A stretch of 40,783 nt of DNA from Burkholderiales bacterium (GTDB lineage Bacteria; Pseudomonadota; Gammaproteobacteria; Burkholderiales; Burkholderiaceae_C), in NCBI GenBank assembly GCA_017302505.1, contig JAFLDH010000012.1, positions 1 to 40,783 of the forward strand, in the 5' to 3' direction. The notes beneath the pieces are model-generated. The model saw only the letters and a program-made list of their open reading frames with translations, did not search any database and was not told the DNA's origin. Positions 1 to 40,783 of this stretch are shown piece by piece (position 1 is the stretch's first letter; the number at the start of each line of letters is the position of its first letter). The position numbers and the translations under genes are program-made.

Positions 1-97
1 GGCGGAAGGTCCGCAGGTCGACGAGCTGGACGGTGGACTGGTCGCAGACGACGGCCAGGATGCGGCTGTCCGGGGAGAAGGCCGCGGCGCCGAGGAG
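1..97. repeat. 97-bp perfect direct repeat, copy 1
   Basis: Bases 1-97 are identical to 8621-8717 in the same orientation. From base 98 the copies differ at scattered positions for about 25 bp and then lose similarity. The repeat lies inside WD40 coding sequence in both copies and in the same reading frame. Its left limit is unknown because the window starts there. A repeat touching the sequence end is typical of an assembly-graph repeat, but a recent WD40 gene duplication would look the same. Confidence 0.9.
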
Positions 98-136
98 TGG
101 ACGGTTTTCCGGGAGGGGAAAGGTGGGGGACGCCAT
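1..136 (-). CDS. WD40-repeat protein fragment, runs off the left edge
   Basis: Read leftward, this frame is open from the ATG at 136 to the window edge (45 codons). It encodes a WD40 blade with the motif [13 protein letters not shown] followed by a [10 protein letters not shown] strand. About 35 residues are identical to the WD40 tail at 8442-8921. The frame has no stop between 136 and the GH2 stop at 415, but the residues encoded upstream of the ATG do not look like WD40, so the piece may be a truncated copy. WD40 blades of this kind form the C-terminal sensor/scaffold domain of Verrucomicrobiota and Planctomycetota kinase/WD40 proteins; that assignment is family knowledge. Its C-terminus lies outside the window, so its true length and function cannot be judged. 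Confidence 0.55.
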   Translation of the reverse strand, partial: MASPTFPLPENRPLLGAAAFSPDSRILAVVCDQSTVQLVDLRTFR

Positions 137-414
137 CCGGAGGAGGCAGGCCTCCTCCGGCAGCGTGCTCGACTGGGCGCACCGGATCCGTGGTCCCCGC
201 TTCCCAGGACGATTCCGCTCCCTCTGGGTGGAGGACGGGGCGGGGGGCCGGATCGTCCGGGCTTGTGCCGTGCGGTGGCGCGGTGACCCAGCCCGAGGGC
301 CAGCGGCCCACCCGTCCTCGGGTCCGCCACGAGGGCGAGGCGTCGAATGCCGACACCCGCCCCTTTTGTCCCATGGTGGATGGCGGACCCGGCCGCGACG
401 ATCGCGGGAGGTCT

Positions 415-3400
415 TCACCAGCGGAAGAACCGGTAGGGATCGTCCCATTCCTCCGGGCGGTCCAGGTAGAAGCCCTCCTCCCAGCGGCGCTCGGCGGCCG
501 CGGGGTCGACGCCGCGGGAGAATCGTTCGAGGAACGGGGTCGGCCCGGCGACGCCGTGGTTCGCCAGCAACCGGGAGAGCGCGAACGACAGCCGTCGCCA
601 CGTCCGTTTCACATTCATCAGGTTCGTTTCGGCGAACCGCCAGGGCGTCGGTTGGAAGTACGCCACCCGGCCGCCTTCCGCGAGGCAGCCGTTCCCGTAC
701 CGCCGAGCCCCGCCCTCGACGAGAGGGAGCGTCCGCGGATCGCGACTGTGCAGGTCCGCGGGGCCGATCCCCGCGAAGGGGGAGTCGAGTCCGAAAGGCG
801 CGAATCCGGTCGAGAGGTGCTCCGCCGGGGCGACGGTCGCGGTCAGCCCGGGGAGCGCCGCGAGGTCGGCGCCGTCGAGTCCGAGTGCGAGCACCCGTCC
901 TCCGGTCTGCATCCAGCTCGTCACCGCCGGCGGGGCTCCGCATCCCGGTCCGAGGACGAGCAGGCGACCTTCCGGCGGGAGGGTCGCGGCGAGGGGTGCG
1001 GGGGTGATGCCGAGCGATGCGAGATGCCGGCGACCGGCGTCTTCACCGAGGTACACCGCTTCGGTTCTGGGAGCCGGTGTCCAGGCGGCGGCGTAGCGGA
1101 GGAGGTTGCGGGCGATCGTTTCGGCCACCGGATCCGCCTCGCTTCGTCCGGTGACGTCCAACTGGCACAGGAACACCGCCCCGCGGCCTTCGCGGAACTC
1201 GAGCAGCGGGCTGTATTGCAGGTTGTAGCCGCCTTCGAGAATGGGCAGGAAGTCGCCGCGCGCCGGCTTCTCGACCGACACCGAGGCCACGGTCCCGCGG
1301 TTGCCGCAGCGCCACACGCGGGTCACGGGAATGTCGCACCAGCGCACCGTCGGACCGTGTCGAGGCCGCATCTCGTACTTCAAGCGCGACGGCAGCAGGG
1401 TGGCTTCCCCGCGCCAGTCACGGAGGTGGTCCGGGACCAGGCCGGCCACGACGGGATGATCAGGGATCCGGGCGAACGCCTGCCGCAGCCCGTACTCGGC
1501 GACGCGGAATCCGAACCGCCGTTCCAGCACCTCGGCCGTCTGCTCGAACATCACCACCTTCAGTCCATCGCCGACGCGTGCGATCTCGGGGGCGGGCCCA
1601 TCGACGGCGAGAGCCCGGCGGCCGACGACGAGCAGGTCGCACGCCGGAAGGGGTTGCCCGGGGTCGACCCGAACGGTGGCCAGACCCAGGCGCTCCAGCC
1701 ACGCGCGGGTTTCTCCGGCGGGATCGAAGACCGCGATCCGTCGGTCTTGGGCGACGGGCGCCGGCGCCGCGAGCACCAGGATGTCGAAGCGATCCTCCTG
1801 GACTTCGTCGTTCCCGAAGCGAAACGCGGCGTGCAACGACCGGCGGCCGGGGGGTGAATCGGCGGGGAGCGCGAACTGGACGGGAAGACGCTGCTGGCGG
1901 CCCGTTTCGAGGCGCAGCGACCGGCGTCCGCGGGCCGCGGGCAGCCCGTCGAACGACCAGGTTGCTTCCACCTCCGTCGTCCGTCGCGAGTCGTTGATGA
2001 CGACGAGTTGCTTCTCGACCGTTTCGCCGGGAGCGAAGACGTGGTCTTTGGAGGTGAAGCCCGACGGTTTTCCGGCGATCCATCCCAGCAACGGACGATT
2101 GTTGCGCTCCAGGGCCTCCGACGCCGGGGTCGCCATCCAGTCGTCGCGCCCGTAGGCAAGGTCCACCCGCTCGTAGCGCGCGTCGAGGTAGTCCGCGCTG
2201 AACCCGGGTCGCTGGAGGTTCTCCCAGTCGACCGGCAGCATCTTCCGCCCCCGGTCCACCCCGGGGCGGAGTCTCCAGAAATGCTCGTACTCCCAGGGGG
2301 AGATGGCCGACACCTCCCAGGTTCGGAAGGCGCGCCAGTTGTCGGTCAGGTAGGCGGCGAAGACCGGGTAGCGTTCGTCGAACCGCGGCGACCCGACCGG
2401 GGCGGGGTAGTCCCAGCGATGCCAGAGCCGGCCCTCGCGGAACTGCCGGGCTTCCCAGCGCAGGTTCGCCTGCTCGGTTTCGCTGGCGGGGAACGCGCGG
2501 TCGCCGAGGAACTGCGCGTTCCATTCGGCCACGCAGAACTCCCACGGGACGCGCGCGCTGCCGAACTCGCGTTGGCCGAGATACCATCCACGGTACATCG
2601 TCCAGTCCCAGGTGAACGGGGCTCCGTACTCGCAGAGGTAGGCCGGCTTGACTCCTGCCGTCGACCAGTGCTCAAACCAGTCGGAGAGTTCCTGGATCGG
2701 CACGAAGTTCGGGTAGAAGTTGATGGCGTGGACCGGGCCGAGGTTCCCGGACGCGTGGTGATACACGATCCGCCGGGGATCCTGCGCGCTGACGAGGGCC
2801 TCGGCGCGCGCGGCGAGGCGCGCGTTCCGCGAGGCCCATTCGTCGCGCACGGCGTGGGTGCCGTCGATCAGGTCGGGGTTCATGTCCTCGTGGTAGCCGG
2901 TCGCGTTGTGACTCGTCGCGTACGCGACCACCGACGGGTGGTTCCCCGCCGCGCGCGCATAGAACGCGGCGTGTCGGGCGTAGCCGTTCGTCCGGTCGGC
3001 CTCCGGCGAGGACCAGCGGTAGTGACTGAAGTGCGGTTGCGAGAGTGCCACCAGCATTCCCACGTCGTCCGCCGCGCGCAGGATCTCGCGAAAGCCCAGG
3101 TGCGATCCCGGTTCGCAGCCGTAGTTGTGCGTGTAGACGAAGTCGATGCCGAATCGGCGGAGCCGCTCCAGGCTCTCTCGCGCCGCGTCGTACGTGGCCC
3201 AGGCTGCTCCGACCTGCGCGTTGTCCAACGGGACCGCCGACAGGAATACCCGGGTGCCGTTGAGGTGGAAGTCCCGACCTTCGATCCGGAATTCGCGGAA
3301 GCCGAATCGCTCCTTCCAGAAAACATCCTGGACTGGCGCCGCGTCCTCCGCTCCCGCGAGGGACACCTGCAGTTCGCCGAGGTTCTCCGGGGTGTGCAGG

Positions 3401-4383
3401 TCCCACAGCCGGGAGGGCAGCCACGACTCGGCGGCCGTCAGCCAGCGGTCTTCCGCTAGGTCCCCGCGACCGAAGGGCAGGCTCGAGAACTCCCGTGTTT
3501 CCGTTCCCGGCCCGGTGGCTCGGACTCGGAGGCGCCAGCGATCCGATTCGCCGAGACCCTCGACCGCGGCGCGCACGGTCAGCTGCTTCCGTCGAACTGA
3601 CGTGTCGATCTGCACCTCCGCGATCCGCGGGCCGGTCGGGGTCGCGACCAGGAAGGCGTCGCCGCACAGACCGCGGCGGGCCACCTCGCCCTTCGTTTCC
3701 CGCGCCGCGGCGGTGTCGGTGTAGGAGCGCAGCACGCCCTCGAGCGGCAGGGCCCATACCAGCAGGCTCAACCGGTGGGACTCCCCGGGACGACACGCCG
3801 CCGAGAGGTCCACCTCGCCTCCCGGGAACCGGGCCTCCCCGACCCGGTGGCCGTCGAGGAACACCGAGGCGTACGAGTTGAGGTATTCGAAAGAGGCGGT
3901 GATTCGGCGGCCGGCCCAGTCCGACGGAACGTCGATCGTTCTTTCGTACCACGCGGCCGAAACGCCGCGCAGACTCCGCTCGAGCCAGGACGGATGGGCG
4001 AAGACCGTCTGGCAGTCCTTCTGCAGGTAGTCCGTGATCCCCGGCCAGGGACCGGGCACTTTGAAATAGCCCCAGCCGTGGGTTGGCACGGCTTCCCCTC
4101 CGGCGGCGGGCGCGGCGCTCTCGGCGGCCGGCTGCCATCGCCACAGCCCGTTCAAGCTGACTCGTTCGCGGGTTGGCGTCTTCTCCCGCCAGGCTCGCGC
4201 GGTTTCCCAGACCGCCTTGACCCCCTCGGGGAGCGGGGCGGCGAACGTCAAGTCGCCGGCGGCGGCCTCGGCGCCGACTGCCGCGATGGGAAGTCCGAAG
4301 GCGCACGCAAGGCCGAGTCCGAGTCCCAGAGCGATGCCGCACCAGGTCCCGGCCCGCCGACCGCCCGACGCTCTTCGATTCAT
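415..4383 (-). CDS. Secreted glycoside hydrolase family 2-like protein (beta-galactosidase superfamily), 1,322 aa
   Basis: This is a very large exported GH2-type protein. A basic start and hydrophobic stretch (residues 1-38, cleavage near VGA-EA) form a signal peptide. Then come a jelly-roll sugar-binding domain (about 75-245, with SLNGLWRW, VPGPWPG and WYERTIDVP), an Ig-like domain (250-345) and a TIM barrel (355-690). The C-terminal half carries another Ig-like domain (about 770-870) and segments resembling the amidotransferase-like fold of large beta-galactosidases. The GH2 nucleophile is recognisable as Glu585 in CEYGAP. The usual acid/base Asn-Glu pair after strand 4 is replaced by SHNATG (Asn493-Ala494), so classical retaining catalysis is doubtful. 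Such proteins are common in polysaccharide-degrading Verrucomicrobiota. Substrate is unknown. The ATG at 4383 directly precedes the signal peptide. Confidence 0.8.
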   Translation of the reverse strand: MNRRASGGRRAGTWCGIALGLGLGLACAFGLPIAAVGAEAAAGDLTFAAPLPEGVKAVWETARAWREKTPTRERVSLNGLWRWQPAAESAAPAAGGEAVPTHGWGYFKVPGPWPGITDYLQKDCQTVFAHPSWLERSLRGVSAAWYERTIDVPSDWAGRRITASFEYLNSYASVFLDGHRVGEARFPGGEVDLSAACRPGESHRLSLLVWALPLEGVLRSYTDTAAARETKGEVARRGLCGDAFLVATPTGPRIAEVQIDTSVRRKQLTVRAAVEGLGESDRWRLRVRATGPGTETREFSSLPFGRGDLAEDRWLTAAESWLPSRLWDLHTPENLGELQVSLAGAEDAAPVQDVFWKERFGFREFRIEGRDFHLNGTRVFLSAVPLDNAQVGAAWATYDAARESLERLRRFGIDFVYTHNYGCEPGSHLGFREILRAADDVGMLVALSQPHFSHYRWSSPEADRTNGYARHAAFYARAAGNHPSVVAYATSHNATGYHEDMNPDLIDGTHAVRDEWASRNARLAARAEALVSAQDPRRIVYHHASGNLGPVHAINFYPNFVPIQELSDWFEHWSTAGVKPAYLCEYGAPFTWDWTMYRGWYLGQREFGSARVPWEFCVAEWNAQFLGDRAFPASETEQANLRWEARQFREGRLWHRWDYPAPVGSPRFDERYPVFAAYLTDNWRAFRTWEVSAISPWEYEHFWRLRPGVDRGRKMLPVDWENLQRPGFSADYLDARYERVDLAYGRDDWMATPASEALERNNRPLLGWIAGKPSGFTSKDHVFAPGETVEKQLVVINDSRRTTEVEATWSFDGLPAARGRRSLRLETGRQQRLPVQFALPADSPPGRRSLHAAFRFGNDEVQEDRFDILVLAAPAPVAQDRRIAVFDPAGETRAWLERLGLATVRVDPGQPLPACDLLVVGRRALAVDGPAPEIARVGDGLKVVMFEQTAEVLERRFGFRVAEYGLRQAFARIPDHPVVAGLVPDHLRDWRGEATLLPSRLKYEMRPRHGPTVRWCDIPVTRVWRCGNRGTVASVSVEKPARGDFLPILEGGYNLQYSPLLEFREGRGAVFLCQLDVTGRSEADPVAETIARNLLRYAAAWTPAPRTEAVYLGEDAGRRHLASLGITPAPLAATLPPEGRLLVLGPGCGAPPAVTSWMQTGGRVLALGLDGADLAALPGLTATVAPAEHLSTGFAPFGLDSPFAGIGPADLHSRDPRTLPLVEGGARRYGNGCLAEGGRVAYFQPTPWRFAETNLMNVKRTWRRLSFALSRLLANHGVAGPTPFLERFSRGVDPAAAERRWEEGFYLDRPEEWDDPYRFFRW

Positions 4384-4485
4384 GGTGGTGGCATCCTGTC
4401 ACGAGGCGCTCCCCTCGGGCGAGCCGCCTCCGCGTCGGGTGCACGACGGATTTGTTGAAGGGATGAGTCTTGCTCTCCTATTCGT

Positions 4486-4517
4486 TCATGAGTTCCTAGC
4501 CTGCTAGGTACTCATGA
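4486..4517. promoter_or_regulatory. Long inverted repeat between the lipase-like and GH2-like genes
   Basis: TCATGAGTTCCTAGC (4486-4500) pairs with 4503-4517 across a 2-base CT centre, with one mismatch in 15 pairs. It lies 75 bp after the lipase-like stop and about 100 bp before the GH2-like start, on the transcribed side of both. No T-run follows it in either direction, so a classical intrinsic terminator is unlikely. An operator for a dimeric regulator of the GH2-like gene, or a dispersed palindromic element, fits better. The palindrome is seen; the role is inference. Confidence 0.5.
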
Positions 4518-4591
4518 GCATGACCCCCTCCCCAGCCCAGGCTTTTGCCATCGGCCGCTGAGTCGTACTTCAACCGAATGAACAGACATAC

Positions 4592-7500
4592 TCATTCAAC
4601 CTGGATCACCCGGAAGAACCGGGAACCGCCTGTGGTCTCGATCCGAGCCCGGCGTTGATTGGTCCCAAACACCCGCCACGGGCCCAAGGGGGACTCGCTG
4701 ATTGCCAAATGGCCTCCGCCGTCCCATTCCAGTTCCACAGATCCCCCGTCTGCTCCCGAAACAACCCTGGGTATCCGAAGCTGGGGAGCCGTGGCCCCGA
4801 AGGGCTCCAACTCAAGGAACAACTCCCACCCTCGAATCTCACCGGAGTCCTGCGGAGTATCATCTCCCACCAGAAGACTCCACTCTCCCGCCGCGACCTC
4901 ACCCCGAAACCCATCGAAGCGCGACCGCAGGCTCGTGAACTCGGGATAAACCAGGATATCCTTACCTGGCTTCCGGTCGGTTGGCAGATAGATTCCAAAG
5001 GACGGCGCGAAGTTATCCTTGGGCATCAATCCGTTGGCGTCGTCATCAAACCCAACATCCACCGACCAGACGTTGCCGGCGCTTCCACCCGCGTTGCTCA
5101 ATAGCATCACCACCGTACCCGAAGGACTCATAACCGCAACATCCAGGTCGGACCAATAGTTGTGTCTTATCCCGTGCAGAACAAGCCGCGCCCCCCGCAC
5201 GATGCCGCTTCCGGGAGGAACCCGCAGGCTTGATGGGTAGGGTAGGCCCAGGCCCCGATTCGGAATCGCCACACCATCCCCGCGAAATCTTACGCCGCTT
5301 AGGGTGAATGGAGCGATCACCTGCACTGGTACGGTGGAGACATGGGGTGCCGCATTCTGGTAGAGGAGCTTGAAGTCCAGTGTTGTGACGCCTAGTTTTC
5401 CAGGTGCTGACCTGATCTCCACGGGGATTCCGTAGGGCGAAGGATCACCCATCCGAATGTCCTCATCCCTGATCAGACTCTGGTCTCTGGAGCTGACCAC
5501 CAGTGTCGCTTTGTTCCCATCCGGATCGTCAACTTGGACGAGGCCGGATATCAGGTCGGCCATAAAGAGCTTGGTCGGGAGACTGCGAATATAACTGGGA
5601 TCATCCACCGGAGTTATCTGCAACGGAACCACGCCGACCGACTTGCGCGTGTTGTCCGAACTTGTCCAGTGGATTGGCAAGAGGAACATTCCGTTCGCAT
5701 TGGGTCTTGGTACAAGCTGCAGAATTGCATTGGGCCCCAGATAGCCTAGGGGCAGAACGGAATATCCGGAAGCGTGGTAGTCTGCTCCCGTCGAGTCTCT
5801 CAACCAAAGTTCGCTCACCGATCCGGGATCTGGTTGGATTGGCCCGAGCTCATATACCATCCCCTCGACCGCGTTCAGGCAAAGAGGAACCCAGAACGAA
5901 CCGGCATCCTCCGGCAGGCTGAACATAGGCACTTCCATCGGATAATAGCCGGAGTTCATGGGCCCAGGATCATAGGACCAGCGGGTTTGCTGCGAATCGC
6001 GTATACGGGCCACGAGCCTTTCCCCTGGCTTTGGCGACTGCGCCGGCACCGCTAGTTCCAAGTTGCGCACGCCCTGCGATCCCCGAGGAGAGGCGAAGTT
6101 CGCCAACTCCCGGGATATCCCGTCCAAGGGTGTCTCATTGTCATCATATCCGAGCATTATTTCAGCATCGCTGTCCGGACTCGAATACTCGACGGTAACG
6201 ACCAGGCGCGTGGGAACGGGACTGGGCCGCAGCATGGTCGGAGCAACCAGGCGGATGTTGGGCGAACGCTTTGGCTGACCTTCGATACGGATGTTCCTGA
6301 TCAGGAGGAGTTCCGAGGCGTACGCTCCTTGGAGTTCAAACTCCAAAGTGCTTGTTTGGCCTTCCTTGTCGGCCAGGGACACCGTCAGCGAGCCACTCTC
6401 CGTCTTTGGGAGGTCCCTTAGCAGCAGGTCGCCTCCAAATCCCCGGACAAGCAATCGCGCGTCATCAGCCAGACTCTTCAAAAAGTCGAAGTCAAAGACC
6501 AACTTTGCACTGTCGAGCATCCTAGGGACATAGACCGCATTGTGGATCAGGGAGTCGCTTAACGCATGCAGCAGGAATCCCCTGCCGGGAATGGCAATGT
6601 CCACCAAGGGACTTGGGAGGATGCTCGGAACGCGCCCTCCGTGGTATGAAAAGCCAGCGAGTCGCTGTGCGGTGATATTGTCATAGTTGGGTCCGCCGTT
6701 GGCAATCCAGGAAAGCGTGCCCGGATCGCTGCGGCGTGGGCCACCCGCGACGCGCGACCTCAGCCCTCTCCAGCCCGCGTGATAGAGGCGATTTCCGTCG
6801 CCGAGTCGGCTGTAAGCGTAGCCCACGGCCGCGCGGGGACCCGTTTCCCGGAGGATCGAGTACCACGATTCGACACCACTCTTCTCACCATCGTCGGGGA
6901 CGCCTTCGGTTTGGATGGTGCCATGGTACCAGAGGTGGACATTGCTGTGACGGCCAGTTCGTCCATAGCCCGCTTCGGCAATAAGGTCTTGGGGAAGCTT
7001 GAAATTGTTGGCTCCAGTTATCTCGATCCCGTCAAACTGTAGCACCGAGATGCTCCCATCAGATTCTAACTCAATTATGCCCTCGTAGGCCCCATTCTGC
7101 TGATAGTAGTTGTCCGCGTAGACTACGTTTTTGTATACAATGCCTCCTAATTGTGGGAAGGCATCACGGTCTTGGTAGATATCGATGGATGCGCTCTCGT
7201 TTCCCGCAATCGCAGGATGTGGGTCGAGGGTTGTCATCTGAGCAACCTCGATTCCCAGCGCTGCCAGTCGCCGTATCGCCTCGCTGTTCACGATGCAGCC
7301 TCGGCTGTGGCCGATGAAGTGGAGTGGGAAGTCGACGAATCCGACCCGATTGCCTTCGCCTGCGACTCCCCCCTTCATGAGGGCGACGAAGAGTGCCTCC
7401 CCGGCTGCCTCGGCGAAGCCACCGCCAGGGGCGGAGCTGTCGCGTTTCCAATTGAAGATCAGGACCATTTCCTCCGTCGATTTCAACGGATCACTTGCGC

Positions 7501-7786
7501 CCTGTATGTCTTGAATGATGAACGACTGTAGATTGGGATCATACCGCCATAGGGAAGTGCGCCGCCGAGGGTAGGCCCTTTCGCCCCGTTGAGCGATGGC
7601 TTCGGCCATGCCTGTTAGCCAACCGTCGGGGTTGCCAACGAGCGGCGGAACCCAGCCGTGAGTGAGGATGGTGACGCCGGCCGCCCGGACCGACTGCGGG
7701 ACCAAGGTAATTCCGAGAAGGAGCACCAAGAGTCGAGCCACACCGAGCCGGCCTAGCCACATTGGAACGTCTCGTTCTGACTTCAT
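4592..7786 (-). CDS. Secreted alpha/beta-hydrolase (lipase-like) protein with C-terminal P-domain
   Basis: After a signal peptide (MWLGRLG... to SVRA-A, near residue 36) the protein starts as a lipase-type alpha/beta hydrolase: oxyanion-loop motif LTHGWVPP, nucleophile elbow GHSRG (Ser161), Asp188 in TLDPHP and a candidate His284 in HSNVHLWYH. This is a complete-looking triad. A long beta-rich middle follows. Next comes a proprotein-convertase P-type domain (about 860-1000, with SDLDVAVMSPSGT and GEWSLLVGDD) and a final SPLGPWRVF...SRFFRVIQ segment typical of secreted Verrucomicrobiota proteins. The likely substrate is an ester, but lipid specificity is not shown. A longer frame begins at a TTG (7816); I chose the ATG at 7786, and 7762 is also possible. 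Base composition is visibly less GC-rich than both flanks, which suggests separate ancestry. Confidence 0.7.
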   Translation of the reverse strand: MKSERDVPMWLGRLGVARLLVLLLGITLVPQSVRAAGVTILTHGWVPPLVGNPDGWLTGMAEAIAQRGERAYPRRRTSLWRYDPNLQSFIIQDIQGASDPLKSTEEMVLIFNWKRDSSAPGGGFAEAAGEALFVALMKGGVAGEGNRVGFVDFPLHFIGHSRGCIVNSEAIRRLAALGIEVAQMTTLDPHPAIAGNESASIDIYQDRDAFPQLGGIVYKNVVYADNYYQQNGAYEGIIELESDGSISVLQFDGIEITGANNFKLPQDLIAEAGYGRTGRHSNVHLWYHGTIQTEGVPDDGEKSGVESWYSILRETGPRAAVGYAYSRLGDGNRLYHAGWRGLRSRVAGGPRRSDPGTLSWIANGGPNYDNITAQRLAGFSYHGGRVPSILPSPLVDIAIPGRGFLLHALSDSLIHNAVYVPRMLDSAKLVFDFDFLKSLADDARLLVRGFGGDLLLRDLPKTESGSLTVSLADKEGQTSTLEFELQGAYASELLLIRNIRIEGQPKRSPNIRLVAPTMLRPSPVPTRLVVTVEYSSPDSDAEIMLGYDDNETPLDGISRELANFASPRGSQGVRNLELAVPAQSPKPGERLVARIRDSQQTRWSYDPGPMNSGYYPMEVPMFSLPEDAGSFWVPLCLNAVEGMVYELGPIQPDPGSVSELWLRDSTGADYHASGYSVLPLGYLGPNAILQLVPRPNANGMFLLPIHWTSSDNTRKSVGVVPLQITPVDDPSYIRSLPTKLFMADLISGLVQVDDPDGNKATLVVSSRDQSLIRDEDIRMGDPSPYGIPVEIRSAPGKLGVTTLDFKLLYQNAAPHVSTVPVQVIAPFTLSGVRFRGDGVAIPNRGLGLPYPSSLRVPPGSGIVRGARLVLHGIRHNYWSDLDVAVMSPSGTVVMLLSNAGGSAGNVWSVDVGFDDDANGLMPKDNFAPSFGIYLPTDRKPGKDILVYPEFTSLRSRFDGFRGEVAAGEWSLLVGDDTPQDSGEIRGWELFLELEPFGATAPQLRIPRVVSGADGGSVELEWDGGGHLAISESPLGPWRVFGTNQRRARIETTGGSRFFRVIQVE

Positions 7787-8441
7787 GCTGGGCCTAATTG
7801 CGCTGCAAGATGCCAAGAGGAGCAGTCCTCTTCGAGCATAGCGACATTGTCCTGCCTCTGCAGGGAGTTTGAAGTACTGCGAGTGTGAAGTTCAAGAGCA
7901 GTGGCACTTAGTCTAGTTTACTCTTTGACCGGACGGCTCACCGGGCCTGCGTCCAACGCGGCCGACCCGCGTCGAGGAGTCTGATCTGATTGGGCGCTCG
8001 CTCGCGCGCCGAGCTCACGGATGGACGGGCCCTCCGGCCTTTGTACCCCATTTGCGACCCCGCGGCGCCTTTGGAGAGGCCCATCAGGTCCGCGCGGGAC
8101 CGGCGCTACGGAAGGGGCCCGTTCTCGGGTGTTTTTCAGGCCGCTTAGGGCTGTTGTAGTCATTGGCTATCAACGAATCCCAAGTCTGGCGCGTTTGCCA
8201 TGTCGCCACGCGCATTCACGCGCTGGATAGGATTAAGGCGTTCCCGATGGGGCGCGTCATGGATTTTGGGGTTATTCCCGCGGGGGAGTCCGACGGGCCG
8301 GGGGAGCGGCCTTCCGGATCGGCCGGGATCCCTGTTTCCCAGCTGGAAGAGGCTTCGCCCGCCGTTCCGGCATCGGGCGGATGGACACGGTGCCGTGGAC
8401 CCGGGAGCAGGGGACCCGCCGGCGGGTCGGGCGCGTGGGGG
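7787..8441. other. Intergenic stretch of about 650 bp without a convincing gene
   Basis: No coding frame here has clear family features. A minus-strand frame at 7918-8163 could encode 81 aa (starting MTTTALSGLKNTRERAP) that is rich in Arg, Pro and Gly. Its sequence style reminds me of short predicted ORFs lying in interspersed repeats of Limisphaerales-type Verrucomicrobiota, but this is unverified memory. Base composition shifts from AT-richer DNA (7787-7930) to very GC-rich DNA (7930-8441), consistent with a boundary of an inserted or repeated unit. I saw no clear promoter or terminator. Confidence 0.4.
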
Positions 8442-9686
8442 TCAGGGGAGGGGAGGCCAGTCGTGGTCGAGTCCGAGGTCGCGGAGGCCGCGGCGGAGTT
8501 GGCGGAGATCCCAGAGCTGCAGCCGCCCCAGCGCGCCGGTGCCGGCCAGCCGGGCGCCGTCGGGGGAGAACCCGATCGCCCGGAGCGGGGTCGGGCCGGG
8601 GAGCTGGAGCAGGCCGAGGGGGCGGAAGGTCCGCAGGTCGACGAGCTGGACGGTGGACTGGTCGCAGACGACGGCCAGGATGCGGCTGTCCGGGGAGAAG
8701 GCCGCGGCGCCGAGGAGGGGACGGTTCTCCGGGATGGGCAGGGCGGGAGCGGGGGACCAGGTGCCGACGGCGTGGAGGCCGAAGGCGTCGCCGAAGGTCG
8801 CGAGCCATTGTCCGTCCGGGCTGAACGCGGCCCTGGGTTCGGCGCCGGCGGGGACGACGAGGACGCCGCGGCCGGTGGCGACCTCCCAGACGCGCACCTG
8901 GCGGTCGGCGGCGCTGGCGGTCTGCCGGTCCGCCTGCTGCAGCGCCCAGCCGGCCAGCAGGTGGTCGAAATCGTCGCCGCCCAGCGCGGCGTCGCCGCCG
9001 GTGGCCACCACCTCGAATACGCCCTTGCTCAGGCGCAGCAGCGACACATCGAAGGTGCCCCCGCCCAGGTCGTAGACGGCATACAGGCCTTCGCTGCCGT
9101 GGTCCAGCCCGTAGGCCACGGCCGCAGCGGTGGGCTCGTTGATCAGGCGCAGCACGTTCAGCCCGGCCAGTTGCGCCGCATCCTTGGTGGCCTGGCGCTG
9201 CGCGTCGTCGAAATAGGCCGGCACGGTGATCACCGCGCCGAACAGCTCGTCGTCGAAGCTGTCCTCAGCGCGCTGGCGCAGCGTGGCCAGGATCTCGGCC
9301 GACACCTCGACCGCCGTCTTCAGCCCCTGGCGGGTGCGCACCGCCACCATGCCGGGCTGGTCGACCAGCTCATAGGGCAGCTGCGCGGCGCCAGCCACGT
9401 CAGCCAGGCGACGGCCCATCAGCCGCTTGGCCGAGGCGATGCAGTCACCCGCATGCTCGGCCTGCAGCGCGCGCGCCGCATAGCCCACCTGGCGGCGCTG
9501 GCCGTCCAGGTAGCAGACCACCGACGGCAGCAGCACGCGGCCCTGCGTGTCGGGCAGGCATTCGGGCACGCCGTGGCGCAGCGCCGCCACCAGCGAATGG
9601 GTGGTGCCCAGGTCGATGCCCACCGCGATGCGGCGCTGGTGCGGGTCGGGCGCCTGGCCGGGTTCGGAAATCTGCAGCAGCGCCAT
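8442..9686 (-). CDS. Chimeric reading frame: HscA N-terminus fused to a WD40 tail
   Basis: Residues 1-255 are a normal start of HscA, the Hsp70 chaperone for Fe-S cluster transfer from IscU. The nucleotide-binding-domain motifs are IDLGTTHS (phosphate 1), [21 protein letters not shown] and [11 protein letters not shown] (phosphate 2). At about residue 256 (base 8921) the Hsp70 sequence stops. The rest ([33 protein letters not shown], ending [14 protein letters not shown]) is a three-blade WD40 tail of the Verrucomicrobiota/Planctomycetota type. Missing from HscA are the second half of the ATPase domain and the whole substrate-binding domain, so chaperone function is impossible. The ATG at 9686 follows hscB by 27 bp as in a normal isc operon. 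The fusion is in frame, but a misjoined assembly is the likeliest cause. Confidence 0.85.
8621..8717. repeat. 97-bp perfect direct repeat, copy 2
   Basis: This segment is identical to bases 1-97, in the same orientation and same coding frame. It encodes the blade containing [13 protein letters not shown] in the WD40 tail. Similarity to copy 1 continues imperfectly to about 8742 on the right. The left limit of the repeat cannot be determined because copy 1 is cut by the window edge. Confidence 0.9.
8900..8935. other. Junction between betaproteobacterial and Verrucomicrobiota-like DNA
   Basis: Within this interval the minus-strand protein changes from Hsp70 sequence (GWALQQ) to WD40 sequence (VRVWEVATG). 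The intermediate residues [12 protein letters not shown] contain ADRQ twice, encoded by near-identical bases, so a short microhomology sits exactly at the switch and blurs the break point. All genes to the right fit Burkholderiales synteny. All genes to the left have Verrucomicrobiota-like architecture. No integrase, insertion sequence or tRNA lies nearby. Confidence 0.75.
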
Positions 9687-9713
9687 GTGATCAGGAAGGC
9701 ATCGCGTTCAGGG

Positions 9714-10232
9714 TCAGGCGTCCAGCGCGTCGAGGCGGCGCTCCAGATCGTCACGGAAACGGCGCAGGAACATCAGCGCGCGCACCTGCCCGGCCGCGGC
9801 CTGCGCGTCGCCTTGGGCGTCCAGCGCCTGCTGCAGCCGTTGCAGCAGCGCCTGTTCGTCGCGGTCCAGCTGGTCGTGCAGCGCCTGCAGCGCCGCGGCG
9901 TCGCGCGCCTCGTCCAGGCTTTCGCGCCAGGCCATCTGCTGCATCAGGAAATCGCGCGGCATCGCGGTGTTGCGCTCGGCATCGATCGGCGCGCCGCGGC
10001 GCTCGCACAGGTAGGCGGCGCGGGCCAGCGGGTCCTTCAACCGGCGGTAGGCCTCGTTGACGCGCACCGACCATTGCATGGCCACACGCTGCGCCGCCGC
10101 GCCCTGCGCGGCGAAGCGGTCGGGGTGCACCTCGGCCTGCAGCTCGCGCCAGCGGCGGTCCAGATAAGCCGGGTCCAAGGCGAAGGCTTCGGGCAGGCCG
10201 AAGAGCGTGAAGTCGTCGTCGTCGATGTTCAT
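9714..10232 (-). CDS. hscB: Fe-S cluster co-chaperone HscB (J-domain protein)
   Basis: HscB (172 aa) is the dedicated J-protein that brings IscU to HscA and stimulates its ATPase during cluster release. The N-terminal J-domain starts DFTLFGLPEAF and carries the essential HPD at residues 36-38 (VHPDRF). The C-terminal part (about 80-172) is the three-helix IscU-binding domain. Length matches the family. The ATG at 10232 overlaps the stop of the upstream GNAT gene by four bases (ATGA), which indicates translational coupling. A longer in-frame reading frame extends upstream but has no homology to the family. The next gene downstream is hscA, as expected. Confidence 0.93.
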   Translation of the reverse strand: MNIDDDDFTLFGLPEAFALDPAYLDRRWRELQAEVHPDRFAAQGAAAQRVAMQWSVRVNEAYRRLKDPLARAAYLCERRGAPIDAERNTAMPRDFLMQQMAWRESLDEARDAAALQALHDQLDRDEQALLQRLQQALDAQGDAQAAAGQVRALMFLRRFRDDLERRLDALDA

Positions 10233-10735
10233 CGCGAAAGGCGCTTCTCGAGAAACAGCGACAGCCCGTTGTCGGGGTAGCCTGCGAAAGCCGGCCGATC
10301 GCGATAGCCGGCGCGGCGGTACAGCGCCACCGCGGCCTGCTGCGCGGCGCCGGTTTCCAGCAGCGCGCGGCCATAGCCTTCGGCCACCAAGCGCTGTTCC
10401 AGCGCGGCCAGCAGCGCCGCGCCGATGCCCTGCCCGCGCGCCGCCGGGTCGACCATCATGCGCTTGATCTCGCCATAGGCTTCGCCGCCTGTGGCGGCCT
10501 CGCCGGGGCGGCGACGGAAGGCGCCACAGCCAAGCACCCGGCCCTGGCGGCGCGCCACCAGGAAGCAGATGTCCGGTGCCTGCAGCGCGTCCAGCCCCAG
10601 GATGTGGTTGTGCTGCGGCTCGTACAGCTCGCCCAGGTAGGCGTCCAGCGCCTGCAGCAGCGCGCGCACGGCCGGTTGGTCCGGGCTTTCGCGGCGGATG
10701 TCCAGGGGGGCGTCGGTAAGGGTGGGCGGGGCCAT
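10229..10735 (-). CDS. GNAT-family N-acetyltransferase within the isc operon
   Basis: This 168-aa single-domain protein has the GNAT fold: conserved motif A with the acetyl-CoA pyrophosphate-binding loop RGQGIGAALL, preceded by the strand EIKRMMVDP, and a C-terminal ALYRRAGY segment typical of motif B. Related proteins acetylate small amines, antibiotics or protein termini; the substrate here cannot be read from sequence. It lies between iscA (58 bp gap) and hscB (4-bp overlap), so it is probably co-transcribed with Fe-S genes. This is not a canonical member of the isc operon. The ATG at 10735 gives a normal family length. Confidence 0.82.
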   Translation of the reverse strand: MAPPTLTDAPLDIRRESPDQPAVRALLQALDAYLGELYEPQHNHILGLDALQAPDICFLVARRQGRVLGCGAFRRRPGEAATGGEAYGEIKRMMVDPAARGQGIGAALLAALEQRLVAEGYGRALLETGAAQQAAVALYRRAGYRDRPAFAGYPDNGLSLFLEKRLSR

Positions 10736-10793
10736 GGGCGGGCCGAGAAGGGAACACAGCGCGCGCCGTTACCGGCCGCCGCGCCAGACTGCG

Positions 10794-11117
10794 TCAGACG
10801 CGGAACGATTCTCCGCAGCCGCAGCGGTCCTTCTCGCGAGGATTGTGGAACTTGAAGCCTTCGTTCAGGCCTTCGCGCACGAAATCGAGTTCGGTGCCGT
10901 CCAGGTAGGGCAGGCTCTTCGGGTCGATCAGGACCTTGACGCCATGGCCTTCGAACACCAGGTCTTCGGGCGCCACCTCGTCGGCGTACTCGAGCTTGTA
11001 GGCCAGGCCCGAGCAGCCGGTGGTCTTGACGCCCAGCCGCACGCCCACGCCCTTGCCGCGCTTGTGGATGTAGCGCGTGACGTGGCGGGCCGCGGCCTCG
11101 GTCAGGGTGACGGCCAT
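10794..11117 (-). CDS. iscA: A-type Fe-S carrier protein IscA
   Basis: IscA (107 aa) is an A-type carrier that delivers clusters to apo-targets, especially [4Fe-4S] enzymes under aerobic conditions. The three cluster/iron ligands are present at the classical positions Cys35 (TTGCSG), Cys99 and Cys101 (CGCGES). Family length is 107 aa. An in-frame extension upstream to 11303 lies inside iscU and is not used; the ATG at 11117 is two bases from the iscU stop. The order iscU-iscA is conserved. Confidence 0.95.
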
Positions 11118-11119
11118 CT

Positions 11120-11530
11120 TCAGTGCGCCTGTTCGCTGCCTTCGGGCTGGCCGTGCTTGGCCTTGTAGTCCTGCACCGCGGCCTTGATGGCGTCTTCGGC
11201 CAGGATCGAGCAGTGGATCTTCACCGGCGGCAGCGCCAGCTCCTGCGCGATCTGCGTGTTCTTGATGTCCAGCGCCTGGTCGAGCGACTTGCCCTTGACC
11301 CATTCGGTCACCAGCGAGGACGAGGCGATGGCCGAGCCGCAGCCGTAGGTCTTGAAGCGCGCATCCTCGATCAGCCCGGTGGCCGGGTTGACCTTGATCT
11401 GCAGCTTCATCACGTCGCCGCAGGCCGGTGCACCGACCATGCCGGTGCCAACGCTGTCATCGCCCTTGTCGAAGGAACCGACGTTGCGCGGGTTCTCGTA
11501 GTGATCGACGACCTTGTCGCTGTATGCCAT
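11120..11530 (-). CDS. iscU: Fe-S cluster scaffold protein IscU
   Basis: IscU (136 aa) is the scaffold on which [2Fe-2S] clusters are built from iron and IscS-derived sulfur. It carries the three ligand cysteines Cys37 (APACGD), Cys64 (YGCGSA) and Cys107 (IHCS), the conserved Asp39, and the LPPVK motif (100-104) recognised by HscA. The N-terminus [18 protein letters not shown] is typical. An AGGAG ribosome-binding site precedes the ATG. The gene sits 22 bp after iscS and 2 bp before iscA. Confidence 0.97.
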
Positions 11531-11552
11531 GTCGTTCTCCTGTTGCTCTGGT

Positions 11553-12767
11553 TCAGTGGGCAGCCCACTGGATGGTGTTGAGGTCGACGCCGTCCTTGTA
11601 CATCTCCCACAGCGGCGACAGTTCGCGCAGCTTGGCGACCTGTTCCTGCAGCGTCTTGACGGCGTAGTCGATCTCGGCCTCGGTGGTGAAACGGCCGATG
11701 GTCATGCGCAGTGAAGAGTGCGCGAGTTCGTCACTGCGGCCCAGCGCGCGCAGCACGTAGCTGGGCTCCAGGCTGGCCGAGGTGCAGGCCGAGCCGGACG
11801 AGACGGCGATGCCCTTCACGCCCATGATCAGCGACTCGCCCTCGACGAAGTTGAAGGACATGTTCAGGTTGTGCGGCACGCGGCGTTCCAGGTCGCCGTT
11901 GACGAAGGTCTGCTCGATGTCCGCCAGGCCGCGCAGCAGCCGCTGCTGCAGCATGCGGATGCGCTCACGCTCGGCCCCCATCTCGGCCCGGGAGATGGCG
12001 AAGGCCTCGCCCATGCCGACGATCTGGTGCGTGGGCAGCGTGCCCGAGCGCATGCCGCGCTCATGGCCGCCGCCATGCATCTGCGCCTCGATGCGCACGC
12101 GCGGCTTGCGCCGCACGTACAGCGCGCCCACGCCCTTGGGGCCGTAGGTCTTGTGCGAGGCCAGGCTCATCAGGTCGACCGGCAGATTGGCCAGGTCGAT
12201 GTCCACCTTGCCGGTGGCCTGCGCGGCATCGACATGGAAGACGATGCCGCGCTCGCGGCACATCCTACCGATGGCGACGATGTCCTGGATGACGCCGATC
12301 TCGTTGTTGACCAGCATCACCGACACGAGGATGGTGTCCTTGCGCAGCGAATCCTTCAGCTTGTCCAAATCGAGCAGGCCGTCTTCCTGCACGTCCAGGT
12401 AGGTGGCCTCGAAGCCCTGGCGTTCCAGCTCGCGCACCGTGTCCAGCACCGCCTTGTGCTCGGTCTTCACCGTGACGATATGCTTGCCGCGCGACTGGTA
12501 GAAGTGCGCCGCGCCCTTCAGCGCCAGGTTGATCGATTCGGTGGCGCCGCTGGTCCAGACGATCTCGCGCGGGTCGGCCCCCACCAGCGCCGCCACCTGG
12601 CCGCGGGCGCGTTCCACGGCTTCTTCCGCTTCCCAGCCCCAGGCATGGCTGCGCGAGGCCGGGTTGCCGAAGTGCTCGCGCAGCCACGGCAGCATCGCGT
12701 CGACCACGCGCGGGTCGCACGGCGTGGTGGCGCCGTAGTCCATGTAGATCGGGAAATGTGGCGTCAT
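11553..12767 (-). CDS. iscS: Cysteine desulfurase IscS
   Basis: IscS is a PLP enzyme that removes sulfur from cysteine and passes it as persulfide to IscU and to tRNA thiolation partners. From the ATG at 12767 the protein has 404 aa. The PLP lysine is Lys206 (SHKTYGPKG) and the persulfide cysteine is Cys328 ([10 protein letters not shown]), the same numbers as in E. coli IscS. A TTG two codons upstream (12773) gives a longer frame but breaks that register. The C-terminal tail [10 protein letters not shown] is the classical IscU-contacting end. The gene is 49 bp after iscR. Confidence 0.97.
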
Positions 12768-12816
12768 GGTCAAGGGATTGATTGTCGGTCCATGGCCGGG
12801 AGGCCCCGGTGGAGAC

Positions 12817-13350
12817 TTATTTGCTGACGGCGTTGCCCAGTGCGAAGACCGAATTCGGCGCGGTCACCTTGATCGGCCGGACCACCGGCTGCGTCGAGAT
12901 GGCCCGCTTGACCGGCGTGTCCTGCACCGACACGCCCTTGGCGATCTGGTCGTCGACCAGCTTCTTCAGCGAGATCGAGTCCAGGTATTCGATCATCTTG
13001 GCGTTCAGGCTGGCCCACAGGTCGTGGGTCATGCAGCGGCCTGATTCGTCGCCCATGCAGTTTTCCTTGCCTGCGCAGCCGGTGGCATCGATCGGCTCGT
13101 CGACGGCGACGATGATGTCGGCCACGGTAATCTCGGCCGCGCCGCGGCCCAGCGAGTAGCCGCCACCCGGCCCGCGGGTGCTTTCAACCAGTTCGTGGCG
13201 GCGCAGCTTGCCGAACAGCTGCTCCAGGTAGGACAGCGAGATCTGCTGGCGCTGGCTGATCGCGGCCAGGGCCACGGGCCCGGCGTGGGAGCGCAGGCCC
13301 AGGTCGATCATCGCAGTGACGGCAAAACGGCCTTTGGTGGTCAGACGCAT
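12817..13350 (-). CDS. iscR: Fe-S responsive transcription regulator IscR
   Basis: IscR (177 aa, Rrf2 family) carries a [2Fe-2S] cluster and represses the isc operon when clusters are plentiful. The N-terminal winged helix begins [11 protein letters not shown], with the recognition region [13 protein letters not shown]. The ligands are Cys92, Cys98, Cys106 and probably His109; spacing of the last two is two residues longer than in E. coli. The start is the ATG at 13350, preceded by GGAG at a good distance; a TTG at 13362 is inside that binding site. Three operator-like sequences lie upstream, which fits autoregulation. The Ala/Val-rich tail (about 135-177) is longer than the E. coli one. Confidence 0.95.
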
Positions 13351-13460
13351 CGATTTCTCCAATCAGCCTCGCGGCAAGACAGCAAACAGACAATCGGGTG
13401 GCAACTTCAGGACCGCTACTTGGCAGGGCTTCGGAGAGAACCAGGGGTTTACCCTGGCGT

Positions 13461-13485
13461 GATTCCTACTAACGCAGTCAAGTAT
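13461..13485 (-). promoter_or_regulatory. IscR type-1 operator candidate, proximal
   Basis: On the minus strand this reads ATACTTGACT, a 3-4 base spacer, then TTAGTAGGAAT. It matches most positions of the type-1 IscR consensus (ATA-S-YY-GACT ... YAGTC-RR), including the full ATA and GACT of the left half. It lies about 110 bp upstream of the iscR start. It was matched by eye. Confidence 0.55.
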
Positions 13486-13489
13486 AGCC

Positions 13490-13514
13490 GATCCCGACTG
13501 TTTTGGTCGAGATT
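13490..13514 (-). promoter_or_regulatory. IscR type-1 operator candidate, best match
   Basis: The minus strand carries CTCGACC, three A residues, then ACAGTCGGGA: both inner half-sites, the A-rich spacer and the GGG/CTC flanks of the type-1 consensus are present. Its centre is 29 bp from the proximal site. The hexamer TATACT (minus strand, 13482-13487) just downstream could serve as the -10 of the iscR promoter, so binding here would cover the -35 region. This is how Fe-S-loaded IscR represses in E. coli (family knowledge). Confidence 0.65.
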
Positions 13515-13529
13515 GAACTGAAGAGTTCC

Positions 13530-13550
13530 CTATTCCGACTAAGGAGTAGG
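13530..13550 (-). promoter_or_regulatory. Partial IscR-type operator, distal
   Basis: The minus strand contains TTAGTCGGAATAG, a good right half-site, preceded by CCTACTCC, an imperfect left half with the spacer one base short. It ends 12 bp before the uvrB stop codon. It may be a third, weaker site in the iscR control region or chance similarity. Confidence 0.35.
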
Positions 13551-13561
13551 GGCCAAGACCA

Positions 13562-15649
13562 TCAGGCCGCTGGCAGGTCGCGCACCGTGGCGCCGAAGGC
13601 CTGCTCGCGCAGCAGCGCCAGCTGGTCGCGCACGCGGGCGGCCTTCTCGAATTCCAGGTTGCGGGCGTGTTCGAGCATCTGCTTTTCCAGCAGCTTGATG
13701 CGCTTGCCCAGGTCCTTCTCGTTCATCGACTCGACCTCGGCCGCCGCCTGGGCGTTCTTCAGGTCGTCGCGCGCGGTCTTGTCGGAGACCACGCCGTCGA
13801 TCATCTCGCGCACCTGCTTGGCGATGCTGCGCGGCGTGATGCCCTGCTCCACGTTGTGCGCTGTCTGCTTGGTGCGGCGGCGTGCGGTCTCGTCCAGCGC
13901 GCGGCGCATCGAGTCGGTGATCTGGTCGGCATACAGGATCGCCCGGCCGTTCAGGTGCCGCGCCGCACGGCCGATGGTCTGGATCAGCGAGCGTTCCGAG
14001 CGCAGGAAGCCTTCCTTGTCGGCATCCAGGATGGCCACCAGGCTCACCTCGGGAATGTCCAGGCCCTCGCGCAGCAGGTTGATGCCCACCAGCACGTCGA
14101 AGATGCCCAACCGCAGGTCGCGGATGATCTCCACCCGCTCCACCGTGTCGACGTCGCTGTGCAGGTAGCGCACCTTGACGCCGTTGTCGGCCAGGTATTC
14201 GGTCAGCTGCTCGGCCATGCGCTTGGTCAGCGTGGTGATCAGCACGCGCTCGCCGCGCTGCACGCAGTCGCGGATCTCCTGCAGCACGTCGTCCACCTGG
14301 GTGGCGGCCGGCCGCACGGTGACGTCGGGGTCGACCAGGCCGGTTGGCCGCACCAGCTGCTCCACCACCTGGCCGGCGTGCGTCTTCTCGTAGTCGGCCG
14401 GCGTGGCCGAGACGAACACCGCCTGGCGCATCTTCCGTTCGAACTCGTCGAACTTCAGCGGCCGGTTGTCCAGCGCGCTGGGCAGGCGGAAGCCATATTC
14501 CACCAGCGTGGTCTTGCGCGCCCGGTCGCCGTTGTACATGCCGCCCAGCTGGCCGATCAGCACATGGCTCTCGTCCAGGAACATCACCGTGTCCGGCGGC
14601 AGGTAGTCCACCAGCGTGGGCGGCGGGTCGCCGGGCGCGGCGCCGCTCAGGTGCCGGGTGTAGTTCTCGATGCCCTTGCAGTGGCCCACCTCCTGCAGCA
14701 TCTCCAGGTCGAAGCGGGTGCGCTGCTCCAGGCGCTGCGCCTCCACCAGCTTGCCGGCCTTGACCAGCTCGTCCAGGCGTTCGCGCAGCTCGGCCTTGAT
14801 GGTGTCGATGGCCGCGAGCACGCGGTCGCGCGGTGTCACGTAGTGGCTGCTGGGGTAGACGGTGAAGCGCGGGATCTTCTGCCGGATGCGGCCGGTCAGG
14901 GGGTCCAGCAGCTGCAGGCTCTCGACCTCGTCGTCGAAGAGCTCGACGCGCAGCGCCAGCTCGCTGTGCTCGGCCGGGAAGACGTCGATGGTGTCGCCGC
15001 GCACGCGGAAGCTGCCGCGCGAGAAGTCGGTCTCGTTGCGCTGGTACTGCATGCGGATCAGCTGCGCGATCACGTCGCGCTGGCCCATCTTGTCGCCCAC
15101 CCGCAGCGTCATCACCATGCGGTGGTAGTCCTGTGGGTTGCCGATGCCGTAGATCGCGCTGACGCTGGCCACGATGACCACGTCGCGCCGCTCCAGCAGG
15201 CTCTTGGTGGCCGACAGGCGCATCTGCTCGATGTGCTCGTTGATCGAGCTGTCCTTCTCGATGAACAGGTCGCGCTGCGGCACGTAGGCCTCGGGCTGGT
15301 AGTAGTCGTAGTAGCTGACGAAGTACTCCACCGCGTTCTTCGGGAAGAACTCGCGGAACTCGCTGTACAGCTGCGCCGCCAGCGTCTTGTTCGGCGCGAA
15401 GACGATCGCCGGCCGCCCCAGCCGGGCAATGACGTTGGCCATGGTGAAGGTCTTGCCCGAGCCGGTCACGCCCAGCAGCGTCTGGAAGGCCAGGCCGTCT
15501 TCGATGCCCTCCACCAGTTGGCCGATGGCCTGGGGTTGGTCGCCGGCCGGCGGGTACGGCTGGAAGAGCTGGAAGGGCGAGCCCGGGAAGGACACGAATT
15601 CGCCCGGTACCGCGGGCTCCGGCGCCTGCACCTCGATCAGCTCGGCCAT
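13562..15649 (-). CDS. uvrB: Excinuclease ABC subunit UvrB
   Basis: UvrB (695 aa) is the damage-verifying helicase-like subunit of nucleotide excision repair, acting with UvrA and UvrC. Seen in order: Walker A GVTGSGKT (60-67), the damage-probing beta-hairpin [12 protein letters not shown] (113-124), the DESH Walker B box (359-362), helicase motif [14 protein letters not shown], and a C-terminal UVR domain that contacts UvrC. Length is normal for the family. The ATG at 15649 has a GGAGGG-type binding site. The gene diverges from the aminotransferase gene; I saw no LexA box of the CTG-N10-CAG type between them. Confidence 0.97.
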
Positions 15650-15662
15650 CGATCCCTCCCCC

Positions 15663-15668
15663 TACAAT
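15663..15668 (+). promoter_or_regulatory. Candidate -10 element for the aminotransferase gene
   Basis: TACAAT lies in the 124-bp divergent region between uvrB and the aminotransferase gene. The same TANAAT form recurs upstream of other plus-strand units in this window. No good -35 hexamer is visible at 16-18 bp. Confidence 0.35.
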
Positions 15669-15773
15669 CGGTGCCGCTGCGTGGCGGCGAAAACCGCACA
15701 GCGTAGCGCACCGCGCCGATTCGCGCACCGGGCCTCCCGGGCCCCCTCTTCCCTGACCCCGAGGTGCTTCCCC

Positions 15774-16970
15774 ATGTCGCTTTTCTCTGCCGTCGAACTG
15801 GCCCCGCGCGACCCGATCCTGGGCATGACCGAACAGTTCAACGCCGATCCCAACCCGGCCAAGGTCAACCTCGGCGTCGGCGTGTACTTCGACGCCAGCG
15901 GCAAGCTTCCGATCCTGCAGTGCGTGCTGACGGCAGAGAAGCAACTGGCCGAGGCGCCCAAGCCGCGCGGCTATCTGCCCATCGACGGTATCCCGGCCTA
16001 TGACCGTGCCGTGCAGGAACTGGTCTTCGGTGCCGACAGCCAGGCGCTGCAAGACGGCCGCGTGGCCACCGTACAGACGCTGGGCGGCACTGGCGGGCTG
16101 AAGGTGGGCGCCGATTTTCTGCAGCGCCTGAACCCCGCGGCCAAGGTGCTGATCAGCGACCCGAGTTGGGAAAACCACCGAGCGCTTTTTCTCCAGGCCG
16201 GCTTCGAGGTGGACACCTACCCGTACTACGACGCTGCGGCGCGTGGCATCCGCTTCGAAGCGATGCTGGCCGCGCTGCAAGCCGCCGCGCCGGGCACGGT
16301 GGTGGTGCTGCACGCCTGCTGCCACAACCCCACAGGCTATGACCTGGACGCCAGCCAATGGACGCAGGTGGTTCAGACCCTCAAGGCGCGGGGCCTGGTG
16401 CCCTTCCTGGACATGGCCTACCAGGGCTTCGGCGACGGCATCGCCGAAGATGGCGCCGCGGTGCAGCAGTTCCTGCAGGCCGGCATGGACTTCCTGGTGG
16501 CCACCTCGTTCTCGAAGAGCTTCTCGCTGTATGGCGAGCGGGTCGGCGCGCTCAGCGTGGTGTGCGGCAGCAAGGATGAAGCGGTGCGCGTGCTTTCGCG
16601 GCTGAAGGTGCTGATCCGTGGCAACTACTCGAACCCGCCAACGCATGGCGCCCAGGTGGTGACCATGGTGCTGACCACGCCTGCGCTGCGCAGCATGTGG
16701 GAGGAAGAGCTGGCTGGCATGCGCCAGCGCATCCGCGGCATGCGCGAGGCCCTCGTCAAGGGCCTAGCCGATGCCGGCATGCAACAGGACATGAGCTTCA
16801 TCCTGCGGCAGAAGGGCATGTTCAGCTACTCCGGGCTCAATGCGGCGCAAATGCAGCGACTGCGCAACGAGTTCGGCGTGTACGGTATCGACTCCGGCCG
16901 CATCTGTGTGGCTGCGCTGAACGAACGCAACCTGGGTCCGGTGGCCGCCGCGGTGGCCCGCGTGGCCTGA
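15774..16970 (+). CDS. tyrB: Aromatic amino acid / aspartate aminotransferase (class I PLP)
   Basis: This is a 398-aa class I aminotransferase that moves the amino group between aromatic amino acids or aspartate and 2-oxoglutarate. The start SAVELAPRDPILGMTEQF is diagnostic for the AspC/TyrB subgroup. The PLP lysine lies in SFSKSFSLYGERVG, the cofactor-contacting Asn in HNPTGYD, and the substrate carboxylate Arg in the C-terminal GRICVAALN. Length fits. The upstream in-frame extension overlaps uvrB antisense and is ignored. AspC and TyrB activities cannot be separated by sequence alone; betaproteobacterial copies are usually annotated as aromatic aminotransferases. Confidence 0.92.
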   Translation: MSLFSAVELAPRDPILGMTEQFNADPNPAKVNLGVGVYFDASGKLPILQCVLTAEKQLAEAPKPRGYLPIDGIPAYDRAVQELVFGADSQALQDGRVATVQTLGGTGGLKVGADFLQRLNPAAKVLISDPSWENHRALFLQAGFEVDTYPYYDAAARGIRFEAMLAALQAAAPGTVVVLHACCHNPTGYDLDASQWTQVVQTLKARGLVPFLDMAYQGFGDGIAEDGAAVQQFLQAGMDFLVATSFSKSFSLYGERVGALSVVCGSKDEAVRVLSRLKVLIRGNYSNPPTHGAQVVTMVLTTPALRSMWEEELAGMRQRIRGMREALVKGLADAGMQQDMSFILRQKGMFSYSGLNAAQMQRLRNEFGVYGIDSGRICVAALNERNLGPVAAAVARVA

Positions 16971-17002
16971 GATTCAGGCTGGTGTCCGAACGGCTTTGGG
17001 TT

Positions 17003-17023
17003 CATAATTGCTGCACTGCAACA
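17003..17023 (+). promoter_or_regulatory. Candidate phaZ promoter with overlapping palindrome
   Basis: CATAAT (17003-17008) is a plausible -10 element 75 bp before phaZ. It is followed immediately by TGCTGCACTGCAACA (17009-17023), an almost perfect inverted repeat around a central C. TGC/GCA-rich palindromes are the known target type of the PHB-sensing repressor PhaR, so control by PhaR is plausible but inferred. The -35 region is weak. Confidence 0.4.
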
Positions 17024-17082
17024 TTCTTGCTTGGCCAGCCGTGCGGACGATGGGCGCTGGCGCCTTCTGGAGACACTGACTC

Positions 17083-18390
17083 ATGCTTTACCAGTGGTAC
17101 GAAACTCAGCGCGCGCTGATGGCCCCTTTCTCCGAGTTCGCCAGCGCCTCGGCCAAGCTGTACAACCATCCTCTGTCGCCCTTCGTCCACACCCCGCTGG
17201 CGCAACGCATCTCGGCGGGCCTGGATCTGGTGCACCGGCTCGCGAAGGACTACGAGAAGCCCGAGTTCGACATCACCAGCGCCACCGTCGGCGGCATTGA
17301 AGTCGCCGTGCAGCAGCAGGTGGCCTTGCAGAAGCCCTTCTGCCGCTTGCTGCGCTTCAAGCGCTTCACCGACAACAACCAGGCCCTCGAGCGCATGAAG
17401 TCGCAGCCCACCGTGCTGGTGGTGGCGCCGCTGTCGGGCCACCACTCGACACTGCTGCGCGACACGGTCAGGAGCCTGCTGCATGACCACAAGGTGTTCA
17501 TCACCGACTGGACCGATGCGCGCATGGTGCCCGCCGATGCCGGCCCGTTCCACCTGGACGACTATGTGGCCTACGTGCAGGAGTTCATCCGCCACGTGGG
17601 TCCCAACGCGCATGTGATCTCCGTCTGCCAGCCGACGGTGCCGGTGCTGGCGGCGGTATCGCTGATGGCCAGCGCGGGCGAGAACACACCGCTGACGATG
17701 ACCATGATGGGCGGGCCGATCGATGCCCGCAAGAGCCCCACCGCCGTCAACAACCTGGCGATGGACAAGAGCTACCAGTGGTTCGAGAACAACGTCATCT
17801 ACCGCGTGCCGCAGAACTATCCGGGCGCCGGTCGCCGCGTCTACCCGGGCTTCCTGCAGTACTCCGGCTTCGTGGCGATGAACCCTGACCGCCACGTGAC
17901 CTCGCACTACGACTACTTCCTCGATCTGGTGCGCGGCGACGAAGAAAGCGCCGAATCGCACCGTGCCTTCTACGACGAGTACAACGCCGTGCTGGACATG
18001 CCGGCCGAGTATTACCTGGACACCATCAAGAAGGTCTTCCAGGAGTTCGCGCTGGTCAACGGCACGTGGGTGGTGGACGGGCAACCTGTGCGTCCGGCCG
18101 ACATCCGCCGGACCGCGCTGCTGACCATCGAAGGCGAGCTGGACGACATCTCCGGCACCGGGCAGACCCGGGCCGCACACGACCTGTGCAGCGGCATCCC
18201 GCAGCAGCACCGCTTCCACTACGAGGCGCAGGGTGCCGGCCACTACGGCATCTTCTCGGGCCGCCGCTGGCGCGAGCAGGTCTACCCGCGGGTGCGTTCC
18301 TTCATCGCCGACTACGAGAAGCCGCCTGCCGCCAGCCCTGCGCGCAAGACGGCGCCGCGCCCCGCCGCCAAGGCCGCACGCAGGCGCTAA
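17083..18390 (+). CDS. phaZ: Intracellular polyhydroxybutyrate depolymerase PhaZ
   Basis: This 435-aa protein matches intracellular PHB depolymerases of the Ralstonia eutropha PhaZa1 type. These degrade native PHB granules in the cytoplasm to release 3-hydroxybutyrate units. The cysteine nucleophile is Cys182 (SVCQPTVP), with Asp354 and His387 (GAGHYGIF) completing the triad one residue off the R. eutropha numbering. No signal peptide is present, as expected for the intracellular type. The tail (about 410-435) is Ala/Pro/Lys/Arg-rich and may bind DNA or granule surfaces. The ATG at 17083 starts [10 protein letters not shown], the usual family N-terminus. No other pha gene lies in the window. 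Confidence 0.93.
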
Positions 18391-18397
18391 GGTCGAC

Positions 18398-19084
18398 ATG
18401 CCTTCGAGCGCCAGCGTCGGCAGCGATGCGCTGGCGTTGCGCATCGCGGCCATCGACGCCGTGCTGCCGCAGACGCAGTGCACGCGCTGCGGTTTTCCCG
18501 ACTGCCGCGGCTACGCCCAGGCCATCGCCACGGGCGAGGCCGACATCGACCGTTGTCCCCCCGGCGGCCAGCAAGGCATCGTGCGGCTGGCCGACGTCAC
18601 CGGCCTGACGGTCAAGCCGCTGGACCCGGCTTGTGGTGTCGAAGGTCCGCGCCGGCTGGCGCGCATCGACGAGGACTGGTGCATCGGCTGCACGCTGTGC
18701 ATCAAGGCCTGCCCTGTGGACTGCATCGTCGGCGCGCCGAAGCTGATGCACACCGTCATCGAAGCGCTGTGCACGGGTTGCGATCTTTGTCTGCCCGTAT
18801 GTCCCGTGGACTGCATCCAGATGATCGATGCCACGGCGCCGCGCACGGGCTGGGACGCCTGGAGCCCGGCCCAGGCGGACGAGGCCCGGCAACGCTATGC
18901 CTTCCACCAACTGCGCACCGAGCGCGAGCGCCGCGAGAACGACGAACGCCTGGCAGCCAAGGCCCAGGCCAAGCTCGCCGACCTCGAGGCGCAATCGAAG
19001 ATCACCGATGCCGACCTGCTGCAGCGCAAGCGCGCAGTGATAGAAGCCGCGATCGCCCGTGCCCAGGCCGCGCGCAAGCCCTGA
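18398..19084 (+). CDS. rnfB: RnfB-like polyferredoxin (soluble type)
   Basis: The 228-aa protein carries an N-terminal Fe-S domain (Cys28, Cys31, Cys36, Cys53; [13 protein letters not shown]) and two ferredoxin clusters (Cys95/98/101/105 and Cys125/128/131/135). This is the RnfB/RsxB arrangement for passing electrons between membrane complexes and soluble acceptors. The membrane anchor of E. coli RnfB is absent, and a charged helical tail (about 165-228) follows the clusters. No other rnf gene is nearby. This stand-alone RnfB beside nth is common in betaproteobacteria, so its partner is unknown. It starts 7 bp after phaZ; the ATG at 18398 replaces an upstream in-frame extension within phaZ. 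Confidence 0.88.
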
Positions 19085-19091
19085 AGCTGCC

Positions 19092-19733
19092 ATGAACGAC
19101 GACCAGGTCCGCACCTTCTTTGCCACGCTGGCCCAGGCCAACCCCGAGCCGGTGACCGAACTGGAGTTCAGCACCGTTTTCCAGCTGCTGGCAGCCGTGC
19201 TGTTGTCGGCACAGGCCACCGACGTGGGTGTCAACAAGGCCACGCGTCGGCTGTTTCACGAGCACGGCACGCCGCAGCGCATGCTGGCACTGGGCGTGGA
19301 AGGGCTGGAACCCTACATCCGCACCATCGGCCTGTATCGCACCAAGGCGCGCAACCTGATCGCCACCTGCGCGCTGCTGATCGAGCGCCATGGCGGCCAG
19401 GTGCCGCGTGACCTGGAGGCGCTGCAGGCCCTGCCTGGCGTGGGCCGAAAGACCGCCAACGTCGTGCTGAATGTGGCCTTTGGTGTACCGACCTTCGCGG
19501 TGGACACCCATGTGTTCCGGGTCGCCAACCGCACCGGCCTGGCACCGGGGCGCACCCCGGCCGAGGTAGAGGCAGGCCTGGAGCGTCGTGTGCCGGCGCC
19601 GTACCGGCTGCATGCTCACCATTGGCTGATCCTGCACGGCCGCTATGTCTGCATGGCGCGGCGGCCCTTGTGCGAACGCTGCAGCGTCGCCGGCTGTTGC
19701 GACCACGTAATCGGCCAAGGCGCCGCCGGCTGA
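19092..19733 (+). CDS. nth: Endonuclease III (Nth), base excision repair
   Basis: Nth (213 aa) is a bifunctional DNA glycosylase/AP lyase that removes oxidised pyrimidines. The helix-hairpin-helix LPGVGRKTANVV includes the Schiff-base Lys120; the catalytic Asp is Asp138 (VDTHVFR). The [4Fe-4S] ligands Cys187-x6-Cys194-x2-Cys197-x5-Cys203 are at the same numbers as in E. coli. The ATG at 19092 lies 7 bp after rnfB, suggesting co-transcription. Confidence 0.97.
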   Translation: MNDDQVRTFFATLAQANPEPVTELEFSTVFQLLAAVLLSAQATDVGVNKATRRLFHEHGTPQRMLALGVEGLEPYIRTIGLYRTKARNLIATCALLIERHGGQVPRDLEALQALPGVGRKTANVVLNVAFGVPTFAVDTHVFRVANRTGLAPGRTPAEVEAGLERRVPAPYRLHAHHWLILHGRYVCMARRPLCERCSVAGCCDHVIGQGAAG

Positions 19734-19748
19734 GGGCTCGGCGCGGCC

Positions 19749-19754
19749 TACAAT
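19749..19754 (+). promoter_or_regulatory. Candidate -10 element upstream of the ZapB-like/zapA pair
   Basis: TACAAT lies 24 bp upstream of the coiled-coil gene and just after nth. The -35 region overlaps the nth stop and is not convincing. Confidence 0.35.
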
Positions 19755-19777
19755 GCCGGCACTGCGCCCGGCTCACC

Positions 19778-19990
19778 ATGCCCACCATCGAAGACCTAGC
19801 GGAACGCGTCGAACGCCTCGTGCTGCGGCATGAGGAGCTCAAGCGCACCAACGTGCTTCTCGAGCAGCAGGTGCAGGCGCTGACGCAGGAGCGCGACAGT
19901 CTGCGCTCGCGCCTGGGCGCAGCTCGCGCGCGCATCGACGTGCTGCTCGAGCGCCTCCCGGCGGACAGCGGCACACCGGGGGCCGCATGA
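19778..19990 (+). CDS. Small coiled-coil protein, TIGR02449/ZapB-like
   Basis: This 70-aa protein is almost entirely a predicted coiled coil (about 5-58; heptads such as LAERVERLVLRHEELKRTN). It matches the small proteins usually encoded just before zapA in beta- and gammaproteobacteria. It overlaps zapA by four bases (ATGA), so the two are translationally coupled. A role in Z-ring organisation alongside ZapA is inference from position and from similarity to ZapB. Confidence 0.8.
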   Translation: MPTIEDLAERVERLVLRHEELKRTNVLLEQQVQALTQERDSLRSRLGAARARIDVLLERLPADSGTPGAA

Positions 19991-20313
19991 ACCAGCGCGA
20001 AGTCACTATCCTCGGCCAAAGCTACATCCTCGGCTGCCCTGAAGGCGGCGAGGCGTTGCTCAGCGCGGCTGTGGCCAGCGTCGACCGCGAGATGAGCGCG
20101 ATCCGCGACGCTGGCAAAGTGAAGGCGCGCGAGCGCATCGCCGTGCTGGCCGCGTTGAACCTGGCCTACCAGCTGGCCGACCGGCCGCAACGCAGCGCTC
20201 CGACCAGCAGCGCGACGCCGGCCACGACGGGCAACGCACCCGGCTCGGCCGACCTGGACGCGCTGATCCGCCGGCTCGATGCCGCGCTGGGCGACGACGG
20301 GCAGTTGCTGTGA
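19987..20313 (+). CDS. zapA: Cell division protein ZapA
   Basis: ZapA (108 aa) binds and bundles FtsZ filaments at midcell. The N-terminal FtsZ-binding domain is recognisable from VTILGQSYILGCPEG, followed by a helix that forms the tetramer. The C-terminal coiled coil is interrupted by a Ser/Ala/Thr/Pro-rich linker (about 70-87), typical of betaproteobacterial forms. 6S RNA follows directly, the same neighbourhood as in E. coli. Confidence 0.9.
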   Translation: MNQREVTILGQSYILGCPEGGEALLSAAVASVDREMSAIRDAGKVKARERIAVLAALNLAYQLADRPQRSAPTSSATPATTGNAPGSADLDALIRRLDAALGDDGQLL

Positions 20314-20345
20314 CATCCGCTGCACGACAGGGTCTTTCGCGGCCC

Positions 20346-20351
20346 TAGAAT
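20346..20351 (+). promoter_or_regulatory. -10 element of the 6S RNA promoter
   Basis: TAGAAT ends 6 bp before the first base of the 6S closing stem at 20358, a correct distance for the transcription start. A -35 match is not obvious. Confidence 0.6.
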
Positions 20352-20357
20352 GGTCGG

Positions 20358-20533
20358 GTCCATCGCGTTCGCGGGAGTCTTATATTTCCTTGAACCGATG
20401 CTCTTGGAGCAAGGGCTTGGAACATCGCCGGCAGGTGTGAGCGTCTCGCGTCAGACGAACCCGAAGCCTTGCTGACCTCGCCCACCTGAACTTCCCCTGG
20501 GTTCAGGAATGCGGCTCTCGGTTCGCGATGGAC
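20358..20533 (+). ncRNA. ssrS: 6S RNA
   Basis: 6S RNA mimics an open promoter and sequesters sigma-70 RNA polymerase in stationary phase. The ends GTCCATCGCG (20358-20367) and CGCGATGGAC (20524-20533) form a perfect closing stem. The hallmark central-bubble hairpin CCTGAAC...GTTCAGG is present on the 3' side, and an apical stem pairs GCAAGG-CTT with AAG-CCTTGC. The conserved CTTGAACCGATG on the 5' side of the bubble is also there. Length (about 176 nt) and position after zapA agree with known 6S genes. Exact ends are set from the closing stem. Confidence 0.9.
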
Positions 20534-20556
20534 ACCTATCCCCCCGCACGCTCCCG

Positions 20557-21020
<464 letters not shown>

Positions 21021-21021
<1 letters not shown>

Positions 21022-21836
21022 TGCCCGTCGACGGCCTGCTGGCCCTCGAACTGCTGCTGCTGGGCCTGTGCACCGGCTTCCTGGCCGGCATGCTGGGCGT
21101 CGGCGGCGGCATGATGCAGGTGCCTTTCATGACCTTCATCCTCACGCGCAAGGGCGTGGCGCCTGGCCTGGCCATCAAGATGGCCATTGCCACGTCAATG
21201 GCGACGATCCTGTTCACGGCACTGTCGAGCCTGCGCGCCCACCACCGCCGCGGCGCCGTGCGCTGGGACCTGGTGCGCGGCATCACCCCAGGCATCGTGG
21301 CCGGCGGCCTGCTGGCCGGTGCCGGCTTCTTCGCGGTGCTGAAAGGGCCGCAGCTGGCGCTGCTTTTCGCGGTGTTCATCAGCTTCTCGGCAGCCCAGAT
21401 GTTGCTGAACCGGCAGCCGCGGCCGTCGCGGCAGATGCCGGGCCGGCTGGGCCAGGCCGCCTTGGGTGGTGCGATTGGCCTGCTATCCGGGCTGGTGGGC
21501 GCCGGCGGCGCGTTCATCGCCTCGCCCTTCATGGTCTGGTGCAACGTGCCGATGCACAAGGTGGTGGCCACCAGCGCGGCCATCGGCTTCCCGGTGGCGC
21601 TGGCGGCCACCGCGGGTTACGTCATCAGCGGCTGGACGCTGCCACCCGCGCTGCCCGGCGCCTTCGGCTACCTGTACCTGCCGGCACTGGCGATCGTGTC
21701 GTTGGCCAGTGTGCTGACCGCACCACTGGGCGCGCGCGCCGCTCATGCCACCGATGTGCGCCGGCTGCGCCAGCGCTTTGCCCTCGTGCTGCTGTGTCTG
21801 GCGGCCTACATGGTCAGCCGCGCGCTGGGCGCCTGA
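21021..21836 (+). CDS. TSUP-family (TauE/SafE) membrane permease
   Basis: This 271-aa protein has about eight hydrophobic segments and the duplicated TSUP motif: LGVGGGMMQVPFM near residue 27 and GLVGAGGAFIASPFMV near residue 161. Such permeases export sulfite, sulfoacetate or related anions, or take up sulfur compounds; specificity cannot be deduced here. The start ATG shares one base with the EVE stop (TGATG), indicating coupling. It is convergent with the GGDEF gene, whose stop is 10 bp away. Confidence 0.88.
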
Positions 21837-21845
21837 AGATCGCGC

Positions 21846-22865
21846 TCAGCGAGCCTCGAAAGCGATGCTGGCCAGCGTGAGGTGGTTGCCTCCGCGCCGG
21901 CGCGCCTCGGCCAGCGCCGCCTCACAGGCGGCCAGAAGGTCCTGCTGCGAGGCGGCAGTGTGCGGAAAGCTCGCCACCCCCATCGACACGCTGAAGCCGA
22001 GCTCCTGCCCGTCGAGCACCACGATCTGGCTGGCGCACTGGCGACGCAGACCCTCCATGCGCGAATGTGCAGTCGCCAGTCCCACGCCCGACAGCAGCAC
22101 TCCGAAGAGCCGTTCGTCCAGCCGGCAGGACGCGTCCATGGCCCGGGTGTTGCCGCGCAGCAGCCGGCCCATGGCCTCGTAGATGCGTGCCTCGGCCGCG
22201 CCGCCCAGGTCCTGCACCTTGGCGCTGAAGGGGTCGATCTCGATCAGCACCATCGCGAACTCGCGATGTTCGCGCGTCGACAGATCGACCTCGCGGCGCA
22301 GCTGGTCCTCGAAGTGCGGCCGCGTGTAAAGGCCCGTGGCCTTGTCGCGAGGGCTCTGGTCGGCGAGTTCCAGGCGCAACTTCTCGTTGGCGCGTTGCTG
22401 CTGCTCGAGCTGCTCGAGCGCTGCACGCAACTGGCCGTCCTTCTGACGCTGCGGGGCCTGATCGGTCCAGACGCTGCACAGCCAGCGCTGGCCGTCCGCC
22501 CCTTGCACGGCCAGGCGCATCACGCTGAAGTCGTGGCGATGACCGGCCCACTCGAAGCGGTGCTCGCTGTGCAAGGGCTGGCCCTGGGCCAACGCCGTCT
22601 GCTCGGCGGCACGCCACGCGGTCGCCATGGCCGGGTCCACGAGCTCGGCATCGTTGTGGCCGACGATATCGGCGGGCACCCGGCCCAGAAAGCGCGCCAT
22701 GGACGCGTCGACATGCGCGTAGCGACCACTGCCAACGTCCTTGATGGCCAGCATCGCCCCTTGCCGCGACACCCAAGCCTTGAGAACACCGCTCAGCACC
22801 GCGTCGAATCGACCATCGATCGCATTGGCCATGACGGCATCGTTCGGCGGACTTTGTACGGTCAT
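21846..22865 (-). CDS. PAS-GGDEF protein with degenerate GGDEF signature
   Basis: The 339-aa protein has an N-terminal PAS domain (about 22-140), a short coiled coil (145-168) and a GGDEF-type domain (172-335, starting DKATGLYTRPHFEDQL). GGDEF domains normally make cyclic di-GMP. Here the active-site loop reads RLDERLFGVLL (248-258), so GGDEF is replaced by D-E-R-L-F, and the metal-binding and catalytic residues are lost. It has no membrane segment. It is likely an inactive binding or sensing protein, perhaps a nucleotide sensor; that is inference. It is transcribed away from the BaiN-type gene. Confidence 0.85.
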   Translation of the reverse strand: MTVQSPPNDAVMANAIDGRFDAVLSGVLKAWVSRQGAMLAIKDVGSGRYAHVDASMARFLGRVPADIVGHNDAELVDPAMATAWRAAEQTALAQGQPLHSEHRFEWAGHRHDFSVMRLAVQGADGQRWLCSVWTDQAPQRQKDGQLRAALEQLEQQQRANEKLRLELADQSPRDKATGLYTRPHFEDQLRREVDLSTREHREFAMVLIEIDPFSAKVQDLGGAAEARIYEAMGRLLRGNTRAMDASCRLDERLFGVLLSGVGLATAHSRMEGLRRQCASQIVVLDGQELGFSVSMGVASFPHTAASQQDLLAACEAALAEARRRGGNHLTLASIAFEAR

Positions 22866-22946
22866 TGCTTGATGGCAGTGGACTTGTCAGCGTGGACGGA
22901 GGAACAACGCCGACGGCACCGGCCAACCCCCACGACATGGTGTGAT

Positions 22947-22970
22947 ATTCGTTCTTGCCGAACCACGAAT
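22947..22970. promoter_or_regulatory. Inverted repeat in the GGDEF/BaiN divergent region
   Basis: ATTCGT (22947-22952) and ACGAAT (22965-22970) are perfect inverted repeats with a 12-base spacer. They lie in the 224-bp divergent promoter region. A nested TTCG...CGAA makes the element longer. Regulator unknown; could be chance. Confidence 0.25.
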
Positions 22971-23089
22971 CAAGCCGCGATCGGTGGCGCCCGGCATTTC
23001 CCCCTAGTTTGAACGATTCCGGCGCACCGCGCGCCGCGATCGCCGTTGGCAAGACCGTTGCAGTGCCGCAGCCGCGGAGAATGTCACTG

Positions 23090-24304
23090 ATGCGTGCATT
23101 CGATGCCATCGTCGTCGGCGCCGGCGCAGCCGGCCTGTTCTGCGCCGGCCGCGCCGGCCAGCGCGGCCTGAGGCTGCTGCTGCTGGACCATGCCGCCTCC
23201 GTGGCCGAGAAAATCCGCATCTCGGGCGGCGGGCGCTGCAACTTCACCAACCTGGGTTGCGGGCCTGGCCAGTTCCTGTCAGGCAACCCGGACTTCTGCC
23301 GCTCGGCGCTGGCGCGCTACACGCCGCAGGACTTCATTGCGCTGGTGCGCAAGCACGGCATCGCGTTTCACGAGAAGCACCGTGGCCAGCTGTTCTGCGA
23401 CGGTTCGGCGCAACAGATCATCGACATGCTGCTGGCCGAGTGCGCAGCGGGCGGCGTACAACGCTGGCAGCCCTGCGCCGTGCGGACGGTGCGCAGCGGC
23501 GCCGCGGGCTTCGAACTGGATACCGACCGCGGGCAGGTGACGGCCCCGCAACTGGTGGTGGCGACCGGCGGGCTGTCGATCCCGAAGATCGGCGCAACCG
23601 ACTTCGGCTACCGGCTGGCGCGCCAGTTCGGCCATGCCGTGGTGGAGCCGCGGCCGGGCCTGGTGCCGCTGACATTCGACCCCGAGGCCTGGAAGGCCTT
23701 CGTGCCGTTGGCTGGTGTGGCCCTGGAGGCCGGCATCGAAGCCGGCAGCGGGCGACAGCGGCTGCGTTTCGTGGAAGACCTGCTGTTCACGCATCGCGGG
23801 CTCAGCGGCCCTGCGGTGCTGCAGGCCTCCAACGCCTGGCGCGAAGGCAGCCCGCTGCGCCTGGACCTGGCGCCAGAGCGCGATCTCTCGGCCTGCCTCG
23901 CCGCCGACAAGGCCGGCTCGCACCGCCGGCTGGGCAACCAGCTGGCCGAGTACCTGCCGCAGCGCCTGGCCGAGGCCTGGCTGGCGCGCATGGGGATCGC
24001 GGCCGATACACCGATGCCGCAAGTGCGCAACCGCGATCTCGGGCGCCTGGCCGAAAGTCTGCACCGCTGGGAACTGGTACCGAACGGCAGCGAAGGCTGG
24101 CGAAAGGCAGAAGTCACGCTGGGCGGGGTGGATACCCGCGAACTGCAGGGTGTCTCGCTCCAGAGCCGGCGCGTGGCAGGGCTGCATTTCATCGGCGAGG
24201 TGGTCGACGTGACCGGATGGCTGGGCGGCTACAACTTCCAGTGGGCCTGGTCGAGCGCCGCCGCCTGTGCCGACGCCCTGGGCAAGGCGCCGCTTTCGGG
24301 TTAG
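23090..24304 (+). CDS. BaiN/HI0933-type FAD-dependent oxidoreductase
   Basis: A flavoprotein of about 404 aa of the HI0933/YhiN/BaiN family. The N-terminus has the dinucleotide-binding motif DAIVVGAGAAGL, followed by the family signature EKIRISGGGRCNFTN. Later come VVATGGLSIPKIGATDFGY and the C-terminal GEVVDVTGWLGGYNFQWAW, which closes the FAD site. The family's usual substrate is poorly known; a few members reduce bile-acid intermediates, but most in Proteobacteria have no assigned role. I chose the ATG at 23090, with GGAGA nine bases upstream; an ATG at 23081 is directly against that site. Confidence 0.9.
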   Translation: MRAFDAIVVGAGAAGLFCAGRAGQRGLRLLLLDHAASVAEKIRISGGGRCNFTNLGCGPGQFLSGNPDFCRSALARYTPQDFIALVRKHGIAFHEKHRGQLFCDGSAQQIIDMLLAECAAGGVQRWQPCAVRTVRSGAAGFELDTDRGQVTAPQLVVATGGLSIPKIGATDFGYRLARQFGHAVVEPRPGLVPLTFDPEAWKAFVPLAGVALEAGIEAGSGRQRLRFVEDLLFTHRGLSGPAVLQASNAWREGSPLRLDLAPERDLSACLAADKAGSHRRLGNQLAEYLPQRLAEAWLARMGIAADTPMPQVRNRDLGRLAESLHRWELVPNGSEGWRKAEVTLGGVDTRELQGVSLQSRRVAGLHFIGEVVDVTGWLGGYNFQWAWSSAAACADALGKAPLSG

Positions 24305-24307
24305 AAT
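24302..24307 (+). promoter_or_regulatory. Candidate -10 element for rpsU
   Basis: TAGAAT overlaps the stop codon of the flavoprotein gene and lies about 97 bp upstream of rpsU, leaving an 85-90 base leader. The form is shared with the 6S and dctQ upstream regions. Confidence 0.4.
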
Positions 24308-24403
24308 CCCGCGTTTTTCATCGGACGGGCGGCGTCAATGCACCCGAAGCCAGGCTCCCCGGCCTGACCGATGCACCCGATCCACCGTTAGCCCCGAGGT
24401 TGC

Positions 24404-24616
24404 ATGACCACCATTCGCGTCAAAGAAAACGAGCCCTTCGATGTTGCCCTGCGCCGCTTCAAGCGCACCATCGAGAAGCTCGGCCTGCTGACCGAGCTGC
24501 GCGCGCGCGAGTTCTACGAAAAGCCCACCGCCGAGCGCAAGCGCAAGAAGGCGGCCGCCGTGAAGCGCCACTTCAAGCGCGTGCGCAGCATGCAGCTGCC
24601 CAAGAAGCTGTTCTGA
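24404..24616 (+). CDS. rpsU: 30S ribosomal protein S21
   Basis: S21 (70 aa) helps initiation at the 3' end of 16S rRNA. It begins [18 protein letters not shown], has the conserved [14 protein letters not shown] segment and ends in a Lys/Arg-rich tail. Length is the standard 70 aa. It is followed by an intrinsic terminator and then the yqeY-like gene; in many Proteobacteria rpsU is similarly followed by yqeY or dnaG. Confidence 0.98.
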
Positions 24617-24639
24617 ACGGGCCCTGCCCGCCCCCGACG

Positions 24640-24676
24640 AGCCCGCGGGCGTGTGCCGCCGCGGGCTTGTTCGTTT
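24640..24676 (+). terminator. Rho-independent terminator after rpsU
   Basis: AGCCCGCGG (24640-24648) pairs perfectly with CCGCGGGCT (24659-24667) across a 10-base loop, and is followed by TGTTCGTTT. It lies 24 bp after the rpsU stop. The T-tract is broken, so read-through to the yqeY-like gene is possible. Confidence 0.7.
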
Positions 24677-24692
24677 GTCGAGGAAGCACGCC

Positions 24693-25145
24693 GTGAGCCT
24701 GAAGGACCGCATCACCGAAGACATGAAGACCGCGATGCGCGCCAAGGACGCCGAGCGGCTGACCACCATCCGCATGCTGCTGGCCGCCTGCAAGCAGCGT
24801 GAGGTGGACGAGCGCATCGTGCTCGACGATGCCGCGGTGGTGGCCCTGGTGGACAAGCTGATCAAGCAGCGAAAGGACTCGGTTGCCGCCTTCGAACAAG
24901 GCGGCCGGCCCGACCTGGCGGCCAAGGAACAGGCCGAGATCCAGGTGCTGACGGCCTACCTGCCGCCACGCATGGACGCCCAGGCGCTGCAGGCCGCCGT
25001 GGCGGCCTTGGTGGCCTCGCTGGGCGCCAAGGGCCCTGGCGACATGGGCAAGGTGATGGCGGCAGCCAAGGCCGAGCTGGCCGGCAAGGCCGAGATGGCC
25101 GCCGTGTCGGCCGCGGTGAAGAAGGCCCTGACTCCTGGAGGATGA
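24693..25145 (+). CDS. GatB/YqeY-domain protein
   Basis: This 150-aa all-helical protein matches YqeY, related to the tRNA-binding tail of GatB amidotransferase. Motifs seen: SLKDRITEDMKTAMRAKD at the start, YLPPRMD near residue 90 and GKVMAAAKAEL near residue 120. It may bind tRNA, but no catalytic role is established for stand-alone members. The start is GTG at 24693, with GAGGAAG before it. Its stop overlaps the next frame. Confidence 0.9.
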   Translation: MSLKDRITEDMKTAMRAKDAERLTTIRMLLAACKQREVDERIVLDDAAVVALVDKLIKQRKDSVAAFEQGGRPDLAAKEQAEIQVLTAYLPPRMDAQALQAAVAALVASLGAKGPGDMGKVMAAAKAELAGKAEMAAVSAAVKKALTPGG

Positions 25146-25147
25146 CG

Positions 25148-25498
25148 ATGAACACCAGCCTGCCCTTGCGGCCCATCGACGACCAGGCCTGCGTGGCCCC
25201 GCAACTGCCGCCCGAGGCGATGGCCGAGGCCGCCCGCGTGGGCTTCCGCAGCGTGGTCAACAACCGGCCAGACTACGAAGAAGGCCCAGGCCAGCCGACC
25301 AGCGCGCAGATCGAGGCGGCGGCCCGTGCCGCCGGCCTGGAATACCGCCACCTGCCGGTGCAAAGCGGCTACCAGTCGCCCGAGGACATCGCCGCCATGG
25401 CGGCGCTGATGGCCGAGCTGCCCAGACCCATGCTGCTGTTCTGCCGCTCGGGCGCACGTTCGGCCCGCCTGTACCAGGCCGCGCAGGCCCACGGCTGA
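25148..25498 (+). CDS. TIGR01244-family phosphatase-fold protein (DUF442)
   Basis: The small protein (116 aa from the ATG at 25148) has the dual-specificity-phosphatase-like fold of DUF442/TIGR01244, with the CX5R loop in FCRSGARSARL. Relatives occur alone or fused to persulfide dioxygenase or rhodanese-type domains, so a sulfur transfer role is often assumed; activity here is inferred. The preferred ATG has GGAGG six bases upstream; an in-frame ATG at 25142 overlaps the YqeY stop. Confidence 0.85.
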   Translation: MNTSLPLRPIDDQACVAPQLPPEAMAEAARVGFRSVVNNRPDYEEGPGQPTSAQIEAAARAAGLEYRHLPVQSGYQSPEDIAAMAALMAELPRPMLLFCRSGARSARLYQAAQAHG

Positions 25499-25509
25499 GC
25501 CCTGGCTCG

Positions 25510-25537
25510 CCACCCCTGCGTGTGTGGGGTGGTCATT
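25510..25537 (+). terminator. Weak terminator-like hairpin
   Basis: CCACCCC (25510-25516) pairs with GGGGTGG (25526-25532) across a 9-base loop, followed by TCATT. The T-tract is too short for confidence. It lies 12 bp after the DUF442 gene. Confidence 0.35.
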
Positions 25538-25573
25538 GCGGAAACTACTCGCGTGCGTGGGTAACCCGCTGCC

Positions 25574-25579
25574 TAGAAT
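25574..25579 (+). promoter_or_regulatory. Candidate -10 element for the TRAP dctQM operon
   Basis: TAGAAT lies 65 bp upstream of dctQ. It is the same hexamer seen before 6S RNA and rpsU. No good -35 element is visible. Confidence 0.4.
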
Positions 25580-25644
25580 CGCGCCCAGCCTCCGCCACCC
25601 GGAGGCTCGTCGGTCCGCAGGCCGATGCAGATCCGGAGAAGCCC

Positions 25645-26247
25645 ATGTCCGCCTTGCTAGGCCTTTCCCGCGTCATCGACGCGTTCAACGAGCTGATCGG
25701 CAAGCTCATCCGTTGGCTGGTACTGGCCACCGTGCTGATCAGCGCCGTCAACGCCATCGTGCGCAAGGCCTTCAACATCGGCTCGAACGCCTACCTCGAG
25801 GTGCAGTGGTACCTGTTTGCCGCCGTGTTCATGCTCGGCGCGGGCTATGCCTTCCTGCGCAATGCACATGTGCGCATCGACTTCATCTCGTCCAAGCTGT
25901 CCAAGCGCACCAACGCCATGATCGACATCCTGGGCATCGTGGTCTTCGTGATTCCGCTGTGCCTGATCCTGATCACGCTCAGCTGGCCCTTCTTCGTCAA
26001 CGCCTGGAACACCGGCGAGATGTCGTCCAACGCGGGCGGGCTGATCCGCTGGCCGGTCTACCTGCTGGTGCCGGTGGGCTTTTCTATCCTGCTGGCGCAG
26101 TCAGTGTCTGAACTGGTCAAGCGCATCGCGTTCCTGAAGGGAGCGATCCCCGAACCGATCAGCGTGGAATCCGGCAAGTCCGACGAGGAACTGCTGGCCG
26201 AGGAACTGGCCGCCGAAGCGGCCAAGAAGCAGGCCGGGGAGCGCTGA
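25645..26247 (+). CDS. dctQ: TRAP transporter small permease DctQ
   Basis: DctQ (200 aa) is the small membrane subunit of a sodium-driven TRAP uptake system. Four transmembrane segments are visible (about 20-40, 55-75, 95-115, 140-160), with the family segment EVQWYLFAAVFMLGAGYAF in the middle. The charged C-terminal tail (Glu/Ala/Lys) is longer than usual. The ATG at 25645 has a GGAGAAG site. The gene is followed by dctM after a single base, indicating one operon. Confidence 0.93.
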   Translation: MSALLGLSRVIDAFNELIGKLIRWLVLATVLISAVNAIVRKAFNIGSNAYLEVQWYLFAAVFMLGAGYAFLRNAHVRIDFISSKLSKRTNAMIDILGIVVFVIPLCLILITLSWPFFVNAWNTGEMSSNAGGLIRWPVYLLVPVGFSILLAQSVSELVKRIAFLKGAIPEPISVESGKSDEELLAEELAAEAAKKQAGER

Positions 26248-26248
26248 C

Positions 26249-28027
26249 ATGGAAACCGGCTTCCTTGCCCAGAACTTCGTCCCGCTGATGTTCGCGGGGC
26301 TGTTCGTCTTCCTGCTGTCGGGCATTCCGGTGGCTTTCGGCCTGGCCGCCACCGGTCTGCTGTTCGGCTTCATCGGCATGGAGGCAGGCCTGTTCGGCGC
26401 CACCATGTTCCAGGCGCTGCCGCAGCGCGTGTTCGGCATCATGCAGAACGACACGCTGCTGGCGATCCCCTTCTTCACGCTGATGGGCATCATCCTCGAG
26501 CGATCCGGCATGGCCGAGGACTTGCTCGAAACCGTGGGCCAGGTCTTCGGCCCCGTGCGCGGCGGCCTGGCCATTGCAGTGATCCTGGTCGGTGCGCTGC
26601 TCGCCGCCACCACCGGCGTGGTGGCCGCGGCCGTGATCAGCATGGGCCTGATCTCGCTGCCGATCATGCTGCGCTATGGCTACAACCGCACCATCGCCAC
26701 CGGCACCATCACTGCGTCGGGCACGTTGGCGCAGGCCATCCCGCCATCGCTGGTGTTGATCGTGCTGGCCGACCAGTTGGGCCGGTCGGTCGGCGACATG
26801 TACGCCGGCGCGCTGATCCCCGGCCTGCTGCTGGTCGGTCTGTACCTGCTGTTCGTCGTCGCAGTGGCGCTGTTCAAGCCTTCCTGGGTGCCAGCCCTGC
26901 CGGACGAAGCACGCATCTACCGCGAACCCGATGGCTCCAGTGGCCACCGTTCGCTGCTGGTGCTGTTCGCGCTTTGTGCGGCTGCGGGCTACGCCTGGTC
27001 GCGTGTGCACCAGTCGATCATCAACCCGATGGTCGACCGGCAACTCCCGGCGCCTGGCGACGAGGTGGTGATCCTTTCGATGACCGTGGCGTCTTTCCTG
27101 GCTCTGGCGCTGGCCATTGTCAACCGCGTCTTCAGGATCGGCCTGCTGTCCAAGCTGACCGAGCAAGTGACTTTTGTATTGATCCCGCCGCTGGTCCTGA
27201 TCTTCCTGGTGCTGGGCACCATCTTCCTGGGCATTGCGACGCCCACCGAGGGGGGCGCCATGGGCGCCGTGGGTGCGCTGGTGATGGCGGTGTCGCGCCG
27301 GCGGCTGAACTGGCCGCTGCTGGTGCAGGCACTGGACAGCACGGCCCGGCTGTCGGTGTTCGTGCTGTTCATCCTGGTGGGCTCCACCGTCTTCAGCTTC
27401 ACCTTCAACGCGGCCGACGGCCATATCTGGGTGGAACACCTGTTCGACAGCATGCCCGGTGGCGCGCTGGGCTTCCTCATCGTCGTGAACATCCTGATCT
27501 TCATCCTGGGGATGTTCATCGACTTCTTCGAGATCGCCTTCATCGTGGTGCCGATCCTGGCGCCGGTGGCCGACAAGATGCTGGGCGAGTTGCTGCCACC
27601 TGGCACGCCGCCGGAGATGACGCTGATCTGGTTCGGCGTGATCGTCGCGATGAACCTGCAGACCTCGTTCCTGACACCGCCCTTCGGCTTTGCGCTGTTC
27701 TATTTGCGCAGCGTGGCCGCCAAGACGGACTACAAGGACCGCATCACCGGCGAGACGATCCCGGCCGTGACCACACCGCAGATCTACAAGGGCTCCATCG
27801 CCTTCATCGTGCTGCAGCTCATCATGGTGGCGGTGGTGATCAGCGTGCCCACGCTGGTGACCGGCGGCATCGAGAAGGTCGAGCTGATCGACGCCGACAA
27901 GGCGCTGCAGGAGCTGATGATCCAGAAGAACGAGGCGGCCGACGCCGCGGCGTCGGCGCCCGAGGGCGAGAAGGAAGACCCGATGAAGGGCTTGCTGGAC
28001 GCGCTGAAGCAGGAACAGAAGAAGTAG
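26249..28027 (+). CDS. dctM: TRAP transporter large permease DctM
   Basis: DctM forms the translocation channel of the TRAP system. At 592 aa it is longer than the usual 425-450 aa. Hallmarks seen: LLAIPFFTLMGIILERSGMAEDL, GTITASGTLAQAIPPS and GIATPTEGGAMGAVGAL. Extra length comes from an enlarged central segment (about 215-280) and a Lys/Glu-rich C-terminal tail (about 550-592). These enlarged forms are typical of the 2-oxoacid/monocarboxylate-type TRAP subgroup. It faces dctP across a bidirectional terminator. Confidence 0.95.
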   Translation: METGFLAQNFVPLMFAGLFVFLLSGIPVAFGLAATGLLFGFIGMEAGLFGATMFQALPQRVFGIMQNDTLLAIPFFTLMGIILERSGMAEDLLETVGQVFGPVRGGLAIAVILVGALLAATTGVVAAAVISMGLISLPIMLRYGYNRTIATGTITASGTLAQAIPPSLVLIVLADQLGRSVGDMYAGALIPGLLLVGLYLLFVVAVALFKPSWVPALPDEARIYREPDGSSGHRSLLVLFALCAAAGYAWSRVHQSIINPMVDRQLPAPGDEVVILSMTVASFLALALAIVNRVFRIGLLSKLTEQVTFVLIPPLVLIFLVLGTIFLGIATPTEGGAMGAVGALVMAVSRRRLNWPLLVQALDSTARLSVFVLFILVGSTVFSFTFNAADGHIWVEHLFDSMPGGALGFLIVVNILIFILGMFIDFFEIAFIVVPILAPVADKMLGELLPPGTPPEMTLIWFGVIVAMNLQTSFLTPPFGFALFYLRSVAAKTDYKDRITGETIPAVTTPQIYKGSIAFIVLQLIMVAVVISVPTLVTGGIEKVELIDADKALQELMIQKNEAADAAASAPEGEKEDPMKGLLDALKQEQKK

Positions 28028-28060
28028 CGGGCGCGGGCGCAGCGCCCGCCCTGCCACCCC

Positions 28061-28094
28061 AAGACAAAGCCCCGCCGAAGCGGGGCTTTGTCTT
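28061..28094. terminator. Bidirectional intrinsic terminator between dctM and dctP
   Basis: AAGACAAAGCCCCGC (28061-28075) pairs perfectly with 28080-28094 across a CGAA loop. The GC core is flanked by A-rich and T-rich arms on both sides, so it can stop transcription of dctQM and of the convergent dctP. A second GC palindrome (about 28029-28049) lies just before it. Confidence 0.85.
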
Positions 28095-28125
28095 GGGCCG
28101 GGCGCAAAGCCCGGCTTGATCGAAC

Positions 28126-29208
28126 TCAGAGCTTCTGCTGCTGCATGAAGTCGTCGAATGCCGATTCGGTGAAGCGGAACCACAGGTTCGCGTCGCGACG
28201 GTAGGTGGCGTAGTCGTCGTAGATCTTCTTCCACGCCGGATTGGTGGCGTTGAGGTCGGCATAGACCTCCATCGCCGCCTTGAAGGCCGCGTCCATCACG
28301 TCCTTCGGGAAGCGCTGCAGCTTCGAGCCACCGGCCACCAGCTGCTTCAGCGCCGCCGGGTTGCGGTAGTCGTACTTGGCCATCATGTCGGTGCCCGCGG
28401 CCTGCGACGCGGCTTCGATCATGGCCTTGTAATCCGCCGACAGGCCGTCGTAGGCCTTCTGGTTGACGTACAGCGACAGCTGCGGACCACCCTCCCACCA
28501 GCCGGGGTAGTAGTAGAACGGCGCGACCTTGTTGAAGCCCAGCTTCAGGTCGTCGTAGGGGCCCACCCACTCGGCCGCGTCGATCGTGCCCTTCTCCAGC
28601 GCCTGGTAGATCTCGCCGCCGGGGATGTTCTGCGGCACCACGCCGAGCTTCTCGAGCACCTTGCCGGCAAAACCGCCGGCGCGGAACTTCAGGCCCTTCA
28701 GGTCGTTCACCGACTTGATTTCCTTGCGGTACCAGCCGCCCATCTGCGCGCCGGTGTTGCCCATCGGGAAGTTGACGATGCCCACCTTGGCGTAGAACTC
28801 GCGGAACAGCTTCAGGCCGTTGCCTTCGTACATCCAGGCGTTCATCTGGCGCTGGTTCAGGCCGAAGGGGATGGCGCAGTCCAGCGCGTAGGTCGGGTCC
28901 TTGCCGAAGAAGTAGTAGGGCGCGGTGTTGGCCATCTCCACGGTGCCGTTGGACACGCCATCCAGCACGCCGAAGGCGGGCATCAGCTCGCCGGCCGCAT
29001 GGGTGGTGATGATGAACTTGCCGCCGCTCATGTCCTTCATGTGCTTGGCGAACACGTCGCACACGCCGAACAGCGTGTCCAGCGACTTCGGGAAGCTGGA
29101 GGCAATGCGCCAGCGGATGTTGGCCTGGGCATGCACGATGGCGGGTGCGGCACCGGCCGCCAGGATGCCGGCCAGACCGGCACCACGAACAAAGTTTCTG
29201 CGCTCCAT
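28126..29208 (-). CDS. dctP: TRAP substrate-binding protein, TakP-like (2-oxoacid type)
   Basis: This 360-aa periplasmic protein starts with a twin-arginine-like signal (ERRNFVRGAGLAG, cut near IVHA-QA). It follows the TakP subfamily: Gln155, Arg176 (FRAGGFAG), Glu213 and Trp214 (AEWVGPYDD) fall within one residue of the TakP positions I recall for binding a sodium-2-oxoacid complex. Substrate is therefore likely pyruvate, 2-oxobutyrate or a related monocarboxylate; this is inference. The gene converges on dctQM instead of preceding it. An AGGAG binding site lies upstream of the ATG at 29208. Confidence 0.92.
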   Translation of the reverse strand: MERRNFVRGAGLAGILAAGAAPAIVHAQANIRWRIASSFPKSLDTLFGVCDVFAKHMKDMSGGKFIITTHAAGELMPAFGVLDGVSNGTVEMANTAPYYFFGKDPTYALDCAIPFGLNQRQMNAWMYEGNGLKLFREFYAKVGIVNFPMGNTGAQMGGWYRKEIKSVNDLKGLKFRAGGFAGKVLEKLGVVPQNIPGGEIYQALEKGTIDAAEWVGPYDDLKLGFNKVAPFYYYPGWWEGGPQLSLYVNQKAYDGLSADYKAMIEAASQAAGTDMMAKYDYRNPAALKQLVAGGSKLQRFPKDVMDAAFKAAMEVYADLNATNPAWKKIYDDYATYRRDANLWFRFTESAFDDFMQQQKL

Positions 29209-29350
29209 GAATCAGGACTCCTATAGAAGGATGGGGAAGTCAAGCGCCGAAATTCTAGGGGCCGCACCTGGGCCGATGCGTGGTGTTTACCCGCGCGAAA
29301 CACGCCCTTGCACCCCCGCGAACAGGGCGTACGACACCGGCCCATAGGCC

Positions 29351-30724
29351 TCAGCTGCCGGCCACCTTCATGCGCGTGATCAGCACCGAGCCGGTGCTCT
29401 TGCTGCCCTGGGTGTAGACGTCGGCACCCACCGCGGCCAGGTCCTGGAACATCTGCTTCAGGTTGCCGGCGATCGTCACTTCGTGCACCGGGAAGGCGAT
29501 GCGTCCGCCTTCCACCCAGAAGCCGGCGGCGCCGCGCGAATAGTCGCCGGTGACGAAGTTGACGCCCTGGCCCATCAGCTCGGTGACGAACAGGCCGCGG
29601 CCCAGCTTGCGCAGCATCGCCTCCAGGTCATCGCTTGGCCGGGTGAGCCGGCTGCGCAAGGCCAGGTTCTGCGAGCCGCCCGCGTGGCCGGTGGTGCGCA
29701 GGCCCAGCTTGCGTGCCGAGTAGCTGGACAAGAAGTAGCTCTGCACCACGCCCGCCTCCACCACCTTGCGCGCACTGGTGCGCACGCCTTCGTCGTCGAA
29801 GGGCGCACTGCCCTTGCCGCGCGGCTGGTGCGGGTCTTCGTCCACATCCACATGCTCGGGCAGGATGCGCTGGCCCAGGCTGTCCAGCAGGAAGCTGGCC
29901 TTGCGGTACAGCGAGCCACCGCTGGTGGCCTGCACGTAGGCGCCCAGCAGCCCCGAGGCGAGCGGCGCCTCGAACAGCACCGGCACCTCGCAGGTGGCGA
30001 TCTTGCGCGACTTCAGCCGCGACAGCGCGCGCTCGGCGGCGTAGCGGCCCACCGCCTCGGGTGCAGCCAGTTCGGCGGCGTCGCGCATCGAGCTGTACCA
30101 GGCATCACGCTGCATGCCCGCGCCCTTGCCGGCGATCGGCGACACCGAGAGATAGTGGCGCGAGGTGGCATAGCCGCCGCGAAAGCCGCGGCTGTTGCCG
30201 GCCCAGAAATGCGACTGCTGTGCCGATACCGCCGCGCCTTCCGAATTGGTGATACGCCGGTCCGTGGCCATCGCCGCGTGCTCGCAGCGTTGCGCCAACT
30301 CGGCAGCACGCTGCGCGTCGATATCCCAGGGAAAGAACAGCGCCAGGTCACGCGCAGCCTCGGCCGGCGTTGCCAGGTCTTCGGCATCGGGCAGGCCCGC
30401 GGCCGGATCCTCGGCCGTGAAACGCGCGATGTCGAAGGCTGCACGCACCGTCTGGCGCAGTGCGTCGGGGGAAAAGTCCGAGCTGCTGGCATTGCCGCGG
30501 CGCTGGCCTACATAAACGCTGACGCCGACCGACTTGTCGCGGTTGCGCTCGACGTTCTCCAGATCGCCCTTGCGCACCGACACGGACAGCCCCGCGCCTT
30601 CGGAGACCTCGACGCTGGCATCGCTGGCGCCCAGCTCCCGCGCCATGGCCAGGCAGTCCTCGACGATCTGCTGGAATTGCTCGCGCGGGTAGGAAAAGCC
30701 GTGCTCGGTGCGGGACGACGTCAT
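29351..30724 (-). CDS. pmbA: Metalloprotease subunit TldE/PmbA
   Basis: PmbA (457 aa) pairs with TldD to form a protease that processes microcin-like peptides and antitoxins such as CcdA. It is the non-metal subunit: no HExxxH motif is visible. Motifs seen: GASDASVEVSEGAGLSVSVR near the N-terminus, GATSGGSLYRK-like ATSGGSLYRKASFLLD in the middle, GVNFVTGDYSRGAAGFWVE near the end. The ATG at 30724 is chosen; the longer frame extends through the divergent promoter into yjgA and is not used. tldD is not in the window. Confidence 0.94.
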   Translation of the reverse strand: MTSSRTEHGFSYPREQFQQIVEDCLAMARELGASDASVEVSEGAGLSVSVRKGDLENVERNRDKSVGVSVYVGQRRGNASSSDFSPDALRQTVRAAFDIARFTAEDPAAGLPDAEDLATPAEAARDLALFFPWDIDAQRAAELAQRCEHAAMATDRRITNSEGAAVSAQQSHFWAGNSRGFRGGYATSRHYLSVSPIAGKGAGMQRDAWYSSMRDAAELAAPEAVGRYAAERALSRLKSRKIATCEVPVLFEAPLASGLLGAYVQATSGGSLYRKASFLLDSLGQRILPEHVDVDEDPHQPRGKGSAPFDDEGVRTSARKVVEAGVVQSYFLSSYSARKLGLRTTGHAGGSQNLALRSRLTRPSDDLEAMLRKLGRGLFVTELMGQGVNFVTGDYSRGAAGFWVEGGRIAFPVHEVTIAGNLKQMFQDLAAVGADVYTQGSKSTGSVLITRMKVAGS

Positions 30725-30795
30725 GTTGCAGGAAGAGCCAGTGTGGAAGGCGGAGCCTATGATACCGAGCGACCCCATCGGCCTACCCCTTGCGC

Positions 30796-31338
30796 ATGTC
30801 CCGCACCGACCCTGAAGACGACACAGACACCTCGGACGCGATCGAGGCACGGCCGAGCAAGACGCGGCTGAAGCAGCAATCGCATGACCTGCAGAAGCTG
30901 GGGCTGGCGCTGGCCGAACTGCCCGACGAGCGCCTGGCCGCGCTGAACCTGCCCGAGCGGCTGCTGGATGCGATCGTCCAGTACCGCAGCACGCGCAGCC
31001 ACGAGGGCCGGCGCCGCCAGCTGCAGTACGTGGGCAAGCTGATGCGCGAGGTGGATGCCGAGCCGCTGCGCGAGGCAGTGGCTGCCGCCAGGTTGGGCTC
31101 GGCGCGCGACACGCTGTTGCTGCACGAGGCGGAACGCTGGCGGGATGCGCTGCTGGCCGATGACGAGGCGATGACGCGCTGGTTGCAGGCCCATGCCGAC
31201 TGCGACGCGCAGCGGCTGCGCAGCCTGGTGCGCGCCGCACGCCGTGAGGCCGCATTGCCGCCCGAGCAGCGCAACCCGCGCTCGCACCGCGAACTGTTCC
31301 AGTTCATTCTCCCGCTGCTGGCGGGCCAAGAGCCATGA
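30796..31338 (+). CDS. yjgA: Ribosome-associated protein DarP/YjgA (DUF615)
   Basis: The 180-aa protein belongs to DUF615. E. coli YjgA/DarP binds late 50S precursors and helps mature the peptidyl-transferase centre. The family start SKTRLKQQSHDLQKLG and the conserved RRRQLQYVGKLMR segment are present, as is the C-terminal RSHRELFQFI. A TTG two codons upstream gives a slightly longer frame; the ATG at 30796 fits. It is divergent from pmbA and overlaps mog by four bases, a conserved Burkholderiales arrangement. Confidence 0.93.
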   Translation: MSRTDPEDDTDTSDAIEARPSKTRLKQQSHDLQKLGLALAELPDERLAALNLPERLLDAIVQYRSTRSHEGRRRQLQYVGKLMREVDAEPLREAVAAARLGSARDTLLLHEAERWRDALLADDEAMTRWLQAHADCDAQRLRSLVRAARREAALPPEQRNPRSHRELFQFILPLLAGQEP

Positions 31339-31922
31339 GCGACTTCGAACCCGTCCGCATCGGCCTGGTATCCACCAGCGACCGCGCCGCCAGCGGCGTC
31401 TATGCCGACCAGGGCATTCCGGCCTTGCAATCCTGGCTGGGCAGCGCGCTGCGCAACCCGATCCACTGGGAGACGCGGTTGATCCCCGACGAGCAGGCAC
31501 AGATCAGCGCCACGTTGCGCGAGTTGGTGGACGTGGCACGCTGCGACCTGGTGCTGACCACCGGCGGTACCGGCCCGGCGCCGCGCGACGTCACACCCGA
31601 GGCCACGCTGGCCGTGGCCGACAAGCTGATGCCCGGTTTCGGCGAACAGATGCGCCAGATCAGCCTGGCCTTCGTGCCCACCGCCATCCTGTCGCGGCAG
31701 GTGGCCGTGATCCGCGGCAAGGCGCTGATCATCAACCTGCCGGGGCAGCCGAAATCGATCGCCGAGACGCTGGCCGGCCTGCCCGACGCGACGCCGCCGG
31801 TGCACGGCATCTTTGCCGCGGTGCCCTACTGCATCGACCTGATCGGCGGCCCGTATCTGGAGACCGAGCCGTCGGTGTGCAAGGCCTTCAGGCCGAAATC
31901 GGCACAGCGCCCGCCGCGCTGA
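31335..31922 (+). CDS. mog: Molybdopterin adenylyltransferase Mog
   Basis: Mog (195 aa) adenylates molybdopterin before molybdate insertion in molybdenum cofactor synthesis. The MPT-binding motif TTGGTGPAPRDVTPEA (75-90) and INLPGQPKSIAETL are present. The length fits Mog rather than the shorter MoaB. It overlaps the yjgA stop by ATGA and ends six bases before the convergent cysE stop. Confidence 0.93.
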   Translation: MSDFEPVRIGLVSTSDRAASGVYADQGIPALQSWLGSALRNPIHWETRLIPDEQAQISATLRELVDVARCDLVLTTGGTGPAPRDVTPEATLAVADKLMPGFGEQMRQISLAFVPTAILSRQVAVIRGKALIINLPGQPKSIAETLAGLPDATPPVHGIFAAVPYCIDLIGGPYLETEPSVCKAFRPKSAQRPPR

Positions 31923-31928
31923 GCCCGG

Positions 31929-32711
31929 CTACTTGACCAGCCGGTTCAGACGTTCGGCGTCGAACTGCTCGGTGGTATGTGCCTCCTGCGGCACGCAGGG
32001 CGCACCCGGCAGCTCGCGAGCACCGGCCGACAGCTTCTCGATCGCCTGCCACAGCAGCGCGATCTGGTGCTCCTGCGAGGCCGTGGTGTCGATCAGGCCC
32101 TTCATCGCCTGCGAGATCGGGTCATCGCCCTGCGTCACGCCGTAGGCCGAGAAACCCATGCGCGCCGAGGCTTCCTCGCGCACGGCATCGGCCTTGGCCT
32201 CGATGATGCGCGCCGGGATGCCCACCGCGGTGGCGCCGGCCGGTACCGGCTTCAACAGCACGGCATTGGAACCGACGCGCGCACCGTCGCCGACGGTAAA
32301 GCCGCCCAGCACCTTGGCCCCGGCGCTGACCACCACACCCTTGCCCAACGTCGGGTGGCGCTTGGTGCCCTTGTACAGCGAGGTGCCGCCCAGCGTGACG
32401 CCCTGGTAGATGGTGCACTCGTCGCCGATCTCGGCGGTCTCGCCGATGACGATGCCCATGCCGTGGTCGATGAACACGCGGCGGCCTACCTTGGCACCCG
32501 GATGGATCTCGATGCCGGTGAGGAAGCGCGCCAGGTGCGAGATGAAGCGCCCCAGCCAGCGCAAGCCGCCGTTCCAGCAGGCATGGGCCCAGCGGTGCAT
32601 CACCAGCGCATGCAGGCCGGGGTAGCAGGTCAGCACCTCCCAGGTCGAGCGCGCGGCGGGGTCGCGCTCCAGGATGCAGGCGATGTCTTCTCGCAGGCGG
32701 CTGAACAACAT
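31929..32711 (-). CDS. cysE: Serine O-acetyltransferase CysE
   Basis: CysE (260 aa) makes O-acetylserine from serine and acetyl-CoA, the first step of cysteine synthesis. The N-terminal helical part is short ([18 protein letters not shown]), followed by left-handed beta-helix hexapeptides ([35 protein letters not shown]). The active-site His-Asp pair is in IDHGMG. This short-N-terminus form is the epsilonproteobacterial/betaproteobacterial type. The tail (about 190-260) is longer than usual and unlike CysK-binding tails that end in Ile. The ATG at 32711 is chosen over an upstream in-frame extension. Confidence 0.95.
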
Positions 32712-32823
32712 GATCGCGTTCCGGGGGGACGGCCTGCCAGTGTATGCGCTGCGCGCGGGTCTTGCAGGCGATGCCTTGGCGGCTGCGCTACCCTCGCGGC
32801 TGACGCCACCTCGCCCACACACC

Positions 32824-33474
32824 ATGCCGCTTCGCCGCCATCTTCTGCTGCTGTGCGCCACTGCCGCGCTGGGAACCGGCTGCGCCGTCAACCCAACCTC
32901 GATCGACGCGCAGTGGGTCAACCCGCAGTACGTCGGCAAGAAGCCGGTGCGCAACCTGATGGTCATGTCGGCGGTGCGCGATGCCACCAACCGGCGCATC
33001 TTCGAGGACCGCATGGTCGCCGCGCTTCAGGCGGCCGGCGTGAAGGCGGTGCAGTCCTACAAGTTCCTGCCCGAGGACGGCCCGGCCAGCGAGGAGCGAT
33101 TGCGCAGCGTCGTGGCACAGGCCGGCGTCAGCCACGCCATGGTCACCCGCATCATCAACGTCAGCACCCAGGTGAATGTGTCACCCGGCATGGTGATGGG
33201 GCCGGCCTGGGGGCCGGGATGGGGCTGGGGCGGCGGCTGGGGACCGGGCTGGGGCGGCTTCGTGGCCTACCAGAACGCGGTGTGGGCGTCGCCGCCGCTG
33301 GTGACGACGACGCAGAACGTGCATGCGGATACCCGCCTGTTCGACACCGCCAATGCCGAGGTGCTGTGGTCAGCCGCCACGACGACGGCCACCGGCTACA
33401 CCAGCATCGGCGCGATGATCGAACAGTTCGTGCAGCTGATCGTCGGCACGATGACGCGCGACGGCGTCATCTGA
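32824..33474 (+). CDS. DUF4136-like lipoprotein with a Gly/Trp-rich stretch
   Basis: This 216-aa protein has a lipoprotein signal: [20 protein letters not shown], with Cys20 as the lipidated residue. The mature part resembles small outer-membrane-anchored proteins of the DUF4136 type (PSIDAQW-like start, strand [13 protein letters not shown]). A low-complexity run of Gly, Trp and Pro (about 124-140) interrupts it, a feature of several Burkholderiales relatives. No function is known. It converges on the PEP-CTERM gene, with 10 bp between stops. Confidence 0.75.
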
Positions 33475-33484
33475 GCCGCCGACC

Positions 33485-34129
33485 TCAGGCCGCCTTGCGG
33501 CGGCGGGCGATGAAGCCCACCGCGCCCAGGCCAGCCAGCAGCATCGCGTAGGTGCCGGGCTCGGGCACGGCCATCACGGCATGGTTGTCGGTCTCGAAGG
33601 CATTTCCGGCCGAGCGGAAGACCACGCGCGTGATCTGCTCGTTGGCACCCGCGAACGCATTGAAGTATTGGCCGTTCTGGAACGCACCCTGGAAGCCGTT
33701 CGCAGGATTCGGGTTGGTGAACACGTCCGAGCCCGACAGCGTCTTCAGCAGCGTGTCACCGTTGTAGAAGGCCACGTGGTTGTAACTATCGGGCGAACCC
33801 CACAGGAAGCCGTAGTACTTGGCCGGCATGGAGGTCAGGTTGACTTCGATCGGGCCGTTCTGGTTGCCCGAGGTGCCCACCGACAGGAAGTTGCCGATCG
33901 AGCCCGGCGGGCGGGCGGTGACGCCACCGATGCTGACGTTGAACAGCGCGCCGCCGGTGTAAGACAGGTCCAGCGCCTCGTTGGCGTCGGTGGCCAGCGT
34001 GTCGAAGGTTTCGTGCAGGGCACCGGCCTGGGTGCTGTACGCACCACCGGTGATGCTCCAGGTCAGGGCCTGGGCTTGCAGGGCGCACAGGGCGGCAGCG
34101 GCAGCAATGAGGGTCTTGGTGAGCGTCAT
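33485..34129 (-). CDS. PEP-CTERM sorting-domain protein
   Basis: The 214-aa protein has an N-terminal signal (MTLTKTLIAAAAALCALQAQA), a beta-rich middle without a recognised catalytic domain, and a textbook PEP-CTERM tail: VPEPGTYAMLLAGLGAVG, then ARRRKAA. In such bacteria exosortase cleaves after the PEP motif and the protein goes to the cell surface or the extracellular matrix. No exosortase gene lies in this window. The gene is on the same strand as trmJ and 149 bp from it. The ATG at 34129 is placed directly before the signal peptide. Confidence 0.88.
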   Translation of the reverse strand: MTLTKTLIAAAAALCALQAQALTWSITGGAYSTQAGALHETFDTLATDANEALDLSYTGGALFNVSIGGVTARPPGSIGNFLSVGTSGNQNGPIEVNLTSMPAKYYGFLWGSPDSYNHVAFYNGDTLLKTLSGSDVFTNPNPANGFQGAFQNGQYFNAFAGANEQITRVVFRSAGNAFETDNHAVMAVPEPGTYAMLLAGLGAVGFIARRRKAA

Positions 34130-34278
34130 GGTGTGGGGCTTCTTCGGGTTGAGGGCACCACCCCAACGGCAGTGCATGGACGCCATGGTGCCGGCCGCAT
34201 CGCTGCCTCGCATCCCCGCACTGCGGGGGAACACCCCCGTCTGCGGGTGCGGTTCGTGGTTCAAATCACGCCGCGCAA

Positions 34279-35004
34279 TCAGCGGCGATGTTCGATGGCG
34301 CGGGCGATACCCCGCAGGATGTGAATTTCTTCCGGTGTCAGCTGCGCGCGGTTCAGCAACTGCTGCAGGCGCGGCATCAGTTTCTTCGGTGCCGCGGGGT
34401 CGAGGAAACCGATCTGCTGCAGCACGCGCGCCCAGTGGTCCAGGGCCCCTTGCACCGCCACCATGTCGGCGCGGGCCGGCTCGGGCGTGCGCGGCGCAAC
34501 GGCAAAGCCGCCGAGTGCGACGCGCCATTCATAGGCCAGCAGCTGCACGGCCTGAGCCAGGTTCAGCGAACCGTAGTCCGGCGCGGTGGGAATGCTCAGG
34601 CAGGCGTGGCAGCGGTAGACGTCGTCGTTGCTCAGCCCGGTGCGCTCGGGGCCAAAGACGAAGGCCACGCGCAGCGCGGCGGCCTGCAGTGTCTGGAAGT
34701 GCTCGCGCGGCGCATAGGTCGGGGGGCCGAAGTCGCGCGGCGTCATCGCCGTCGCGCAGGCGTGCTGCACGCCATCGAGTGCCGCATCCAGCGTGTCGAC
34801 GATGCGCGCACGCACCAGGATGTCGGCCGCGCCGCTGGCCATGGCCACGGTCTCCTCGCGCGACAGCACGTCGTCGAAGCGCGGCCGCACCAGCACCAGA
34901 TCGGAGAAGCCCATGACCTTCATCGCACGCGCCGCTGCGCCCACGTTGCCGGCATGGCTGGTATGCACCAGCACGAAGCGCGTAGTGTCGGAGGTCGGTG
35001 GCAT
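34279..35004 (-). CDS. trmJ: tRNA (cytidine/uridine-2'-O-)-methyltransferase TrmJ
   Basis: TrmJ (241 aa) methylates ribose 2'-OH at tRNA position 32. It has the SPOUT fold with a deep trefoil knot: N-terminal VLVHTSHAGNVGAAARAMKVMG, the motif VAFVFGPERTGLSNDD and the closing SLNLAQAVQLLAYE. A C-terminal helical segment (about 175-241) helps dimerisation. The gene diverges from suhB. Confidence 0.94.
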   Translation of the reverse strand: MPPTSDTTRFVLVHTSHAGNVGAAARAMKVMGFSDLVLVRPRFDDVLSREETVAMASGAADILVRARIVDTLDAALDGVQHACATAMTPRDFGPPTYAPREHFQTLQAAALRVAFVFGPERTGLSNDDVYRCHACLSIPTAPDYGSLNLAQAVQLLAYEWRVALGGFAVAPRTPEPARADMVAVQGALDHWARVLQQIGFLDPAAPKKLMPRLQQLLNRAQLTPEEIHILRGIARAIEHRR

Positions 35005-35011
35005 CGGCAGC

Positions 35012-35017
35012 TAAAAT
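35012..35017 (+). promoter_or_regulatory. Candidate -10 element for suhB
   Basis: TAAAAT lies 8 bp past the trmJ start, in the 85-bp divergent region before suhB. The -35 region overlaps trmJ codons and is weak. Confidence 0.4.
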
Positions 35018-35089
35018 CGAGGCTCGCTGCGGCATTCTCGCCGCCCGCGCTCTTTGCCACTGCCGCCGCCCTGCCCTGCGCCCCACGCC

Positions 35090-36022
35090 ATGTCCCAAGC
35101 CCTGCATCCCATGCTGAACATCGCCGTCAAGGCGGCACGCGCGGCGGGCGCGATCATCAATCGCGCGGCACTCGATGTGGACCTGCTGAAGGTCAACGTC
35201 AAGAACCCGAACGACTTCGTCACCGAGGTCGACCATGCTGCCGAGCGCGTGATCATCGACACGCTGCTGGAGGCCTACCCCGGCCATTCGATCCTGGCCG
35301 AGGAATCGGGCCGCGCGCACGGCGCCAAGGACAGCGAATACGTCTGGATCATCGACCCGCTGGACGGCACCACCAACTTCATCCACGGCCTGCCGGTGTA
35401 CGCGGTGTCCATCGCGCTGTCGCACCGCGGGCAGGTGCAGCAGGCCGTGGTCTACGACCCCGCGCGCAACGACCTGTTCTACGCCAGCAAGGGCCGCGGT
35501 GCCTATCTCAACGACCGGCGGCTGCGCGTCAGCCGGCGCACCCGGCTGTCCGATGCGCTGATCGGCACCGGCTTCCCGTTCCGCAAGGGCGACAACTTCA
35601 AGCGCTACCTGAAGATCTTCGAAGAGGTGATGCAGCACTGCGCCGGCCTGCGCCGCCCCGGCGCCGCCGCGCTGGACCTGTGCTACGTGGCCGCCGGCTG
35701 GTACGACGGCTTCTTCGAGACCGGCCTGCAGCCCTGGGACGTGGCCGCAGGCTCGCTGATGGTCAGCGAGGCCGGCGGCCTGATCGGCAACTTCACAGGC
35801 GAGGCCGACTACCTGTTCCAGCGCGAGGTGGTGGCCGGCAACCCGAAGATCTACGGCCAGCTGGTGCAGTTGCTGGCGCCGCACACCCACGTGATCGCCG
35901 AGGCACCGGCCGCCGAGCCCGAGGCCATCACCCCCGAATCAGCCCTCGCCGCGCAATTGGCGGCCGAGGCTGCGTCCGCAGCGCCGAAGGCGCCGACCCG
36001 CGTGCGCAAGCCCGCGCGCTGA
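35090..36022 (+). CDS. suhB: Inositol-1-monophosphatase family protein SuhB
   Basis: SuhB hydrolyses inositol monophosphate and in E. coli also supports rRNA antitermination. Metal-binding motifs seen: EVDHAAE near residue 46, EES at 71-73 and DPLDGTTNF (89-97), and the C-terminal [17 protein letters not shown] with the last metal Asp. The core ends near residue 268; an Ala/Glu/Pro-rich tail of about 40 residues follows, which is unusual for E. coli-type SuhB. The ATG at 35090 gives 310 aa; a longer in-frame start at 35054 lacks homology. Confidence 0.93.
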
Positions 36023-36030
36023 GATCTTCG

Positions 36031-37014
36031 TCAGGGCACCAGCACCGCCGCGCCGTCGAAGCGGCCCGCACGCAGATCGGCCAGCGCCTCGTTGGCCTGC
36101 GCCAGCGCATAGCGGCGCGTGTGCGTGACGATGCCCACCCGCGGCGCCAGGCTCAGGAAGTCGATGCCGTCCTGCCGCGTCAGGTTGGCCACCGAGCGGA
36201 TCTGCCGCTCCTGCCACAGCAGCCGGTAGGCGAAGGACGGGATGTCGCTCATGTGGATGCCGGCGCAGACCACCCGCCCGCCCTTGCGAACCGCAGCCAG
36301 CGCCGCGGGCACCAGCGCGCCCACCGCGGCGAACAGGATGGCCGCATCCAGCGGCTGCGGCGGCATCTCGTCCGAACCGCCGGCCCACGTCGCGCCCAGG
36401 CTGCGGGCAAAGTGCTGGCTCGCCACGTCGCCCGGCCGCGTGAAGGCGTAGACCTCTCGACCCTGCCACACCGCCACCTGGGCCAGGATATGGGCCGCCG
36501 CGCCAAAGCCGTAGAGCCCGAGCCGCCGTCCGGTCCCGGCCATGACCAGCGCGCGCCAGCCGATCAGCCCGGCGCACAGCAACGGAGCCAGCGACTCGTC
36601 GCTGCCCTGCTCGCCCAGCGGAAAGGCGAAGCGCGCATCGGCGATCGCCGCCGTCGCATAACCGCCGTCGCGGGTGTAGCCGTGGAACAGCGGCCGGTCG
36701 CACAGGTTCTCCTGCTGGCCCATGCAGTAGGCGCAGCTGCCGCAGGTGTGGCCCAGCCACGGCAGGCCCACGCGCTCGCCGATGCGCAGCCCGTCGACGC
36801 CCGGGCCCAGCGCGTCGATGCGGCCCACCACCTCGTGGCCGGGAATGATCGGCAGCGGGATGTCGGGCAGCTCGCCATCCAGCACATGCAGGTCGGTGCG
36901 GCACACGCCGCAGGCCGCCACGCGCACGCGGATCTCGCCCGGCCCGGGCTGCCGCTCTGGCAGTTCCACCCATTGCAGCGGCCCGCCGATGCGCTGCAGT
37001 TGCATGGCTTGCAT
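36031..37014 (-). CDS. Zinc-dependent alcohol dehydrogenase (MDR family)
   Basis: The 327-aa protein is a medium-chain dehydrogenase. Catalytic zinc ligands appear in CGVCRTD and GHEVVG, with structural zinc cysteines in [15 protein letters not shown]. The nucleotide-binding loop is [10 protein letters not shown], replacing the usual GxGxxG; two Gly positions are retained. It oxidises an alcohol with NAD(P); the alcohol is unknown. It is 12 bp downstream of the dehydratase gene and likely co-transcribed, which suggests work on sugar or sugar-acid metabolites. Confidence 0.88.
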
Positions 37015-37026
37015 GGACGCCGCCCT

Positions 37027-38757
37027 TCAGAAGATGTCCGGCTCGGCCACCGGCGCGCCGAAGCCGGTTTCCAGGAAGTCGAAGTCGCAGCCCTGGTCGG
37101 CCTGCAGCACATGCTGGCCGAAGAGCCAGCCGTAGCCGCGCTCGTAGCGGCGCGGCGGCGGCTGCCAGGCGGCGCGGCGCGCGGCCAGCTCTTCGTCGCT
37201 CACCTGCAGGTGGATGCGCCGCGCCGGCACGTCCACCGTGATGCGGTCGCCGCTGCGCAGCAGCGCCAGCGGGCCGCCCACCGCCGCCTCCGGCGCGCAG
37301 TGCAGCAGGCAGCCGCCGTAGCTGGTGCCGCTCATGCGTGCATCGCTCAGCCGCAGCATGTCGGTGACGCCGGCCTTCAGCAGCTTGGTGGGGATCGGCA
37401 GCATGCCCCACTCGGGCATGCCGGCGCCCAGCGGCCCGGCGTAGCGCAGCACCAGGATGTCGTCGGCGGTGACGTCCAGTGCCGGGTCCTCCACCGCCTT
37501 CTTCAGCGCCGGGTAGTCGTCGAAGACCAGCGCCCGCCCGGTGTGCTGCAGCAGATGCGGCGCACAGGCGCTGGGCTTGATCACCACGCCGTCGGGCGCC
37601 AGGTGGCCGCGCAGCACGGCCAGCGCACCTTCGGCATAGATCGGCTTGTGCAGCGGTCGGATCACGTCCTCGTCGAAGACCTCGGCGCCTTCGATGTTGT
37701 GGCCTAGCGTACAGCCGCTTACCGTCGGCGCATCGAGCCGCAGCTTGTCGCGCAGCCGCTGCAGCATCGCCGGCAGGCCGCCGGCATAGAAGAAGTCCTC
37801 CATCAGGTAGGTCTCGCCGCTGGGCCGGATGTTGGCGATCACCGGCACGTGGCGGCTGGCGGCGTCGAAGTCGTCCAGCGTCAGCGCGTGGCCGGCGCGG
37901 CGCGACATCGCGATCAGGTGAATGATGGCGTTGGTGCTGCAGCCCATCGCCATGGCGCAGACCACGGCGTTGTGGAAGCTGTCGGCACGCAGCACGCGCG
38001 AGGGCACGAAGTCTTCCCACACCATCTCGACAATGCGCCGGCCGCAGGCCGCGCTCATGCGCGGGTGCGCGGCGTCCGCCGCCGGGATGCTGGAGGCGCC
38101 GGGCAAGGTCAGCCCCAGCGCCTCGGCGATGCCGGTCATCGTGGCGGCGGTGCCCATGGTCATGCAGGTGCCGTGGCTGCGCGCGATGCCCGATTCCATC
38201 TCCGCCCAGGCCTGCTCCGGCAACCGGCCGGCGCGGCGCTCGTCCCAGTACTTGAAGGCGTCCGAACCCGAGCCCAGCACCTGGCCGCGCCAGTGGCCGC
38301 GCAACATCGGCCCGGCCGGCAGAAAGACAAAGGGCAGGCCGGCGCTGATCGCCCCCATCACCAGCCCCGGCGTGGTCTTGTCGCAGCCGCCCATCAGCAC
38401 CGCGCCGTCGATCGGGTGGCTGCGCAGCAGCTCCTCGCATTCCATCGCCAGCAGGTTGCGGTAGAGCATGGTCGTCGGCTTGACGATCGGCTCCGACAGG
38501 CTCATCGCCGGCAGCTCCAGCGGCAGGCCGCCGGCCTGCAGCACGCCACGCTTGACGTCGTCGACGCGCTGCTTGAAGTGCGCATGGCACTGGTTGATGT
38601 CGCTCCAGGTGTTGACGATGGCGATCACCGGCTTGCCCGCCCAGTCTTCCGGCGCATAGCCCAGCTGGCGCAGCCGCGAGCGGTGGCCAAAGGAGCGGAA
38701 GTCGTCGGGCGCGAACCAGCGTGCGCTGCGCAAGTCGGAAGCCGTTCTGCGGGTCAT
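37027..38757 (-). CDS. IlvD/Edd-family sugar-acid dehydratase (L-arabinonate dehydratase-like)
   Basis: This 576-aa [2Fe-2S] dehydratase removes water from 2,3-dihydroxy acids. The cluster cysteines are Cys57 (NQCHAH), Cys125 (GGCDKTTPG) and Cys198 (SHGTCMTMG), two less than Cys59/127/200 recalled for Rhizobium L-arabinonate dehydratase. Lys127 and the conserved Ser in RMSGTSYGG are present. The N-terminus ([14 protein letters not shown]) and the pattern match the sugar-acid subgroup better than IlvD of branched-chain synthesis. Sugar specificity is not proven. The ATG at 38757 has a GGAA binding site; a longer upstream frame is not used. Confidence 0.9.
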
Positions 38758-38837
38758 GGCAACTGTTCCTTGGCGGTGGGCTGACGGCACTGTACGCGCC
38801 GCCGCGCCTCGGCCGTGGGCTAGAGTGCGGCCCCTTG

Positions 38838-39704
38838 ATGCAAGCCCAACAATCCACCGCCAAGGCCGCCGCATGGATGGCCGGCTGGCTGACGCTGATG
38901 CTGGTCATCGCCGTGGCCGGCCGCGAGGCGACGCGCGAGCTCACCGTCTTCCAGGTGATGGAGATGCGCTCGGTGATGGGGATGGTGCTGCTGTGGCCGC
39001 TGATCGCGGTGTCGGGGGGCGTGGCCGCGCTGAAGACGCAGCGCCTGCGCGAACACGCCGCGCGCAACGTGGTGCACTACGGCGCGCAGTACGCCTGGTT
39101 CGCGGCGCTGACGCTGATCCCGCTGGCCCAGGTGGTGGCCATCGAGTTCACAATGCCGATCTGGATCATCCTGCTGGCCGCGCTGTTCCTGGGCGAGCGC
39201 ATCACCCGCTGGAAGGTGCTGGCCGTGGCGCTGGGCCTGCTGGGCGTGGGCCTGATCGTGCGGCCCAGCACCAGCGGCCTCAGCCCCGGGCAGCTGGTGG
39301 CGCTGGCCGCGGCGGTGGGCTTCGCGGTGTCGGTCACCATGGTCAAGAGCCTGACGCGCACCGACTCCGCGGTGGCCATCAGCTTCTGGATGCTGGTGGT
39401 GCAGTCGTTGCTGGGCCTGCTGCCGGCGCTGTGGGTCTGGCGCTGGCCCTCGGCCACCACCTGGGGCTGGGTGGTGCTGGTGGCCTTCTGCGGCACCTTC
39501 TCGCACTACTGCATGGCGCGCGCGATGCGCCATGCCGATGCCACCGTGGTGATGCCGATGGACTACCTGCGCGTGCCGCTCACCGCGCTGGCCGGCTGGC
39601 TGCTCTATGCCGAGCGGCTGGACCTGCTGACCGTGCTGGGCACCGTGCTGATCCTGGCCGGCAACGTGCTGAACCTGCGCCGCGCCGCCGGGCCGGCCCG
39701 ATGA
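38838..39704 (+). CDS. EamA/DMT-family transporter
   Basis: A 288-aa membrane protein with ten predicted hydrophobic segments and the duplicated EamA arrangement; the family pattern AQYAWFAALTLIPLAQVVAIEF marks the end of repeat 1. DMT transporters export amino acids, sugar derivatives or drugs. The substrate is unknown. It diverges from the dehydratase gene, so a link with sugar-acid metabolism is possible. The ATG at 38838 is chosen; the longer frame runs into the divergent gene. A TAGAGT sequence (38822-38827) might be its -10 element. Confidence 0.88.
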   Translation: MQAQQSTAKAAAWMAGWLTLMLVIAVAGREATRELTVFQVMEMRSVMGMVLLWPLIAVSGGVAALKTQRLREHAARNVVHYGAQYAWFAALTLIPLAQVVAIEFTMPIWIILLAALFLGERITRWKVLAVALGLLGVGLIVRPSTSGLSPGQLVALAAAVGFAVSVTMVKSLTRTDSAVAISFWMLVVQSLLGLLPALWVWRWPSATTWGWVVLVAFCGTFSHYCMARAMRHADATVVMPMDYLRVPLTALAGWLLYAERLDLLTVLGTVLILAGNVLNLRRAAGPAR

Positions 39705-39776
39705 GTGTGTTGCCGCACGCTAACGCCCGCGGCACGCGCTTTCCTGCGTGCTAGATTGCGCCAGGAGTCCTCTGCC

Positions 39777-40346
39777 ATGTCCCACCAGCCCCTCACCCGC
39801 CTGCTCTGCGCCTGTGCTGCCACGCTGGCGCTGGCCGGCTGCGGTGGCGGCGAGGTTTCGGGCCGCCTCACCGGCCTGGGCACGGGGCTCAGCGTCACGC
39901 TGCAGAACAACGCCACCGATTCGCTCACCGTGGCCCGCAATGGCGAGTTCGCCTTCGCCAAGCTGCTCGATCCCGGCGATGCCTATGCGGTGACGGTGCA
40001 GACCCAGCCCATCGGCCAGACCTGCACGGTCAGCAGCGGCAGCGGCACGATCAACGCCAACGGCGATTCGGTGGACACCGTGCGCGTCAGCTGCGCCTAC
40101 CAGGCTACGCTGCGCGGCATCGTCACGGGCCTGGCCACTGGCGCGTCGCTGGTGCTGGCCAACGGCAGCGACACGGTGACCGTCAGCGCCAGCGGCGCCT
40201 TCGCCTTCAGCCGCGCGCTGGTCGACGGCACGGCCTACAGCGTCAGCGTGCTGACGCAGCCGGCCATCGGCAGCTGCAGCGTGGCCAATGCCAGCGGCAG
40301 CTTCTTTGCCGCCAGCTTCGTCGACATCGTCGTCAACTGCAACTAG
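39777..40346 (+). CDS. Lipoprotein with two tandem beta-sandwich-like repeats
   Basis: The 189-aa protein has a lipoprotein signal with lipobox LALAGC and then two copies of a ~75-residue unit. Unit 1 starts GRLTGLGTGLSVTLQNN and unit 2 starts GIVTGLATGASLVLANG; each contains FAF, then AYAV/AYSV, then TQP and ends in a Cys. The paired cysteines (CTVSSG/VSC and CSVANA/VNC) probably form disulfides in each unit. Such repeats are common in surface proteins of Burkholderiales and Gammaproteobacteria; function is unknown. An AGGAG site precedes the ATG. The 3' end overlaps the convergent gene by 14 bases. Confidence 0.82.
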   Translation: MSHQPLTRLLCACAATLALAGCGGGEVSGRLTGLGTGLSVTLQNNATDSLTVARNGEFAFAKLLDPGDAYAVTVQTQPIGQTCTVSSGSGTINANGDSVDTVRVSCAYQATLRGIVTGLATGASLVLANGSDTVTVSASGAFAFSRALVDGTAYSVSVLTQPAIGSCSVANASGSFFAASFVDIVVNCN

Positions 40347-40783
40347 AACCCTGCAGGCCGCCCACCAGCTGTCGGTAGACCTTGGACAGCTGCAGCGGCA
40401 GCGCGTCCACCTCGTCGATGACCATGTAGCGCGCCGGCGGGCAGACGCGGCGCAGGTGGTCGTGCGCCGCATGGTCGATGCACACGCAGAACGCAGCGAT
40501 GCCCTGGCGCTCGGCCTCGCGCAGCGCCATCGCGGTATCACGTAGGCCGTAGTCCAGGTCGTCGGGGCGGTCGCCGTAGTCGCTGTCCTGCGGGTAGCCG
40601 TCGGTCACCAGGATCAGGAAGCGGGTGCGCGCCGGCTGGCGGGCCAGCTGGCGGGTGGCATGGCGCAGCGCCGCGCCGGTGCGGGTGGAGCCCGAAGGCT
40701 GCATCGCCGCCAGTGCCGCCGCGCTGCGCGCCGACCAGGGCTCGTCGAAATCCTTGGCGCGATGGAACTCCACCCGCTGCCGG
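40333..40783 (-). CDS. NorD/CbbO-like VWA-domain protein, C-terminal part only
   Basis: The frame continues past the right edge, so only about 150 C-terminal residues are visible. They are the second half of a von Willebrand factor A domain: FLILVTDGYPQDSDYG (the MIDAS strand TDGxPxD), YGLRDTAMALREAERQGI, then FCVCIDHAAHDHLRR. This pattern is typical of NorD and CbbO, which work with MoxR-type ATPases (NorQ, CbbQ) to activate nitric oxide reductase or Rubisco. The ATPase partner should lie beyond the window. Which system it serves cannot be decided here. Confidence 0.82.
   Translation of the reverse strand, partial: RQRVEFHRAKDFDEPWSARSAAALAAMQPSGSTRTGAALRHATRQLARQPARTRFLILVTDGYPQDSDYGDRPDDLDYGLRDTAMALREAERQGIAAFCVCIDHAAHDHLRRVCPPARYMVIDEVDALPLQLSKVYRQLVGGLQGSSCS

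Follow-up and report, generated by a model that had tools for sequence, protein, structure and literature searches.

The contig described here is very probably chimeric. Judging from homology and composition, an assembler would have joined the isc region of the host to DNA of an unrelated bacterium, inside an open frame that resembles a fusion of HscA with WD40 repeats. This frame is most likely a data error and not a new biological feature. That the join is an artefact, be it a misassembly or a chimeric library molecule, rather than a real junction, we infer with near certainty. A chimera is indicated by the presence of two lineages on one contig, a single sharp switch between them, the occurrence of each gene in complete form among relatives, and the location of the host genes following fdx on another contig.

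The contig (C24) corresponds to the whole stretch of 40,783 nt that was analysed, termed the window in the following. It is one of 552 contigs in a 5.5-Mb genome bin rated 96.57% complete and 2.39% contaminated; these quality figures stay good despite the chimera. A preliminary description, made from the DNA sequence of the window, had already favoured a misassembly. This preference is now supported by three converging lines of evidence and by contig C261 of the same bin, which breaks off inside tsaD. The features of the window are compiled in the table.

Table. Features of the window with position, strand and basis of assignment
Feature	Position	Strand	Basis
Foreign block, most likely from a Verrucomicrobiota (Pedosphaerales-type) order	1..8921		Homology and composition
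Partial second copy of WD40 segment 8621-8747	1..127	-	95% identity, at contig edge
Gene of GH2-like protein, 1,322 aa	415..4383	-	Pfam Glyco_hydro_2_N; foreign relatives
Stretch 82% identical to part of G074 contig C54	4428..4539	+	DNA match
Gene of 1,074-aa protein with P-domain	4592..7816	-	Pfam P_proprotein
Foreign Ser/Thr-kinase-WD40 protein, C-terminal ~160 residues	8442..8921	-	64% identity over 158 aa to G074 protein
Junction interval, best point 8921/8922	8905..8935		Homology ends, WD40 homology start, composition change point 8890
hscA (host), N-terminal ~255 residues	8922..9686	-	Pfam, NCBIfam, alignment to congeners
hscB (host)	9714..10232	-	PRK03578 206.9 bits (cut-off 198); HSCB_C
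GNAT acetyltransferase gene between hscB and iscA (host)	10229..10735	-	Pfam Acetyltransf_1
iscA (host)	10794..11117	-	TIGR02011 168.8 bits (cut-off 150.6), residues 65-169 of 169-aa frame; open frame extends upstream
iscU-type scaffold gene, NifU_N (host)	11120..11530	-	Domain match
iscS (host)	11553..12773	-	TIGR02006 710.4 bits (cut-off 643.2)

The open frame and the switch point

A single open frame of 414 aa (9686-8442, minus strand) encodes about 255 residues of HscA followed by about 160 residues of WD40 repeats. The in-frame fusion noted previously is thus present, and the Hsp70 part indeed stops within its ATPase half. Pfam HSP70 covers residues 21-257 of the frame, which represent only positions 1-243 of the 599 in the profile. 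Likewise, the HscA profile TIGR01991 (NCBIfam) is matched at positions 1-246 of 600 with 371 bits, and the cut-off of 708.55 is not reached. WD40-type Pfam profiles start near residue 250. No kinase match was found in the 414-aa frame with Pfam, so that the frame does not have a kinase-plus-WD40 architecture.

The switch was located from both sides. In 17 of 19 congeners, DNA similarity to their hscA is lost somewhere from 8904 to 8935, and in the remaining two at 8964; for the nearest congener (G021) it stops at 8908, and for order-mates mostly earlier than for congeners. In the protein alignment the window tracks the HscA relatives until about QQADRQ and diverges thereafter. Homology to a WD40 protein of genome G074 opens at 8921, and the 17 identical bases at 8905-8921 are the longest exact run shared at the switch. 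These two homology limits and the change point in composition (see below) converge within about 45 bases. From these limits, two unrelated genes, each cut in mid-gene, are taken to adjoin at 8921/8922, with a margin of about 15 bases on either side. Repeated ADRQ codons had been regarded as a short microhomology at this position. This cannot be maintained, as the switch falls between the two copies and not in an overlap: the WD40 relative has an ADR of its own at the second place, and HscA of the nearest congener has GRQ at the first.

The window contains no Ns, and hence the junction is not a scaffold gap. Neither a repeat of 25 bases or more at the junction nor a tRNA in the window was detected, and the Pfam scan of left frames gave no integrase or transposase. 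The signs of a mobile-element insertion (integrase, transposase, tRNA or a repeat at the junction) are therefore lacking among the frames scanned.

As had been proposed, both halves of the frame were searched separately; the HscA half leads to the congeners and the WD40 half to a kinase-WD40 protein of G074, a genome of the same order as a metagenome-assembled genome (MAG) with a contig named Pedosphaerales. There the gene is whole and encodes 1,088 aa, with a Pkinase domain at residues 74-346 and WD40 repeats up to the end. The tail in the window aligns with residues 921-1078 of this protein (64% identity over 158 aa; 67% at the DNA level). It thus shares the last 160 residues or so of the Ser/Thr-kinase-WD40 protein, whereas the contig has neither the kinase domain nor the other WD40 repeats.

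The host isc region

To the right of the switch all eight congener isc loci compared are collinear with the window, starting at 8904-8964 and reaching 11182 (shortest) to 17750 (longest). Positions 1-8921 have no match in any of these eight loci. The only gene not common to all is the GNAT gene, a relative of which is present in two of the eight (G021 and G023). The HscA part resembles HscA of the congeners in residues 1-255, strand and neighbours (hscB, iscA, iscU and iscS), and differs from it in that the contig contains neither the second half of HscA, with the substrate domain, nor a downstream fdx. In the window hscB precedes hscA. In the congener loci fdx follows a full-length hscA in eight of eight; no match to congener fdx was found in the window, as had been noted. 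From about 8922 to its right end, the contig is assigned by homology to host DNA (iscS-iscU-iscA-GNAT-hscB-hscA and beyond). The preliminary description had attributed Burkholderiales synteny to this side. Its collinearity with the host's congeners is borne out, and the HscA is presumably of Burkholderiales type, as it fits the sequences of that type.

As would generally apply to Hsp70 proteins, an HscA that lacks half of its ATPase domain and its substrate domain should be unable to function. A close hscA is present in 19 of 24 congeners, with 77-90% identity over residues 1-250 and a length of 610-627 aa from the aligned start. Proteins of 610-662 aa, counted from the aligned start, are encoded at 27 of the 29 HscA loci compared from congeners and order-mates; the other two stop short (188 and 195). 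In the order-mate G031 (one contig; locus L032) hscA is distributed over two frames of 202 and 445 codons, which suggests a frameshift or a sequencing error. The remaining five congeners have no close hscA; G004 contains a relative of 64% identity, and G001, G005, G009 and G013 give weaker matches only. For G001, a congener rated 100% complete, the match is of DnaK type, and this may be a real loss of hscA or an assembly gap.

The continuation of the host locus was sought in the same bin. In six of the eight congener loci tsaD directly follows fdx. Contig C261 (5,233 bases) contains tsaD from residue 101 together with the following genes, and ends inside tsaD, which is as expected from an ordinary assembly break. 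In the six congeners with direct fdx-tsaD order, the distance from hscA residue 254 to tsaD residue 101 amounts to 1.72-2.04 kb. The smallest of 47 other contigs inspected (of 551) has 2,507 bases, suggesting a contig cut-off of 2.5 kb for the bin, and the missing piece of 1.7-2.0 kb would be smaller than all contigs inspected. A search of the bin for fdx and the remainder of hscA gave neither, but it was blind to short contigs, as all eight inspected contigs below 3 kb read as N. Since the missing piece may fall below the cut-off or lie on such N-only contigs, the failure to find it is no evidence of loss. The loci of G018 (L141) and G024 (L143) deviate from the other six, with about 4 and 6 kb, respectively, between fdx and tsaD. 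Such a spacing in the host would make the missing piece exceed the cut-off, which counts against a chimera.

The foreign block

The left part of the contig has most likely been derived from a member of the Verrucomicrobiota, of a Pedosphaerales-type order, as judged from its relatives; the Verrucomicrobiota architecture ascribed to it beforehand is consistent with this. No match to the GH2-like protein was found among 24 host relatives, 15 of them congeners, and none to the P-domain protein among 40 host relatives. Within the readable contigs of its own genome, positions 1-8900 match themselves and, over 85 bases with 74% identity, contig C525 only, which also gives the one weak match of the P-domain protein in this genome. 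WD40 matches in the own genome outside C24 are absent. Weak WD40 matches do occur in some host relatives, so that the host's kin is not devoid of WD40 proteins in general.

A scan of named genomes gave 112 loci with GH2-like relatives. By title, the 79 listed comprise 31 of Verrucomicrobiota, 28 of Planctomycetota and 20 others (Armatimonadota, Acidobacteriota and more, one titled Syntrophorhabdus), with best-segment identities of 43-65%; no Burkholderiales title is among these 79. WD40 matches were obtained in all 16 genomes picked from behind these loci (4 to 81 per genome). The lineage was searched in depth in one order, namely that of the MAG contig named Pedosphaerales. In this order, some part of the left DNA has a match in 106 of 320 genomes, in many of them over no more than a few dozen bases, and the GH2 gene gives long DNA matches with 68-77% identity. 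Partial relatives of the P-domain protein occur in 164 of 313 genomes of the order, the best of the matches listed having 25-45% identity. A Planctomycetota source is less likely; the in-depth search covered only the Pedosphaerales-type order. The neighbourhoods of the 79 listed GH2-like loci contain no match to the P-domain protein and a single match to the WD40 tail (33%). As no gene order is shared, a single origin of the left block rests on lineage and composition.

Some minor features of this block are worth mentioning. Positions 1-127 and 8621-8747 form a direct repeat of 127 bases (95% identical), both copies being from the WD40 segment, and the first stops at the contig edge. This first copy may stem from a paralogous gene, from a variant strain or from another edge of the assembly. 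The intergenic stretch 8177-8217 has matches of 88-92% in at least seven genomes of the searched Verrucomicrobiota order and could be a short element that is dispersed or conserved in that lineage. The 112 bases at 4428-4539 contain an internal inverted match and are perhaps the remnant of an insertion element.

Composition and codon use

A comparison of tetranucleotide profiles on both sides, as had been suggested, separates the two sides in part. By tetranucleotide frequency, both left chunks of 4.45 kb are farther from the host than all 68 host chunks, and the seven right chunks lie inside the spread of these 68. By z-score correlation, however, only the second left chunk stands out (0.018); the first (0.434) is within the host range, with three of 34 host chunks being lower.

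A fourth-order Markov model of host contigs was compared with one of 39 GC-rich loci of GH2-like relatives, and the change point was found at 8890. The foreign model fits better in all nine kilobase blocks up to 9000, of which the ninth includes the switch, and the host model in 31 of 31 blocks between 9001 and 40000. Since loci around GH2-like relatives served to train the foreign model, it is not independent with regard to the GH2 gene; no such selection applies to the P-domain and WD40 stretches. In a control with a host model that excluded the first 20 kb of contig C2, the majority of host contigs fit the host model better, while C2 above all and a few others lean towards the foreign one. 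Consequently, a lean in composition alone is no proof of another phylum. The position of the first left chunk within the host range and the foreign lean of some host contigs are counted against a chimera. The host background included contigs that read as N (one of 20 in the z-score set, eight of 45 in the Markov set and eight in the control, where their rows are meaningless); none of them reaches the chunk length of 4.45 kb.

The codon use changes together with the composition. For leucine, the ratio CTG:CTC is 32:0 in the HscA part versus 7:17 in the WD40 part (Fisher p 3.5e-9). The foreign block thus keeps its own codon use and composition right up to the junction.

Origin of the junction

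We propose that the assembler fused host DNA (from about 8922 to the right end) with foreign DNA (from about 8921 to the left end) inside two unrelated genes, and that the join is in frame by chance. Presumably, no cell carries this junction, and the missing 1.7-2.0 kb, comprising the remainder of hscA, fdx and the beginning of tsaD, would reside on a contig too short to be binned or to be readable. Like other chimeric metagenome contigs (inter-reference misassemblies), C24 has flanks of different lineages and a single breakpoint, and the change in composition at 8890 is near the homology switch at 8921. Of the native continuation, the part from tsaD onward is found on C261. In contrast to other chimeric contigs, the breakpoint is in frame and C24 hence resembles a gene fusion. 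According to the figures given for an Illumina mock-community benchmark, 2.63 (SPAdes) and 22.15 (megahit) chimeric contigs arise per genome (PMC11261854), and by these rates such a misassembly would be ordinary. The relevant statement of the GUNC authors, that misassemblies are relatively rare next to mis-binning (PMC8201837), tempers these figures. Two further points have to be counted against a chimeric contig. At most a 17-base run is shared with the WD40 relative at the switch, and the five of 24 congeners without a close hscA, including the G001 genome, may mean that loss of hscA is tolerated in the genus.

A chimeric DNA molecule formed during library preparation or amplification would leave the same signature, a sharp switch with little overlap (no more than 17 bases identical to a relative), and the join would still be an artefact. 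For assembly into a contig of 40 kb, though, several copies of one such molecule would presumably be needed, and we consider this origin improbable. A little less probable still is a real cross-phylum illegitimate recombination in living cells, by which a foreign kinase-WD40 tail replaced the end of hscA and parted hscA from fdx. The junction is in frame and free of Ns, the search of readable contigs did not yield the remainder of hscA, and the lack of a close hscA in some congeners indicates that such a loss might be survivable; the cell would then make Fe-S clusters without a complete HscA. On the other hand, both genes are broken at random in their middle with the loss of most of an ISC chaperone, neither integrase nor transposase genes (left frames scanned) nor a tRNA (window) accompany the junction, the foreign DNA has retained its own codon use and composition up to this point, and tsaD with the later genes lies at a contig end, as with an ordinary assembly break. 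A selected, working fusion of the HscA ATPase with WD40 repeats can practically be dismissed: the frame is open across the switch, but a random join would be in frame in about one of six cases (orientation times phase, by arithmetic), the HscA profile score is far below its cut-off, the WD40 part is merely the end of a larger propeller protein, and none of the 27 full-length HscA relatives aligned has a WD40 tail.

The assembler chimera preferred here serves as a warning more than as a discovery, as joins that happen to be in frame may end up in protein databases, where they would pass for a new HscA-WD40 fusion and for a transfer between phyla. The combination of the homology ends on each side, the composition change point and a search for the native continuation in the same bin is a test that needs no reads.

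Other contigs of the bin

Two further contigs were considered. Contig C525 was suspected to be a further foreign contig on account of the weak P-domain match; its composition is host-like, however. It contains (L218, 3-17249) a frame of 5,748 codons that runs off the contig edge. Long frames on the opposite strand overlap with this frame, and it may thus be a mere effect of high GC content. Contig C2 (L041, L219, L220; 49 kb, GC 0.60-0.63) was considered as a source of the left block owing to its unusual composition, but it has a tRNA-Gly at its start, and relatives give matches to parts of the initial 12 kb. C2 is thus probably a genomic island and unlikely to have been the source of the left block.
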